A stretch of 64,000 nt of DNA from Chitinivibrio alkaliphilus ACht1 (GTDB lineage: Bacteria > Fibrobacterota > Chitinivibrionia > Chitinivibrionales > Chitinivibrionaceae), in the NCBI RefSeq assembly GCF_000474745.1, contig NZ_ASJR01000001.1, positions 62,001 through 126,000 on the forward strand. The letters run 5' to 3'. This document shows positions 1 through 64,000 of the stretch, one piece after another. Position 1 is the stretch's first letter. The number at the start of each line of letters is the position of its first letter. A model generated the notes under the pieces. The model worked only from the letters and a program-made list of their open reading frames with translations. It did no database searches and was not told where the DNA came from. The translations under genes were made by a program, and so were the position numbers.

Positions 1-1617
1 GGACGATTTTCTCTCCGAATCCCCTATAATATAGGTCCTTCTGGAAGGGTTTATGATATTTTAGCACAGGAAAATGATGTTTTATGGGTTGCGACAGATG
101 ATGGGTTATGGCGGTTTTCCGCAGGGTGGACACAATATGGGAGTCTCGATGGAGTACCTTCGGAGACGGTCTATTCTTTGAACCAAGGAGAGAGTGGCGA
201 AATATATATAGCTACTAAAGCTGGGCCTGCAAGATATATTGATGGAGATTTTTCCCGTATTGGAACGGGGGAAGAGGAGCATCTGTTGTCTCAGCCAGTT
301 TATGCCATAGCTCGTGATGCTGAGGGGGTATGGTATTTTGCTCTGGAAGAGTCTCTTTTGGAGTATTATGATGATGAAGACTACACGTATATTGGCACAG
401 AACAGGGCTTGTACGACTCTCGTGTGACGGCTTTGTTTATTGATTCTCGCGACCGTCTCTGGGTTGGGACCCGGGGTGGGGTTGTTCGTTTTGATGAAGA
501 GGGGCGTCGTCGTTTCAATCTTGGTGAAAATACGGTTGTTAAAAGCTTTGGTGAAGAGGATAGTCATACACATTGGGTTGCCACAGATCGAGGAGCCTCA
601 CAAATTGTTGAAGAGGAACAGGAGTCCGGAAGCCCCGAGTATGTTATAACAATATTTCATGAACGCAACAGTTTACACTCTTCTCATATTACGGATGTTG
701 TTATTGCACAAAATGGTGATATATGGTTAAGTACCGATAGTGGCATTGAGCGGTATCAACGTGGACAAATGCGTGCGTCTCTGTTCTTTGAGAATCTGCT
801 CCCTTCCCTTGGTATTGATGATATGTGGCATGCGGCTGCAGCTGTTGTGTATCCTATTGGCGACTGGGGGTCGGTTGGGTTTTTCTGGAACCAACTCTAT
901 TTTGGAGAAATAGAAACAGGAGGGGTGAGTGGAACAGGTCAAGCAGGGTCGCAAGAGTCTGCCTTTGAGTTTGAGACAGGCCTTTCCTATGGGTTTCCCG
1001 TGACCTCTGATTTTTCCCTCGGTTTAAACTTGAAATATGCCTACAGTCGACTTGAACGAGATCGGGCAGAGGCTACAACTGTAGCTGTAGATGCAGGGTT
1101 ACTCCGTCGTAATCTTTTTATCGATAATTTAGACTTGGGTTTTGTCTTGAAGAATATGGGACCTCCAGTCACATACTCTGAGAGCGAAGCTGCTGATCCT
1201 ATTCCCTTTCTTGCTCGTTTAGGACTGAGCTACGCCCCCATAGATCGTCCCGGCTCCCGCTTAGTTGTAGCTGTGGATGCCAATAGAGAAATTGTCTATC
1301 GTGATGAAGATGGGGGGTATAATTTTATTCAGGCGATCTATTATGATCTTCTTCGTCGTGATGATGAAAAGTCATACATGGATAAGTTTCGTGAGATCAT
1401 TTGGCACGGCGGTGTGGAGTACACTTATGCGGATTTTATCTCCTTTCGTTCTGGTATTCTGTATGATGATGCGGGGTCCCGTTCAGAGCTCTCTATTGGC
1501 ATTGGCGCTGAGTTGAATAACATCCTTGCTGATATTTCGATTATTGTGAGTACCCTTGGGGACGACAATCAGGTCCGTGAAAATCAAACCCGATTTTCTG
1601 TTACCTACATCCCTTAA
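1..1617 (+). CDS. Beta-propeller / PorV-UPF0164-like outer-membrane fusion protein (5' partial)
   Basis: The frame is open from base 1, so the true start lies upstream; the stop is TAA at 1615. The first ~270 visible residues carry repeats of the two-component-regulator propeller type (VWYFALEES, LWVGTRGGV, IWLSTDSGI: W-T/S-x-x-G blades). The last ~260 residues read as an outer-membrane beta-barrel, with alternating strands such as GLSYGFPVTSDFSLGLNLKYAY. This resembles the PorV/UPF0164 family linked in other phyla to type IX secretion. Family placement is from memory of motif style, not a search. The gene sits 18 bp before a large exported protein, so co-expression is likely. The job is unknown; a surface sensor or secretion accessory is an inference. 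Confidence 0.72.
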   Translation, partial: GRFSLRIPYNIGPSGRVYDILAQENDVLWVATDDGLWRFSAGWTQYGSLDGVPSETVYSLNQGESGEIYIATKAGPARYIDGDFSRIGTGEEEHLLSQPVYAIARDAEGVWYFALEESLLEYYDDEDYTYIGTEQGLYDSRVTALFIDSRDRLWVGTRGGVVRFDEEGRRRFNLGENTVVKSFGEEDSHTHWVATDRGASQIVEEEQESGSPEYVITIFHERNSLHSSHITDVVIAQNGDIWLSTDSGIERYQRGQMRASLFFENLLPSLGIDDMWHAAAAVVYPIGDWGSVGFFWNQLYFGEIETGGVSGTGQAGSQESAFEFETGLSYGFPVTSDFSLGLNLKYAYSRLERDRAEATTVAVDAGLLRRNLFIDNLDLGFVLKNMGPPVTYSESEAADPIPFLARLGLSYAPIDRPGSRLVVAVDANREIVYRDEDGGYNFIQAIYYDLLRRDDEKSYMDKFREIIWHGGVEYTYADFISFRSGILYDDAGSRSELSIGIGAELNNILADISIIVSTLGDDNQVRENQTRFSVTYIP

Positions 1618-1635
1618 TAGAATAAGGTCGTATCT

Positions 1636-4600
1636 ATGCGATATTTCTGGTTTCTTTTTGTTCTTGTGTCCATAGCTGCTGGTGAGATAACCGTGGAAAG
1701 TCCGAGCTTTTCGCATCGTGAAGCAGCTCAGATTCAGCCGCAACGATCACACGCTAGCTCCGTGGTGCGGTCAGCTGCGTCACCAGATAGTGTAAAAATA
1801 TACGCACTTTTGGTTGAGTTTCAGTCTGATAGCTCCTTAAGCACCACCGGTACCGGGCTTTTTGGATTTCGAACAGACAGTCTTCCCCTCACCCTTGCTG
1901 ATGAAGAAGAGTTGGCATGGTATCGCTCCGATACGGTATATCGTTTTGATAATCTGCCACATAATGGACAGTATTTTCACGATCAACTTACCTTTGTACA
2001 AAATTATTTTGATCGGGTTTCTCAAGGTAATCTTCACGTTGATTTTGAACTCTTTCCTTCACAGGAACGCATGAGTTCTGAATATCCCGAGGCATTTCAA
2101 GTACCCTTACAGATGATGCGATATTCTCCGGGAGAGCCTCGTCCAGGTGAATCAGATCTTGAATTTTCGCGGCGTCGTACTACCAGCCTTCTCCGTTTTA
2201 TTCGCGATGCTATTGTAGAAGCGGATACCACGGCGTCTCCTTTCTCATCCTTGGTGATGGATGATTCCGGTACTCTTTGGGAAGTTACTGAACAAGGGGA
2301 TTCCACGAAGACATTTATCCTAATTTTTTACGCAGGGTCGAGTTATCTTACCGATGGAGCGGGAAATCCTCTTGCCTCGGACAGTCCATCAGATATGATT
2401 CACACCTTTATTAGTCGTGATTTTTTTGAAGAGTATTATTCGCCCGAAAATGACACGGTGTTTGCCGGTGCAGTGAGTGAAAAGGATGGAGTAGTGGGGC
2501 TTTCCGTACAGGGCCAGCATGAGGATATTCGTATCAGCGAAGTAATGATGAGCCCCGAAACGTCAAATCAAGATAGTTTAAACTGGGGGATTAACGGGAT
2601 ATTAGTGAATCAGCTTGCACGTCAACTTGGCGCTCCAACCCTTAATACTGCTGGATTTCCCGCTATTGGAGCTTTTGGAATTATGGATTATGCAGGGTAT
2701 TCTGCAGGAAAAGGGTTTATTCCACCGTATCCTTCAGCCTTTACCCGCTATTTTATGGGGTGGGATACTCCGTTGCTTTTTGATGAGGGAGAAGAGCGTT
2801 TGGCTGCAGTCAGCGCCTCTGGAACATCCTCTGAACGGATGCTGAAGGTGCCCCTCAATGAGACAGAGTATTATCTTATTGAGAATCGGCAACGGAATCT
2901 TTCTACAAAAGACCCCTTTGTCTACGACACTACGGATAGTGAGGTGCATATCTCGTCAACAGTGGATAATTTCTATTTCGATAGTCTCGACCTCACCACT
3001 TCTACAACGGGAAGTAATACGATTATTGATGTTGATAATTTTGATATTGGGCTTCCCGGATCAGGTCTTTTGGTATGGCATGTAGATGAAAAAATTATTC
3101 AGGCCCGTCTTGAGGATGACCGTCTTAATATGGATTCTTCTTATCGTGCTGTTTCCCTAAAAGAAGCCGATGGTGTCATGGATATCGGTGTTGAGTTTGT
3201 TAATGCCTTGGGGCAACGAATTGATGATTATGGCGGTGCCGAAGACTTCTTTCCTCACTATAGTTCCCGAACATCCCGAGCTATCGGAAGTATGGGCCCC
3301 TTTACGGCTCCATCAACACGAACAAATGACGGTGGGCAAAGTTTCCTTGATCTCTCCTTTACTCCTGTTTCTCCACATGGACGGGAGCGATATTATTTGA
3401 GAAAAGGAAGTGATGACGGTTTTGATGGATATATTGTTGAAAACTTTATCGACACCTTTTTTACGGTCACTGCCGAGGTTGGTAAGACGATTCCTCAGTT
3501 TCACCGTTCTCGCCAAAAATCACTCGGTGCACGGGGCGCCCATGAATTTCTTCCGGGGAACTTCTTGGTTGATACAACAGGAACGGAAATTTTTCTTCTC
3601 GATACAACGGGAGTGTACTTTCTTCTCACCGCTTCTAATACCGTTGTTACAGATTCAGCACACCTGCATCATTTTGAATCAGTGGACGGTTCTCAAGATT
3701 CGATTTTCGTGAGCGGGGTGCTTCCTCGATCAATGCCGCACATGCCTTCTGCTCTTGATAGTACCGGAATCCTTATTCCTTCCGAAGAAACTCTTTACCT
3801 GTTTACTACGGGGGAGTATCCCTTTACTCTCGACTCTCTTGCTCTTCCTCTTTCTGCAACAACTGCTGTTTCTGTATCAGAATCTTCTTTTTGGGCTGTT
3901 GGAGGTGATGCGGGGGTTGTCCTTGGGTATAAGGATAGCTTGCTTACCTCTTTTATGCCCGAAGGTTTTGAAGCTCCTGTTGCGGCAGTGGCCTGTATTG
4001 ATCTTTCCCAACCGCTCTTTGCCGGTATTGATACGCTGGGTAATATTGCCGTTATGGATACAGGGGGCGTTCGCGCAGAGTATTCCGTAGATAGTCGTGA
4101 TATTCATCCGGGGCCTTTTGCTCTGGCAGCTGCTGATCTTGGTGCTGAAGAAGGTGTTGTTTTAGTTGTGACTGATCGTAAGAACGGGCTGTATATCACT
4201 CGTCTCTCCTCATCGCATTCGAGCTTCTCCCCAGACGCGTATGTCACTACGGATGCTCAACATTTCACGGACATCTATCGTGGCTATGCTGCACCTGACA
4301 ATCCTTCACCTCCTGTGTTTGCTGATATTGATGGTACGGGAACACCGGACATTTTAGTGGGAGGAACAAATGGCGTATACGCCTTTGATCTTCGTGGTGT
4401 TCTGAAACGTGGGTGGCCAGCCATACTTGATGAGCGATTTTCTTCCGTACGACGTTCGATTACCACATCTCCCATAGTTGGAGCCCAAGGTGGATCAACA
4501 CGTACTCTTTTTTCAACGGGAACGGGAGAGAATGTTACTACATATATCACCAAAATAGATTCGGTTCGTTCCTACGACTTTCATGGCGAGACGCAATATG

Positions 4601-5346
4601 CCTTGTATTTCACCACTGAAGATTCACGGGTGGATAGTAGCTTAGGGCATCGTCCCGGTTTTGTTGATACGGTTTTAACACAAAATGACTCCCTTGTTCC
4701 GGCAAATTTTGCTCCCGGTGGTATTATTGATTTTCGCGATCAACGGGGCGAACGTCTTGATACGGTGGTTACAACAAATGCAGGGCGTCAACGAACGTCC
4801 ATATGGCCTGTTTCTATGGGTGGTGCTGCGCAAACCTCTCCTCTTATAACACGATTTACAGAGGATGAGACAAAAACAGATCTTGTTGCGGTAACGGAGT
4901 CTGGAACCTATGTGAGATGGTCCATGGATACAACCTACCTCAACTTTACCCAAGCATCGTGGCGAATGGTGGGAAATACTCCTGGGCGCTCCTTTTTTAC
5001 GACGGCATCTCCAGCATCAACAGAAAAAGAAGAAGAACTTGATGGTTTTTATTCCTATCCAAATCCGCGTACCATACGTCGAGGAGAAGAGGCATCGGTG
5101 CGATTTCGCTACGACTTAGGAGCTTTTGCCGAGGATGTCCGTTTAACCATATTTACAATGGATGGCATGCCAGTATATCGTTCTGAAGACTTAACCGGGT
5201 ACGCAGGAAGTAACGAGTATCTTCTTGCAGATCTTTCACCCTTTGGCTCTGCAGTATACCGTGCGATCCTTCGGGTCCGTTTTGATTCAGGTACAGAGGT
5301 TCGTTCTTCATGGAACATGGCAATTATTAGGGATGGTGCTGAATGA
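1636..5346 (+). CDS. Exported M6-peptidase-like protein, active site lost, with FlgD/T9SS-type C-terminus
   Basis: 1236 residues with an N-terminal signal peptide (about 1-16). Residues ~50-420 look like an M6 (immune inhibitor A) metalloprotease domain, including the downstream GAFGIMDYAGYSAG and PSAFTRYFMGWD blocks. At the zinc site, where M6 enzymes have HExGHxLG, this protein has N325-Q-L-A-R329-Q-L-G, so both histidines and the glutamate are gone. The middle holds an FG-GAP/VCBS-like stretch (PPVFADIDGTGTPDILVGG). The last ~95 residues (YSYPNPR... to ...AILRVRF) are an Ig-like C-terminal domain of the FlgD/type-IX sorting style. Its stop overlaps the next start (ATGA), so the two are co-translated. 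A structural or binding role is more likely than proteolysis. Confidence 0.75.
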   Translation: MRYFWFLFVLVSIAAGEITVESPSFSHREAAQIQPQRSHASSVVRSAASPDSVKIYALLVEFQSDSSLSTTGTGLFGFRTDSLPLTLADEEELAWYRSDTVYRFDNLPHNGQYFHDQLTFVQNYFDRVSQGNLHVDFELFPSQERMSSEYPEAFQVPLQMMRYSPGEPRPGESDLEFSRRRTTSLLRFIRDAIVEADTTASPFSSLVMDDSGTLWEVTEQGDSTKTFILIFYAGSSYLTDGAGNPLASDSPSDMIHTFISRDFFEEYYSPENDTVFAGAVSEKDGVVGLSVQGQHEDIRISEVMMSPETSNQDSLNWGINGILVNQLARQLGAPTLNTAGFPAIGAFGIMDYAGYSAGKGFIPPYPSAFTRYFMGWDTPLLFDEGEERLAAVSASGTSSERMLKVPLNETEYYLIENRQRNLSTKDPFVYDTTDSEVHISSTVDNFYFDSLDLTTSTTGSNTIIDVDNFDIGLPGSGLLVWHVDEKIIQARLEDDRLNMDSSYRAVSLKEADGVMDIGVEFVNALGQRIDDYGGAEDFFPHYSSRTSRAIGSMGPFTAPSTRTNDGGQSFLDLSFTPVSPHGRERYYLRKGSDDGFDGYIVENFIDTFFTVTAEVGKTIPQFHRSRQKSLGARGAHEFLPGNFLVDTTGTEIFLLDTTGVYFLLTASNTVVTDSAHLHHFESVDGSQDSIFVSGVLPRSMPHMPSALDSTGILIPSEETLYLFTTGEYPFTLDSLALPLSATTAVSVSESSFWAVGGDAGVVLGYKDSLLTSFMPEGFEAPVAAVACIDLSQPLFAGIDTLGNIAVMDTGGVRAEYSVDSRDIHPGPFALAAADLGAEEGVVLVVTDRKNGLYITRLSSSHSSFSPDAYVTTDAQHFTDIYRGYAAPDNPSPPVFADIDGTGTPDILVGGTNGVYAFDLRGVLKRGWPAILDERFSSVRRSITTSPIVGAQGGSTRTLFSTGTGENVTTYITKIDSVRSYDFHGETQYALYFTTEDSRVDSSLGHRPGFVDTVLTQNDSLVPANFAPGGIIDFRDQRGERLDTVVTTNAGRQRTSIWPVSMGGAAQTSPLITRFTEDETKTDLVAVTESGTYVRWSMDTTYLNFTQASWRMVGNTPGRSFFTTASPASTEKEEELDGFYSYPNPRTIRRGEEASVRFRYDLGAFAEDVRLTIFTMDGMPVYRSEDLTGYAGSNEYLLADLSPFGSAVYRAILRVRFDSGTEVRSSWNMAIIRDGAE

Positions 5347-8300
5347 AATTTGCAATACTTCTATTTCTTTTTACAATAATTGTTTATGGGGAATCGCCGT
5401 GGGTGTATGCGCATAAGACTCTCTCTCTTGAAAATTTCTCTATTCACTACCCAAAAGAGTATGAACGGTATGCCCATGAAGTGGGGAAGATCCTTGAGGA
5501 TATTTATCCTATTTTTACTGAAAAGTACGGTCTTGTACTTCCTAATAAGACCGATGTTATTATCAGTCGGGATAATCACAACTCCTGGGCCGCAGCAGTA
5601 CAGAACACTATCAGTATCGGTGTTGAACCAATGGATTTTAATCTTCGGGGAACGTCCCAGTGGTTAGAAAATGTCGTGACCCACGAGTTTTCTCACATCG
5701 CTTCTATTAGTACAGGGTTTAAATTTCCTGCGTGGATGCCCTACATTCAAGCAGGTACATTCTCTCATCCGAATGAGCAAAATCAAGTGAACGGGCTCTA
5801 TATATATCCTTCTGATATCCTCCCACCATGGTTTTTTGAAGGGATTGCTCAGTATGACAGTAAACTGTACGGGACGGAATCATGGGATAGCCACCGTGAT
5901 ATGATTCTTCGTGCAAAGATACGGGAAGATTCCCTCATGAGCTGGGATGACTTGTCGGTCTTTCGTGGAAGGGCAGATGCCTATGAAATGGTGTATAACC
6001 ATGGGTTTTCTCTTGTTTCATATATTAATGAAATGTATGGCGATGGAAAAGTTCAGGCTATCCTGCGAGCTTCTTCACGGGTAGGGAGGGGCAATTTTGA
6101 TCGATCTATTGAAGAGGTGTTGGGTATTTCAGGGCGTGAACTGTATGATGAATGGAAAAGTTCTTTGCAGAAACGGTATGAACAGCAAGTCGCTCAACTG
6201 GGAGATACCACGGAAGCTCGGGCCATTTCAAACCACGGATTCAATAATTTTTCCCCTCGTTTTAGCGAGGACGGCAGTCGTCTTTTCTATCTTTCAAATG
6301 CAGAAAGTGCGACCTTTGGCCAACAACTTTACAGCTATAATCTAGACTCATTTTATGAGATCTCCTACGACGACACTGTTCGGTCTCGCCTTGAAAATCA
6401 TTTTGTGACCGGATCGTATGATATTCTTAATGATACCTTAGTTACATTTTCCAGTACACACTCGCCCCAGTCTCGAATTCCTCATTCTGAAGGAGGCGGG
6501 CGGTATCGAACATTGTATCGAGGGGGTATTTCTCCAACCGACAGTGCTGTCTCTCGCCAAAGACGGCGATCCTTGGTACAGATGAGTGAAAATGGTAATT
6601 TCACCGCTCCATCCTTTTCTCCCACTGGAGACACTGTGGCTGCGGCGTTTTCGCGTCGAGGCGTAGCAACCTTAGCTCTTTTGGATACGACGGGCTCTAT
6701 TCTACGTGAAATTCCTGATTTTTTGGAAGATAATAATCCCATTACTGCTCTTTTTTCAACGCATTGGGCGCCGCAAAAAGATCGGATTGCCTTTGATTTT
6801 CTTGATCGTGAAAGCCGTTCCGTTGCCTGGTATGATCTTCGTAAAGATAGTTTGGTCGTGCTTGAGTCACCGGGAGTGGATGCGCGGGATCCGTTCTTTT
6901 CACATACAGGAGATGCTCTGTATTTTGCATCAGACCAAAGTGGGATTTTCAATATTTACCGACATTGTCTTGAGACGAATAGGACCGTTCAGGTAACGAA
7001 TGTTACAACGGGCGCCTTTTCCCCCGCCGTAGATTCAGCCGAAAACCGCTTGGCCTATACTGGCTATACTGCTGGGGGGTATCACATCTTTTTGAAAGAG
7101 AGCCTTCCTGACTCTCTTTTTACAACGCCCTCATCGGCTCAGTTAGAGGATCGATCTCCCGCTTTTTCTCAAGATGATCTTTTCGACGCACAGAGAACTC
7201 TCTCTGGTTCGGTAGAACCATATCGCGCTTTACCTCGTCGTCCGCTTATTGTACCAACCCTCATGCATGAGAGTATTCTTTCCCGGGAAGATGATCTGAG
7301 CAGAGGTATTTCACACCTAAAATATGGCGTTGTCGCAAATATTCTGGATCCCTTGAGTTGGAATGATCAAGGAAATGCTTTTACCGCCTTTTACCTAACG
7401 GAATCGCTTTGGCAGCAATTTCGAAATGCAGTATTTTTTGATAGCTATAATCGATCAGATAATAAAAAAATAGCCTATGATCTCGGTCTTGCCTTTCATA
7501 CAGGAATGTTTCCTGTAGATATGGACCTCTTTTTCTTCTTTCGGAATGTTCCCGCAACCAATGAGTTTGTTCATGATTACTCAGGCGAGGATGTTTTGGA
7601 AGAGAGTGATGTATCCATACAGCCAAGTATGCTGGAGCTAAAGCTTTCCCATGCCTTAGGTAATAGCTTTCGTGGAACCTTTTTTACCAGTTATCTGAAT
7701 CAGAATAATCAAATAAACATTTCTCCTTTTGAAGATGGTAGTCAATATTTACGATTACAGGTGGGGAGTATTTTCCGGCAAGGCTTTCTTGTATCTCTTC
7801 TTCAGCAGCCCTATACGGAACGACGAGAGATTTCTCCCTATGGGCTTGCCCTCCGTCTCCAATATGATTACTCTCTTGGTAGATTTGTCGATGAAGAACG
7901 TATATTGACCATTGAAAATGGACGTATTCAATCGAACTTAAATAGATATAATTTCCATACCTTCAGTGGAGAGATGAAGTATGGGAGCCCCTCTTTTCTT
8001 CTTCCTGACTTTGACACGGAGATTAATGTCGGAGCAACCTATATACGTATTCCTCAAGGAACACGTGATCGGATTGATTCTCTTCGAGAGGGGGCAACCA
8101 GCAAGGATAATTATATTGGAGGATTTCCATCTTTCTTCCAACCCTCTCTGATTCTTCCAGGATATTCTCTTTCCTATCGGGCTGATTCAACTCTCTATGA
8201 GTTACGTGATGAATATGGGAATGTTACTGATACCATGGTGTATTATGAGGATAGTCTTCTCGTATCGGACAATATTATTCTTGATGCATCGTTGTCGTAT

Positions 8301-8675
8301 CGTGTGCCGCTTTGGCCGGGGGAAACCATTGACCGTACACTTGGCTTTCTCTATTTTGACCGCCTCTTTGGTGGGGTTAATTTTGGGGGCGCCTTAACTG
8401 CGGAAAATGTTGAAGATCTTACGAATAAGTCACATAAAGATATTTTACTCTATTTTGGTACGGAGCTGCGCCTTCAAACCATTGCCTTTAATGGCTTTCC
8501 CCTGTCCATGTCATTTCGCTGGGACAGAGGACTTGATAAACCCGCGCCAGTTGGGGGAGATCGTTTTACCTTTATGTTTGGGTTTGCCTTTGATAATTGG
8601 AATATTATTGCAGAACCAGCCGGGCATCGTCATTTCGATGGGGTGCGTCATATTCCCACTGCAATGGGGCCGTGA
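5343..8675 (+). CDS. HExxH peptidase - TolB propeller - outer-membrane barrel protein
   Basis: 1110 residues with a signal peptide (about 1-17). A gluzincin-type zinc peptidase domain occupies roughly 20-270, with HEFSH at 114-118 and a likely third ligand in FFEG (E166). Residues ~290-600 carry TolB/WD40-like propeller repeats (FSPTGDTVAAAF, FSHTGDALYFASDQSG). The remainder (~640-1110) is rich in amphipathic strands typical of an outer-membrane barrel, ending in FGFAFDNWNI and RHFDGV. It overlaps the upstream gene by 4 bp. In contrast to its upstream neighbour, the catalytic motif is intact. An outer-membrane-anchored protease exposing or clipping secreted proteins is an inference; its substrate is unknown. 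Confidence 0.75.
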   Translation: MKFAILLFLFTIIVYGESPWVYAHKTLSLENFSIHYPKEYERYAHEVGKILEDIYPIFTEKYGLVLPNKTDVIISRDNHNSWAAAVQNTISIGVEPMDFNLRGTSQWLENVVTHEFSHIASISTGFKFPAWMPYIQAGTFSHPNEQNQVNGLYIYPSDILPPWFFEGIAQYDSKLYGTESWDSHRDMILRAKIREDSLMSWDDLSVFRGRADAYEMVYNHGFSLVSYINEMYGDGKVQAILRASSRVGRGNFDRSIEEVLGISGRELYDEWKSSLQKRYEQQVAQLGDTTEARAISNHGFNNFSPRFSEDGSRLFYLSNAESATFGQQLYSYNLDSFYEISYDDTVRSRLENHFVTGSYDILNDTLVTFSSTHSPQSRIPHSEGGGRYRTLYRGGISPTDSAVSRQRRRSLVQMSENGNFTAPSFSPTGDTVAAAFSRRGVATLALLDTTGSILREIPDFLEDNNPITALFSTHWAPQKDRIAFDFLDRESRSVAWYDLRKDSLVVLESPGVDARDPFFSHTGDALYFASDQSGIFNIYRHCLETNRTVQVTNVTTGAFSPAVDSAENRLAYTGYTAGGYHIFLKESLPDSLFTTPSSAQLEDRSPAFSQDDLFDAQRTLSGSVEPYRALPRRPLIVPTLMHESILSREDDLSRGISHLKYGVVANILDPLSWNDQGNAFTAFYLTESLWQQFRNAVFFDSYNRSDNKKIAYDLGLAFHTGMFPVDMDLFFFFRNVPATNEFVHDYSGEDVLEESDVSIQPSMLELKLSHALGNSFRGTFFTSYLNQNNQINISPFEDGSQYLRLQVGSIFRQGFLVSLLQQPYTERREISPYGLALRLQYDYSLGRFVDEERILTIENGRIQSNLNRYNFHTFSGEMKYGSPSFLLPDFDTEINVGATYIRIPQGTRDRIDSLREGATSKDNYIGGFPSFFQPSLILPGYSLSYRADSTLYELRDEYGNVTDTMVYYEDSLLVSDNIILDASLSYRVPLWPGETIDRTLGFLYFDRLFGGVNFGGALTAENVEDLTNKSHKDILLYFGTELRLQTIAFNGFPLSMSFRWDRGLDKPAPVGGDRFTFMFGFAFDNWNIIAEPAGHRHFDGVRHIPTAMGP

Positions 8676-9766
8676 TGGCTTTGACCGTTTTTTTGCAAGG
8701 GGCCTTTCTTCTTTTTTTGCTGTATCTTGGTGCACGACTTCTAAGACCTAGAAAAGTGAGCCGTGGAGAACCACCGGCGTTTTTCTCCGTGATAATACCG
8801 TTTAAAAATGAAGCGAACAATTTGTATGCCCTTCTTAGCTCACTTGCGGAGCAGCGCTGTTCTATTCCATACGAGATTATCCTCGTGAATGACCACTCCA
8901 ATGATGCCTACGAAACGGTGCTTACAGAGATTCGTGGTGCCTTTGCTGAGATCCCTCTCCGGGTATATCATGCCCCCGATCCATCAGAAGAGTGTACCTC
9001 AAAACAAAATGCCATGGAATACGGCGTTGCTTTTGCTGAGGGAGACTGGCTTATTTTCACAGATGCTGATATGGTATTTTTTCCGTCGTGGCTCGAACAG
9101 TACTATGCTGCTTGCTGTGAGAAAAAGAGTGATTTCTTTTTTGGTCGAACAGCCATGGTGGTCTCAAAGAATATTTTCTCCTGTCTTCAGGCCACGCAAC
9201 TGGATCTACTCTTTGTTTCTGCATGGATACTGGCTCGTGCAGGTTTTGATAGCTCCTGTATGGGTAATAACATGGCTATTCGCAAGACCGTATATGATGA
9301 ACTTGGTGGTCAACCAGGTTTAGGCTATTCCATGGTAGAAGATAAAAAACTTATGACCGTTCTTCGCAGACGGGGGTATGGTATATCTCCAACGCCTAAT
9401 TTTTCTTCCTGTGCCTATACGTATCCTGAAAAAAGTATGAAGGGGATGTATTTGCAGCTTCTGAGATGGTTTAAGGGTGGGGGAAAAGAGTCACCTTTTT
9501 TATGCGGTCTTGGAGTGCTTTTGTTGAGCAATATGGGGGTTACCCTCTATGGATTCGTATCCGGAGACTTGTATTTTCCCATACTGCACGGTGCTGTGTG
9601 GGCAGTGCTTCTTTTTCTCTATTTCTACGCCGTGGTGGTCACCAAAATACACCTTTCTATACCAAATCTTCTCATTTACATACTCTGTTTTCCTGTGATA
9701 TGCCTGTGTCTTGGGTGTTCCATGCCTTTTACTGGGGTGGTATGGAAGGGCGAAAAGGTTTCTTAG
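8675..9766 (+). CDS. Family 2 glycosyltransferase, membrane-bound
   Basis: 363 residues. The start is ATG at 8675, which shares a base with the previous stop (TGATG); an in-frame GTG at 8672 is the alternative. One N-terminal membrane segment (about 3-20) precedes the GT2 domain: FSVIIPFKNE near the start, the metal-binding TDAD (LIFTDADMVFF), the acceptor-site ED (SMVEDKKLM) and the QLLRW motif. Two or three C-terminal hydrophobic segments follow. This is the processive/ceramide-glucosyltransferase-like layout, using a nucleotide sugar at the cytoplasmic membrane. The product is unknown; context suggests envelope glycan. The stop overlaps a convergent gene by 4 bp. Confidence 0.8.
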   Translation: MALTVFLQGAFLLFLLYLGARLLRPRKVSRGEPPAFFSVIIPFKNEANNLYALLSSLAEQRCSIPYEIILVNDHSNDAYETVLTEIRGAFAEIPLRVYHAPDPSEECTSKQNAMEYGVAFAEGDWLIFTDADMVFFPSWLEQYYAACCEKKSDFFFGRTAMVVSKNIFSCLQATQLDLLFVSAWILARAGFDSSCMGNNMAIRKTVYDELGGQPGLGYSMVEDKKLMTVLRRRGYGISPTPNFSSCAYTYPEKSMKGMYLQLLRWFKGGGKESPFLCGLGVLLLSNMGVTLYGFVSGDLYFPILHGAVWAVLLFLYFYAVVVTKIHLSIPNLLIYILCFPVICLCLGCSMPFTGVVWKGEKVS

Positions 9767-10772
9767 GAAGAACTCAATTGCTCTTCTATCAAGTGGGTAT
9801 AATTTTTGCCTAAAGCGTATATTTTGGAGTGCAATTTTCGTGAAAACTCTTTTACCGTAGTGAACTCATTGGTACGTAAGGATTCTTTGAGCAATTCAAG
9901 ACTTTTTGTATTAAGAATCTCATTGAGGCAGTGCTCAAACTCAACAGTGTTGTCTTTCCGTATTCGGTGTAGCGTATCCTGAATAGAAAGAAGCAGAAGT
10001 TTCTTAAGTTCCCGATTATGCACTTGCTGCGTAAAGATAGTGAGACGACGTGAAAAGTAGAGACCATTAAATATTTTCTTGGAACCGCTGTTTTTTGTAT
10101 ATAGTAATGTGAAAGGATTTGTCCAGAAGGGGCTTTTACAGCAACAACGGGAAGAGAAGCGTTATGGTGTATTACGGGGAATACATCGAGAGGCTTTTCT
10201 GGTACTGTTTCACGAAAGAAGCTGTCTGTATCTTCAAGGGCCGACTCACCCATGTCATCCGTGGGATGCACAACTTCATACAGTCCGTTTACCACGCGTT
10301 TATTATTTAAAATGAGCTCTTTTTCAATTTGGCTGGTAATTAGTTCTAGCTCTGCTTCTTTATGTTCAAGCTCTTCCTTTTTTGTCTGAAGTGTCTGAAT
10401 ACCTTCAGTACATTTTTGTATACCTCCACGTATCCGACGAAGCTCACGTTGAGACTGTTCTTGTTCATCCATGAGGTTTTTGCTATCTTCAGTTACAGAA
10501 AGAAGGGTAATTCGTTGATCACGAAGCAGGTCAATTTTGTTTTGATAATGTTCTATGAGCATCGATATGGTTTCATCACCTCCGCCATGATCACCCATGG
10601 ACGACTTTAGTCTCCAAAGATGTCCCAGAGCATTTTTTGCATTTTTCTCTTCCTGCTCCAGCAAGTTTTCCGCAAGCTCATAGGCTGTCCGCGGAACCTC
10701 ATCTTGCTCATCCTTATGAAAGGGGAAGATTCGCTCAGGCTGCTTTTGTGTATCAGATGTGATTGTATCCAT
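9763..10772 (-). CDS. Coiled-coil protein of unknown function, frame break at a T6/A6 run
   Basis: I do not recognise this gene. It starts at ATG 10772 after a good AGGAG site (aaaggagtacct). Residues ~50-190 form a long charged coiled coil (many E/K/Q heptads; HYQNKIDLLRDQRITLL, LQTKKEELEHKEAELELI). At 10091-10096 there is a run of six T on the plus strand. Reading straight through gives an odd cysteine- and phenylalanine-rich tail; adding one base gives a natural tail that continues through LKKLLLLSIQDTLHRI to the stop at 9763. I annotate the repaired form (336 residues). It lies 19 bp after ftsY on the same strand, so it is probably in that operon. Confidence 0.6.
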
Positions 10773-10791
10773 AGGTACTCCTTTCCGAAAA

Positions 10792-11700
10792 TTATACGGA
10801 AAAATCGCCAAACATGGCGTCAATGTATGATTTTGGATCAAAATCCTGCAGATCATGCAGGCCTTCGCCCACTCCAATTTTTTTTACGGGAATATTGAAT
10901 GTTCGTGTGAGAGAAAGGGCTATTCCTCCCTTAGATGTCCCATCAAGTTTAGTGATGATGAAGCCAGTTATCTCAATGAGTTCATTAAACACCTCTGCTT
11001 GCTTGATGGCATTTTGACCGGTGGTTGCATCTACTACAAGGAATACTTCGTTGGGAGTCCATGGATTTGATTTTTTTAAGACGCGAACAATTTTTCCAAG
11101 CTCCTTCATGAGCTCTCCCTTATTGTGTAAGCGTCCCGCAGTATCAATAAGCATCACATCAGCACCACGTTTTTTGGCTGCTTCCATACTGTCATACACA
11201 ACCGAAGCAGCATCAGCCCCTTCACCTTGAGTAATAATTTCACACTCGGCACGTTCGGCCCACAACTGTAACTGTTCAATGGCACCAGCACGAAACGTGT
11301 CTGCAGCGGAAAGGAGTACCCGACTGCCTCGTTGGCGATATTCATGGGCAAGCTTTCCAATGGTGGTGGTTTTTCCCACGCCATTTACCCCTATTACCAA
11401 GGTTGTCCAAGGTTTTGGAGGAAATTCGTCTGGCTCTTTTTGAATTGCCATATCAAGGGAGAGTAAATGTTTCAGGGTTTCATATGCCTCGGCACATCCA
11501 GTGATACCTTCTAGTTCAACTTCACTCCGAAGTTTGTCAAGTATCTCCATGGTGATATCAGCTCCAACATCTGCAGCGATGAGAGCGTCTTCGAGGGATT
11601 CGTAAAACTCCTCCGTGATCTTCGTATCGTGTTCCACGATTTCGGAGATTTGATTGCGGGTCTTACTTAACCCATCCTTTAGTCTGGCAAATAATTTCAT
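10792..11700 (-). CDS. ftsY: Signal recognition particle receptor FtsY
   Basis: 302 residues; SRP-receptor GTPase that docks the ribosome-SRP complex at the inner membrane. The N domain (about 1-90) precedes the G domain: P-loop GVNGVGKT at 104-111, DTAGR near 187, TKLDGTSKGG near 252, and the closing GVGEGLHDLQDF. There is no long acidic A domain before the NG core, as in many non-enterobacterial FtsY. The start is ATG at 11700, only 7 bp after the repaired mtaB stop, with AAGGT upstream, so it is the downstream partner of mtaB in a tight operon. Confidence 0.95.
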   Translation of the reverse strand: MKLFARLKDGLSKTRNQISEIVEHDTKITEEFYESLEDALIAADVGADITMEILDKLRSEVELEGITGCAEAYETLKHLLSLDMAIQKEPDEFPPKPWTTLVIGVNGVGKTTTIGKLAHEYRQRGSRVLLSAADTFRAGAIEQLQLWAERAECEIITQGEGADAASVVYDSMEAAKKRGADVMLIDTAGRLHNKGELMKELGKIVRVLKKSNPWTPNEVFLVVDATTGQNAIKQAEVFNELIEITGFIITKLDGTSKGGIALSLTRTFNIPVKKIGVGEGLHDLQDFDPKSYIDAMFGDFSV

Positions 11701-11707
11701 ATATACC

Positions 11708-12999
11708 TTACGAATAAAACTTTGGTATTACACCGGTCATGCCTGTGCCGTGAATCTCAGACAAGGTGACAGGATACACCTGGTTTTTCACCACATCCTC
11801 GTGGGAGGGCACCTTAACAGAAATATAATTACCGGTAACACCTTGTAATATACCTTTTTTTCACTGATAATGAACTCTGTTTTTCCCTGTTGCTTCTCTA
11901 AAAATTGAGTGCGAAGAGATTCCAAAATTTTTCGTATGTGGCGGCTTCGTTCTGTACTGATATGCGATGGTGGCGCATCGTTCATCTCTGCAGCTGCTGT
12001 CTGAGGACGAGGAGAGTAACGAAATACGTGTCCATATGAGATGCCGTATTCTTCCAGACGTGCGCACGTGTGAGAAAAGGCGTCGCTGCTTTCCCCAGGG
12101 TGACCAACGATAAAATCACCTCCAATGGAAAAATCGGGGAATTGGGTACAAAGTTTTGCCAGGGTTGGTTGCAGTGTCTCTACAGCCCGAACTGAGCGGT
12201 TCATTCTCTTAAGGACATCACTACTGAGGGATTGGAAGCTAATATGAAGATGATGGCAGAGGTTGTTATGTTCGGTAAAAAGAGCTATGAGGTCCGGGGT
12301 AATATCTTCGGGATTCATGGAACTAAGACGGATGCGGAGTGACGTATCAAGGCTCAGAAGGTTGTGAAGAATATCCAGATATTTCGCTGTTCCATCTCGG
12401 TACTGGCCTATGTGAGTACCCGTGAGGATAATTTCCCGATATCCAAGCCGTAGGGCATGCTTTGCTGTACGTAGAACCTCTGCAGCGGAAATGCTCCGTG
12501 CTGGTCCGCGCAAGCGCGGCACAATACAATAGCTGCACGCCTTATTACACCCTTCCTGTATTTTCAAAGAGAGGCGGGTTCTCTGAGCATTTTCCGGATG
12601 AGGAATCTGGAAAAACTGACTTACGGCACTTTTTTCCGAGAGAGTTCCCGTGAATGTTCCTCCCGTTTCCGATGTTACTACAGAAACAATATCTTTTTTT
12701 CGCGTATTATCTATGAGCCATGTAATGCCATGTACCCGGGGAAGATCCTGCCATTGTTGCGCAAGGCACCCCGTAAGGGCTATCTCTATGAAAGGATATT
12801 TTTCGTGTATTGATGCAATATAGCGACGTATTTTTTGTTCTGTCTGATTTGTAACAGAGCAGCCGTTAATAACAATAATATCAGCCTCTTCCGGTGTGGC
12901 TACCCGTGAATAACCATGAGAGAGGAATTCTGTGGCATAGGCGTTGGTTTCTTCGCTGTTTGTACGACAGCCGAAGGTTTTAAAGTAGAGCTGTTTCAT
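11708..12999 (-). CDS. mtaB: tRNA t6A37 methylthiotransferase MtaB, C-terminal frame break
   Basis: Radical-SAM enzyme that makes ms2t6A37 in ANN-decoding tRNAs. The N-terminal MTTase domain starts KTFGCRTNSEETNAY with cysteines for the second Fe-S cluster (C10, INGCSVTN, TGCLAQQ). The radical-SAM CxxxCxxC is in EGCNKACSYCIVPR. As read, the protein ends at 11788 with a hydrophobic nonsense tail. At 11855-11861 (seven T on plus) adding one base continues into a normal TRAM domain (GILQGVTGNYISVKV then HGTGMTGVIPKFYS) with a stop at 11708, so I extend the gene to there (about 430 residues). It abuts mutL (stop at 13000). Confidence 0.9.
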
Positions 13000-14823
13000 T
13001 TATCGAAGAAACCTTTTGTTGAGTTCGTCAAGACTCATTTTGGTAATAGTGGGACGCCCATGGGGACAGATATGCGGGTTTTCTGCGGTGAAAAGGGCAT
13101 TCATAAGACTACTCATTTCCTCCTGTCGCAGCTCCCGTCCAAATTTTATCGCTGCTCCACACGCATAGGATGCGGCAAAACGTTTGTGTAAAGAGGTAAG
13201 AATGGACGCATCCCGTTCTTCTTTGAAGGCGGTGAGCATTTCCTGTATTGCATCCTGTATCTCTGTTGATTTTACAAACCCCTGGGCGGGAACAGCAGAA
13301 ACGGCAATACTGTTGCCTCCAAAATCTTGTATCGTGAATCCGGTCTTCTCAAAGTAATTGCGTAACTCCATCACCTGGTTCTTTTCTTCCGATGTCAAGG
13401 TAATGGTTACAGGAAACATGAGTTGCTGTGAATCGGTGCCGCCCTCATAGAGTTCACGGAGTATTTTTTCATATAGAATTCGTTCATGGGCAGCATGTTG
13501 GTCGATAATAATAACTCCCTCTTTTACGGGGGATAGTATGAATCGCTTGTGAATTTGAAAACAAGGGATTCCTTCCACTGCCTGTCCTCTGCCAAGGTAC
13601 GAGTGGTCTTCGGTGGTATCATGGACACGAGAGAGGAAAGAAAGAGCCGTTTGTCCCTGCTCGGTTGCTTTTGGTCGAACCCCCTGACGAATTTCTCGTA
13701 CGGATGATTGGCCCGGCTCCATAGAGGAAGAGGAAAAACTGTGCAGGGTTGTCTTGGTTTCATGCAGTTCGGGAACGGCTGTGGCAGAGCCAGAAGGAGC
13801 AGATTCAGAAGCTGCTGGGGTAAGCTCTTGGCGCAAGTGCGTGTTTACCTCTGTTTCTACCCCATGGTATACAAAGGAGAATAATTGTTGTTCTGCATCA
13901 AACTTAATCTCTGCCTTAGTGGGGTGGACGTTCACATCTATTTTTTCCGGGTTTATGTCAAGATAGCAAAACCAATTTGGTTTTAAATGACCTGATATAA
14001 ACCGGGTAAATGCCTTTGTAACAGCATGGGATATAGACCTGTTATCCACCCGGCGAAGGTTTACAAAGAGTGATTGATACCGCGGACGGGCCTGTACCTT
14101 GTGTGGCGGGCTGATATAGAGATCTATGGCGTAATCCTCTTCTTCACGACTCACATGAATGAGGTCTTCGGCCAATTCGCGCCCCGCTATTTGGGCGATG
14201 CGTAAGAGGGGAGAGTCCACGGAAGGTGTGTCGTACCGCTTTTTTCCATTGATTGTGGCAGAAAAATGAATCGCAGGAAAGGCTAATACTACCTGTTCGA
14301 TGGTTTTTACCACGGCCATGGTTTCAGAACGAATCGACTTGGAAAACTTTTTTCGAGCGGGAAGGTTGTAAAAGAGATCTCGGCATTCAATGGTGGTTCC
14401 CTTAAGATGTTCCGTGGGCGCCATGGGAGAAATGCCATTCTCGTCTACAGAGAGACGCCACCCCATGCCATCACCGATATTACTGCTCTGTATTTCAAAG
14501 CGGCTTACGGCGGAGATACTTGCCAAGGCTTCTCCGCGAAAGCCGAGGGTGGTAATACGATAGAGATCTTCCGATTTGCGTATTTTACTTGTGGCATGGC
14601 GTTGGATGGCCAGGGGTAATTCTTCTTGTGGAATGCCCATACCGTTATCAGTAATGACAATACGTGAAAGGCCACCCTCTTCAATAGTGATGGTTATACG
14701 TGTTGCACCGGCATCAATACTGTTTTCAAGAAGTTCTTTTACAATTGACGCGGGGCGCTCAATCACTTCACCGGCAGCAATCTGTTCCACCACATCCGGT
14801 GTAAGAAGGGAGATCTGTTTCAT
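13000..14823 (-). CDS. mutL: DNA mismatch repair protein MutL (endonuclease type)
   Basis: 607 residues from ATG 14823; the frame is open upstream, but the conserved N-terminus begins at MKQISLLTPDVVEQIAAGEV. The GHKL ATPase motifs are present: ELLENSIDAGA (N34), DNGMGI (~58-63) and GFRGEALASI (~93-102). The C-terminal dimerisation part contains DQHAAHERILYE near residue 440, matching the DQHA(x)2E(x)4E nicking motif, plus CPHGRPT close to the end. It is therefore the endonuclease-active MutL found in organisms without MutH. The stop directly adjoins mtaB's start. Confidence 0.95.
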   Translation of the reverse strand: MKQISLLTPDVVEQIAAGEVIERPASIVKELLENSIDAGATRITITIEEGGLSRIVITDNGMGIPQEELPLAIQRHATSKIRKSEDLYRITTLGFRGEALASISAVSRFEIQSSNIGDGMGWRLSVDENGISPMAPTEHLKGTTIECRDLFYNLPARKKFSKSIRSETMAVVKTIEQVVLAFPAIHFSATINGKKRYDTPSVDSPLLRIAQIAGRELAEDLIHVSREEEDYAIDLYISPPHKVQARPRYQSLFVNLRRVDNRSISHAVTKAFTRFISGHLKPNWFCYLDINPEKIDVNVHPTKAEIKFDAEQQLFSFVYHGVETEVNTHLRQELTPAASESAPSGSATAVPELHETKTTLHSFSSSSMEPGQSSVREIRQGVRPKATEQGQTALSFLSRVHDTTEDHSYLGRGQAVEGIPCFQIHKRFILSPVKEGVIIIDQHAAHERILYEKILRELYEGGTDSQQLMFPVTITLTSEEKNQVMELRNYFEKTGFTIQDFGGNSIAVSAVPAQGFVKSTEIQDAIQEMLTAFKEERDASILTSLHKRFAASYACGAAIKFGRELRQEEMSSLMNALFTAENPHICPHGRPTITKMSLDELNKRFLR

Positions 14824-14866
14824 AGTATACCCGCACCTTAAATACTCACTCGTATCGTAAAATAGA

Positions 14867-15283
14867 TTATTGCTGACGAGAGAGCAAATCTTCCGGTGAG
14901 TGCTTAAAACAGCGTGCGGAGAAAAAATGAGCAAGATCATCCTTGGATATATCGTGTGAAATAAGGTCTAAGACCACATCGGCAAGTTGCTCTTCATAGG
15001 TTTCATCACAGGTATATCCATTAAAAAAAAGAAAGGTGAGTGCTGAAAGCAGGGCGGTTCGTTTGTTTCCATCGAGAAAGGGATGATGATAGACGATTGA
15101 TTGAATATAGGTTGCGGCCATGGAAAATATGTCCATCAGGTACGTACCTCCAAAGGTTACCTTTGGGGCATCCAGGATTGCCGCAAGCTCCCGTGCATCC
15201 CGCAGGGCCGCAGTACCCCCGGAACGTTCTACTTCGATGCGGTGGAGATAGAGTATCTCTTCTCGACATAAAAAGCGTATCAT
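14867..15283 (-). CDS. doc: Doc/Fic-family toxin
   Basis: 138 residues of the death-on-curing type. The Fic motif is H67-PFLDGNK-R75 (HxFx(D)GNKR) followed by TALLSALTFLFFNGY, as in Doc, which phosphorylates EF-Tu rather than AMPylating it. That activity is known for the family and inferred here. It starts at 15283, 2 bp after the stop of a small repaired upstream gene that I take as its antitoxin, and shares a promoter with it. Its stop is 43 bp upstream of mutL. No inhibitory (S/T)xxxE(G/N) helix is seen inside the toxin, so inhibition must come from a partner. Confidence 0.88.
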   Translation of the reverse strand: MIRFLCREEILYLHRIEVERSGGTAALRDARELAAILDAPKVTFGGTYLMDIFSMAATYIQSIVYHHPFLDGNKRTALLSALTFLFFNGYTCDETYEEQLADVVLDLISHDISKDDLAHFFSARCFKHSPEDLLSRQQ

Positions 15284-15285
15284 AG

Positions 15286-15455
15286 TTACCGGGCAAGTTT
15301 GTCAAGAGATTTACGGTACTTTAGGGAGAAAAGAGGGTAGAGGTTCTCAACGCGCTGATTTTTCTGCGATCCCTCAGAATGCTCCGGTACAAAGGCAAAT
15401 CCCTGGGTTTTATGGAGAGAGTGTGCCTCTGCAGATAGGTCGTTTTTTGTTTCAT
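15286..15455 (-). CDS. Probable small antitoxin of the Doc toxin (frame break at T6 run)
   Basis: A gene of 56 codons that is visible only when the T6 run at 15443-15448 (A6 in the gene) is lengthened by one base. Without this, ATG 15455 reads a short arginine-rich frame. With it the protein begins MKQKNDLSAEAHSLHKTQGF and ends KYRKSLDKLAR, two bases before the toxin start. It has an AGGAGG ribosome site 6-7 bp upstream of the ATG. It shows no Phd/AbrB-like N-terminus that I recognise; charged and aromatic residues toward the C-terminus (VENLYPLFSLKYRKSLDKL) could form the toxin-binding helix. Size, order and spacing are classic for an antitoxin; the family is unrecognised. Confidence 0.62.
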
Positions 15456-15473
15456 ACTACAAACCTCCTCTCA

Positions 15474-15506
15474 TATCTTAAGATACTCCATGAGTTTTTT
15501 TGTCAA
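15474..15506 (-). promoter_or_regulatory. Promoter and palindromic operator of the toxin-antitoxin pair
   Basis: On the minus strand a perfect -35 (TTGACA, plus-strand 15501-15506) is followed 17 bp later by TCTTAA, inside the 12-bp perfect palindrome TATCTTAAGATA (15474-15485). A palindrome over the -10 region just ahead of an antitoxin gene is the usual layout for autorepression. Confidence 0.6.
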
Positions 15507-15511
15507 CCTTC

Positions 15512-15883
15512 TTATGCAATGTAGCGTTCATATTCATCAGGCGTGAGGAGATGTTTTGACACATCTTCCATGGAGAATTCATCCAATATGTAAATCCACG
15601 ATGTCTCTGTATCATCTGTGTTAATAAGGGCAGGATGTTCTTCAAGCTCTGCATGTATGCGATGAATGCGGCCGCTCAGGGGAGCGTGTACATCGCTTGT
15701 TGCCTTTTGAGACTCCACAGTGGCAACGGCTTCGCCTGCAGTTACGTTTTTTTTCTCTTCGGGAAGGTCTGCGTATTGAATCTCTCCAAGAGTTTCCAAG
15801 GCATGGGAGCTTATCCCTACACGGGCCAATGTGCCGTCTATTACAACCCATTCATGTTGTTTTGTATACCACAGTGTTTCCAT
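15512..15883 (-). CDS. gcvH: Glycine cleavage system H protein
   Basis: 123 residues; lipoyl carrier of the glycine cleavage complex. The lipoylated lysine is K60 in ESQKATSD, inside the hammerhead region (LPEEKKNVTAGEAVATVES). The start follows GGAGGAATAA immediately after the MCE gene. No gcvT or gcvP is nearby, so H may serve a complex encoded elsewhere, or act as a lipoate carrier. Confidence 0.92.
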   Translation of the reverse strand: METLWYTKQHEWVVIDGTLARVGISSHALETLGEIQYADLPEEKKNVTAGEAVATVESQKATSDVHAPLSGRIHRIHAELEEHPALINTDDTETSWIYILDEFSMEDVSKHLLTPDEYERYIA

Positions 15884-16813
15884 TTATTCCTCCTTTTTTG
15901 AAGATCTGTCACGGAATCGCAGGCGTACTCGGAGACGCGTTGCGTCTTTTTGAATTGTTTCAAGATCATCTTGTAGTTGTGTAAGCATCACGGACATATC
16001 TTCAGCGCTCAGTATACTATCGAGATCATCTAAGGCCATATGGAATGATGAGAGGTTCTCCAGAAGTTCCTCGTCAATGCTCTGTGAGACTATCTGGGAA
16101 AGGTTGATCAGATCATCTGCTACTTGGGTTGTTCGGGGAAGCTGGTGTGCTGCATGGCGAGATATACTAGACATCTGTTGCTGTAAGAGGTTACTTTGTT
16201 CTGTGCCATGCGGAAGCATCTTCTCTGCGGCAATACTGACCTCATACAGAAAATGATCGATCTCAGAAAGAAGAGTGTCGAAGCGTGTTATGGCGGAGAG
16301 AAATCGCGGGGTGAGGACATCGTCTTCGGTGAAATAGTCATACAACGTTTCTACGGTATTTCGAAAGCGCAGGTAGGCCTCCATAAATTGGTAGATATTA
16401 CCAAGAATATCCATCATACCCTCATAATATTCTCCCGTAAGGGTATCTTCCGGCGAAAGCCTTTGTGCAGTGGAAGGGCCGTTTATTAAGGTGACCGTTC
16501 GTTTGCCGAATATCCCCTGATCCTCTACGTAGACCTGGTATCCTTCGTATACCTTAAGCGGACGGAAGAGATCTACCGTGAGCAATGCCTTGGCATCTTC
16601 TGTAACGTCAATGGCTCTGATAGTTCCATAGCCGGAGCCGCGCACCGTGAGGGTATCGTCTATATTAAGTGTTCCCGTACGGGGTAGTTGTATAACCAAG
16701 GTACCGGCAGTGCGTTGTTCGTGAAACAGGAACATACCCACAAGCCATATGAGGAGAAGAAGAACAGTTGCGAAAACCGCATAGCCAATGCGTCGATATT
16801 TTCTTTCGGACAT
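15884..16813 (-). CDS. MCE/MlaD-domain protein
   Basis: 309 residues. A single N-terminal membrane anchor (about 10-30, VFATVLLLLIWLVGMFLF) is followed by one MCE/MlaD domain (VRGSGYGTIRAIDV, YEGYQVYVEDQGIFGKRTVTL). A long alpha-helical C-terminal part follows, with FRNTVETLYDYF and LPRTTQVADDLINLSQIV. MCE proteins form rings that carry phospholipid between membranes. No ATPase or permease partner adjoins it. It is transcribed with gcvH downstream and diverges from fliS. Confidence 0.82.
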   Translation of the reverse strand: MSERKYRRIGYAVFATVLLLLIWLVGMFLFHEQRTAGTLVIQLPRTGTLNIDDTLTVRGSGYGTIRAIDVTEDAKALLTVDLFRPLKVYEGYQVYVEDQGIFGKRTVTLINGPSTAQRLSPEDTLTGEYYEGMMDILGNIYQFMEAYLRFRNTVETLYDYFTEDDVLTPRFLSAITRFDTLLSEIDHFLYEVSIAAEKMLPHGTEQSNLLQQQMSSISRHAAHQLPRTTQVADDLINLSQIVSQSIDEELLENLSSFHMALDDLDSILSAEDMSVMLTQLQDDLETIQKDATRLRVRLRFRDRSSKKEE

Positions 16814-16829
16814 TTTTCTCCCGCACGGT

Positions 16830-16856
16830 TAAACTTTTTCTTTGAGATACCGAAAA
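16830..16856 (+). promoter_or_regulatory. Sigma-28 (FliA)-like promoter for fliS
   Basis: TAAA at 16830-16833, a 15-bp spacer, then ACCGAAAA at 16849-16856, against the flagellar consensus TAAA-N15-GCCGATAA. The spacing is exact and 6 of 8 bases match in the -10 box. It lies about 70 bp ahead of fliS, a late flagellar gene. Confidence 0.62.
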
Positions 16857-16926
16857 TATAAATAGAGAACATCCTCGGTGGTGTTGTACTGCCGCAGATG
16901 AGTACATTTTTCAATGGAGCGTGACC

Positions 16927-17361
16927 ATGAAACAGGGATACAGTACGTACAAATCGGCCAGTGTGGAAACAGCGGACAAGGGGAAACTCATTGTTATTTG
17001 TTATGATGTTGCCATAAAAGAAGGCAAGCAAGCCCTGCTTCTTGATGATTCGTACAAAAATATTGAACAAAGGAATCGTCATCTATACAAGATGCAGGAT
17101 GCCGTAACAGAGCTCCTTATTGCCTTAGATTTGAAGGTCGGTGAGGTGGCAAAAAATCTCTACAGCCTCTATGAATACATGTTGCATCGTATTACCACCG
17201 CTATCACAGATCGTGATAATGCCCCCGTAGAAGAAATTCTTGCCTACTTAACGGATTTGCGTGAGGCATGGAAAGTGGCCATTCAGGATGTGAAAAGTCA
17301 AGGAGGGATTGATAAGGTTCGACAGGAGTATAAGAAGAAAACCGTTGCCGCCCGAGGGTAG
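16927..17361 (+). CDS. fliS: Flagellar export chaperone FliS
   Basis: 144 residues. Family features are the N-terminal YSTYKSASVETADKGKLIVICYDVAI and the helical SLYEYMLHRITTA. FliS binds the flagellin C-terminus and prevents premature polymerisation in the cytoplasm. I take ATG 16927 rather than GTG 16921 because the GGAG at 16915 is better spaced. It is the only plainly flagellar gene in the window; the pse cluster 6 kb on probably decorates flagellin. Confidence 0.92.
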   Translation: MKQGYSTYKSASVETADKGKLIVICYDVAIKEGKQALLLDDSYKNIEQRNRHLYKMQDAVTELLIALDLKVGEVAKNLYSLYEYMLHRITTAITDRDNAPVEEILAYLTDLREAWKVAIQDVKSQGGIDKVRQEYKKKTVAARG

Positions 17362-17402
17362 ATAAATATATTTTAGGGCAACTTTTTTTTGGAGGCGTGG
17401 CC

Positions 17403-18024
17403 ATGGCCGTATATAGGGAGTACTTTTCTGGTGCATCCGTCGATTTTCTGACCTCTGCAGCAGATCTTTCAGGCTGTCCCGCCCACGAAAGAACAGAATT
17501 TGCCTTATTTGGTCGCTCAAATGTGGGGAAGTCATCTTTTCTCAATCATATCTTCGAGTCAAAAAAATTGGTTCGTGTGTCTCGAGAGCCGGGAAAGACA
17601 CGTCTGTTAAATTTCTTTTCCTTCACAGATGAGATCTCCTTTGTTGATCTTCCCGGGTACGGCTATGCCCGTGTGTCAAAAAAAGATCGAGCTGACTGGT
17701 CTGGAATGATTGCGTCGTACTGTGAGCAACGGGAAAATCTTGCAGGTCTTATTTGGCTTCTTGATTATCGACGTGAAAGGGGTACGACCATCGATCGTGA
17801 GGCAGCAAACTGGCTTGCCACTCTTGGTATACCGGTGTTTGTTGTGCTTACAAAGAGTGATAAGCTCAACAGAAAAGAGCGACAAAAAAAATCTGCGTTC
17901 TCTGAAAGAGGCTTTTGATTTTCCGCCCGGCATGCCTCTTTTACCCTACTCTGTTCGCAATGGTACGGCTTGTAGAGAAACATTTTGGAAACGCTTTTCA
18001 GCGTGGATTCATCCGGAGGAGTAG
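17403..18024 (+). CDS. engB: Ribosome-biogenesis GTPase EngB/YsxC, frame break at A8
   Basis: An essential GTPase for 50S assembly. G1 is GRSNVGKS at 37-44, followed by G3 DLPGYGYA and G4 TKSDK. ATG 17403 is preferred to GTG 17397 because GGAGG (17391-17395) sits 7 bp before it. At 17884-17891 there are eight A: as read, the protein stops at 17918 after SAFSERGF. With seven A it continues NLRSLKEAFDFPPG to WIHPEE and stops at 18024, the expected EngB C-terminus. I annotate that end. Loss of this gene should be lethal, so the break is either a sequence error or corrected by slippage. Confidence 0.92.
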
Positions 18025-19001
18025 TGGACCGTAAAGTACTTCGTGTGTTTACTCTCATACAAATTCTGCTTGATACTACCTACCCCCTCAGTCTTGACGA
18101 TATGGAGTTACGTCTTGAAGAGCGGGGAATTGCCCTGCCCAGCAGGCGGACCATATTTCGCGATTTACAGGATATTCAGCGGTTAGGCTATACAATCACC
18201 TCTTCACGGCGCGGGAGTCTGTATCAGATACAAAACAAGGCAGACTTTGCCGGCAGTTTTTTTACTCACGATATGGTGCAAGCCCTGCACATGGGCAAGG
18301 GGCTTTTTCGCTATTTTGAAGGAACCATATTTAAGGAAACCCTTGATCGCGCCATTTCTATGATTACCGCCTCCACCAACCCCTATGGCGATACTCCCCA
18401 AGAGATAGACCGGGGGTTTTCTGTGCAGCTGGGACCGTGTCGGGACTATCGAGATAAGCGCGATGTTGTTGATGAAGTAATTTCTGCTCTATATGGTGGG
18501 TATCGATTACGCATTACCTATGTAAAAATGGGGGAGGTTCCCAAGACATTCTCCCTTTCGCCCTATCGCATGATTATCTATCATGACTCCCTGTATCTGC
18601 TTGGCTTGAAAGAGGGGGACTCCTTTCTGAAAATATTTCATATTACTCGAATTGATGAGGCTGAACAGGAAGAGAGGGTTGCACATTTTGATCCCGCTCT
18701 TTTGGAAGAGTATGAGGACAAGGCGGTGCACTCCTTCGGTATCATGACTTATGGATCCAAAGAGCGGGTTCGTCTGCGCTTTGCTGCGGAGAGTGCATCC
18801 TTTATTTATGAACGCGTCTGGCATGAGTCACAGAAAATTGAAGAGACTAAGTCTGGAGATATTATTCTCACCATGGACGTTTTCTGCAATGATGAGCTTG
18901 TTACATGGGTCTTGGGATTGAGTGGGGCTCTTCGTGATATTGCTCCACCGTGCTTGAAAGAGATGGTACAACGTCGGTGTTACGACCTCTGTAACTTATA
19001 A
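18024..19001 (+). CDS. WYL-domain transcriptional regulator
   Basis: 325 residues from GTG 18024, which overlaps the engB stop by one base behind GGAGGAG; an ATG at 17985 is the alternative. The N-terminal winged helix (VFTLIQILLDTTYPLSLDDMEL, RRTIFRDLQDIQRLGY) binds DNA. The middle/C-terminal WYL domain (LRITYV, SPYRMIIYHDSLYLLGL) is thought to sense nucleic-acid or nucleotide ligands, followed by a WCX-like end. It is translationally coupled to engB. Its targets are not visible; it may be a general DNA-damage or stress regulator. Confidence 0.85.
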   Translation: MDRKVLRVFTLIQILLDTTYPLSLDDMELRLEERGIALPSRRTIFRDLQDIQRLGYTITSSRRGSLYQIQNKADFAGSFFTHDMVQALHMGKGLFRYFEGTIFKETLDRAISMITASTNPYGDTPQEIDRGFSVQLGPCRDYRDKRDVVDEVISALYGGYRLRITYVKMGEVPKTFSLSPYRMIIYHDSLYLLGLKEGDSFLKIFHITRIDEAEQEERVAHFDPALLEEYEDKAVHSFGIMTYGSKERVRLRFAAESASFIYERVWHESQKIEETKSGDIILTMDVFCNDELVTWVLGLSGALRDIAPPCLKEMVQRRCYDLCNL

Positions 19002-19621
19002 AAAAGTTCATCCAGGGCTCTTTCGAAATCTGCAAGACTACCTCTGTTGTTGACGGTAAAATCAAAGGGGAATGTTCCCAGCGAGTCTTCGCTTGGATGG
19101 TTGGATATATGTTCCTTTTCAGGGATCTCACGCTCTATTCGTATGGTATGAATGGTACAGGTTTTACCAAGTTCTGTCTTGAGTACTTGGTACTCGTTGG
19201 GGAAACGAAAATCAGTAATGATGTATACCTCTTCCTTTCCGGCGGTGATCGCAGGAATAATCTGTCGAGGCCAAAAATCTGCATCCATGGCATCACGTAC
19301 AAGGCGCGTTCCCACATCTTGTAGTATGAGACGGGTGGAATCGTTCTTTTCCTCATACCAATTTTTTTGATGAATCATAAGATTCTCTGCAATTTCCCGA
19401 ATCACAGGGTCATCACTGCGGGAAACTATTTTGGTGAGCTCATTTTGGAGATAGGTGCTGTAGCGCTCAAAGGTGTGGCAACAAAGGTCTTTGAGACGTT
19501 TTGCAAAAAAAAGATGTGCCGTGGGAATACCTTGATTGATATAGCGTTGTTCCAGAAAAGATCCAGCATGGTTTTTACCACTGTTTATTTTTCCAGCAAG
19601 GAGAATTATCTGTTTCTTCAT
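18980..19621 (-). CDS. Deoxynucleotide monophosphate kinase-like P-loop protein
   Basis: 213 residues from ATG 19621. The P-loop is GKINSGKNH near the N-terminus. LQDVGTRLVRDAMDADFW and YIITDFRFPNEYQVLK match the pattern of phage-type dNMP kinases (the lid and base-binding regions), which phosphorylate dNMPs to dNDPs. The gene starts 4 bp after the U32 gene stop and ends overlapping the convergent WYL gene by 22 bp. The exact substrate cannot be read from sequence. Confidence 0.72.
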   Translation of the reverse strand: MKKQIILLAGKINSGKNHAGSFLEQRYINQGIPTAHLFFAKRLKDLCCHTFERYSTYLQNELTKIVSRSDDPVIREIAENLMIHQKNWYEEKNDSTRLILQDVGTRLVRDAMDADFWPRQIIPAITAGKEEVYIITDFRFPNEYQVLKTELGKTCTIHTIRIEREIPEKEHISNHPSEDSLGTFPFDFTVNNRGSLADFERALDELFYKLQRS

Positions 19622-19625
19622 ATAT

Positions 19626-22031
19626 CTAATTCCTTTTGGGGCAAAATACATCTTGTACAGATGTTTCAGTATTTTTCGTACAGAAATGAGAGGGGCGGCA
19701 ACTCTGGGAAAAAGTGAAAGAGGGAGTTGGTTTTTGTATGAAAGCTTCGGCCTGCGTAAGACAGGTTTCACGTTTTGTTCCGGGAGGATATACCCGCAAA
19801 TCAACAGTAAAGACGGATATGGTATTGAGTAACTCGATGTAGGACGTATAGGAGAGGGCCTTTTCGCCATAGAGACAGCTGTATTCCTCAGGTGTTTTTT
19901 CTATGCGAATTTTTTCTCCCTCTATACCATGGAGAACGTGTGATATGGTGCATCCTGCGTTTTGGGGGGAGGTACACGGATGGAGGCAGCTACGGGAACG
20001 TGCTGCCAAACACGCGCGGCTTTCCAAGAGAAAATCTCGCGTAAGCAGAGGATGCCAGAGAGGTATTCCTGGAGGAGGACGCAAGGATGAGACATCATGT
20101 GGGGATATTTCACGAGAAGGAACAACGCCACAGAGAGAGAGGGAGTGTGAGAATAGCTCTATACCGTAAGAGTTGGTAATGTTTGCTCTGCTACCGAGGA
20201 TTACTTCCTTACCAAGCATGGATGCTGCCAGGGCAATCCCCGTATTTTCACAAAAGATGCGTTTTTGGGGAATCTTTTCTAAGAACACGCAAGCTGCAGT
20301 ATAATCATGGCCTATGAGTATCGCTGGAAAGATCGGGAGTACCCTCGGCGAAGATTGAAAAAAGGCAGTTATTTTTTCAGAGATACGTCGAGGGACATCG
20401 CAGAAGACCAGTTTCTTTTGTTTTGCAAGCCGTGTTGCTTCCTGTGGAGAGTCTGTGATATACGCAAGGCGAGCACGATGATTTTTCCGAACAGGGGGAA
20501 GTGGTGGTATGGGGATGGAAGGGCTTTTCCTACGGTATGTACGTTGGACGGAGTCGCGAATAGTATTACGGATTTGTTTGAGGTCACCCACGGGAAGAAA
20601 GGGGTGCTCAGGAAGATTCATTTCTCCTATGACAACGGAGATGCCTGAGGAGTGCAGGGTGTCCAAGTGGTGTTTCAGCGTTTTGCGAGTCAATGCACGA
20701 TTTTGTGCCCTTTCGAGGGTTCGTTTTGATACACAGAACTCATTGGATGAATCTATCACAAAGCGACAACGCAGGGGATTTCCATATTCACCGGAAAGGT
20801 GTACGGTTACACGTCGTTTCTTCTGTTCAATTTCTGTTATTTTCTGTTTGCGTGTATGAGCTGAAATGTCAGGAGGAGTAAAAAAGACATTCTGTGTTCG
20901 TTGAATTTTGCGGACCAGTTTATTTGTTATCGTAAAGGTATAGGTGTTATTCCTATGAACGTTATTAATAATGCCAGTACACACAAATTCACCTTTTGTA
21001 GTAAAAAGGGTGCAAAGCGCCCCTTTCGGAAGTATCCCCGTGGACAGGTGTAGTGTTTTCGTGTCTGCATGATATGCGCATACCGTACCACCTTCCTGTT
21101 GTGCCGCAGAACCGTCATGAGGAGAAAACATCTCTGGAGAGATGGCCCCTCGTGCATAGGCGTCGGTGAAGGTTCGGTTGAATACTCTATGCAGACGTGG
21201 ATCATCCCCTTCAGATGTATCCCCTACACCGATGTTTCGAAGGTGCTCTCTCCATGCAGAGACAATCGTCCACACATAGGACGCATCTTTAATTCTTCCT
21301 TCAATTTTTACACTACCAGCTCCTATTTCAAGGAGTTTTGCTCCATGAGCAAAGAGAGAATTATCACGAAGATTAAAGGGGCGAAGGCCTTGCGAGTTTT
21401 CTGTACGTGTGTATTGACGGCGACATGGTTGCACACAGTCACCGCGGTTTCCCGCGTGTCCATACAAACTCATACTAAAATAGCACTGACCGGAGAAGGA
21501 TGTGCATAGGGCTCCATGGACAAATATTTCAGGAACAATATGATGGCTGTGGCATGTCTTACAAAGGGAGTGCGCTTCTTCAAGCGAGAGTTCGCGGGAG
21601 AGATTGATCTGACCAATGCCGTGACGGCTGAGAAAGTGAATCTGTCCTTCATTATGTGTTGTCATTTGGGTTGAACTATGTATGGCGTCTGGAGAAAGGT
21701 TTTCTTTTAAAATACGAAGAAGGCCCCAATCTTGGATAATAACCGCGGAAAGCCCCATTTCAAAACACTTCTTGAGGAGATTCACGGCTGGGTGTATCTC
21801 ATGATCGAGAAGAAGAGTATTCATGGTAAGGTAGGTACGAACCCCATGACGATGGGCTAATTCGAGTAGATCCGGCATCTCCTTAAGGGAAATGTTTTTT
21901 GCACGACTTCGTGCACTAAAGGCGGGGAGACCAAAAAATATAGCGTCTGCACCGGCAGCAATGGCTGCCTTAAATGATTCCGCATCACCCGCAGGGGCGA
22001 GTAGTTCCGGCAATGGTGCTGATTGAGCCAT
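19626..22031 (-). CDS. U32 family (RlhA/TrhP-like) RNA hydroxylation protein
   Basis: 801 residues. The N-terminal U32 barrel begins ELLAPAGDAESFKAAIAAGADAIFFG, with the Fe-S cysteine region CYFSMSLYGHAGNRGDC then QPCRRQY. This subfamily hydroxylates rRNA (RlhA, C2501) or tRNA (TrhP) using prephenate; which one applies here is uncertain. Length and the long C-terminal part fit RlhA-like proteins with a DUF3656-type domain. The last 32 residues are cysteine-rich and unlike the rest. Adding one base in the A5 run at about 19733-19737 gives a shorter, more natural end (FHFFPELPPLSFLYEKY, stop near 19666). Confidence in the exact C-terminus is low. Confidence 0.85.
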   Translation of the reverse strand: MAQSAPLPELLAPAGDAESFKAAIAAGADAIFFGLPAFSARSRAKNISLKEMPDLLELAHRHGVRTYLTMNTLLLDHEIHPAVNLLKKCFEMGLSAVIIQDWGLLRILKENLSPDAIHSSTQMTTHNEGQIHFLSRHGIGQINLSRELSLEEAHSLCKTCHSHHIVPEIFVHGALCTSFSGQCYFSMSLYGHAGNRGDCVQPCRRQYTRTENSQGLRPFNLRDNSLFAHGAKLLEIGAGSVKIEGRIKDASYVWTIVSAWREHLRNIGVGDTSEGDDPRLHRVFNRTFTDAYARGAISPEMFSPHDGSAAQQEGGTVCAYHADTKTLHLSTGILPKGALCTLFTTKGEFVCTGIINNVHRNNTYTFTITNKLVRKIQRTQNVFFTPPDISAHTRKQKITEIEQKKRRVTVHLSGEYGNPLRCRFVIDSSNEFCVSKRTLERAQNRALTRKTLKHHLDTLHSSGISVVIGEMNLPEHPFLPVGDLKQIRNTIRDSVQRTYRRKSPSIPIPPLPPVRKNHRARLAYITDSPQEATRLAKQKKLVFCDVPRRISEKITAFFQSSPRVLPIFPAILIGHDYTAACVFLEKIPQKRIFCENTGIALAASMLGKEVILGSRANITNSYGIELFSHSLSLCGVVPSREISPHDVSSLRPPPGIPLWHPLLTRDFLLESRACLAARSRSCLHPCTSPQNAGCTISHVLHGIEGEKIRIEKTPEEYSCLYGEKALSYTSYIELLNTISVFTVDLRVYPPGTKRETCLTQAEAFIQKPTPSFTFSQSCRPSHFCTKNTETSVQDVFCPKRN

Positions 22032-22151
22032 GTATATCCCAGGGAAAAGAAAAAATATATTATCTCTTCAACAGAGGAAAATAATTTTCGCCTTGCTATA
22101 ATTGCATATATATTACATGTGTATTATAAGGTTTTGTAGACAGGAGTGATA

Positions 22152-23102
22152 ATGGCTGTATTTAAAGACAATTCGGAGTCCATTGGTAATACCCCCTTGG
22201 TTGAACTTACTCATCTTACCAAGGGAGCATATGCACGGGTGCTTGCAAAAATAGAGGGGCGAAACCCCGCATTTTCTGTAAAATGCCGTGTAGGGGCAAA
22301 TATGGTATGGGATGCAGAAAAAAAGGGGGTTCTTGTTCCGGGAGGAACCATCGTAGAACCAACCAGTGGGAATACGGGTATTGCCCTGGCATTTGTTGCG
22401 GCAGCACGGGGATATCGCCTTATTCTTACCATGCCGGATACCATGAGTATTGAGCGGCGCCGGGTTCTTGCTGCCTTTGGGGCCGAGGTCATTCTTACGC
22501 CGGGGCATCTCGGTATGAAAGGAGCCATAGAGCGTGCTGAAGAAATTGTGGCAGAAGGAGAAAACTTCTTTCTTCCACAGCAGTTCAAAAACCCGGCAAA
22601 TCCCGAAATCCATTTTACTACAACCGGCCCTGAAATATGGCGTGACACCGATGGTACTATTGATATTTTTGTTGCAGGGGTTGGTACGGGAGGTACTATT
22701 AGCGGCGTTTCTCGATATATCAAAGAGGTGCAGCAAAAAAAGATCCTCTCCATTGCCGTAGAACCTGAAGAGAGCCCGGTTATATCTCAAACTATAGAGG
22801 GAATCCCTCTCAAGCCAGGCCCTCATAAGATACAGGGTATTGGTGCGGGATTTATTCCCGATACGCTTGATCTGTCATGTATCGATGGAGTTGAAACCGT
22901 TTCAGGAGATGCGGCGTATGAAACTGCACGACGTCTTGCCCGGGAGGAAGGACTTCTCTCTGGTATTTCCTGTGGTGCCGCAGTTTCTGTAGCACTTCGT
23001 TTGGCCCAACGTGCGGAAAATGCTGGTAAAACCATTGTTACGGTTCTTCCCGATGCGGGAGAGCGATATCTAAGCACGCCCTTATTTTCACCCCCCGCAT
23101 AA
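22152..23102 (+). CDS. cysK: Cysteine synthase (O-acetylserine sulfhydrylase) A
   Basis: 316 residues; makes cysteine from O-acetylserine and sulfide with PLP. The PLP lysine is K44 in [20 protein letters not shown]. The substrate loop is [11 protein letters not shown] and the phosphate loop [16 protein letters not shown]. The sequence follows the enterobacterial CysK form closely ([15 protein letters not shown]). The start is ATG 22152 after CAGGAG; GTG 22146 is less well spaced. It is a single gene with its own AT-rich upstream region (22032-22151), divergent from the U32 gene. Confidence 0.95.
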
Positions 23103-23128
23103 GAAGGGTCGTCTATTTACTGCCCCTC

Positions 23129-23157
23129 TTGTCAAAACTGTGATTCCATGGTATATT
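23129..23157 (+). promoter_or_regulatory. Sigma-70-type promoter of the pse operon
   Basis: TTGTCA (23129-23134), 17-bp spacer, TATATT (23152-23157), 33 bp before the pseF GTG. It is the best consensus-like promoter in the window. Confidence 0.65.
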
Positions 23158-23190
23158 ACTATGTAATTACAGTTGTACCAAGGGGGAGCC

Positions 23191-23898
23191 GTGTCGTCCT
23201 TTCGTCTATGCGTCATTCCTGCCCGTGGCGGGAGCAAACGTATTCCCGGAAAAAACAGCAAGCACTTTTGTGGTAAGCCCGTGATCGCCTATTCGATTGA
23301 AGCGGCACAGAAAAGTGAGTGTTTTGATCGTATAATTGTCTCAACGGATAGTGAAAAAATCGGGGCGCTTGCCCGGGAGTATGGTGCTGACGTTCCCTTT
23401 ATGCGCCCTGCTCATATTGCTGACGATTTTACTCCCACCCGACCAGTTATTCAACATGCAATCAAAGAGATAGAAGCCTCTGGGGTAGCTGTGAGCCACG
23501 TCTGTTGTGTATATCCCACGGCTCCTTTTATTCGTGCTGAGGATATACGCCGTGGTTTTGAGGAGTTACTTGCGCGTAAAGGGGATTTTGCTTTTTCTGT
23601 TACCTCTTTTCCGTACCCGGTGCAACGGGCTCTCTCTATCACCCCGGATACGTTTACCACCATGTTGTGGCCAGAGCATGCACAAAGTCGTTCGCAAGAT
23701 CTTACTGAGGCATATCACGATGCGGGGCAGTTTTACTGGGGAACTGTTTCCGCCTTTCTCTCTGACACTCCGACTTTTGAAGGGCGTTCAATTCCTATTA
23801 TTCTACCGAGACATCGTGTGCAAGATCTTGATACCCCTGAAGACTGGAAACGAGCCACCGTAATGTATCGAACGCTCATGAAGGAAGAGACGGAGTGA
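23191..23898 (+). CDS. pseF: Pseudaminic acid cytidylyltransferase
   Basis: 235 residues; activates pseudaminic acid to CMP-Pse. The nucleotide-binding motif is IPARGGSKRIPGKN at the N-terminus, followed by VSTDSEKIGALAREYGADVPF and DAGQFYWG, which separate PseF from NeuA-type enzymes. GTG 23191 is chosen because AGGGGG lies 4 bp before it; TTG 23173 also stands in frame. The stop overlaps the pseG start by 4 bp (GTGA). Confidence 0.92.
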   Translation: MSSFRLCVIPARGGSKRIPGKNSKHFCGKPVIAYSIEAAQKSECFDRIIVSTDSEKIGALAREYGADVPFMRPAHIADDFTPTRPVIQHAIKEIEASGVAVSHVCCVYPTAPFIRAEDIRRGFEELLARKGDFAFSVTSFPYPVQRALSITPDTFTTMLWPEHAQSRSQDLTEAYHDAGQFYWGTVSAFLSDTPTFEGRSIPIILPRHRVQDLDTPEDWKRATVMYRTLMKEETE

Positions 23899-24986
23899 TT
23901 CTTTTCTTCTGCACAGCTTCTTCAACCCACGGTATGGGGCATTTAATGCGGTGTCGCTCCCTTGCTATGGGGTGTAAAGAACGTGCCCTTTCATGCGGCA
24001 TGATTGGACCGTCTCTCTCGTGGCAAAACAAGAACGACCGCGATCTATTCGATATATGGATTGCACGCTCATCTTGGCGCGGAGACCGTGAAGAGGCTGA
24101 TAGCCTCTGTGCCTTGGCAGTGCAGTATGGGGCATCCTTTCTTGTGATCGATGACTATACTCCGGGGGAAGAGTTTCAAAAAATAGTACATAATTTCTCT
24201 CTGCCGTGGCTACAGTTTGATTATTCCGGAAATGTGTCTCTGTGGGGAGATTATATTGTTAATGCAAGTTTAGGCGCCCATGATCTTCCCTATAGGGCTG
24301 TTATACAAAATCCCGCAGCAAAATTATTTCTTGGTCCTGACTTCGCTCTTCTCCGTCCGGAATTTCGGTGTACTGATGTTCAAAAAAAGGGGCAAAACAT
24401 ACTTGTTTCTTTTGGTGGCGGTGATGATCGTGGGGCAGTTCTCTTTGTGGTACAAGCACTTCTTCCAGTACTGTCGGGAGAGGAACAAATCTATATCCTT
24501 TCGGGAGCGCAAAACCCTCGTAATACTGAAATTCAGCGGTGGATTTCTCACAACGGTAGGGGGCGGGTTGAGTTTTTCTGTAATCCCCCATATGTGGCCA
24601 ACCTTTTTACAGCATGTCGTATGGCTGTGTTGGCTGGCGGGACAACAACCTATGAGGCGGCCTGCTGCAAACTCCCCATGATACTTGTCTCCATAGCTGA
24701 AAATCAGGTTCGCCAAGCACGGGCATGGCATAATTCTGGAGGTGCAAGGTATCTTGGTTCCTTTCCAAATGTGACCAAAGAAGCCGTGCAGAACGCGTAT
24801 ATGCAGCTCTCTCAATCTTCCTCGTATGTAGACCGAATATGCTCTGCCCTTTCGTGTGTTGACGGGGGCGGAGCGCAGCGTCTTGCCAAAATCATAGATG
24901 AAAGGAGTCATGATGTCCACAAACCTCTCACCTCACGCCGTGTTGATAACCGAACGACTTCGTATGCGTCCCATGACAGAGCATGA
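23895..24986 (+). CDS. pseG: UDP-sugar hydrolase of pseudaminic acid synthesis
   Basis: 363 residues; removes UDP from UDP-2,4-diacetamido-altrose to give the free sugar. Motifs: GMGHLMRCRSLA (catalytic-histidine loop), VIDDYTPG, GPDFALLRPEF, VSFGGGDDRGAV and GGTTTYEAACCKLP. The start is GTG 23895. The C-terminus runs about 33 residues past the point where PseG proteins normally end (about QRLAKII) and overlaps pseH by 74 bp. The tail is serine/arginine-rich, so a base error near 24888-24900 is possible but not shown. Confidence 0.9.
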   Translation: MILFFCTASSTHGMGHLMRCRSLAMGCKERALSCGMIGPSLSWQNKNDRDLFDIWIARSSWRGDREEADSLCALAVQYGASFLVIDDYTPGEEFQKIVHNFSLPWLQFDYSGNVSLWGDYIVNASLGAHDLPYRAVIQNPAAKLFLGPDFALLRPEFRCTDVQKKGQNILVSFGGGDDRGAVLFVVQALLPVLSGEEQIYILSGAQNPRNTEIQRWISHNGRGRVEFFCNPPYVANLFTACRMAVLAGGTTTYEAACCKLPMILVSIAENQVRQARAWHNSGGARYLGSFPNVTKEAVQNAYMQLSQSSSYVDRICSALSCVDGGGAQRLAKIIDERSHDVHKPLTSRRVDNRTTSYASHDRA

Positions 24987-25515
24987 TACTGATCTGGTCG
25001 TTGCTTGGCGGAATCAAGAACGAATCAAGGATATTCTTGAATACCCTCCGGATAGTGATCTTACAGCGGAACAGCACCGTGATTGGTTTTTTAAAACCAG
25101 AAATACTCGTATAGACTATGTGCTTTGTCTTCGATCATGCCACACTCCCATAGGAGTGTGGTCGCTTAAAAAGAGCGGAGAAGAACGTTTTGGATATGCA
25201 TGTGAGCAGGGCCGCTACATTGGTGATACGGCCTTTCTTGGAAAGGGGTATGCCCGAGAAGCATCGGTGGCGTGGATGTGGTTTGCCTTCACCCTCCTAA
25301 AGCTTGATGCCATTGTGTCACTTCATAAGATTGATAATCTTGCGCCACAGCATATCAACGCATCCTTTGGCTTTGAGTACTTTTCATCAGCTGCCTATTC
25401 AGAACGATTTACCACTATGGTCCTGCATCGCCATGTGTGGAATCAAAATTGTTCCACCTATGCAACTCCAACTATTGAACGTCCTGAAGAAATTTTTACA
25501 AACAAGGAGGTGTAG
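24913..25515 (+). CDS. pseH: Pseudaminic acid N-acetyltransferase (GNAT)
   Basis: 200 residues. GNAT features: TERLRMRPMTEHDTDLVVAWRN at the N-terminus and AFLGKGYAREASVAW, a Q/RxxGxG/A-type CoA loop. PseH adds the second acetyl group in the pathway using acetyl-CoA. ATG 24913 (or the ATG at 24910) follows AAAGGAG. The stop overlaps the pseI GTG by one base. Position between pseG and pseI supports the assignment. Confidence 0.85.
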   Translation: MSTNLSPHAVLITERLRMRPMTEHDTDLVVAWRNQERIKDILEYPPDSDLTAEQHRDWFFKTRNTRIDYVLCLRSCHTPIGVWSLKKSGEERFGYACEQGRYIGDTAFLGKGYAREASVAWMWFAFTLLKLDAIVSLHKIDNLAPQHINASFGFEYFSSAAYSERFTTMVLHRHVWNQNCSTYATPTIERPEEIFTNKEV

Positions 25516-26516
25516 TGGCTGTACGTATCGTTGCGGAACTTTCGGCGAACCACCAAAATGATTTTTCCATAGCTGCAAAAACGATTCGCGCCATGGCTCA
25601 TGCTGGTGCTGATGCCATTAAGGTGCAAACCTATCGACCTGAAAGTCTTACCCTAAACAGTCAAGATGGTTATTTTGCTCCCCGTAAAGAGGGGTTATGG
25701 AAGGGATATACCCCATGGGAACTCTACTCAATAGCCGCCATGCCCTATGAGTGGCAACCCAAATTGCAGGCTCTTACGGAAGAACTCGGCATGACCTTTT
25801 TCTCCTCTCCCTTTGATAGACATGGTGTTGATTTTCTCGAGTCTCTGGACTGTCCCATGTATAAGATCGCCTCCTTGGAGATAAATCATCTTCCCCTTAT
25901 TGAGTATGTTGCCAGTATGGGTAAACCTGTCTTAATCTCAACGGGGGCTGCAGATGAGCATGATATTGAAGCTGCTCTTGCAGCATGTCGTCGTCAAGGA
26001 AATGAGGATGTTACCTTGTTACAATGTACTTCGCACTATCCAGCCACTCGAGGCGAAGCAAATCTTCGCACGATTCCTGATATGAAACAACGCTTTGGTG
26101 TTTCCGTTGGGGTCTCAGACCATACCTTGGGGGCCTGTGTTCCCGCGGCGGCGGTTGCTCTGGGGGCAGAAGTTGTTGAAAAACACTGTACTCTTAATCG
26201 ATCACACGGCGGACCTGATGCTCCTTTTTCTCTTGAGCCCAATGAGTTTGCTGAGATGGTGCGGGTTGTGCGAAATACTGAGGAAGCTCTTGGAACAGTG
26301 TCCTATGCAGTAGATGAAAAAGATCGTGTGCGTCGACGTTCTCTTTTTGCAACGCAGGATATTGCTAGGGGAGAACGCTTTCGTGAAGATAATATAGCTG
26401 TTCTCCGGCCGGGGCACGGAATACCGCCGCGTTTCTACCATGGTATTCTGGGAACACAGGCTCAAGAAGAAATTAAGAGAGGTACTCCTCTTCGCATGGA
26501 GCATATTACTCTTTAG
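25515..26516 (+). CDS. pseI: Pseudaminic acid synthase
   Basis: 333 residues, NeuB family; condenses the altrose derivative with PEP. The NeuB barrel (VAELSANHQNDFSIAAKTI, AIKVQTYRP, FFSSPFDRHGVDFLE, YKIASLEI, STGAADEHDIEAA, CTSHYPA) is followed by a C-terminal SAF/antifreeze-like domain from about residue 275 (RRRSLFATQDIARGERF). GTG 25515 follows AGGAGG. pseB and pseC are absent from the window, so the first two steps must be encoded elsewhere. Confidence 0.93.
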   Translation: MAVRIVAELSANHQNDFSIAAKTIRAMAHAGADAIKVQTYRPESLTLNSQDGYFAPRKEGLWKGYTPWELYSIAAMPYEWQPKLQALTEELGMTFFSSPFDRHGVDFLESLDCPMYKIASLEINHLPLIEYVASMGKPVLISTGAADEHDIEAALAACRRQGNEDVTLLQCTSHYPATRGEANLRTIPDMKQRFGVSVGVSDHTLGACVPAAAVALGAEVVEKHCTLNRSHGGPDAPFSLEPNEFAEMVRVVRNTEEALGTVSYAVDEKDRVRRRSLFATQDIARGERFREDNIAVLRPGHGIPPRFYHGILGTQAQEEIKRGTPLRMEHITL

Positions 26517-26570
26517 TTTTTCTTGGAATCATCGCATGTTCTTCTAGATTCTTACCACCTCTTTAAAACA

Positions 26571-26594
26571 CTACATATATTATATGGTATGTAG
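26571..26594. promoter_or_regulatory. Inverted repeat upstream of the GLUG/MBG gene
   Basis: CTACATA and its mirror TATGTAG frame an AT-rich centre, 20 bp before the start codon and just ahead of the ribosome site (AAGGAGGA). It could be an operator or a leader hairpin. Confidence 0.35.
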
Positions 26595-26613
26595 TAAATA
26601 ATAAGGAGGAGCT

Positions 26614-29163
26614 ATGAATCTCGTACGTATAAAATTGACCATATTCATCATATGCAGTATCATTCCCATGGCCATAGCGTCAGATTTTGCCGGAGGATCC
26701 GGTACAGAAGATGATCCCTATCTGATTGAAAACAGTGCTCATCTCAATGCCGTGCCAGATTCTTCTGATTCCCATTTCAGACAGGAGAGTGATATAGAAT
26801 TTGATCCTGCCGATTTTCAGTCCGGCGGGGAATTTTATAATGATGGTAAAGGATGGGAACCCATTGAAGACTTCCTCGGAACCTATGACGGCAATGGCTA
26901 TTCGATCTCTAATATTCGTATTGCCCGTCATGATGAGAATCGGGTGGGCCTCTTTGCAAACGTGTATGAGGGGACACTGAAAAATATCACCATTGTTAAT
27001 GGGGAGATATCGGGGGATGAGTCCGTGGGAGGGCTTGCCGGGGAAATTAATAGTTCTCTGGTGGAAAATTGCTCTTTTTCGGGCAGTGTGACGGGAGATG
27101 ATGAGGATATTGGCGGATTGGTGGGATACAGCAGCAACAGTCAGGTGATACACTCCTATACCACAGGGGCAGTATTCAGTACCGGAGAAGTGGTTGGCGG
27201 ATTAATTGGCGGGGTTAATAACAACAGTGAGGTGGAGTATTCCGGCAGTTCTGTTCAGGTTAATTCTGATGGAGATAGAATCGGCGGTTTAATCGGGAGT
27301 AATTCCGGTGAAGTATTTCGTAGCTACAGTACAGGAGATGTAATGGGAGATGGAAGACGTGTCGGCGGGTTTGTCGGTAATAATAGCGGAACTATCAGAC
27401 AATCCTCCGCTACAGGAGGTGTTTCGGGTGATGGTGAGCGTATCGGCGGGTTTGTTGGTAATCATACAGGTACCATCGAGGAGTCTTATAGTACGGGGGA
27501 GGTTTCAGGGGATGAAAGGGTAGGAGGATTTGTCGGTCGAAGCTCCGGAGATATTTCTTCTTCATATAGTAGGGCAACGGTCCTTGGACGATATTCGGTT
27601 GGCGGTTTTGCGGGATATTCCGCATCATCGAATATACAAAACAGTTACAGTACGGGTCCAGTTTCTGTATCAAGCCGTGATAGTGGCGGTTTTGTTGGAC
27701 AGGAGTTTACCTCAACGGTGGAAGGATCATTTTGGGATATGGAGACCTCTGGACAGGATTCTTCTGCTGCGGGAACGGGAAAGACCACGGAAGAGCTTAC
27801 AAATACAGAAACTTTTACCGATGCCGGATGGGATTTTGACTCTATATGGGGCAGGGATGAAAAGATGAATGATGGATATCCCTACCTGTTATGGCAACGT
27901 ATTCCTCCATCCATTATATCCTGGCCCACGGTGGATACGGCCTATTACGGAGCAACTATGGATGATCTTACCCTTTCGGGGGGAGAGGCCGACGTAGACG
28001 GGGAATTTCTTTTTTACGATACTACGGATGAACGCCTTCCCCTGGGTGAATCGGAACATACCCTTTTGTTTCTTCCCCATGATGAAGAGACGTATCTATC
28101 TGTGGATACACTCATATCAGTACAGGTGGATCCGGCACCAGTAACGGTTTCCGCAGAGCGTCTCAGCAAAGTATATGGCGATGATGATCCACCCCTTACC
28201 TACACAGTGGAGGGGCTGCTGGATGATGATGAATTGACGGGCGAGCTTACCCGTGAGTCCGGAGAGGATGTAGGTACCTATGTGATAAATCAAGGAAGTT
28301 TGTCCGTAGAAGAGTACTACTCCCTGTCATTTTCCGCGGGTATATTTGAGATTACCCCTCGTCCTGTCAATGTGCAGGCAGATACGCTGAGCAAAATATA
28401 TGGTGAGGATGATCCGGATCTTTCCTATACGGCGGATGGACTCCTTGGTGAGGACACTCTCACCGGTCACCTGGAACGTGAGTCCGGAGAAGATGTGGGC
28501 GAGTATTCTGTTCTTCAGGGATCTCTTTCTTCGGGTGAGAACTATAGTATGACCTTCGGGGAAGGTTTCTTCCGTATTCATCCCCGTGAACTGATCATTC
28601 GTGCTGATGATAGTACCATAGAAGAAGGTGGGGATGAACCCGAAGAGTATCCCGTATCCTATGAGGGGTTTGCCTTTGATGATGATGAATCTGTGGTTAC
28701 GGGGTTGATTGTGGTGCGTGTCCCCGGGGATACCGTGGGAACCTATGCGATTGTTCCCTCAGGAGCAGAGGCGGACAACTACACTATCACCTTTGAAAAT
28801 GGAGTTTTTACCATTACGGAGTCCACCGATATAATCTATGAGGATGAAGTAGCCCATGGAGGTGCATCCCGCGGTGTCTATTTTGGAGAAACCCCCGTAT
28901 CCCTCTGGGATGAGACCGTAGATATCTTTGTGGTGACGGGTGATGCTGCACAGGTCAGTATTACCATCTATGACATGGTTGGAAACGTCATAGATCGTCA
29001 GGAAGCCCCTGCGCAGACACGTGAGGCCGGACGATTTACGTGGGATCTGCGAAATCGCCGGGGTATGCGTGTTTCTGCCGGGTCGTATGCGGTAATTGCC
29101 ACGGTGGAATATGATAACGGTACAGTAGAGCGCTACCGGGGTGTCCTCGGGGTACGTGAGTAG
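26614..29163 (+). CDS. GLUG- and MBG-repeat exported surface protein
   Basis: 849 residues with a signal peptide (about 1-22). Residues ~110-370 hold about nine GLUG-type repeats (GGFVGNNSGTI, GGFVGNHTGTI, GGFVGRSSGDI). Residues ~510-740 hold three MBG-type repeats with an exact 75-residue period (KVYGDDDPPLTYT, KIYGEDDPDLSYT). The last ~85 residues are a FlgD/T9SS-like C-terminal domain (VSITIYDMVGNVI, WDLRNRRGMRVSAGSYAV). The protein is very acidic. This architecture is typical of adhesins and biofilm or substrate-binding proteins; the ligand is unknown. It is monocistronic, with its own repeat-flanked leader and a strong terminator. Confidence 0.8.
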   Translation: MNLVRIKLTIFIICSIIPMAIASDFAGGSGTEDDPYLIENSAHLNAVPDSSDSHFRQESDIEFDPADFQSGGEFYNDGKGWEPIEDFLGTYDGNGYSISNIRIARHDENRVGLFANVYEGTLKNITIVNGEISGDESVGGLAGEINSSLVENCSFSGSVTGDDEDIGGLVGYSSNSQVIHSYTTGAVFSTGEVVGGLIGGVNNNSEVEYSGSSVQVNSDGDRIGGLIGSNSGEVFRSYSTGDVMGDGRRVGGFVGNNSGTIRQSSATGGVSGDGERIGGFVGNHTGTIEESYSTGEVSGDERVGGFVGRSSGDISSSYSRATVLGRYSVGGFAGYSASSNIQNSYSTGPVSVSSRDSGGFVGQEFTSTVEGSFWDMETSGQDSSAAGTGKTTEELTNTETFTDAGWDFDSIWGRDEKMNDGYPYLLWQRIPPSIISWPTVDTAYYGATMDDLTLSGGEADVDGEFLFYDTTDERLPLGESEHTLLFLPHDEETYLSVDTLISVQVDPAPVTVSAERLSKVYGDDDPPLTYTVEGLLDDDELTGELTRESGEDVGTYVINQGSLSVEEYYSLSFSAGIFEITPRPVNVQADTLSKIYGEDDPDLSYTADGLLGEDTLTGHLERESGEDVGEYSVLQGSLSSGENYSMTFGEGFFRIHPRELIIRADDSTIEEGGDEPEEYPVSYEGFAFDDDESVVTGLIVVRVPGDTVGTYAIVPSGAEADNYTITFENGVFTITESTDIIYEDEVAHGGASRGVYFGETPVSLWDETVDIFVVTGDAAQVSITIYDMVGNVIDRQEAPAQTREAGRFTWDLRNRRGMRVSAGSYAVIATVEYDNGTVERYRGVLGVRE
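26938..27720 (+). repeat. GLUG repeat array
   Basis: Tandem repeats of about 27-35 codons. The pattern is xGGFVGx(N/Y/R)x(S/T)GxIxxSYSTGxVSG, strongest at 27280-27620, with more diverged copies at each end. Confidence 0.7.
28141..28830 (+). repeat. Three MBG repeats of 225 bp
   Basis: Copies begin at 28141, 28366 and 28591, an exact 225-bp period. The first two share LSK(V/I)YG(D/E)DDP and RESGEDVG; the third is diverged. Confidence 0.75.
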
Positions 29164-29190
29164 TAGTTTCCAGGTGTTGTTATTTATACA

Positions 29191-29218
29191 AAGGGAGGTC
29201 GGTAGGCCTCCCTTTTTT
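29191..29218 (+). terminator. Rho-independent terminator of the GLUG/MBG gene
   Basis: AAGGGAGG - 8-nt loop - CCTCCCTTTTTT, 28 bp past the stop: a GC-rich stem followed by a T run. Confidence 0.85.
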
Positions 29219-29242
29219 AGTGTGACCGTACTTGATCTTGTC

Positions 29243-29404
29243 CTATCCACGCAGATTTTGATTTGAAGTATGATCCTGATGAACTAGGGCATGGCGTTGC
29301 TTTTTCACGAGTATAGTTGCTGAATTAGAAAAGCCGGTCACCACAGAACGAGGATTGAGTGTGAGTTGTATATAGCCTGTATGCTCTTTTTTATAATAGA
29401 GCAT
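29243..29404 (-). CDS. Small hypothetical protein (53 residues)
   Basis: An open frame from ATG 29404 to TAG at 29243, in an otherwise empty gap of about 290 bp (29164-29457) between the terminator and the BLUF gene. It begins MLYYKKEHTGYIQLTLNPRS and continues with strand-like residues (SVVTGFSNSATILVKKQ). The ribosome site is weak (GCAAGCGG). It could be a short basic protein expressed after the BLUF gene, or a remnant of a larger gene. I do not recognise it. Confidence 0.35.
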   Translation of the reverse strand: MLYYKKEHTGYIQLTLNPRSVVTGFSNSATILVKKQRHALVHQDHTSNQNLRG

Positions 29405-29457
29405 ATCCGCTTGCCGTAGTCAAATCACGTCTTTTCTTTGGATGATATCTGGGAGAA

Positions 29458-29883
29458 CTAGGGGATACGTGTGATCATATTAAGATCAAAAAACAGTGCA
29501 AGGGCTTGCCATTCTGTATGGGGAAAGCGTAAGCCCCCTTCTTCTTCCCCATATTTTGCCCGCAGACGTTTTGCCAAATCGATATTGAGATTCAGGACAC
29601 CTAAGCCACGCATGCCCCAGTTTTCAAAAACCCGCTTGCTTATTTCACGAAAAGAGATGATCTGCATGGTATCGTGGCGGGTATCCTTATTGATACGACA
29701 AAAGGTTTCATTGAGGGGGAAAAAGGGGCCTTCAAGAATTTGGAGAAAGTGCGTCTCCGATGCAAGGAGAACCCCACTGATGTTATTTTCCGCGTTTCGT
29801 TCTCTACTTTCATTCATAATACTTTCAACAGCATCCCTGGTAAGCTGTGTGGTCATGCGACTTTTGTAGATTACACGATACAT
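29458..29883 (-). CDS. BLUF-domain blue-light sensor
   Basis: 141 residues, a BLUF domain with a short C-terminal tail and no fused output domain. The flavin-site residues are present: Y6 (VIYKS), N34 (NNISGVLL), Q48 (FLQILEG), and W89/M91 (NWGM), with the family RH pair in DTRHDTMQI. It should bind FAD and signal through the Tyr-Gln switch to a separate partner. It sits 24 bp after rlmB on the same strand behind AGGAGG, probably one transcript. A partner is not evident nearby. Confidence 0.9.
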   Translation of the reverse strand: MYRVIYKSRMTTQLTRDAVESIMNESRERNAENNISGVLLASETHFLQILEGPFFPLNETFCRINKDTRHDTMQIISFREISKRVFENWGMRGLGVLNLNIDLAKRLRAKYGEEEGGLRFPHTEWQALALFFDLNMITRIP

Positions 29884-29907
29884 AGGGAGAACCTCCTTAA
29901 AAATGGG

Positions 29908-30678
29908 TTAGGCACAGGGAAAATTCATTTGTCTGCTTCGTTCATATAGCAAAAGAGACGCAGCAACCGACACATTGAGAGATTCTACTTTTGGATCCAT
30001 CGGTATGGAGAGACGGCTATTGCATATCTTTTGCAGATAGGGAGGGATACCGCGATGTTCTCCGCCGGTAATAAGTACGGTTGGTTTTGAGAGATTTATC
30101 TGGTCAATACGGGTCTCTCCGCCACTTTCTGCACCAACAATTTGTACTCCTGCTTGTTGAAGTAGTTCGAGGGTTTTCAGCAAGTGGGCCGGCTTTATAA
30201 TGCGCATATGATCGATGGTGCCGGCGGATGTTTTTGCTGCGGTTCCATTGAGTCCAACCGTACCCTTTCGTTCGAGGAGTATGGCGGAGACACCAAAGGC
30301 GGTTGCCGTACGGATAATAGCACCAAAATTTCCTGGATCTTCGAGAGAAGCAGGCACGAGAAAGAGAGGTGTTTCTTCTTTTTCTAAAATATCTTCAATG
30401 GTAGATTCTGGATCATAAGATCGCACCGTTTTATACGCAACAACCCCTTGATGACTTCCTCTGGGGACCATTTTATCCAATTTTGTTGCGGGAATATTCG
30501 CATAGGGGAGCTTCTCCTTTTTTACTCGTTTCATGAGAGAAAATAGAGCTCCTTGTTTATTTTTATCAGTAAAGTATATCTTATCAATGGTTTGAGGAGA
30601 ACCATGTACCAGCTCGGTTACCGCATGAATACCAAACACTTGTCGTTCCGGCTGATTAATCTCTTTTTTCTTCTGCAT
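29908..30678 (-). CDS. rlmB: 23S rRNA (guanosine-2'-O-)-methyltransferase RlmB-type
   Basis: 256 residues from ATG 30678. The N-terminal substrate-binding domain begins VFGIHAVTELVHGSP. The SPOUT catalytic domain has motif 1 DPGNFGAIIRTATAFG, motif 2 VLITGGEHRGIP and motif 3 LSIPMDPKVESLNVSVAASLLLYE. It methylates G2251 of 23S rRNA or a tRNA/rRNA relative (TrmH family). A longer frame from 30741 is possible but adds 21 non-conserved residues. Confidence 0.92.
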   Translation of the reverse strand: MQKKKEINQPERQVFGIHAVTELVHGSPQTIDKIYFTDKNKQGALFSLMKRVKKEKLPYANIPATKLDKMVPRGSHQGVVAYKTVRSYDPESTIEDILEKEETPLFLVPASLEDPGNFGAIIRTATAFGVSAILLERKGTVGLNGTAAKTSAGTIDHMRIIKPAHLLKTLELLQQAGVQIVGAESGGETRIDQINLSKPTVLITGGEHRGIPPYLQKICNSRLSIPMDPKVESLNVSVAASLLLYERSRQMNFPCA

Positions 30679-30755
30679 AGGTATAATCTTTCCTAAAGGG
30701 TTTCGTTTCAAAATATATTTATCGAAGCTGATAATCTGCAATAATTTTAGACTGT

Positions 30756-31606
30756 ATGCATATGGGTATTTTTCTTCTTATTCTTCTCTGTGTGACTGTG
30801 GTTTTGCTTATCTGGCCGCATACGCTACATGTAGAGCGTAGGGACGGTGCAGGATACATCAAAATTCGTTTATTTCTTTTTACCTATCGATACGCCAATG
30901 GTGAGTGGTCTGGCTGTTTTATACGGGATAGGCGCAGATACAGTAGAAAAAAGAAAAGAGTACCGCTTCTGTGTCGAAAAAAGCTAATGCTGAATCTCCT
31001 GTCTCATGGTCTACCGATCAAGAGACCTCTTTCCATGAAGCTACGGACACACAGCACCGGAAAATTGATGAGCCCCAGCATACCAGAAAGACTACGCAAG
31101 AACGCAAAACGCATACTCGTTATGATCGGCCTCCACGCTTGTGGAATAGAATATATCGTATTTTGGTAAAAATTGCACAGAAAGCTCGTGATATTTCTGT
31201 CTTGGTATATATGGTATGGAAGGACGCTCGGCAGATGCATCCCATGGTGAAACCCTTTATATGGTTTGGAAAAACAACGGTGATGCGAATATGTGGAATT
31301 ATTCGTCCCACCACGGCATATCTCCATTGTTCAGGGGGAGTGGAAGATCCCTATGAAACAGCGCGAATATCAGTCTTGGTTACTGGAGCGGCAGCGCATC
31401 TTCATTCGCGATTCCCCTATCGAGTCTCCTTTACTCCTCGGTTTGACCATGGACAGGAGTGGCATGTTGAAGGGGCTTGTACTTGTAGATTCTGCCTAGG
31501 ACAGCTCTTTCTCTTTGGGGGTCTCACGGTGATTTCCTTTCCCTATCTTGCCACATATCGGCTCTGGCGGTATGTAGGACGAAAGAAACAGAAGGAGGAT
31601 ATATGA
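30756..31606 (+). CDS. DUF2953-like membrane-anchored protein, frame break at A6
   Basis: An N-terminal hydrophobic segment (IFLLILLCVTVVLLIW) is followed by IKIRLFLFTYRYANGEWSG, in the manner of DUF2953 proteins. At 30947-30952 there are six A. As read, the frame drifts into basic nonsense and stops at 31169. With seven A it continues (KKEKSTASVSKKANAESPVS) through a charged linker into RLWNRIYRILVKIAQ and a C-terminal strand-rich part, ending at 31606 (283 residues). The end overlaps the next gene by 4 bp. Function unknown; family placement tentative. Confidence 0.6.
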
Positions 31607-32472
31607 TTTGGGTTGTGGGTGCTACGGGCTTGGTGGGCTCAGAGCTTGTGCGACAGTGTCGGAATAGAAATATACCCGTATTGACAGATCGGATTGATAT
31701 CCGTACTATGGACGCCGTATCTTCCTTTGGACGAGACAAGTCAATAAGGACAATTATTAACTGTGCCGCCGTAACAAATGTTGATGCGGCAGAAGAAGAG
31801 AGAAGGAGGGCGTGGGAAACAAATTGCTGCGGTGCAGAGAATCTTGCCTGCCTGGCCCGTGAAAAGAACGCCCTCTTCATTCATCTATCTACAGATTATG
31901 TATTTTCAGGAACCTATGGGGTTGCCTTGCACGAAGAGGATCAGCCCAATCCCTGTAATTATTATGGAGAAACAAAGTTGGCAGGGGAGAGGGCTATAGC
32001 TCAGCAGAGAGGGCGGTATTATATTGTGCGTACTTCCTGGGTATACGGTATGGCAAAGAATGGTTTTATTCGCTCTATTGTAGCAAAAGCAGCTGCAGGT
32101 ACTGCCTACGCGGTGAATACTCAGTGGGGAGGAGCAACCAACGCTGCAGACCTTTGTGATGCCCTGCTGCACATTGTAAAGACCCCCGATGCTCCTTACG
32201 GAATCTATCACGTGTGTAATCCCGGAGCGGTAACACGGTACATGCTTGCAGAAATGGGGTGCGGTTTTGCCCGTGAGGCCGGACTGATAGATCACTACGA
32301 ACCGATTATCCCCGTTGGGGATGACTACTTTTCGGTTCGGGCGCCTCGCCCCTCGTGGTCGTATCTATCACCACACCGTTTTGAAAAAGCGTTTTCGCAT
32401 CCTATCCCATCTTGCCAAGATTCCTTGAAACAATTTATGTATGAGTTGTGTGAAGCGGGGAAGAAATTGTAG
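31603..32472 (+). CDS. rfbD: dTDP-4-dehydrorhamnose reductase-like SDR
   Basis: 289 residues of the RmlD type. The cofactor loop is GATGLVGSELV. The catalytic YxxxK is in NYYGETKLAGERA. Other motifs: NCAAVTNVDAAEE, STDYVFSG and VRTSWVYG. RmlD reduces the 4-keto sugar in dTDP-L-rhamnose synthesis. No rmlA, rmlB or rmlC is beside it, so another deoxysugar substrate remains possible. It is translationally coupled to the DUF2953 gene. Confidence 0.85.
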   Translation: MIWVVGATGLVGSELVRQCRNRNIPVLTDRIDIRTMDAVSSFGRDKSIRTIINCAAVTNVDAAEEERRRAWETNCCGAENLACLAREKNALFIHLSTDYVFSGTYGVALHEEDQPNPCNYYGETKLAGERAIAQQRGRYYIVRTSWVYGMAKNGFIRSIVAKAAAGTAYAVNTQWGGATNAADLCDALLHIVKTPDAPYGIYHVCNPGAVTRYMLAEMGCGFAREAGLIDHYEPIIPVGDDYFSVRAPRPSWSYLSPHRFEKAFSHPIPSCQDSLKQFMYELCEAGKKL

Positions 32473-32479
32473 GGAGAGA

Positions 32480-32504
32480 ATGATTTCTGTGCGTAAGAAA
32501 TCAT
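32480..32504. promoter_or_regulatory. Perfect 9-bp inverted repeat upstream of enolase
   Basis: ATGATTTCT - 7 nt - AGAAATCAT in the 100-bp gap between rfbD and eno. There is no T tail, so a protein-binding site is more likely than a terminator. A candidate -10 (TATACT) lies near 32549. Confidence 0.5.
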
Positions 32505-32536
32505 ATACACACGTAATAGTTCAGGAATTATATTAG

Positions 32537-33865
<1,329 letters not shown>

Positions 33866-33882
33866 GATAATTGTTACTTTTG

Positions 33883-33914
33883 GGAGGACTGCCAAGGCAG
33901 TTCTCCTTTTTTTT
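33883..33914 (+). terminator. Rho-independent terminator of eno
   Basis: GGAGGACTGCC - AA - GGCAGTTCTCC followed by eight T: 11-bp stem with one G-T pair. Confidence 0.9.
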
Positions 33915-33933
33915 CACACTCACGAGCGCAAAA

Positions 33934-35193
33934 ATGGAATATATTCTTTATATAAGTGATAGTACGACAGAAGTTCATCCTGTAGAGTCGGTCCTTGAGT
34001 CTCTGCCCTTTTCCTGTGTTACTGCATCAAGTTTTGATGAAGGGTGTCGTATTATTAACACTCAGAAGGGCGTTTGTTTTGCTGTTGTTATTTCCCATGC
34101 TCTTACGAAAGATTTTGCCGGAAATTTCATTCTACCTGAGTGTATAAAAAAACAATCTCTTCCTATCATTTTGTATCAGATACCTGATACCCCGACGGCG
34201 GGGGTGATTGGAAAAAACAATATTGTTGCTTCCATTACTATTGAGGATGAGAATCACCAAGAGCTGCTCAAAACAACCATAGAAGAGCTTCAGCGAAATA
34301 TGCATACTAAGGCAATTGTTGTGGATGATGATCCTTTCTTCCGCAAATTAATTTGTGATATGCTCCGGTTAAAGCTTTATGATGTTATTGGGGTATCCGT
34401 TCCCTCTGAGGCAATTGCTGCTCTAGAAGAGTATCCCGATACAAAACTTCTCATAACTGATTACTCAATGAAGGAAATGAATGGGTGTGAACTGACACGA
34501 CATATTCGTAAAATGTATGGTCGCGAAGAGCTCGTCATTGTTGGTATTTCTGCGTACAGCGATTCAGATACACCGGGAAATTTTATAAAAAGTGGGGCAA
34601 ATGATTTTCTGGTGAAACAAAGTCTTTTTGCTGAAGAGTTTTATTGCCGCATTAGTATGGCCATAGCCAACATTCACTACATTTCTCGCATTCGAAACAA
34701 TGCAACCCATGATGAGTTGACAGGATTGTACAACCGGGCCTATTTTTTTGAAACCGGTCAAACCCTGGTGTCAAATAGTATTCGTAATCATATCACGCTT
34801 CTTTGTGTCACCATCGGAGTAGCAAATTATTCCTATCTTCTGCAGGAGTTTGGTACTGCATCGGTTGATTTTGCTATTTACCGCCTTGGAGAAAAACTCA
34901 ATGCACGGTTTCGTTCTTCCGATATTCTCGCCCGCATTTCACAAAATACCTTCGCTCTTCTTGCGGTAAATTTTCAGCAAAGCTCCATTGAGTCTGTCTT
35001 CTCAAAATATATTCGTTCCATGGAGAACGAACCTATTCATCTCCCGCAACAGGGAGAAAAAATTACCCTTCGTTTAAAAATCGGTGCAGCACGAGTAGAA
35101 GAGGCAGATACTATTCAAATACTTCTCGCACGATCACAAAGGGCACTTTCTACAGCACATGAAACAGGTAATCCTTCACTCATTATTCATTAA
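33934..35193 (+). CDS. Pseudo-receiver / receiver / degenerate GGDEF protein
   Basis: 419 residues from ATG 33934. Residues ~1-125 resemble a receiver fold without the acidic pocket. Residues ~128-250 are a proper receiver domain: VVDDDPFFRKL, phospho-acceptor D in LLITDYSMKEMNG, and K in FLVKQ. Residues ~260-419 begin like a GGDEF domain (THDELTGLYNRAYFFE), but the signature is RISQNTFALLAV where GGDEF should be, so diguanylate cyclase activity is not expected. It may bind GTP or c-di-GMP, or act by phosphorylation-dependent contact. It sits alone between the eno terminator and the convergent lysA. Confidence 0.82.
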   Translation: MEYILYISDSTTEVHPVESVLESLPFSCVTASSFDEGCRIINTQKGVCFAVVISHALTKDFAGNFILPECIKKQSLPIILYQIPDTPTAGVIGKNNIVASITIEDENHQELLKTTIEELQRNMHTKAIVVDDDPFFRKLICDMLRLKLYDVIGVSVPSEAIAALEEYPDTKLLITDYSMKEMNGCELTRHIRKMYGREELVIVGISAYSDSDTPGNFIKSGANDFLVKQSLFAEEFYCRISMAIANIHYISRIRNNATHDELTGLYNRAYFFETGQTLVSNSIRNHITLLCVTIGVANYSYLLQEFGTASVDFAIYRLGEKLNARFRSSDILARISQNTFALLAVNFQQSSIESVFSKYIRSMENEPIHLPQQGEKITLRLKIGAARVEEADTIQILLARSQRALSTAHETGNPSLIIH

Positions 35194-35203
35194 TACTGTC
35201 GAA

Positions 35204-35236
35204 GGTCTTTCACGAAAGATTTCTTCCGTGAAAGAC
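35204..35236. terminator. Hairpin between convergent genes
   Basis: GTCTTTCACG and CGTGAAAGAC around a 12-nt loop, within the 51-bp gap between the receiver gene and lysA. The stem is good, but T runs are weak on both sides; it probably acts in both directions. Confidence 0.55.
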
Positions 35237-35244
35237 TGAGATAC

Positions 35245-36507
35245 TTATTTAAACTCAGAAATACTAGTAAAATCAAGGGTTGCAAAAAGATCATTCAAGG
35301 TTTCCGCACGACGTATGTGAACTACTGACCCATCACTGCGAAGAAGCAGTTCAGCAGATCGGAGTTTTCCATTGTAGTTAAATCCCATGGCGTGACCGTG
35401 CGCGCCCGCATCGTGAATGGCGAGAAAATCTCCCCGTTCAATGGGAGGAAGCTTCCGATCAAGGGCAAACTTATCATTATTTTCACAAAGTGACCCAGCA
35501 ACATCGTACACCTCTGTGGCTTCAGCTGTTTCTTTTCCAAGCACCGTGATATGGTGATATGCTTCGTACATTCCGGGGCGCATAAGGTTTGCCATAGTTG
35601 CATCTACACCAACAAAGGTTTTATAGGTGTTTTTTATGTGGCGAACCTTTGTAACAAGATACCCGTAGGGACCGGTTATCATCCGACCACATTCCATATA
35701 AATTTTGAGCGGAGAAAGGCCTTTGCCGGTAATTAAGGTTTCGTATTCCTTTCGGATTCCTTCGCCAACGGTTTCAAGATTTACTGGCCTTTCTTCGGGA
35801 GTATAGGGGATGCCAATACCACCGCCAAGGTTTACAAATTCAAAGGTAATACCCAAGGATTCTGTCAGTTCACCGATCACTTCAAAGAGTAAGCGCGCTG
35901 TTTCTACAAAATACTGCTCATCAAGCTCATTTGATGCAACCATGGTATGCAAACCAAAGCGCGTAATGCCCTTATCCCTACACGCCGCAAATCCTTCAAA
36001 AAGCTGTTCACGGGTAAAGCCGTATTTTGCATCTGTTGGATTTCCAATAATGTCATTACCACTTTTCAACTCTCCCGGGTTGTAACGAAAGCACACAAGG
36101 TCAGGAAGCTTTCCTACGGTATTCTCGTAATAGTCAAGATGAGAGATATCATCAAAATTAATGATTGCTCCGAGCTCTGCTGCGCGTTTAAACTCACCAG
36201 CTGGCGTATCATTTGACGTAAACATGATCTCTTCACCGACGCTACCCACGCGTTCTGAGAGTTCAAGCTCCGCTAAAGACGAGCAGTCGAAACCAACGTT
36301 CTTCTTTTGTAAAAGCTTCATTAAGTACGGGTTTGGAGCTGCCTTTACTGCATAATACTCCTTGAAATCCGCCCAAGAGAAGGCTTTTTGGAAGCGATCA
36401 AGATTCTCAATAATTCCCTGTTCATCATATATATGAAAAGGGGTTGGATGGGTTTTTGCAATTTCTGCAATCTGTTCCCGGGTAAAGGGAAGTTTTTCTT
36501 GTGGCAT
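35245..36507 (-). CDS. lysA: Diaminopimelate decarboxylase
   Basis: 420 residues, fold-type III PLP enzyme; last step of lysine synthesis. The PLP lysine is K55 in YYAVKAAPNP. Other motifs: GFDCSSLAEL, HTMVAS (normally HIGS), NLGGGIGIPY, MECGRMITGPYG, VGVDATMANLMRP and GSLCENNDKFA. The HTMVAS variant and the 420-residue length fit a subgroup close to, but not identical with, classical LysA. A carboxynorspermidine-type activity is less likely given the CEN motif. Confidence 0.85.
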   Translation of the reverse strand: MPQEKLPFTREQIAEIAKTHPTPFHIYDEQGIIENLDRFQKAFSWADFKEYYAVKAAPNPYLMKLLQKKNVGFDCSSLAELELSERVGSVGEEIMFTSNDTPAGEFKRAAELGAIINFDDISHLDYYENTVGKLPDLVCFRYNPGELKSGNDIIGNPTDAKYGFTREQLFEGFAACRDKGITRFGLHTMVASNELDEQYFVETARLLFEVIGELTESLGITFEFVNLGGGIGIPYTPEERPVNLETVGEGIRKEYETLITGKGLSPLKIYMECGRMITGPYGYLVTKVRHIKNTYKTFVGVDATMANLMRPGMYEAYHHITVLGKETAEATEVYDVAGSLCENNDKFALDRKLPPIERGDFLAIHDAGAHGHAMGFNYNGKLRSAELLLRSDGSVVHIRRAETLNDLFATLDFTSISEFK

Positions 36508-36568
36508 ACTGCCTCTTTTGATTTTTGGTATAGTATGTCACAAAATATGTTACCGCGAGGTATTACTG

Positions 36569-36952
36569 TTAGACTTGTTTACAATATGGTCGTATCGCCG
36601 CAAGAGCATCATGGTTTGAAGACAGTATTTTACTGGTTCGTATTGTATCATGAGGACTATACCAATAAAAGGCATCGTGCACTGTGAGTGTAATGGTGCC
36701 GTGAAGATATCGACATTTGAAGAAGTGTATAAAAAAATCCCCTACACGTGTTTGGGCGATCACGTGTTCAGGCATAATATCTATGGAGAGCTCCTCACGT
36801 ATTTCTCGTATTAGGCATTGGCGGAGTCGCTCTCCTGGCTCGCATTTTCCTCCGGGGAATTCCCAAAAACCGCCGTGCTGTTCACCGGAGGCTCGTTTCG
36901 TAAGAAGAACCTTCCCGTTGTATACAATAACTGCAGCGCAGACCTTACGCAC
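36569..36952 (-). CDS. mutT: MutT-type Nudix hydrolase
   Basis: 127 residues. The Nudix box is GGKCEPGERLRQCLIREIREEL (G-x5-E-x7-REIREEL), with FWEFPGGK ahead of it. It likely hydrolyses 8-oxo-dGTP. The start is GTG 36952, overlapping the dxs stop by 8 bp, so it is translated behind dxs. A 61-bp gap separates it from the lysA start. Confidence 0.85.
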   Translation of the reverse strand: MRKVCAAVIVYNGKVLLTKRASGEQHGGFWEFPGGKCEPGERLRQCLIREIREELSIDIMPEHVIAQTRVGDFFIHFFKCRYLHGTITLTVHDAFYWYSPHDTIRTSKILSSNHDALAAIRPYCKQV

Positions 36953-38852
36953 GAATATCCTGAATTATTTTCTCCGTGAGTGGATCGGGTGCTAGGCCCA
37001 GCTCCTGAAGCAATTCCTCCTGTGTACCTTGATCAATAAATCGATCAGGATATCCATAGGAAAGGAGTTTTGGCACATGGGATAGGGCACCACGGTGAGC
37101 TCCTTGCTGTAAAACCTGAAGTAGTTGCGCTCCCGCACCATTTATTAGAGAATTGTTTTCCAGGGTAATAACGGTATCATAGGCAGAAAAAAGTGAGTAG
37201 AGTCTATCATGTGGAAGGGGCTTTACACAGCGAAGACTTGTAACATCAGAAAGAATCCCAGCTGAATGGAGTTTTTCCTGTACGGCACAGGCCGTTGGAA
37301 GGAAATCGCCTACGGGGAGCAATAACACTTTTGCTCCGGGGAGTGTTTTCACTTGTTGAGGTAGAAACTCTTTTTTTCCCTGAGGTGCATATGCAGGTGG
37401 TGCAGCAGGAGTTGTGCCGCGTGGATAGCGAATAAAAACAGGGCCCTCTATTTCATAAAGCGCGCTGTATAGCATATCTTTCAGATCTTCTGCTGAAGAG
37501 GGGGTAAGGATGGTACAGTTGGGGATGGTGGTTAAATAGGAAAGGTCAAAGGCGCCATGATGTGTTGGCCCATCGGCTCCCACTAGCCCCGCACGGTCTA
37601 TGGCAAAGACAACGTTGAGCTTCTCTAAGGCAATATCATGAATAATTTGATCAAAGGCACGTTGCAGAAAAGAAGAGTAGAGGGCAAAAACCGGTTTTTG
37701 TCCAGCCAAGGCTAAGCCTGCACTGAAGGTTGCTCCGTGTTGTTCTGCAATTCCCACATCAATAAGTTGCTGTGGGAGTTCCTTTTCAAACGTCTCAAGT
37801 CCTGTTCCGTTAGGCATTGCGGCGGTAATGGCAAGGACACGAGCATCCTTTCTTGCTATCTCAAGGAGTGTACTGCCGAAAATGGAGCTCCATGATGGGG
37901 TCTTTTGCGAACTTTCTTTGCGTACTTCACCGCTCTCTATATCAAAGGAGCCAATACCATGAAATTTCGTCGCATTTATCTCAGCTGGTTCATACCCTTT
38001 TCCTTTTTTGGTAAGGGTGTGTATGAGAAGCGGTCCTTTGTTTTCATCTCGTGCGTAGGTCAAAACATGAAAAAGTTCTTCGAAGTTATGCCCATCAATG
38101 GGGCCCAGATATTTAATACCCATATCCTCAAAGAGTTTGCCTGGGGTAAAGGCTTTTTTTAAGTTGTCGTCAATACTGTGGCCGAGGTGTTGTAGTTTCT
38201 TTCCCAGAGATGCCGGAATCTGATCAAGGGTATTCCAAATATTTGATTTGAGACGTGTATACCGTTTGTCCGTAATGATTTTTGTAAGGTAAGTAGACAT
38301 GCCACCTACATTGGGAGCGATAGACATCTCATTATCATTCAGAATTACAATCATATTGGTATTGCTGTGGCCAAGATTATTAAGCCCTTCGTAGGCAAGA
38401 CCACCGGTCATAGCTCCATCGCCGATTACACTGACAATGTTATGTGTTTCCTTACGAAGGTCGCGGGCAAAGGCCATCCCCAAGGAGGCAGATATTGAGG
38501 TTGAAGCATGTCCCACCGTTAAGGCATCGTGAGGACTTTCTGTGATATGGGGAAACCCGCTTATTCCATTATACTGCCGGAGGGTGAAAAATTGCTCTTT
38601 TCGCCCTGTGATAATTTTATGAGTATAAGCTTGATGTCCCACATCCCAGATAAACTTATCTTTTGGGCTATCAAAGAGATAGTGCAGGGCAAGGGTTAGT
38701 TCCACAACTCCGAGACTTGGAGCGATATGTCCACCAGTTTTACTTACGGAATGTATCAGAAATTCGCGAATTTCAGTAGCTAGAGCTGGAAGATCTTTGG
38801 TGGATAGTTCTTTGAGATCCTGTGGAGATGTTATTGTATCGAGTAAACTCAT
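36945..38852 (-). CDS. dxs: 1-deoxy-D-xylulose-5-phosphate synthase
   Basis: 635 residues; thiamine-diphosphate enzyme joining pyruvate and glyceraldehyde-3-phosphate for the MEP isoprenoid pathway. Motifs: HIAPSLGVVELTLALHY, WDVGHQAYTHKI, the ThDP-binding GDGAMTGGLAYEGLNN, DVGIAEQHG with the catalytic glutamate, and DRAGLVGADGPTHHG. It leads a dxs-mutT unit and diverges from the HDOD gene across 140 bp. ThDP demand links it loosely with thiL at 60.3 kb. Confidence 0.97.
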   Translation of the reverse strand: MSLLDTITSPQDLKELSTKDLPALATEIREFLIHSVSKTGGHIAPSLGVVELTLALHYLFDSPKDKFIWDVGHQAYTHKIITGRKEQFFTLRQYNGISGFPHITESPHDALTVGHASTSISASLGMAFARDLRKETHNIVSVIGDGAMTGGLAYEGLNNLGHSNTNMIVILNDNEMSIAPNVGGMSTYLTKIITDKRYTRLKSNIWNTLDQIPASLGKKLQHLGHSIDDNLKKAFTPGKLFEDMGIKYLGPIDGHNFEELFHVLTYARDENKGPLLIHTLTKKGKGYEPAEINATKFHGIGSFDIESGEVRKESSQKTPSWSSIFGSTLLEIARKDARVLAITAAMPNGTGLETFEKELPQQLIDVGIAEQHGATFSAGLALAGQKPVFALYSSFLQRAFDQIIHDIALEKLNVVFAIDRAGLVGADGPTHHGAFDLSYLTTIPNCTILTPSSAEDLKDMLYSALYEIEGPVFIRYPRGTTPAAPPAYAPQGKKEFLPQQVKTLPGAKVLLLPVGDFLPTACAVQEKLHSAGILSDVTSLRCVKPLPHDRLYSLFSAYDTVITLENNSLINGAGAQLLQVLQQGAHRGALSHVPKLLSYGYPDRFIDQGTQEELLQELGLAPDPLTEKIIQDIRA

Positions 38853-38992
38853 AGTGATTTCCTTTTGGAGTAACCAAGGTATACTGTAAAATAATTCCTG
38901 CTGTTGGTTGGATAAAGGAATGGCTGTTTTTACTTGTAAATTATAAAAAAACAGTATACTGTGTAGTATGTATCGGTATTATTGGAGCAGGT

Positions 38993-41146
38993 ATGATTAC
39001 GGTTCTTGCCAGTATTTCTCATAAAAATATCCGTGAGGGGTTACAAAAGACTTTTTCTCGCACAAAGGCGGAATTTATCACGTGCCGACGACCATATGCT
39101 TCTATTGTAAAGGCACGTCAATATACTCCCGATGTGATTATTATTGAAATCCTGGAATGTACTCAAGACGAACTTTCCATAATTCGCCTCATACGAAAAC
39201 ATCCTGAGATCTGTCATACGCCCCTGTTGGTATTTGGCCCTGCTTGTTCTGAACAATGCCGTGTAGGTATGGAAAAAATGGGAGTAACAACCTATGTTGC
39301 AGCCCCCATCTCCGTAAAAAAAATACTCCTTGCAGTGCAAGTTGTTCTTCGAGAAACCATGACCACAGCATCAAAAAAAAAGAATGGAGAGAATCCCACA
39401 CAGGATGTTACTGCAGAAATGACGGCCCAGCTTTTTGATCCTCAGGTGCTCCCCACAAAAAAAATAGCACTCATGGTTTCCCATATTGATTCTCTGGTTG
39501 CCTTCCCGACAACCTTTGCGTCTGTCTTGCGGCTCACAGAAGATAACTCAAGTAGTGCAAGTCAGTTAGGTCGAGCTATTGAAAGTGATTCTTCAGTTGC
39601 AGCCGAGATTCTCCGTTTAGCAAACTCAGTGTATTATGCTGCGCGAAATAGACGCATTGATTCTCTACGCCAAGCGATTGTGCGTATTGGCTTTTCTCAA
39701 ACAAAAACAGCTGTTCTTTCCATGTCTGTGTTAAAACATTTTAATAGTAGATCTCCCAGTACCGGGTTTAGTTACAGAGAGTTTTGGTTTCACTCCCTTG
39801 CTGTGGCTATTATCGCAGAGAAGCTCGCAAAAAAAATTTCCGGTATCCGTAGTGACGAAGCCTTTGCCCTTGGTTTACTCCATGGACTCGGTGCTTTGAT
39901 GATGAATGAGTATCTTCCCACTACTTTTCAAAAAATACTTGATGGAGCTACGGAAGAAGGATCACCATTCACGTACTACCAAGATAGCACCATGTCGGTA
40001 AATCACCTCGATTTGCTTGCCTATCTTTTTACTATTTGGAAATTACCGAACTCCTTTAGTTCAGCAATCCGTATTTTTGACCGGTTGCACAACACTGCTT
40101 CCGATGTACAGAAAAACAGCCTTGCAGTAACCATATCCCTTGCAAAATCTATGGCATACGGTTTTGATATCGGCTATACAACCGATTGTTCTGTGCACCA
40201 CTTTGAGTATGGTCTTCTCCATACCTTCGGTATTCATAAGGGGATTACGGACACCTTTATCCACACTCTATATTCAGAGCTCAATCTCTATAACAGCATT
40301 GTTAATATTGACGATCGGACCTACCCCCGAAGAAATAAGCCAGTTCATGAGACAGAAAAAATATCCCTGCTATGTTGTTTTTCCGGCGAATTTATGTGGT
40401 CAGCGCTCTATGAATATATCCGCCAATCAGACCGATATTCCATACGCCATTGTGAGGATGTACAAACTTTAGAACAGGTTCTTTCTGAGCAAGATGCTGA
40501 ATACATCGCTCTTTTTCCAGCGTATACGAAAGATATGAAAAAGCAACTGCAGCTCTGTGATGCCAGGGGCGTTCGTGGGTTAGTTATGGACGTCTCCAAA
40601 ACCCTGCGCTCTATTGACTTTGAAACGTGTATTATTGCTGAATATCCCGTTGATTTGCGCAATGTTCACATGGTGTTACAGGCGCTTAATATGAATAGTG
40701 TGAGTAATGACATGAGTGATCGGGCCATAAAATATCTTCTTCCGCTTACCAAGGGTCCCGTCACTCATGAAAAGCGGAATGCTTTGGTAGTATATCGTTC
40801 TACCCAAGGATATACCAAGTTGTATCACCATATAAAGCGCTATGATTGGCCAAGCTTTAATAAGTTCATCTATGGACACAAGGCGCTTCAATATGCAAAA
40901 GATTCCTCTGCAAAGGTGACTCATTACTTTCTGGAATGGAAAGCTCCTTTTACTGAATGCGCAGAGAGCCTCCAAGAGCTTAAAAAACACACTGGCTCAC
41001 AGAATGCACAGTATATTGTGTTTTATGAAGGAGTGGGGGAAGAGTCTTCGCAAGACCTTCACCTTCTTAGTACGATCTCAGACATAACTCTCGTCAATTT
41101 GGCAGATGAGTCAGATTGTGCTTCCTTACATACCATTCTTTCATAG
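38993..41146 (+). CDS. Pseudo-receiver - HDOD signalling protein
   Basis: 717 residues. The N-terminal receiver-like domain (about 1-120) has PDVIIIEIL where the phospho-acceptor Asp should be (E), and AAPI in place of KPI, so it should not be phosphorylated in the normal way. An HDOD domain follows at about 160-370 (LPTKKIALMVSHIDSLVAFP, ESDSSVAAEILRLANSVYY, ALGLLHGLGALMMNEY). About 300 further residues have no family that I recognise. HDOD proteins often govern motility, biofilm and stress outputs. A single gene with a candidate promoter (TATACT near 38956). Confidence 0.82.
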   Translation: MITVLASISHKNIREGLQKTFSRTKAEFITCRRPYASIVKARQYTPDVIIIEILECTQDELSIIRLIRKHPEICHTPLLVFGPACSEQCRVGMEKMGVTTYVAAPISVKKILLAVQVVLRETMTTASKKKNGENPTQDVTAEMTAQLFDPQVLPTKKIALMVSHIDSLVAFPTTFASVLRLTEDNSSSASQLGRAIESDSSVAAEILRLANSVYYAARNRRIDSLRQAIVRIGFSQTKTAVLSMSVLKHFNSRSPSTGFSYREFWFHSLAVAIIAEKLAKKISGIRSDEAFALGLLHGLGALMMNEYLPTTFQKILDGATEEGSPFTYYQDSTMSVNHLDLLAYLFTIWKLPNSFSSAIRIFDRLHNTASDVQKNSLAVTISLAKSMAYGFDIGYTTDCSVHHFEYGLLHTFGIHKGITDTFIHTLYSELNLYNSIVNIDDRTYPRRNKPVHETEKISLLCCFSGEFMWSALYEYIRQSDRYSIRHCEDVQTLEQVLSEQDAEYIALFPAYTKDMKKQLQLCDARGVRGLVMDVSKTLRSIDFETCIIAEYPVDLRNVHMVLQALNMNSVSNDMSDRAIKYLLPLTKGPVTHEKRNALVVYRSTQGYTKLYHHIKRYDWPSFNKFIYGHKALQYAKDSSAKVTHYFLEWKAPFTECAESLQELKKHTGSQNAQYIVFYEGVGEESSQDLHLLSTISDITLVNLADESDCASLHTILS

Positions 41147-41152
41147 AATATA

Positions 41153-41983
41153 TCAAGGCACGTAGAGCTGCTGCCCATTATCGTCGGTAATAATTTGATT
41201 CATGGAATCATCCGGTTTCTTCGATGAGGATGCAAGGGGAACTTCTTGTGTTGGACGTGAACGTGCATCACGCGGCTGAATATTTTCGATAAAGTTCTTT
41301 TCAAATTCATCCAGCTCAAGAGGAGATTCATCCTGTACCGGTGGCTTTGGGCTGCTTTTTTTAGGAACTTTCCCCTTCGGGGCCACTGATGGGGAAGGAG
41401 ATTTCTGCTGTTTTTCTTTTACCGAGGTAGTTTGTTTTTTCCTAGTATTTTGGTACTGTTGTGAGTGCTCTTTTTTGTCAGGGGTGTCCTGTTTTTTTCC
41501 CAGTATAGAGGAATAATCAGCTGCAAAATTTCCAAACAGATGGGTTACTTTTTCAGCTTGAGTTACCCGTTTTGCTAAATCACGAATCTGAAGATTCGTA
41601 TCTGAGACATATTCGCGGAGTTTATTATCGAGTTCTTCTGAAATATGCCCTACCCGTGTATCAATAAGGGATGATTTATTTTCAATGGTTTTAGCCATGC
41701 TGTCGATTTTTTCGTTAATAATTTCAGAGTTCATAGACTTTAACTGGGCAAGCTCTTTTTTAAGGATCATCACATCCTCTTTACCGCGAGTTGCTTCCTG
41801 CATCAACTCTCGTTTTACCTGAGAAAGCTCTTTCTCAAACTCTTCCTTGAAAGAGGATATGCTGTTCAATACTTCTGTTTTTACTCCACGAATACCAGCA
41901 TGTAATTCTTTTATCTCATCGTCCATGAGGGAATCAACGAACTGTGAAAGGACTTCTTTCATCTTTGCCTTATTTTCCGACAT
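41153..41983 (-). CDS. Coiled-coil protein of unknown function
   Basis: 276 residues. Residues ~1-150 are a nearly continuous coiled coil (EEFEKELSQVKRELMQEA, KELAQLKSMNSEIINEKI), followed by a Lys/Pro/Ser-rich linker (~165-225) and an acidic end (ELDEFEKNFIENIQ). No signal peptide, so cytoplasmic. It resembles scaffold or polar-localisation proteins only in general build. It is convergent with the HDOD gene (7-bp gap), and behind a GAGGAG ribosome site. Confidence 0.7.
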   Translation of the reverse strand: MSENKAKMKEVLSQFVDSLMDDEIKELHAGIRGVKTEVLNSISSFKEEFEKELSQVKRELMQEATRGKEDVMILKKELAQLKSMNSEIINEKIDSMAKTIENKSSLIDTRVGHISEELDNKLREYVSDTNLQIRDLAKRVTQAEKVTHLFGNFAADYSSILGKKQDTPDKKEHSQQYQNTRKKQTTSVKEKQQKSPSPSVAPKGKVPKKSSPKPPVQDESPLELDEFEKNFIENIQPRDARSRPTQEVPLASSSKKPDDSMNQIITDDNGQQLYVP

Positions 41984-42052
41984 ACAAACTACTCCTCATT
42001 AAAACAGGGGGATGACTGTATAGGCATAATAATAGTACAAAAAGGACAGCTT

Positions 42053-42074
42053 GGCAGATATAAATTGATCTGCC
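42053..42074. terminator. Hairpin in the gap upstream of the coiled-coil gene
   Basis: GGCAGAT - 8 nt - ATCTGCC, a perfect 7-bp stem, 37 bp past the rpe stop on the minus strand. No long T tail, but CTTTTT follows 10 bp later in the minus direction. Possible rpe terminator. Confidence 0.45.
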
Positions 42075-42110
42075 TGCACAAAAAAGGACGGTCCATTTTA
42101 TTCCGTGTAT

Positions 42111-42764
42111 TTAGGAGATGCGCAGACTATCAATGGCGTTTTGGTAGGAACGCTGTTTAAAAATGTAACTGCCGGCGACAAGTACATCAGCTCCTTGTTC
42201 GACACAAAGCCGTCCTGTCTTATCCGTAATTCCCCCATCGACTTCAATATGAATAGGATGATTCATCTTGTCAACCAAGGCTTTTACCGCGGAGATCTTC
42301 TCCAGCACTTCCGGGAGAAATGATTGCCCGCCGAATCCTGCATAGACTGACATAAGAAGAACAAGGTCAATTTTGTCTAAGTAGTCCGTGAATGTTGATA
42401 TGGGGATATCTGGGTTGACAGACACACCAGCTTTGCATCCTAAGGAAGCGATCTTGTCAAGGGTTTCAGGTAGGTCCTGACAGGCGTTTGCATGAACTGT
42501 TATGTAGTGTGCACCGGCAGCAGCAAAGGCTTCAAGATATCGTTCCGGCTGAGTAACCATGAGATGTACATCCAACGGTTTATCCGTGAGTGTATGCACT
42601 TTTTCGATAATCATTGGCCCAAAACTGATGTTGGGCACAAACATACCATCCATGACATCGCAGTGGATCCAATCTGCGCCAGCATTATCTATGTCGTGGA
42701 TATCCTTTGAAAGATGCGCAAAGTCTGCTGAGAGAATGGAAGGTGAAATAAGGGGGGACCTCAC
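42111..42764 (-). CDS. rpe: Ribulose-phosphate 3-epimerase
   Basis: 217 residues, TIM barrel of the pentose phosphate pathway. Motifs: SPSILSADFAHLSKDI, DWIHCDVMDGMFVPN, VHLMV, VLLMSVYAGFGGQSF (usually SVnPGFgGQ), EVDGGIT and LVAGSYIF. The start is GTG 42764 behind CAGGAG, overlapping nadD by 4 bp. YAGFGGQ is a small variation at the phosphate loop. Confidence 0.95.
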   Translation of the reverse strand: MRSPLISPSILSADFAHLSKDIHDIDNAGADWIHCDVMDGMFVPNISFGPMIIEKVHTLTDKPLDVHLMVTQPERYLEAFAAAGAHYITVHANACQDLPETLDKIASLGCKAGVSVNPDIPISTFTDYLDKIDLVLLMSVYAGFGGQSFLPEVLEKISAVKALVDKMNHPIHIEVDGGITDKTGRLCVEQGADVLVAGSYIFKQRSYQNAIDSLRIS

Positions 42765-43357
42765 GATGGTACTCCTGAGTAAAGATTATGTTGTTTGATA
42801 TATTTTTGCACAGCCGGGTGAAGCAGCCCCGTACATGTATAGCCTTGTGCACAGTAGGTACGAAGTGTTGTTGAACTGATACCCCAAAAGGGTGAGGGAA
42901 CTGAATGAATCTTTTGTACCGGTAGGTGCTGTGGAGTAGACATGGCATAGCCCGGACGTTCAACCACGGCGAGGTGTGCAAGCTTTAAAATTTTTTCGTA
43001 AGAACGCCACCGAGGAAAATTTGAAAGATTATCTGAGCCGATAATAAAGAAGATTTCTTGGGGCATGCGTTCTTCCCGTATTTCACAGATTGTGTCAACG
43101 CTGTAGGAAACGCCAGCCCGCGCACCTTCTTTGTCCCAGAGCTCAAAGGAGGGGTATTCCTTGATGGCAGCTGCTACAAGATTGCATCTATGCGCAAAGG
43201 ATGTTTGCAAACTTTCTTTCTGGAAGGCATGGTTCTTGGTGGGAATAAAGAGTACTCGGTGAAGATCCAGATATTCTTGCACAAGATGCGCCATGGAAAT
43301 ATGACCTGCATGGGGCGGGTTAAAACTTCCTCCAAGAAGAGCAATTCGTTCTTTCAA
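42761..43357 (-). CDS. nadD: Nicotinate-nucleotide adenylyltransferase
   Basis: 198 residues. The nucleotidyltransferase motif GGSFNPPHAGH is at the N-terminus; FIIGSDNLSNFPRW binds the nicotinate ring region; ISSTTLR is the C-terminal phosphate motif. It makes deamido-NAD. It lies between bamD (5-bp gap) and rpe (4-bp overlap) in one operon. Confidence 0.95.
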   Translation of the reverse strand: MKERIALLGGSFNPPHAGHISMAHLVQEYLDLHRVLFIPTKNHAFQKESLQTSFAHRCNLVAAAIKEYPSFELWDKEGARAGVSYSVDTICEIREERMPQEIFFIIGSDNLSNFPRWRSYEKILKLAHLAVVERPGYAMSTPQHLPVQKIHSVPSPFWGISSTTLRTYCAQGYTCTGLLHPAVQKYIKQHNLYSGVPS

Positions 43358-43362
43358 GACAC

Positions 43363-44115
43363 TTACTCTCTCTTTTTCTCTAACATTTCCTTGAGGGCCT
43401 GTACCTTCTTCTCATCGTACGATGTGGCTTGGAGACGTTCAATGTATACTTCCGCCTCAGCATAGCGTTGCCCGTAAATAAGGCTCCGAGCTAAGGAATC
43501 AGTCACTTCATTGATACGTTTTGTCTCAGGAAAGCTTTTTAGAATGTCTTCATAGTACACAACCGCTGAGTTGTATCGATCAATAATTGTATAAAAATGT
43601 GCATTGTTCATGGCTTTTTCTACAAATTTTTCGTAGATACTGTCTAAGTATGTCTGAGCAGAATCTGCGTACGGACTGTTTGGGTATGTCGCGACAAATC
43701 GATTGAATCGTTGCTGCGCACGCCGAAGAATTGCGATGTCTCGTTCGACAATAGGTGCTTCATAGTAGAGAGCCAAACCGAGCTTAAAAAGCGCCTCTTC
43801 CCGCAGGGGAGATTGAGAAAACCGAGCAAGCACTTCTTCATACTCAATAGATGCCTCCCGGTAATTTCCAAGGGCGAATTTTGTATGTCCTGCCATGAGA
43901 TAGAGAGAGTCACGACGCTCAATATCAGCAGCGCAATTTCGTATCACATCATCAAAAAGGGTGTTGGCACGACGATAACTTTCTCCATGATAGCGTTCTA
44001 AACCATCAACATACTTTTGCTGACATCGTGTTAGTTCAAGAGCATCTTCCTGTGCTAAAAGCAGAGCCGGAAAAAGAAGTAGTGTACATAGACTCAGTCG
44101 TGCTGTTATTTTCAT
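43363..44115 (-). CDS. bamD: BamD/YfiO-like TPR outer-membrane assembly protein
   Basis: 250 residues from ATG 44115 behind GAGGTGAT. A signal peptide (about 1-19, LCTLLLFPALLLAQ) precedes tetratricopeptide repeats (ERYHGESYRRANTLFDDVI, GNYREASIEYEEVLARF, AQQRFNRFVATYPNSPY, YNSAVVYYEDILKSFPE), with the BamD-style spacing and YPNSPYADSA. Unlike typical BamD, no lipobox cysteine follows the signal peptide. BamD role is therefore likely but not certain; a CpoB/YbgF-like protein is the alternative. Confidence 0.72.
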   Translation of the reverse strand: MKITARLSLCTLLLFPALLLAQEDALELTRCQQKYVDGLERYHGESYRRANTLFDDVIRNCAADIERRDSLYLMAGHTKFALGNYREASIEYEEVLARFSQSPLREEALFKLGLALYYEAPIVERDIAILRRAQQRFNRFVATYPNSPYADSAQTYLDSIYEKFVEKAMNNAHFYTIIDRYNSAVVYYEDILKSFPETKRINEVTDSLARSLIYGQRYAEAEVYIERLQATSYDEKKVQALKEMLEKKRE

Positions 44116-44222
44116 ATCACCTCGCTTAAACATTACTCGTAAAAATAGATTTTTGTTATATATTATGCTAGTACTTTTGTATTTAGTATATCCCTGACAT
44201 TTATTATTCATCGGGAATTTCT

Positions 44223-45824
44223 ATGCCGAATCAGTTTATTATTCATCAACTTCGTGTTCCAGCAGACTACAGCTATGATGATCTTTTGCGACGACTTTCA
44301 CGGAAAATACGTATTCCCCGACGCTTTATTGAGCACGTGAAAATAACATCACGCTCCATAGATGCTCGAAAAAATCCTACCTACGTACTCTCCCTTGTCT
44401 TTTCCTTAGTACCGTCATACAATAAAACGACGTCCCGTCTTCAACAGTATCATCCACCCAGTCGACTCCATATACCCGCTATTCCTCCGGCAGAGAAGCC
44501 ACCCATTGTTATCGGTGCTGGCCCTGCGGGGCTTGCCGCAGCCTATGTATTAGCGGAGGCAGGGACATGCCCCGTAATATTGGAACAGGGACCAAATGCA
44601 GAGGTGCGACAGAAAGATATTCTTCAATTTTGGAAAGAGGGAATATTGAACCCTTACTCAAATATGCTGTTCGGGAGGGGGAGCTGGCCTTTTTCAGATG
44701 GAAAGCTTACGTGTCGTAGTAAGAATCGGAGAGAAGTTGCTTTCTTTCTTGATCTGCTCATAGATGCAGGAGCTCCTCCATCTATTCGTGTTGATACACA
44801 TCCCCATATTGGTACAGATGTCCTTATGAAAATCATTCCTCGAATTCGCAAAAAAATAGAACAGCGAGGCGGTGTCTTTCTATTTAACACCGCCCTCAAG
44901 GATATGCGTATTGTAGATAATCGTCTTATTTACATTGACACCGCAGAAAAAACATATCCTGTTGATACGCTGTTCCTTGCGACCGGACATAGTGCACGAG
45001 ATGTGTATTCTCTCTTACACGAAAAAGGGGTTCCCCTTGGAAAGAAGGGGATAGCCATGGGGGTACGAGCAGAACTTCCTCAATCCTTGCTTAATACCAC
45101 TCTTTATAAAGCAAAAACGCCCGTCTTTGGCCCCGCAGAATTCAGGGTTCGTCGCCGATCAGAAAAAACAGATCGTTCTGTATACAGCTTTTGCATGTGC
45201 CCCGGCGGTGTTGTCGTATCGTGTGCCTCATCAGCAGGCAAAATAACTACCAACGGAATGAGCTATTCAAAACGCAACTTATATTGGGGAAATGCAGCGT
45301 TTCTGGTTCCACTTTCTCACGAAGAGTATGGGGGAGATGCCCAGGATGTTCTTGCGGGAATACGATTTCAGGAACGATGGGAAGCGAAAGCCTTTGTAGC
45401 TGGGGGCAAAACCTACGCTCTCCCTGGATCGACCCTTGCCGACTTTCTAGAAAATAGAGCTCCCACAACACTTCCCCCGTCTCCATCTGCATTCAGAGTC
45501 ACCCCGGCAAATCTTCGGACATTACTCCCCTCTCTTGTACAAGAGGCGCTTTGTGAAACTTTGCCAGGCTTCCTCCATTCACTTGGGCAGGATGATTTCT
45601 CCCAGGTAATTCTCTATGGGGTTGAAACGCGAAGTTCTTCACCTGTACAGATCTTACGCAACAGTACTGGTGAATCACGTGGGGTTGATAACCTCTACCC
45701 CTTGGGTGAAGGAGCAGGATATGCCGGAGGTATTGTGAGTAGCGGGGTTGATGGAATACGTAGGGCCTTACAATTTCTCGAGAGGCGGGAACAACAGGAA
45801 GCTGTCCCCGCTAATATTGATTAA
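44223..45824 (+). CDS. FAD-dependent dehydrogenase (COG2509-type)
   Basis: 533 residues. The N-terminal ~80-residue domain (DYSYDDLLRRLSRKIRIP, RSIDARKNPTYVLSLVFS) is typical of this family. The Rossmann FAD loop GAGPAGLAAAY is near 97-107. FSDGKLTCRSKN and the C-terminal PLGEGAGYAGGIVSSGVDG complete the FAD site. The reaction is not established for the family. It diverges from bamD; its stop overlaps the convergent purH-like gene by 4 bp. Confidence 0.85.
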   Translation: MPNQFIIHQLRVPADYSYDDLLRRLSRKIRIPRRFIEHVKITSRSIDARKNPTYVLSLVFSLVPSYNKTTSRLQQYHPPSRLHIPAIPPAEKPPIVIGAGPAGLAAAYVLAEAGTCPVILEQGPNAEVRQKDILQFWKEGILNPYSNMLFGRGSWPFSDGKLTCRSKNRREVAFFLDLLIDAGAPPSIRVDTHPHIGTDVLMKIIPRIRKKIEQRGGVFLFNTALKDMRIVDNRLIYIDTAEKTYPVDTLFLATGHSARDVYSLLHEKGVPLGKKGIAMGVRAELPQSLLNTTLYKAKTPVFGPAEFRVRRRSEKTDRSVYSFCMCPGGVVVSCASSAGKITTNGMSYSKRNLYWGNAAFLVPLSHEEYGGDAQDVLAGIRFQERWEAKAFVAGGKTYALPGSTLADFLENRAPTTLPPSPSAFRVTPANLRTLLPSLVQEALCETLPGFLHSLGQDDFSQVILYGVETRSSSPVQILRNSTGESRGVDNLYPLGEGAGYAGGIVSSGVDGIRRALQFLERREQQEAVPANID

Positions 45825-46981
45825 TGGTGAAAGAGCCGGGTTCCTGTAAAACACATGGTCATATCATATTCGTTACACGCATCGATAACAGCATCATCCC
45901 GCACCGATCCACCAGGCTGAATGACATATGAAACGCCACTTCTGCTAGCCCGGTCGATATTGTCACGAAAGGGAAAAAAGGCATCTGACCCCAGGACGAC
46001 CCCGGATATTCCATCAAGAATTTTCCGCTTTTCCTTTTCAGAAAAAACCGGTGGTGGGGTAATAAACTGCTCGTTCCACCGCTTCATCTCTGCCGGACTT
46101 ATATCTTTTTCAAGATAAAGGTCTATGGCGTTGTTCATTCCAGCCCGGTTCATATTTTCACTAAATGCAAGACTTTGCACCTGCTCGGATTGGCGTAAAA
46201 ACCATTTGTCGGCCTTTTCTCCAGCAAGGCGCGTACAGTGAACTCGGCTCTGTTGCCCCGCTCCAATACCAATTACCTGCCCTTTGTATACATATACAAC
46301 AGAATTTGATTGGGTATATTTGAGCACGATGGCAGCAAGCTTCATATCGCGAACAATATCATGGGGTAAATCTTTTTTCACCGTGACTATGTGAGAAAAC
46401 CACGAATCGTCGGGAAGAGCGGTGTTGCGTTTTTGTTCAAGGGTAATACCAAAGAGCTCCCGTTTTTCCTGTTCAGGTGCCTCGTAGGTTGGGTCAATCT
46501 CTATAATGTTGTAGGATCCTTTTCGTTTTTCTTGTAAAATGGCACGGGCTTCTTCAGAATATCCCGGAGCTATGATACCGTCACTTACCTCTTTTTTAAT
46601 AAGTTCTGCTGTGGCTTTGTCGCACGGGTCGCTCAAGGCGATCCAATCGCCAAAACTTGACATGCGATCAGCACCTCGTGCTTTTGCATATGCTTCTGCT
46701 AAGGGTGAAAGTTCAAGGGAGTCAACAAAAAGAGCTTTTTTCTCTGTGTCGGAAAGAGTCCCCGCCACCGCAGCGCCAGCGGGACTTACGTGTTTAAAAG
46801 AGGCTGCTGCGGGCAGGTGAGCGACTTGACGCAACTCCCGTACCAGCTGCCATGCATTAAGGGCATCGCAAAAATTAATGTACCCAGGAGACCCATTGAG
46901 TATGCGAAATGGCAATGTGCCCGAGGGGGTGTATACAGCTGCTGGTTTTTGATGTGGATTGCATCCATAACGAAGTTCCAT
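45821..46981 (-). CDS. purH: AICAR formyltransferase, stand-alone
   Basis: 386 residues from ATG 46981 (GGAGAG just upstream). It matches the formyltransferase half of PurH: LRYGCNPHQKPA, SFKHVSPAGAAV (catalytic KH), KYTQSNSVVYV, GIGAGQQSRVHC, GSDAFFPFRDNID and IQPGGSVRDDAVI. The N-terminal MGS-like IMP cyclohydrolase domain is absent. The next step must be done by a separate cyclohydrolase (split purH or PurO-like) elsewhere. The gene is not beside other pur genes. Confidence 0.93.
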   Translation of the reverse strand: MELRYGCNPHQKPAAVYTPSGTLPFRILNGSPGYINFCDALNAWQLVRELRQVAHLPAAASFKHVSPAGAAVAGTLSDTEKKALFVDSLELSPLAEAYAKARGADRMSSFGDWIALSDPCDKATAELIKKEVSDGIIAPGYSEEARAILQEKRKGSYNIIEIDPTYEAPEQEKRELFGITLEQKRNTALPDDSWFSHIVTVKKDLPHDIVRDMKLAAIVLKYTQSNSVVYVYKGQVIGIGAGQQSRVHCTRLAGEKADKWFLRQSEQVQSLAFSENMNRAGMNNAIDLYLEKDISPAEMKRWNEQFITPPPVFSEKEKRKILDGISGVVLGSDAFFPFRDNIDRASRSGVSYVIQPGGSVRDDAVIDACNEYDMTMCFTGTRLFHH

Positions 46982-47110
46982 TGTCTCTCCAATACCGTTA
47001 AATTTACCTCTGCAAAATATATCATAGAGAGGTTTGCCGAAAGAGCGATTGTTCTTTATGTTCCGGCGTGCCATGGTGTATATTTCTTGTTTCTAGAAAA
47101 AAGAGGTTCT

Positions 47111-48800
47111 ATGCAGTTTCACCAGTATCTCCGGCAACTAAAACCTTCTCTTGTATTTCAGTATTTCCTCCCTGATACACAGGTGCGGATATTGTCAGAA
47201 GAGGTATACAAACGCATTGAAGAACGACATTGTTCGGCGAAGTCTGTGCAGGAGAGCATAGAGAAATTTGCCCCAGAGATGGAGCAAGAGTTTCTTGCAA
47301 TTTACTGCAGTGGAGGAAAACTCGCACCACAGGATCAGCTAAAGACCGCTCTTCTCCAAACATTCCTTGTGTGCGAAGGAGTTCGAGGAACTCATACATG
47401 GTTGTTCCCTTTTGAGGATCTACGTCACCGAGTAGCTGAATATTATACTGCTTGCCAGGATATTCCCGCGCCGCAAAAAAACATAGGGTTGCGTGTTTCT
47501 GGAGACTGCGCAATATTAGGTGGACTTGCATTTCAAGGCGCCATTCAGCAAAAAAAGATGGAGCATATACGAAGCGATTTCGAGAACTTTTTGTACAATT
47601 TACCTCCTTGGGAAGATGGGCAAAAGAAGTAGGACCAAAGCTCTGTGAACCACTTATGGAAATGGCGGTAGATTTGCTTTGTGCCATGGGGTATTTAGAG
47701 AAAAAGCGAAGTTTGGTTTACCTTAATAATGACAAGAGTATTCCAACAGAAAGCAACGCTCTCTCTATGGCGCCAAAAGTGCTCTTTGGTGATATGGAGA
47801 TGCTTGATGCTCTTGCACAGCATCGTGCCAGTCTACGGTGTTCTTGCATACCACCTCCCATCATAGCGTCCTTGGTGTTTCTGCAGTGGCTTGGAAGAGT
47901 GAACCTTTCTTTTTCCAAGGGACGCATATATATATATCCGCTCCAAACTGAACAGCAACGCTCTCATGCCACTCCCATGGCGGGGCATATCCTTCCAGAC
48001 TTTTCTCTCGTGATTCCTCCCGATATTCAAGCAGAATCACTCTTGTTTTTTTGTAAAATTGGACAACTGCATCATTTTGATGTGGTCTTTCATGGCACGA
48101 TACGCCGTGACACCATAGAGTATGCCTTGAGAAAGGGGATTTCTCCAGAGATTATTGAAGAGTTTCTTCGTAGCTGGAACGCCACAGAAAATATCATGCA
48201 CACTGTACAAGATTGGGTATCAACATTTCACCGCTCTTTTATGCATGGTGATTTTCTGGGGGTCACCGACTCCGCAGCGGAGCGGTTGCTTGGAGAAAAA
48301 AGCATTGCCCCCCATCTTCGAGAAATACGTGGATACCGTTTTTTTATATTCCTCCAGATAAACGCGAAATGGTTCGCAAACGACTTGAACATCATGGATA
48401 TGATACATCGTGCTCCTTTGCAAGCGATGATTTAGATCAAGAGCCCCTTGGTGCGGTTGAAAAACACGCCCCTGTCCAAGAATCGGTGCAGTTTCAGTTT
48501 GACCCCGATGTGAAAGGTGTGGAGGGGCGTGAAAATAAGGGAAGCATTTATAACGGTGAATTAAAAGGCCGTTCTCCCCGCGAAATTATACGTCTTGTGA
48601 AATATGCTAAAATGATGGAGCTTCCTCTCGTATTGGTATATCGTGAAGGCTTGTCCCGTGGAATTGATCAGGTTGTTCGTCCTGTAGAATACGCTTCTCC
48701 ACAAGACTCGTTTTTTGAAGCATCAGATGAAAGAGGGAGCGTAAGACGTTTTTATATAAGCAAAATAGAAAAATTTGGAGTTGTTGAAGATGAGCTTTGA
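47111..48800 (+). CDS. PF13625 helicase-associated / WYL-like protein, two frame breaks
   Basis: One gene of about 563 residues after repair of two runs: A7 at 47550-47556 (needs eight) and T7 at 48339-48345 (needs eight). Each repair joins natural sequence: FQGAIQQKK to DGAYTKRFREL, and IRGYRFF to YIPPDKREMV. Residues ~295-400 (HILPDFSLVIPPDIQAESL, RDTIEYALRKGISPEIIEEFL) resemble the XPB/Ssl2-N-type helicase-associated domain. The end (IIRLVKYAKMMELPLVLVYREG, RPVEY) resembles a WYL fold. No helicase ATPase motor is present. The stop overlaps dnaE by 11 bp, so it is probably co-translated with the replicative polymerase. Function unknown. Confidence 0.65.
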
Positions 48801-51800
48801 GCATAGTGAATTTGTTCATTTACATACCCATAGTGAGTATAGTTTCCTCGATGGAGCCATACGTATTGATGACCTTGTTCAAAAGGCGGCAGAACAAAAA
48901 GCTCCAGCCACAGCCCTCACAGATCATGGCGGGTTATTTGGTGCTCTTGAGTTTTATAAAAAAAGCATGAATGCCGGTATTAAACCAATCCTTGGATTTG
49001 AGGCATATGTTGCTCCCCGTGGGAGAAAAGAGCGGAGCAAAGACCGCTACCATTTAATTCTTCTGGCTGAGTCAAACAAGGGATGGGAAAACATAATGAA
49101 GCTCTCCAGCGTGGGGTATACGGAAGGGTTTTATTACAAACCGCGCATAGACTATGAAGTGTTACGGGAATATTCCGAGGGTATAATTGCTACCTCAGCA
49201 TGCATCGGTGGAGAAATTGCTCAAGGGATACTTCGAGGAGAGCGAGAAACCGCCCTCAACAGTATTGATACATATCTTGATATTTTCGGTGCGGATAATT
49301 TCTTCATCGAATTGCAGGATCACGGCATGGATGATGAACATATTGTTATGGAGCAGCTTATTGATATGGCGGGTGAAAAGGGAGTACCTTTGATAGTCGC
49401 CAATGATGCGCATTACTTAACAAAAGAAGATGCTGATCCACACGATGTTTTGCTTTGTATGCAAACAAATGCGCGGTATACTGAGGAAAACCGGTTTCGC
49501 TTTCCCACAGAGGAGTTTTATGTAAAAGACCCAGAGGAGATGCGCGAGCTTTTTCCCGATATTCCGGAAGCGATGACCAATACAGTTCGCATTGCTGAGC
49601 GATGTAGTGTAGACCCGTTTCACAAGCCAAAACTACCCAGCACTGGTATCCCTGAGTCATACTCTGATGAAGGAGCATATTTAAAAGATTTGGCCTATAC
49701 GGGGGCAGAACAGATTTATGGTGAGCTCACTCCAACCATTGAAGAGCGCCTTGATTTTGAACTCGATATTATTATATCAATGGGCTTTCCCGGATACTTT
49801 CTGATTGTACGTGACTTTCTTCTCTGGGCTGACAAGCATGGGATAATGCGTGGGTGTCGGGGCTCTGCTGCCGGTTCTCTTGTGGGAAGGTGTATTGGTA
49901 TCACCAATGTGGATCCCTTAAAATATGATTTGATTTTTGAACGGTTCCTTAATCCGGAGCGTATCAGCATGCCTGATGTGGATGCGGATATTGCTGATTC
50001 TGAACGAGGACGGGTAATTCAATATTGTGTCGATAAATATGGTAGTGAGGCTGTCAGTCAGATCATTAATTTCGGTAGAATGAAGGCAAAAAATGCCGTA
50101 AAAGATGTCGCTCGTGTTATGGGAATTCCTCCCACGGATTCACAAATGTTGTCGAACATGGTAAGTGAGTCAACTATTTCAGAATCAATAGATAAGAATG
50201 GCGAATTAAAGGATTTGTTACAAAAAAACAGTTTGTATGATAAGGTGTTTGCCTATGCACAAAAACTGGAAGGGTTGGCGCGACAACCGGGGATGCATGC
50301 CGGGGGGGTAATTATCGCTCCGGGGGATATACCGCAATGGTCTCCTGTATATAAGCAGGCCGCTGAAGGAACCATGCCCATGACCCAATTTGACATGGGA
50401 TTTGTAGAGGATACGGGGCTTATAAAAATGGATATCTTGGGCCTGCGCACCTTGTCGGTTATTCAGGAGACGGTGAATCTTATTAAGGATTTTCACGGAG
50501 TGGAAATCGATATCTGGAATGATATCGTTGATGGAGACGAGAAAACCTATGCTGAGATTTTCCACACGGGGGAGACCGTTGAGATCTTTCAGTTTGAATC
50601 ACCGGGAATGCGCAAACACTTAAAAAAATTGCGTGCTACCTCCATCGAAGATCTTATTGCCATGACCTCCCTGTTTCGTCCCGGGCCCATGGAAAATATT
50701 GATAGTTTTATTCGAAGAAAACATGGGAAAGAGAAGATAGAGTACCCACATCCTATGCTAAAGTCGATCCTTGATGTAACCTACGGAATTATCGTATATC
50801 AAGAACAGGTAATGCGCATAGCTCAACAAATGGGGCAGTTTACCTTAGGTCAGGCCGATATTCTCCGTAAGGCCATGGGGAAAAAGAAGCTTGATGTTAT
50901 GGAGGAGATGAAAAAAGATTTTCTTAAGGGGGCAGAAAATCAGAAAATTGATCTAAAAAAGGCCGAAGCAGTGTGGGACCTCATGGCGAAATTTGCCAAA
51001 TACGGTTTTAATAAGGCCCACGCGTGTGTATATGCTCATGTGTCATATCAAGCAGCATACCTTAAAGCTCACTATCCCTGTGAGTATATGGCGGCGGTTA
51101 TGACCTCACGCTTGGGAGATCAAAAGAAGTTTGTATCTGCCACAGAGGAAGCTCGTCGTCTTGGTATTGAGGTTCTTCCACCAAATATCAATGTATCGAC
51201 ACCAAACTGCAGTGTTCAAAACGGGAAGATCTCAATAGGTTTGCGTGCTATTGCCAATGTGGGGAAAGCCTCAACGGCCATCGTGGAAGAACGCGAAAAG
51301 AGGGGAGGGTACCAAGATCTCTTTGATCTCTGTTGCCGAGTAAACTTACATGATGTGAGTAAAAAAGCCCTGGAATCTCTCGTTTGGGCCGGTGCCATGG
51401 ATTGTTTTGGAGAACACCGATCAACCCTGTGTAATACCATTTCTATTGCGGTAGATTATGGAAAAAAACAACAGGAGGAGAGTGCCAGCGGACAAACCAA
51501 TCTCTTTGGAGAATCCACGGCGGCTCTTCCTGTTCCTGCCGTACAGCACCTTGATGAGTGGGAGCATTTTGACTTGCTTAATAAGGAAAAGGAGGTGATG
51601 AATTTTTATGTAAGCGGGCACCCCCTTGAACATTTTAAAGATGAAATTCGGGGATTTTCCACCATGGATTTTTCAGAAGAAACCGTTGCCCGTCTTCGAC
51701 ATAAACAAAGTGTCTTAGCTGGCGGAGTTATTACAGGGGTAAAGAAGTTCAACTCTCGTAAAGATGGAAGCCCCATGGCCTTCATGTCCTTTGAAGACTT

Positions 51801-52239
51801 GGTTGGTGAAGGAGAACTCTTTTTTCCACCTAAAATGTATGAATTGCATAGCCATCTCTGTAACGCAGAAGAGATGGTTTTGGTTCGCGGAACTGTTGAA
51901 AAAGAACATGTTCAAGAAGATTCCGTGGATAAAATAAAGTGTAAGATTGTTGCAAATAAGGTAATGCCCTTAGATGAAGCTCGTACGGCAATTACCAAGG
52001 CGGTACGTATCCATATAACCACGAGTGGCCTTGAACGAACCCATTTAGAAGAAATCCTGGAAACCTGTAAGAAACATGGAGGTGGCTGTATTGTTCTTAT
52101 ACATCTTCATACAGGTGATGGGAATGAGTACGTGATCCGTACAAAGAATCTTCTTGTTTCTTCATCACGAACATGTTGTGCAGCTCTCAGAAAACTTGCG
52201 GCTGTAGATGATGTTGTGTTGAGTCAACGAACAAAATAA
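48790..52239 (+). CDS. dnaE: DNA polymerase III alpha subunit
   Basis: 1149 residues from ATG 48790 (GGAG 10 bp upstream). The N-terminal PHP domain starts HLHTHSEYSFLDGA. The polymerase active site has PDVDADIAD (the paired Asp of the PDxDxDF motif) and IKMDILGLRTL (third Asp). GCRGSAAGSLVGRCIGIT and MHAGGVIIAP are family blocks. A tudor/HhH region follows at KYGFNKAHACVYAHVSYQAAYLK, then an OB domain (VLAGGVITGVKKFNSRKDGSPMAF). There is no DnaQ-type exonuclease insertion, so it is DnaE1-like, not PolC. Confidence 0.97.
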   Translation: MSFEHSEFVHLHTHSEYSFLDGAIRIDDLVQKAAEQKAPATALTDHGGLFGALEFYKKSMNAGIKPILGFEAYVAPRGRKERSKDRYHLILLAESNKGWENIMKLSSVGYTEGFYYKPRIDYEVLREYSEGIIATSACIGGEIAQGILRGERETALNSIDTYLDIFGADNFFIELQDHGMDDEHIVMEQLIDMAGEKGVPLIVANDAHYLTKEDADPHDVLLCMQTNARYTEENRFRFPTEEFYVKDPEEMRELFPDIPEAMTNTVRIAERCSVDPFHKPKLPSTGIPESYSDEGAYLKDLAYTGAEQIYGELTPTIEERLDFELDIIISMGFPGYFLIVRDFLLWADKHGIMRGCRGSAAGSLVGRCIGITNVDPLKYDLIFERFLNPERISMPDVDADIADSERGRVIQYCVDKYGSEAVSQIINFGRMKAKNAVKDVARVMGIPPTDSQMLSNMVSESTISESIDKNGELKDLLQKNSLYDKVFAYAQKLEGLARQPGMHAGGVIIAPGDIPQWSPVYKQAAEGTMPMTQFDMGFVEDTGLIKMDILGLRTLSVIQETVNLIKDFHGVEIDIWNDIVDGDEKTYAEIFHTGETVEIFQFESPGMRKHLKKLRATSIEDLIAMTSLFRPGPMENIDSFIRRKHGKEKIEYPHPMLKSILDVTYGIIVYQEQVMRIAQQMGQFTLGQADILRKAMGKKKLDVMEEMKKDFLKGAENQKIDLKKAEAVWDLMAKFAKYGFNKAHACVYAHVSYQAAYLKAHYPCEYMAAVMTSRLGDQKKFVSATEEARRLGIEVLPPNINVSTPNCSVQNGKISIGLRAIANVGKASTAIVEEREKRGGYQDLFDLCCRVNLHDVSKKALESLVWAGAMDCFGEHRSTLCNTISIAVDYGKKQQEESASGQTNLFGESTAALPVPAVQHLDEWEHFDLLNKEKEVMNFYVSGHPLEHFKDEIRGFSTMDFSEETVARLRHKQSVLAGGVITGVKKFNSRKDGSPMAFMSFEDLVGEGELFFPPKMYELHSHLCNAEEMVLVRGTVEKEHVQEDSVDKIKCKIVANKVMPLDEARTAITKAVRIHITTSGLERTHLEEILETCKKHGGGCIVLIHLHTGDGNEYVIRTKNLLVSSSRTCCAALRKLAAVDDVVLSQRTK

Positions 52240-52258
52240 TCCCTATCAGGAGGGCAGT

Positions 52259-53146
52259 ATGTTGTGTGAAACCGTCCATACGATTCCCGATAATCGAAGA
52301 AATAAAAAACGAACTATTCTTGTGATGGGCATAACCGCAGTTACTATGATTGCCGAAGTAACCATGGGTATTATGTCTGGATCCATGGCACTTCTCTCTG
52401 ATGGTATCCATACGGGAACCCATACCTTGGCATTTCTTTTTACGTTACTTGCGTACTCCTTTGCGGAACGACACGGAAAAAATCATCGATTTACCTTTGG
52501 TACGGGCAAAGTTGGCGTTCTTGCAGGATATACCTCCGCCATTGCTCTCATTATAACAGCATTACTCATGGTGAAGGAGTCCATACATCGTCTTATATCT
52601 CCACAGGAGATACTCTTTCGTGATGCTCTGATTGTGGCAGTGATTGGCTTAACCATTAACGTGATTAGTGCCTGTATTCTTTCTGATACCCATGATCATC
52701 ACCATGGTCATGACCACAGTCACGATCATCATCACGACCACAACCTTCGTGCCGCTTATTTACATGTGATAACCGATGCTCTCACCTCTCTACTTGCCAT
52801 TTTTGCCTTAACCGCTGGGATGCTGGGCGGTTTTGTATGGCTTGACCCTGCCGTGGGTATTGTTGGGGCAGGTGTTATTCTGCATTGGGCTGTGGGATTA
52901 TTAACAAGTACAGGAAAGATACTACTGGATTATACTGAAGATGAGGCATCTCTGCAAAGAACCCGTGACATTTTCTCTCAACAGGGGGTTGCTGAAATTC
53001 GGGATTTCCATGTATGGAGAGTCTCTCCACACCAGCGTTTTCTTATGGCCACCGTGAAGGGGACTCATATTACAAAGGAGCAATTGCTGAATGAATTACG
53101 CCATAGTGATGATTATGCACACATCACCATTGACATTGTACAATGA
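52259..53146 (+). CDS. dmeF: CDF metal efflux transporter, DmeF-like
   Basis: 295 residues with six membrane helices. The metal-site signatures are SDGIHTGTH in TM2 (DGxHxxTH rather than the zinc-type HxxxD) and HVITDALTSLLAI in TM5. A histidine loop follows TM4 (about 143-160, HDHHHGHDHSHDHHHDH). FTFGTGKVGVLAGYTSAI and RAAYLHVITDAL match the Co/Ni-exporting DmeF subgroup. The ion is inferred from subgroup, not proven. It follows dnaE by 19 bp. In-frame sequence after its stop stays open for another 49 codons (53147-53296). Confidence 0.85.
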   Translation: MLCETVHTIPDNRRNKKRTILVMGITAVTMIAEVTMGIMSGSMALLSDGIHTGTHTLAFLFTLLAYSFAERHGKNHRFTFGTGKVGVLAGYTSAIALIITALLMVKESIHRLISPQEILFRDALIVAVIGLTINVISACILSDTHDHHHGHDHSHDHHHDHNLRAAYLHVITDALTSLLAIFALTAGMLGGFVWLDPAVGIVGAGVILHWAVGLLTSTGKILLDYTEDEASLQRTRDIFSQQGVAEIRDFHVWRVSPHQRFLMATVKGTHITKEQLLNELRHSDDYAHITIDIVQ

Positions 53147-53320
53147 GTGGTGCTGAGCAGGCATTATCACAGTGTCGTAGAGGCTGTAATGCAAGAATGT
53201 TTTGCACGCCTGAATAGTGTATCCGCGAGAACAATTGAGAAGAGAGTGCTCGGGGCGATTTCTGTAGGAACTCCCGAGGTCCATAAAATATATTAGGATG
53301 ACTTTTTTTGAGGAGGCGCC
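53147..53320 (+). other. Gap with possible short frame and hairpin
   Basis: 174 bp between dmeF and the Dabb gene. A 49-codon open stretch directly continues the dmeF frame past its TGA (beginning VVLSRHYHSVVEAVMQ; stop at 53294). It contains CTCGGG...CCCGAG, an imperfect hairpin at about 53251-53280. No ribosome site, so I do not call a gene. Confidence 0.3.
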
Positions 53321-53611
53321 GTGTTAAAACATATTGTAATGTGGAAATTTGACAGTGATGAGACGGTACAGGAAGCAAAGAAGCGTTTAGAAGAGCTTCC
53401 CGCGCAGATCCCTGAGATTTGCAAATTTGAAGCGGGGGTTAATATTAGTTCCCGTCCTGCAGCCCTGGATCTTGTTCTTTACTCATCCTTTAAAAATCGT
53501 GATGATCTTGCCACCTATGCAGAACATCCTGCCCATGTTGCTGTGGCCTCATTTATAAAAGCCCATGCACAGGAAACACGTGTTGTAGACTATGAAATCC
53601 CCGAGATGTGA
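53321..53611 (+). CDS. Dabb-domain (stress-responsive A/B barrel) protein
   Basis: 96 residues, GTG start behind GAGGAGGC. The ferredoxin-like Dabb pattern is present: LKHIVMWKFD at the N-terminus, LPAQIPEICKFEAGVNIS, DLVLYSSFKNRDDLATYAEHPAH, and a C-terminal DYEIPEM. The family is small dimeric proteins of varied or unknown function. 14 bp ahead of the aconitase gene, likely co-transcribed. Confidence 0.85.
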   Translation: MLKHIVMWKFDSDETVQEAKKRLEELPAQIPEICKFEAGVNISSRPAALDLVLYSSFKNRDDLATYAEHPAHVAVASFIKAHAQETRVVDYEIPEM

Positions 53612-53625
53612 GATAAGGAGAAACA

Positions 53626-55572
53626 ATGGGACAGAATGTTGTTCAAAAGATTATTGACGCACATATTGTAGAAGGGGTTCCTCAGGCGGGAACCGAAGTT
53701 GGTATTACCATAGACCAGACCCTTACACAGGATGCAACGGGCACCATGGCCTATTTGCAGTTTGAAGCCATGGGCTTTGACCGCGTTCAGACAGAGGTCT
53801 CTGTATCCTATGTAGATCACAATACTATTCAGGAGGGGTTTGAGAATGCCGATGATCACGCCTATCTCCAGAGTATTGCAAAAAAATACGGAATCTACTA
53901 TTCAAAACCAGGTAACGGTATCTGCCACCAGGTCCATGTGGAGCGATTCGGGGTGCCGGGAAAAACCCTCCTAGGATCCGATTCTCATACGCCCACGGGG
54001 GGAGGGATCGGAATGATTGCCATTGGTGCCGGCGGCCTTGATGTTGCTGTTGCCATGGGGGGCGGAGCCTTTCGTCTCACCTATCCGCGGGTGGTGAAGG
54101 TGAATCTCACCGGGAAACTTCAGCCCTGGGTGAGCGCCAAGGATGTTATTCTGAAGGTGCTTGAAGAGGTTTCCACCCATGGAAACGTGGGCACCATTAT
54201 TGAATACGGCGGTGAAGGGATTGCCAATCTCTCTGTTCCCGAGCGGGCCACCATTACAAATATGGGTGCTGAGACCGGTGCCACCACCTCTGTTTTTCCT
54301 TCCGATGAGGTGACTCGCCTCTTTCTTGAGGCACAGGAGCGGGGCAGTGACTGGTGTGAGATTACCGCCGATGCCGATGCAGAGTATGACCGCATTATTG
54401 ATCTTGATCTCTCCACCCTGGAGCCCATGGTGGCATGTCCCCATTCTCCGGGAAATATTAAACGTGTTGCCGATATCGCTGGTACCCCCGTGGATCAGGT
54501 ATTGGTGGGTTCCTGTACCAATGGATCCCTGCGGGATATCTATGTTACGGCAGAAGCCGTTGCAGGAAAACATATCGCAGAGAATATCTCCTTTGGTATT
54601 GCCGCCGGTTCAAAGCAGGTGATGGAGATGACGGCAAAGGATGGTTCCCTGGCAAAACTTATTGCCGGGGGGGGGCGGGTCCTTGAAACAGCCTGCGGTT
54701 TTTGTATTGGAAACTCACAGGCTCCCAGGACAGACGCCGTTTCCTTTCGTACTTCAAACCGTAATTTTTATGGTCGAAGCGGAACCAACAGTGCCGATAT
54801 CTATCTTGTATCCCCCGAAACTGCTGCGGCTATTGCCTTGGCTGGTACAGTGGTTGATCCCCGGGAATATTTTGCCCAAGAGGAGTATCCCCGCTTCAGT
54901 CTTCCTGAAAAGTTTGATATTGATGACTCCATGATTGTTGCCCCTGCTGAGGATGGTTCCTCCATTACAGTACAACGCGGCCCCAATATCGGAAATCCCC
55001 CTGATAAGGCCCCCCTTGATGAATCCCTGTGCGGTGAAGCGACTATCGTGGTGGGAGATAAGATCACCACGGATCATATTATGCCCGCGGGAAGCAGGCT
55101 CAAATACCGTTCAAATATTCCGAAATATTCGGAGTTTGTCTTTGAACGCAATGATCCCGATTTTTTCAAAAAATGTATGAAGAATAAGAAGGCCGGTGTG
55201 GATAATGTCATCATTGCCGGTGATTCCTATGGACAGGGGTCATCGCGGGAACATGCGGCTATCTGTCCCATGTACCTTGGGGTAAAGCTTGTTGTGGCCC
55301 GCTCCATGGAGCGGATTCACAAGGCAAACCTTATCAACTTTGGCATTGTGCCCGCAGTTTTTGAAAATCCTGCTGACTATGATACCATTTCACAGGGGAA
55401 CACCCTCTCTGTGGAGCATATCCGTGATGCCGTGGAATCGGGATCAGAGCGTGTGTCCATGAAAGTGGGGGATCGGGAAATAGTCCTGAAACTCGAACTG
55501 ACCGATATGGACAGAAAGCTTCTCCGTGCGGGGGGAAAGATTAATGCTGTCCGTGAGGGTATTTTATCATAA
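53626..55572 (+). CDS. Aconitate hydratase (short, putative type)
   Basis: 648 residues. The 4Fe-4S ligands appear in GSCTNGS and ACGFCIGNSQAP. Other blocks: CHQVHVERFG (usually CHQ...R/E), GSDSHTPTGGG, ITTDHIMPAG, and the swivel-domain GDSYGQGSSREHAAICPMYLG. The length and ~440+200 domain split match the compact 'putative aconitase' family found in anaerobes rather than AcnA/AcnB. The start is ATG 53626 behind AAGGAGAAA. It ends at a shared hairpin with a convergent protease gene. Confidence 0.92.
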   Translation: MGQNVVQKIIDAHIVEGVPQAGTEVGITIDQTLTQDATGTMAYLQFEAMGFDRVQTEVSVSYVDHNTIQEGFENADDHAYLQSIAKKYGIYYSKPGNGICHQVHVERFGVPGKTLLGSDSHTPTGGGIGMIAIGAGGLDVAVAMGGGAFRLTYPRVVKVNLTGKLQPWVSAKDVILKVLEEVSTHGNVGTIIEYGGEGIANLSVPERATITNMGAETGATTSVFPSDEVTRLFLEAQERGSDWCEITADADAEYDRIIDLDLSTLEPMVACPHSPGNIKRVADIAGTPVDQVLVGSCTNGSLRDIYVTAEAVAGKHIAENISFGIAAGSKQVMEMTAKDGSLAKLIAGGGRVLETACGFCIGNSQAPRTDAVSFRTSNRNFYGRSGTNSADIYLVSPETAAAIALAGTVVDPREYFAQEEYPRFSLPEKFDIDDSMIVAPAEDGSSITVQRGPNIGNPPDKAPLDESLCGEATIVVGDKITTDHIMPAGSRLKYRSNIPKYSEFVFERNDPDFFKKCMKNKKAGVDNVIIAGDSYGQGSSREHAAICPMYLGVKLVVARSMERIHKANLINFGIVPAVFENPADYDTISQGNTLSVEHIRDAVESGSERVSMKVGDREIVLKLELTDMDRKLLRAGGKINAVREGILS

Positions 55573-55578
55573 CAATTC

Positions 55579-55602
55579 TTCGGGTACCTCAGCGTACCCG
55601 AA
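55579..55602. terminator. Bidirectional hairpin between aconitase and subtilase genes
   Basis: TTCGGGTAC - 6 nt - GTACCCGAA, a perfect 9-bp stem. The subtilase stop codon (55589-55591) lies in the loop, so one hairpin can serve both genes. No strong T tail. Confidence 0.65.
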
Positions 55603-57625
55603 TGCGAGTTTCAACGGTTCCGCGTGTAGTGTGAAATCGAAGAAAAAGTATTTGCGGCGAAATATGCGCTAAAGAAAGAAGTCTCCTCGGGGAGACTTCT
55701 TTCTTCATAATTCTTCTCCCTTTGACTGTGTACACTTCTACGGAGTGTATCTCCTTACTCGTGGTAAATAATTGATTATTATACCACAATATCTCATCTA
55801 AAAGGAGGAGCGGCTCATCCCGTGATCCATCTTTTCGAGCTGCGGCTTCCATAATAGCCTTTGCTACATCTATTTTGCCAGCTCCCCATGAATCATATGA
55901 TGCATTCCGTGCTGGACCGGTATACTCATCTCGACGAGCACTTTCATACAGTATTTCGAGGATGGTTTCTCGCGAAAGGGTTGCGTCTATTTCCAAAAGA
56001 AGAGCTGCGGCTCCGCTCACAAAGGGCGTTGCCATGGAGGTTCCAGACTTTACCCCGTAGGAGTATGTTCGGGATTCATACGGTATACGTGCAACAACCT
56101 GCGAGCTGTCTGTATGGGTTGTATTAAAGGAGTTGTATGCCGATACAACGCCATGCCCAGGAGCTGTTATTTCAGGTTTGTTTCGCCCATCTATGGTTGG
56201 GCCAATACTGGTAAAGTGTGCCTTATCAAAGAGACGTTCGGGATGATTTACCTCCTGCTTTTTCCCAGCAGTATTTATAAAGGAATCTTTGGAAACCCAC
56301 GCACCTACGGTAAGTGCTCCCGGACTGGTACCACCGCCGTCAATCAGGGTATGCACAGTATCACCTCTTTGATACCCCTCTTTACCAAGAGAGAGAAAAG
56401 AAGAGTAGTAGGCGTTCCATCCCATAATAGAACCGGCAGCACCCGTAATTGTGACGCCAAAATAATAGCGGGTATAGAGAGAGCTTTCATTATTCCGCAA
56501 TAAAAATAGATAGTTCATCTTTTGATTAAAGGGGTTTTCCTTTTCATATCCTCCGAATATCTGCAGAGTATCATCCCCAGAAACAAGGGTGTCAGCGTAG
56601 GGGATACCCGGGGTAAACGGTTTAAGAGTATGTTTTCGTACACCATCCATAGTATACAAAGAGGGGGTTACTTCAATATTTGCACCCTCTTCAATCCAGA
56701 AATCAACATATTTACTCCTCCAGGGAAGTGGGGTTACGGTTTTAAAGGGGGTATCTTCCTTGACTCGCCCCTGCACAAAACGGCGATGATGCCCACTGTT
56801 TCCCGCAGCCGACACAATAATTCGTCCCGGTCCATTATATTTTTTATGCATCCGGTCAACAAAGGATGTTCCATCGTGGGGGCCAAAGGAAGAGCCAAGA
56901 CTCAAATTTACCACCGCAGGAAGATTGAGACGTTCTGCCTCTGCAAAAATATACTCTACCGCATCTACAATACCTACTTCTGAAAAGTCTGTGGTAACAA
57001 AAACAAAGCCACCCTCCGGTGCAACACCTTGGTACGATTCTGCCCCTTTTACGAGAGAGCCTCCCATAATTGCAGCTACATGAGTGCCATGGGAACTTTC
57101 CCGTTGTGAATCGTGCTTGGCCGCACGTATTTCTCGTTCCCCACGGTATTCACTCCCGTATTCCCACGGGCTTGGGGTGGGGCCCTCGGTGCTTTGCTGG
57201 TCCCAAGCAGCAAGAATTCGCAGCTGGCCGGTTGTATCACGAAAGGCAGGGTGAGTGTAGTCAAAGCCCACATCGACAACACCAAGGACAACTCCCTTTC
57301 CCCCTAGGGGAGATTCTTTGTATAGCGGGGGCGTAGAAAGTTGTGTTTGGGCACGGGCAGAGTCGAGCAGCGGTTCCAAAAACCGTGCTGCTTCAAAATA
57401 GCTTTGGGGATGTATCGACCGTAGAGACGTTGTTGAAAACCACCCTGAAAGAGTTGAGTCATTTCTTCTACGTACGCGGGAATAATTCTCCTGCCGCAAC
57501 GCGGGCGTCCTATGCAAAATGCCGGGCATGGGGTCTATTCCCATAGCTTCATACACTGCTGTCAGAGCAGATTTGCCAGCAAAGACATACAAAGAAATGA
57601 GTAGTATAATACAGACAGGTTTCAT
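55589..57625 (-). CDS. Exported subtilisin-like (S8) protease
   Basis: 678 residues with a signal peptide (about 1-17). The S8 triad is visible: D118 (VVDVGFDYTHP), H179 (SSHGTHVAAI), S530 (SGTSMATPFVSG), with oxyanion N276 (SAAGNSGHH). An insert of roughly 200 residues (~290-490) lies between Asn and Ser, as in minor extracellular/lantibiotic-type S8A enzymes. The last ~70 residues (SVEVYTVKGRRIMKKE... FLRFHTTRGTVETRI) look like a type-IX/FlgD-like C-terminal domain, so secretion and surface attachment are likely. Diverges from the PP-loop gene. Confidence 0.9.
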   Translation of the reverse strand: MKPVCIILLISLYVFAGKSALTAVYEAMGIDPMPGILHRTPALRQENYSRVRRRNDSTLSGWFSTTSLRSIHPQSYFEAARFLEPLLDSARAQTQLSTPPLYKESPLGGKGVVLGVVDVGFDYTHPAFRDTTGQLRILAAWDQQSTEGPTPSPWEYGSEYRGEREIRAAKHDSQRESSHGTHVAAIMGGSLVKGAESYQGVAPEGGFVFVTTDFSEVGIVDAVEYIFAEAERLNLPAVVNLSLGSSFGPHDGTSFVDRMHKKYNGPGRIIVSAAGNSGHHRRFVQGRVKEDTPFKTVTPLPWRSKYVDFWIEEGANIEVTPSLYTMDGVRKHTLKPFTPGIPYADTLVSGDDTLQIFGGYEKENPFNQKMNYLFLLRNNESSLYTRYYFGVTITGAAGSIMGWNAYYSSFLSLGKEGYQRGDTVHTLIDGGGTSPGALTVGAWVSKDSFINTAGKKQEVNHPERLFDKAHFTSIGPTIDGRNKPEITAPGHGVVSAYNSFNTTHTDSSQVVARIPYESRTYSYGVKSGTSMATPFVSGAAALLLEIDATLSRETILEILYESARRDEYTGPARNASYDSWGAGKIDVAKAIMEAAARKDGSRDEPLLLLDEILWYNNQLFTTSKEIHSVEVYTVKGRRIMKKEVSPRRLLSLAHISPQILFLRFHTTRGTVETRIRVR

Positions 57626-57736
57626 AGAATAGATCCTCCTTTAATAAAGTACGTTACGAATCATCATGAGTGTAACAAAAAGAGCCTATTACATTTTTCT
57701 GTGCAGAAGTATATTTTAGGGGGCAAAGGAGGTGTT

Positions 57737-58747
57737 ATGAATAGGCAGGCACGGTGCTTGGTTCTTTTTTCCGGAGGACTCGATTCAGTCGTTGCAGCAC
57801 AGGTAATGAAAGAACAGGGAGTCGAAGTTGAATTACTCCATTTTGTACTTCCCTTTGACTCGTACGCGGGAAATACCCATGAGTCTGTACGGACCTACGC
57901 GGAACAGTTACATCTTCCCCTTCATATTCTCATGGAGGGAGCTGAATTTCTCACCATGGTTCGGGAAAATCATTATGGCACGGGAAGCGCGGTAAATCCC
58001 TGCATAGACTGCCGGATCTTCCGGTTACGCCGGGCAAAGCAGTACATGAAAGAACACGGTTTTGACTTCCTAGTAACTGGCGAAGTTGTTGGCCAGCGTC
58101 CCATGTCTCAACGTCTTGAACTCATGCCACTAATTGAAGAACAGGCCGACTTACACGGATTGCTTCTGCGTCCGCTCTCTGCCCAGTATCTTGAGCCGAC
58201 CATTCCCGAAAAAGAAGGCTGGGTAGATCGGAAAAGTCTTTTTGCTATCTCAGGACGCTCCCGCAAAATGCAACAGGAACTTCTCCGGAAATATGACCTT
58301 CGCTCTCAAACCCCCGGTGGTGGATGTATATTAACAGAGAAAGAATTTGCTCGTCGATATCATTATATTGAAAAGAACTTTGGTATGAACCTTCTTTTGT
58401 TTCAGCTACTCTCTGTGGGACGCTATGTTCTTGTATCGAAAGAGGTTTGTTGTATCGTTGGACGGGATGACCGTGATAATCAGCGAATTCTTGCCTACCT
58501 AGAAAGAAATGACGCCTCGTATCCGACACTTCGTATGGCTCACACGGAAGGACCCTTGGGGGTATTGATTTCTCAGATACCGCTTACAAAGAAGCTCTAC
58601 GAGGAGGCTGGGGCCATTCTTGCACGGTATTCCAAAGAACGACAAAATACACAAACAGAGGTGTTAGTAGACACTCCTGAAGGTTCCTCAATGTCCTGTG
58701 TGGTCACCCCTGCCTCATCTCAGTTTTGCCAAGAGCGGTTGCTTTAA
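57737..58747 (+). CDS. PP-loop ATPase, tRNA-thiolation-like, with NFACT-R-type tail
   Basis: 336 residues from ATG 57737 (AAAGGAGG 4 bp before). The PP-loop FSGGLDSVVAA is at 11-21. NPCIDCRIFRLRRA holds a CxxC typical of sulfur-transfer PP-loop enzymes, followed by VTGEVVGQRPMSQR. QTPGGGCILT and a C-terminal region (SVGRYVLVSKEVCCIVGRDDRDNQRI) resemble the NFACT-R-linked thiouridylase group. A 2-thio or 4-thiouridine tRNA role is inferred; it is distinct from MnmA and ThiI. The stop overlaps the DUF4416 start by one base. Confidence 0.75.
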   Translation: MNRQARCLVLFSGGLDSVVAAQVMKEQGVEVELLHFVLPFDSYAGNTHESVRTYAEQLHLPLHILMEGAEFLTMVRENHYGTGSAVNPCIDCRIFRLRRAKQYMKEHGFDFLVTGEVVGQRPMSQRLELMPLIEEQADLHGLLLRPLSAQYLEPTIPEKEGWVDRKSLFAISGRSRKMQQELLRKYDLRSQTPGGGCILTEKEFARRYHYIEKNFGMNLLLFQLLSVGRYVLVSKEVCCIVGRDDRDNQRILAYLERNDASYPTLRMAHTEGPLGVLISQIPLTKKLYEEAGAILARYSKERQNTQTEVLVDTPEGSSMSCVVTPASSQFCQERLL

Positions 58748-59265
58748 TGGCACAGGAACGCACCCCCGAAAAAGTATTACTCTTTATGGGAGTTATGTAT
58801 ACCGATGCTTCCTGTTTACAGGACGGATTGGAAACATTAGAGTATCGCTTTGGAAAAATAAAATCATCCTGTGGCCCCGTCCGTTTTAGTAGCATTTCCC
58901 CGTATTATGATACAGAAATGGGGGGAGAGGTGTGGAAACGCTATTTCTTTTTTAATCACCTCATTGATCGTGATCAACTTCCTGATATTAAGGTTTACAC
59001 TAATGAGATCGAGGGACAAATGAGCGTGAAGGGAAAACGAAGAATTAATCTTGATCCTGGATATCTCGCCACGGAAAAATTTGTCTTGGCATCAGCAAAG
59101 AATTTTTTTCACCGAATCTACCTTCGACGGGGCATTTTTGCAGAAGTTACCTTACATTTTCGCAATAAACGAGTGAAAGAATTTTCATGGACCTATCAAG
59201 ACTACGTACTTCCGGAAGTACAAAATTTGATTCTTACGGAACGAAACAGCTTGTTGCAGAAGTAA
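58747..59265 (+). CDS. DUF4416 family protein
   Basis: 172 residues. Matches the DUF4416 pattern as I recall it: KVLLFMGVMYTD, FSSISPYYDTEMGGEVWKRYFFFNHLI, IKVYTNEIE, RRINLDPGYLATEKFVLASAKNFFHRIYL, and WTYQDYVLPE near the end. The family has no known function. Shares a transcript with the PP-loop gene (TAATG overlap), which hints at an RNA-related role. Its end overlaps the convergent rsmC-like gene by 32 bp. Confidence 0.82.
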   Translation: MAQERTPEKVLLFMGVMYTDASCLQDGLETLEYRFGKIKSSCGPVRFSSISPYYDTEMGGEVWKRYFFFNHLIDRDQLPDIKVYTNEIEGQMSVKGKRRINLDPGYLATEKFVLASAKNFFHRIYLRRGIFAEVTLHFRNKRVKEFSWTYQDYVLPEVQNLILTERNSLLQK

Positions 59266-60283
59266 ACTCTTTTGTTCTCCCTTCTCTGTGCCCTCGTATT
59301 TCATACACCGTAAAGCCCGCTTCTTTTCTCACGATAGAACAGGTGGTAAAATACTGAAGGGCATATTCTTCATAGGGGAGAAAACTATTTGCCACCACAT
59401 AGGCTGTACCCTCAAGGTCTAACAGGCGTTTCACCGCTCTCATCCACGGAGCAGCCATGGTATGTACGCAGGTTTTTCCCGTATGAAAGGGTGGGTTGGT
59501 CAAAATAACCGTGAAGGTTGTATCAATGGTGTTTCCCATGGTCGAAGGAGATGTTGTCATGGCAGCAGAGTGGGGAGAGACGTTTTTCTGCGTCATATCC
59601 AAGGCTACGGCGGAGATATCTGTCGCCCACACAGAGGCGGCATTTTTAATGAGGGCCGCACGGGAGAGAACACCGGAGCCGCATCCCAAATCAAGCACAT
59701 ATTTTCCTGTAAGTGTAATATCTTCAAGCACGGAGAGCAGTAGTTGCGTGCCTCGATCTACTTTCCCGTGAGAAAATAGCCCGGGACAGGTGACTACCTC
59801 TATGGATCTTCCAAGAAAAGAGTACGAAGTATGTGCATACTCTCGACAGAGGGCTGTGGGGGGCTCTTGAAGGGGAGCAAGGATTCTACCACCGCCACCA
59901 ACAGCATGAGATTGACAGTTGAACTGTTTCGCAAAAGACTTTACTCCCCGGTTTGTTTCACCGACAACCCAGAGCTGAGATACAGGTCCGATTTCACAGA
60001 GGGAGGAATAGAGCTCTTTGTTGCGTCTGCTACACGGCGAAAGTATCAGGAGGCATGGTTCGGGAGAAGAGGGGCACGGAAAGTGGGAAAAAGAGGTTTC
60101 TACGTTGTGCTCTTGGGCATGGCATGATAAGGCAAAATTGCTTGTTTTGAGATTTATATGGGGAAAGATTTCCAGAAGCGCATTAAAAAGTTCGGGACGG
60201 TACTCTTCCATTATCAGGGTGTGTATATCCACATGGGGAAGCGCGTTTTTTCTCAGAAATCGAATAAATTTATCTTGAGCCAC
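59234..60283 (-). CDS. RsmC/RlmG-like rRNA guanine N2-methyltransferase
   Basis: 349 residues. The C-terminal methyltransferase half contains LDLGCGSGVLSRAALI (SAM loop), ATDISAVALDMTQKN, and the target-base motif NPPFHTG. The N-terminal half (about 1-170) is a weaker, decayed copy of the fold, as in RsmC/RlmG. Substrate likely 16S G1207 or a 23S guanine. GTG 60283 follows AGGAGAAGC, directly after the thiL stop (no gap). Confidence 0.85.
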   Translation of the reverse strand: MAQDKFIRFLRKNALPHVDIHTLIMEEYRPELFNALLEIFPHINLKTSNFALSCHAQEHNVETSFSHFPCPSSPEPCLLILSPCSRRNKELYSSLCEIGPVSQLWVVGETNRGVKSFAKQFNCQSHAVGGGGRILAPLQEPPTALCREYAHTSYSFLGRSIEVVTCPGLFSHGKVDRGTQLLLSVLEDITLTGKYVLDLGCGSGVLSRAALIKNAASVWATDISAVALDMTQKNVSPHSAAMTTSPSTMGNTIDTTFTVILTNPPFHTGKTCVHTMAAPWMRAVKRLLDLEGTAYVVANSFLPYEEYALQYFTTCSIVRKEAGFTVYEIRGHREGRTKEFTSATSCFVP

Positions 60284-61240
60284 CTATGCTTCTCCTGAAA
60301 AATGATCCCAAGGTGATTCTTGCCAGGGAGTCCCATCTATTTGAAAGATACCGGGAGTATCGATAATATGGCCAATCTGCATGCAAGAGACTTCTGGCGG
60401 AGGTATAAATCCCGGAGCGGTTGCAAAAAGAAGCTCATAATCTTCACCTCCTGAAAGAAAGTAGTGTTCCGGTGCCTGCAGAGATTCCGGGTGCTGTAAT
60501 TTCTTCTTGATGGTTGATGGCACATAGATACACGCACCTTTCCCACAGGAATTAGAGAGCAGACGTGCTTCCTTGGCAATACCGTCAGATACATCAATCA
60601 TGGCATGAACATCATGGCACGCCGCAAGCAATTGCCCTGCTTTCACCTGGGGAGATGGAGAAACGTGAGCTCTCACCGCATGAGGAGCCAGTTTTTCTGC
60701 TTTTATGCGCCCGTGTCGCTGAAGAATATCAAAGCCGAGGCTGCTTAACCCCGGAGTACCTGTTACCCATAGTTCATCGCCGATTGTTGCCCCTTCACGA
60801 TATACCACACGGGTGTTTTGCGTACCTACAATTGAGCAGGCAATAACCCAACAGGGGCCTCTGGAAAGATCTCCACCGGCAAGGGTGATTTGGTATGTTT
60901 CGCATAACTCATGAATTCCGGAATAGAGCTCTTTAATGGCGTCGGCAAGATTTTCAATGGGAGGGCAGACAAGCTGTATAGTAAGAGAGTCCGGTATTCC
61001 TCCCATGGCCGCAATATCGCTGATATTGACAGCAGCGGTTTTTCGCCCAATCTCGAAAAGAGTCATGTATGAGTGTGAAAAGTGCACATTCTCAACAAGT
61101 ACATCAGCACTGTATAAGTGATACCCCCCGTCAACGGAACGTACAGCGCAATCATCACCGATCCGTTGAAGGAAAGGGGCTGAACCGGTGTCTGCAAATT
61201 GTGCAGATATTTGATCGATTACTTTCTTTTCATCTATCAT
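60284..61240 (-). CDS. thiL: Thiamine-monophosphate kinase
   Basis: 318 residues, AIR-synthetase/ThiL fold; makes thiamine diphosphate. Motifs: IGDDCAV, YSADVLVENVHFS, AAVNISDIAAMGG, LAGGDLSRG, MIDVSDGIAKE, and FLSGGEDYELLFAT. No other thi gene is adjacent. It is divergent from the pfkB-type gene across 54 bp and followed without gap by the rsmC-like gene. Confidence 0.95.
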   Translation of the reverse strand: MIDEKKVIDQISAQFADTGSAPFLQRIGDDCAVRSVDGGYHLYSADVLVENVHFSHSYMTLFEIGRKTAAVNISDIAAMGGIPDSLTIQLVCPPIENLADAIKELYSGIHELCETYQITLAGGDLSRGPCWVIACSIVGTQNTRVVYREGATIGDELWVTGTPGLSSLGFDILQRHGRIKAEKLAPHAVRAHVSPSPQVKAGQLLAACHDVHAMIDVSDGIAKEARLLSNSCGKGACIYVPSTIKKKLQHPESLQAPEHYFLSGGEDYELLFATAPGFIPPPEVSCMQIGHIIDTPGIFQIDGTPWQESPWDHFSGEA

Positions 61241-61294
61241 GTAGTTTATATTAGGATAAATAGATTTTTTGTAATATATAAAAGGACCACAGAC

Positions 61295-62314
61295 ATGGGA
61301 ATGGATCTCTCGGGAAAGTCAGAGGATATACAGGCTATTACAGGCGTCGGCGCAGCTCTTATGGACTATATCAGTGCAGAGTCTGAAGCATTTATTGAAC
61401 ATCACCGTATTACTCGGGGAGGAATGACCCTTGTGTCAAATGAAAGAATAGCTGAGCTCCTCGCTGCTACAGAGGGAACGGTACAAAAAAGTCCTGGCGG
61501 ATCAGCATGCAATACCATAACGGGATATGCAAAACTAGGGGGAGCAGCTTCGTTTGTTGGATCAATTGGAAAAGACTCCACGGGAAGATTACTCACAGAG
61601 CATCTCTGCCTCCGTGGTGTTTCACCATGCCTCTTGGAGAAAGATACTCCCACGGGAAGAGTGCTTTCCATAGTAACCCCGGACGGTGAACGGTCTATGC
61701 AAACCTTCCTTGGGGCTTCAGCCGATACAGCCCCTGCTGATATTACAGAAAAGATGTTTAGCTCTTGTGGACTTGTACATATCGAAGGGTATCTCTTTTT
61801 TAACCGAGATCTCATTATTTCCGTAGCAGAAGCAGCCCGTCGGAAAAATCGACTTATTTCACTTGATCTAGCAAGTTTTACCGTTGTAGAATCAGATAGA
61901 GAGGCCTTCCAATACTTTGTTCGTACCTATGTTGATATTGTCTTTGCCAATGAAGAAGAAGCACGTGCCTACACTGGCGCAAAAGATGACGAAGCAGCCG
62001 TACGATCCCTATCAGAAGACACCACCATCGCAGTAGTAAAGCAGGGAAGCCGAGGGAGTCTCATTTTCACTCAGGAAACCCTCTACGATATTCCTCCTGT
62101 TACGATGTCACACGCTCCGGTTGATACCACCGGTGCAGGAGATCTCTGGGCTGCCGGTTTTCTCTATGCGTATTTGCATGGGGCATCAATTGATACAGCG
62201 GGAAGGCTTGGTTCTCTCTGTGGATATGAAGTATGTCAAGTACAAGGGGCGCAAATTCCTGAAGAGAAATGGGAGTACATTCGTCGAGAGTGGCGCGCTC
62301 TTCAAGGCGCTTAA
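61295..62314 (+). CDS. PfkB-family sugar/nucleoside kinase
   Basis: 339 residues from ATG 61295 (AAAGGA 10 bp before; ATG 61301 is also possible). PfkB signature 1: KSPGGSACNTITGYAKLGG; signature 2: DTTGAGDLWAAGFLYA, with the catalytic Asp in GAGD. SIGKDSTGRLL and ANEEEARAYTG fit the adenosine-kinase-like/ribokinase branch. The substrate is unclear; adenosine kinase-like is the best guess. Confidence 0.88.
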   Translation: MGMDLSGKSEDIQAITGVGAALMDYISAESEAFIEHHRITRGGMTLVSNERIAELLAATEGTVQKSPGGSACNTITGYAKLGGAASFVGSIGKDSTGRLLTEHLCLRGVSPCLLEKDTPTGRVLSIVTPDGERSMQTFLGASADTAPADITEKMFSSCGLVHIEGYLFFNRDLIISVAEAARRKNRLISLDLASFTVVESDREAFQYFVRTYVDIVFANEEEARAYTGAKDDEAAVRSLSEDTTIAVVKQGSRGSLIFTQETLYDIPPVTMSHAPVDTTGAGDLWAAGFLYAYLHGASIDTAGRLGSLCGYEVCQVQGAQIPEEKWEYIRREWRALQGA

Positions 62315-62838
62315 GTATCTCCGTTCTCTTCAAGCATGGTAAGGTTCTCCTTCATGAGACGGATCACCGTACTAAACTTCTTCTCGTTCTCTGGGTCAAT
62401 TTCTAAGAGCTTCTCATGAGAGTCTATCATAAGCTTTGCCATGTTAAGCTCGTTTTGCACCCCCGTATTTTCAACAGTGGTGAAATTCTCCGTAGAAACT
62501 TCAAGAGTATTTACCATTTTGAATACACGAGAAAACCCAATATCCTCAAGTATCTTTTGTATATCGCTTCCTTGTTTATACACAATAACCGGCTGGGGAG
62601 AGTCTTTTTTATTAATCTGATACAGAGCAATTCGTGCAAGCAAGCCGAGATCAGTGCTGTCAATGTAGGTACAATCACGCATATCAATCACGATATTATT
62701 AACTTCAGTTTTCGTTGAAAGTTCATCAATAAACTGTTCAAAGCTTGGTGCAACCGTGGCATACTTAATTGCACCGGAAAGCTTTATGACACATCCGGTT
62801 TTATCAAGAAAGGCATAGGAGATATTGGCTTCACTCAT
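62311..62838 (-). CDS. STAS-domain anti-sigma-antagonist-like protein
   Basis: 175 residues. STAS core at about 1-115: VIKLSGAIKYATVAPSFEQFI, NNIVIDMRDCTYIDSTDLGLLARI (conserved Ser in DST, the phosphorylation site in SpoIIAA-type proteins) and ILEDIGFSRVFKMV. An additional C-terminal helix of ~55 residues (MAKLMIDSHEKLLEIDPENEKK) is unusual. The stop overlaps pfkB's end by 4 bp (convergent), and its start overlaps the hslO stop. No partner kinase or sigma factor is nearby. Confidence 0.88.
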   Translation of the reverse strand: MSEANISYAFLDKTGCVIKLSGAIKYATVAPSFEQFIDELSTKTEVNNIVIDMRDCTYIDSTDLGLLARIALYQINKKDSPQPVIVYKQGSDIQKILEDIGFSRVFKMVNTLEVSTENFTTVENTGVQNELNMAKLMIDSHEKLLEIDPENEKKFSTVIRLMKENLTMLEENGDT

Positions 62839-63719
62839 GGTGAGTACCCTTTCACTTCATCTTCTGTAATAGTATACGTTTTTTTGCAATATTCGCATTG
62901 AATTTCTACACAAGTATCACGATCAAAGATATCCGCAATTTCTGAAGATGGGAGTTGAGCAATTCGTTTAATCGATTTCTTTCTGTTACAAAGACATGAG
63001 TAGGTAACAGGTCTGGCTCCAAGTATGGTATACGGAACGGTTCCAAATATTTGACTGGTAAGCTCTTCCACTCCTGCACCTTGTCGTAACAGCTCTGTTA
63101 CAGGAGGAAGTTTTTCTATAAACTCACTGATACTTTCTATTTCATCAGGGGCAACACGTCCTCCCTCGTTGGGAAGTGCTTGTACAAGGAACCCACCTGC
63201 TGCCTCCAAAGAAACTCCATCCACATCGGGTATTACCCCAACGGATACTGCCGATGGAATCTGTTCCGACTCTGTTAGATAGTGCGCAAGATCATCCCCA
63301 ATCTCACCGGACTGAAGGGCTACACTACCCCGGTATGGTGTTTTAAGTCCCATGTCTTTTACCACAGAGAGTATTCCAGGAACGCCCAAGGAGGTACGAA
63401 TCTGTTCATCCACGGCCGTCATGGAATTAAAGTCAAGGGAGTCGTTGTGAACAACCCCTCTGATATGCCCCTGTGCATCACCCTCTGTAACTATTTTACC
63501 GAGTGGCCCAGCACCTTCAAAAACCAGCCCCACTCGCTGTCCCGTTTTCATGGTACTTCCCATAAGGGCTGCAGCTGTGAGGGCCCTTCCCAGCATTATT
63601 CCTGAGAGAGTCGCAGGTTTTTGTTCCGCAAAGAGAGTGGTAATAGGGTCTGTTGTGTTTGCCACAATACAACGAACACCCCCCGATTGAGAGATGCTCG
63701 TAAGAAGTGTTCCTGCCAT
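62835..63719 (-). CDS. hslO: Redox-switch chaperone Hsp33
   Basis: 294 residues. The Zn-binding cysteines sit at the C-terminus: C242xC244 (SCLCNRKK) and C275xxC278 (CEYCKK), which form disulfides under oxidation and turn the chaperone on. The N-terminal domain holds GRALTAAALMGSTMK and the QSGEIGDDLAHYL block. It starts one base after the ilvD stop and overlaps the STAS gene: an ilvD-hslO-STAS run. Confidence 0.96.
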   Translation of the reverse strand: MAGTLLTSISQSGGVRCIVANTTDPITTLFAEQKPATLSGIMLGRALTAAALMGSTMKTGQRVGLVFEGAGPLGKIVTEGDAQGHIRGVVHNDSLDFNSMTAVDEQIRTSLGVPGILSVVKDMGLKTPYRGSVALQSGEIGDDLAHYLTESEQIPSAVSVGVIPDVDGVSLEAAGGFLVQALPNEGGRVAPDEIESISEFIEKLPPVTELLRQGAGVEELTSQIFGTVPYTILGARPVTYSCLCNRKKSIKRIAQLPSSEIADIFDRDTCVEIQCEYCKKTYTITEDEVKGYSP

Positions 63720-63720
63720 T

Positions 63721-64000
63721 TTAGAGATAATCCTGAGGAAGTTTTCTTACTGCTCCCATATCGGCAGATTGCGCGAAATATCCGTAGAGTTTTAAGGAGT
63801 CAGAGATCTTCCGTTCGCGCACCGGACGAAACGCTTCATCTCCCTTGGCGTCCTCTTCAGTACGGCGTTTTTGAAGCTCCTCCGCTGAAACATCAAGGGA
63901 GATGCGTCTCTCTTCAATGGATATTGAAATAGTATCTCCATCACGAATAAGAGCAATCGCACCACCTGAAACCGCTTCGGGAGAAATATGGCCAATAGAA
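63721..64000 (-). CDS. ilvD: Dihydroxy-acid dehydratase, C-terminal part
   Basis: The last 92 codons of a gene that continues beyond base 64000. [20 protein letters not shown], then [13 protein letters not shown], is the conserved IlvD/EDD C-terminus (GHxxPEAxxGGxIAL). Whether it is IlvD (branched-chain amino acids) or Edd cannot be settled from this end alone; IlvD is favoured. Stop TAA at 63721. Confidence 0.8.

Follow-up and report, generated by a model that had tools for sequence, protein, structure and literature searches.

A motorless p52-like protein encoded with dnaE in Fibrobacterota is a candidate partner of bacterial XPB

Introduction

In human TFIIH, the clutch of p52 and the N-terminal domain of XPB adopt the same fold and dimerize, which recruits XPB to the complex (PMC6422496); together with p8, p52 also regulates the XPB ATPase, acting as a speed limiter (PMC7708078). 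According to a 2012 study, no p52 homologues had been found in bacteria, and bacterial XPB probably functions without a TFIIH-like complex (PMC3353954); a 2026 review terms the role of bacterial XPB elusive (PMC13024598). A different set of proteins is relevant to the C-terminal part of the protein described here: the WYL domains of the regulators PafBC and DriD bind single-stranded DNA (ssDNA) (PMC11804915, PMC12340889).

Here, we describe HelC, a protein encoded immediately ahead of dnaE in Chitinivibrio alkaliphilus ACht1 and conserved across the phylum Fibrobacterota. We found no description of this family, or of a bacterial p52-like XPB partner, in the open-access literature. On balance, we favor the reading that HelC is a bacterial p52-like partner of XPB, co-expressed in Fibrobacterota with the alpha subunit of DNA polymerase III.

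Results

Reading frame of HelC. The window, the whole 64,000-nucleotide stretch of the genome that was analyzed, carries the HelC gene at 47111..48800 on the plus strand. It encodes a motorless p52/XPB-N-like protein of 563 residues with a C-terminal WYL-like domain, in a frame that is broken twice in the assembly, at an A7 homopolymer (47550..47556, +) and at a T7 homopolymer (48339..48345, +), each one base short. The full-length protein, which the original prediction had already put at 563 residues after mending of these breaks, is obtained by joining three overlapping frames with one base added at each homopolymer, and the three pieces were treated as one protein for searches. Two lines of analysis agree with this reconstruction: a homology-free codon-usage scan switches frame at the same two homopolymers, and no gap is needed at either break to align HelC with its closest intact relative, a 565-aa protein of a different genus in the same family. 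Because the joins also lie in 7-base homopolymers, an assembly or sequencing error is the best explanation of the broken frame; a recent real break is also possible. A twice-broken frame is likewise what a decaying pseudogene, with an incidental linkage to dnaE, would present; we consider this very improbable, given the homopolymer position of both breaks, the codon usage that remains coding on either side of each, the conserved residues that all three pieces retain in the family alignment and profile, and the retention of HelC by 88 of the 89 good-quality genomes of the phylum. Relatives of HelC are single open frames of ~600 aa, nearly all without an internal stop. The codon-usage scan also marks two other places in the window, 9778-10805 (-), near a T6 at 10091, and 16891-17906 (+), near a T8 at 17383, as possible further frame breaks or as separate genes.

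Distribution in Fibrobacterota. In a first search, 55 of 61 genomes, counting that of the window, had a match to HelC. With a family profile, it was found in 161 of 168 Fibrobacterota genomes; it is present in 88 of the 89 good-quality genomes, and every one of the 41 genera has it. Most genomes have a single copy, and named relatives come from Chitinispirillales, Chitinivibrionales, and other Fibrobacterota. Sequence identity is low, at about 20-30%. In the window's own family, two loci (L043:4601-6109 and L044:2268-3728) encode a shortened HelC that lacks the WYL part and lies away from dnaE.

Linkage to dnaE and neighboring genes. The HelC stop codon (TGA, 48798-48800) lies downstream of the dnaE start codon (ATG at 48790), so that the two genes overlap by 11 bp (48790..48800, +), as had been predicted. 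The dnaE gene (48790..52239, +), encoding the DNA polymerase III alpha subunit, is the sole PF07733 gene in the genome. Relatives keep the pairing, so that one of the tests by which the original prediction could have been refuted is passed: dnaE lies directly downstream of HelC on the same strand in 31 of the 34 same-order relatives with enough contig, most of which show a 4-bp ATGA overlap. Outside the order, there are 16 further dnaE-linked loci, including members of the distant families f9, f11, f12, and f13, and families with at least one dnaE-linked genome amount to 11 of the 14 in the phylum (family and locus totals tallied by hand from neighborhood listings). This linkage, in the order and across families, indicates that the HelC-dnaE pairing is probably ancestral in Fibrobacterota. 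It is not obligatory: the large Fibrobacter-like genus g24, genus g3 of the window's own family, and some others have lost it. A linkage this deep in the phylum, together with the 4-bp overlap in most order relatives, is what might be expected of an accessory factor acting directly on DnaE, independently of XPB; however, the Fibrobacter-like genus retains HelC without the linkage, and homologues in other phyla lie away from dnaE and track XPB (below), and we regard such a role as quite unlikely.

A second association concerns helicase genes. At 17 loci of family f8, the gene directly upstream of HelC encodes a DnaQ-exonuclease plus DinG/XPD-type helicase, and the row DinG-type gene, HelC, dnaE occurs in seven loci. 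For this one family, the best reading is that HelC is co-expressed also with the DinG/XPD-type helicase. Among the individual loci, the DnaQ-exonuclease/DinG-type (XPD-family) gene directly precedes HelC in the Fibrobacteraceae-like loci L022-L031 and L097-L104; the window genome has its homologue elsewhere, on contig C8. On the other side, an acyltransferase-like (plsC-type) gene usually follows dnaE in Chitinivibrionia relatives (L039-L074), whereas the window has a cation-efflux transporter gene in that place.

Domain architecture. To describe the fold of the whole protein, we used an AlphaFold2 model of relative L079 (pLDDT 85). Its best matches in the PDB are TFIIH p52/Tfb2 (E down to 8e-9), followed by XPB and then WYL regulators. 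Structural realignment places residues of about 128-406 on p52 (Z 10-11, >200 residues) and residues 319-472 on XPB 72-335, which comprises the N-terminal and damage-recognition domains (Z 11.8, 147 residues). Residues 525-599 match the WYL domain of DriD (Z 11.5, 74 residues, rmsd 2.2), and the C-terminal WYL folds of DriD, PafBC, and BrxR as a group are matched at Z 10-11.5. In a model of the middle fragment of the window copy, the confident residues 138-227 match the p52 clutch at Z 13.0 (rmsd 1.9, 92 residues) and XPB at Z 13.5, where unrelated folds reach Z 6. Fragment residues 76-132 match winged-helix proteins at Z 4-6; the model is poor before approximately residue 100 (mostly pLDDT <50), and its N-terminal part was left uninterpreted.

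Mapped onto the window, these comparisons give a predicted order of four segments, all on the plus strand. A winged-helix-like segment (47782..47952), modeled with low confidence in the window copy and well in L079, stands just before the clutch domain (47968..48237; protein residues 287-376), which has the XPB N-terminal/p52 clutch fold of the PF13625 type in the window fragment model. As in XPB, the clutch is followed by a damage-recognition-domain (DRD)-like segment (48238..48404), placed by the L079 model and alignment. A WYL-like small beta-barrel (48573..48788) closes the protein in the L079 model, and the alignment between the family profile and the window copy extends over it.

Sequence profiles agree with these folds to different degrees, and the deep homology of HelC rests on predicted structures and profiles together. 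PF13625 matches 15 of 23 family members (best E 1.1e-6); the deep-branching Fibrobacterota member L108 scores 41.7 bits against the curated cut-off of 34.2, while the other members checked score 13-25 bits, below it, and the match of the window copy falls below the reporting level of the Pfam search. The HelC family probably belongs to PF13625, and the PF13625-like part of the original prediction, for which a failed profile match would have been a refutation, holds at the family level; the window copy alone would miss the cut-off. The WYL-like part that had also been proposed is borne out as a clear fold match in L079, with a best E of 0.13 for the sequence profile PF13280 (L051; 12.7 bits vs. 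a cut-off of 21.8). For the Tfb2 profile PF03849, E values range from 0.0002 to 0.13, the best belonging to an outside relative (20.8 bits vs. 34.5). Profile scans detected no helicase motor or RecA-like motor domain in HelC, in line with the absence noted beforehand. The window copy has no curated match in Pfam, NCBIfam, and PADLOC scans, and family profiles compared with PDB sequences gave nothing credible. Compared with the single XPB sequence of its own genome by hhalign, HelC shows a weak match (E 0.0037, prob 9) in which the expected clutch region is aligned. Weak matches to PX, pP_pnuc_1, DIOX_N, and PsaE were rejected as chance, and the scan gave no support for a role in anti-phage defense.

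The C-terminal WYL domain, related to those of DriD, BrxR, and PafBC, the winged-helix-like parts, and the first position ahead of dnaE, which is typical of many regulators, could also describe a transcription regulator of the WYL type, which would sense ssDNA, bind DNA through its winged helix, and control the operon that it forms with dnaE. The bulk of HelC, however, matches p52/XPB-N, whereas regulators of this type have a short HTH-WYL layout; in Fibrobacteraceae, HelC follows the DinG-type gene and is internal to a row of genes, and its homologues elsewhere pair with XPB rather than with polymerase genes. A regulator of this kind is therefore unlikely.

XPB and motorless homologues in other phyla. 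Beyond the phylum, the search gave weak HelC matches in eight genomes, and those with enough sequence proved to be motorless PF13625 proteins. Seven such homologues, aligned together and compared with HelC, match it over 417 columns (hhalign prob 99.5, E 2e-22). The motorless proteins of other phyla are roughly 500-970 aa long and are not encoded near dnaE. In a profile comparison restricted to the WYL part, the outside homologues of one phylum reach E 0.002 (prob 13.5), and nothing was found in L117/L118.

The genes of these homologues are associated with XPB. In four genomes, the HelC-like gene comes directly after XPB, with gaps of -4, -32, +21, and -4 bp. In the phylum of genome G219, a HelC-like protein occurs in 15 of 199 genomes and XPB in exactly those 15; the two genes adjoin in 14 of them, and the 15 genomes were checked for separate motorless ORFs. 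The nominal p of 7e-23 for this co-occurrence assumes independent genomes and overstates the evidence, since the genomes are related; XPB and HelC-like proteins also share the clutch domain, so that one may at times be detected as the other. In the phylum of G179, HelC-like matches occur in 37 of 40 genomes, and XPB lies just upstream at 29 of the 30 loci examined, within 174 bp at 28. G244 (L121:6679-8541) encodes a motorless HelC-like protein and has no detected XPB, the only such case seen.

Fibrobacterota also encode XPB: each of the 89 high-quality genomes has an XPB-type match, 88 of them alongside HelC, and the window genome has a full XPB on contig C32 (817 bits vs. a cut-off of 610). 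Three observations together point to HelC as a partner of XPB: the p52/XPB-N fold and, in other phyla, the position of its homologues beside XPB and their strict co-occurrence with it. Several observations count against this reading: HelC is not beside XPB at the Fibrobacterota loci examined, some genera have lost the dnaE linkage, the copies at L043 and L044 lack the WYL part, identity is low, the PF13625 scores of most Fibrobacterota members fall below the cut-off, and the G244 protein has no XPB match to accompany it.

Discussion

We propose that HelC is a motorless protein that corresponds in bacteria to TFIIH p52 and to the N-terminal half of XPB. By analogy with the dimer of the p52 clutch and the XPB N-terminal domain in human TFIIH, the HelC clutch would probably pair with the N-terminal clutch of the XPB encoded elsewhere in the genome, and HelC may act as a scaffold or as a regulator of the XPB ATPase. 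The C-terminal WYL domain, as those of PafBC and DriD bind ssDNA, would probably do the same and may thus signal a gap or a stalled fork. The overlap with dnaE suggests co-translation, by which Fibrobacterota might make an XPB module alongside their replicative polymerase, for use in repair or restart where replication leaves gaps; a link to the main polymerase follows from the co-translation and the single dnaE of the genome. We infer XPB binding, ssDNA sensing, replication coupling, and any contact with DnaE from gene context and folds. The original prediction had left a role in replication or its regulation as an open possibility, and that possibility stands; the evidence favors a more specific role, as a partner of the XPB helicase.

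A broader proposal, which we put forward tentatively, is that bacteria possess a TFIIH-like module in which XPB is joined by a p52-like partner whose WYL domain senses ssDNA and, in Fibrobacteraceae, also by a DinG/XPD-type exonuclease-helicase. Within Fibrobacterota, this module would be built into the replicative polymerase operon, with XPB acting at replication gaps or stalled forks.

Bacteria probably do have an XPB partner, which was previously thought absent. A conserved p52-like protein whose gene adjoins XPB in some phyla and dnaE in most Fibrobacterota constitutes a specific, testable candidate; it bears on the evolution of the XPB-p52 clutch and on whether bacterial XPB aids replication besides repair.

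Comparison with known systems

Like TFIIH p52/Tfb2 (PF03849), HelC has a winged-helix region followed by a clutch and lacks a motor, and its relatives accompany XPB genes. In contrast to p52, it is bacterial, adjoins dnaE, gives weak matches to the Pfam Tfb2 profile, and in the L079 model continues after the clutch into a DRD-like segment and a WYL domain, in place of the p8-binding C-terminus of p52. HelC is p52-like in layout, yet is not classed as a p52 member, because it misses the Tfb2 cut-off and has this different C-terminus. With the N-terminal half of XPB (PF13625 plus DRD), it shares the order and fold of the clutch and DRD-like segments; unlike XPB, it has no ATPase motor, and it carries additional domains at its N-terminus as well as a WYL domain. 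The WYL fold at its C-terminus is that of the regulators DriD, PafBC, and BrxR, although in HelC it is fused to a p52-like scaffold as the last domain of the protein. Archaeal Bax1 (PMC7672443, PMC13024598) resembles HelC in its proposed role, as a protein dedicated to partnering a prokaryotic XPB, and differs in being a nuclease, whereas HelC has no nuclease domain above the Pfam cut-off. Also comparable are the motorless PF13625 proteins of other phyla, for which no NCBIfam model scores above its cut-off and which are homologous to HelC over the 417 aligned columns; these mostly adjoin XPB, whereas the Fibrobacterota branch adjoins dnaE or a DinG-type gene.
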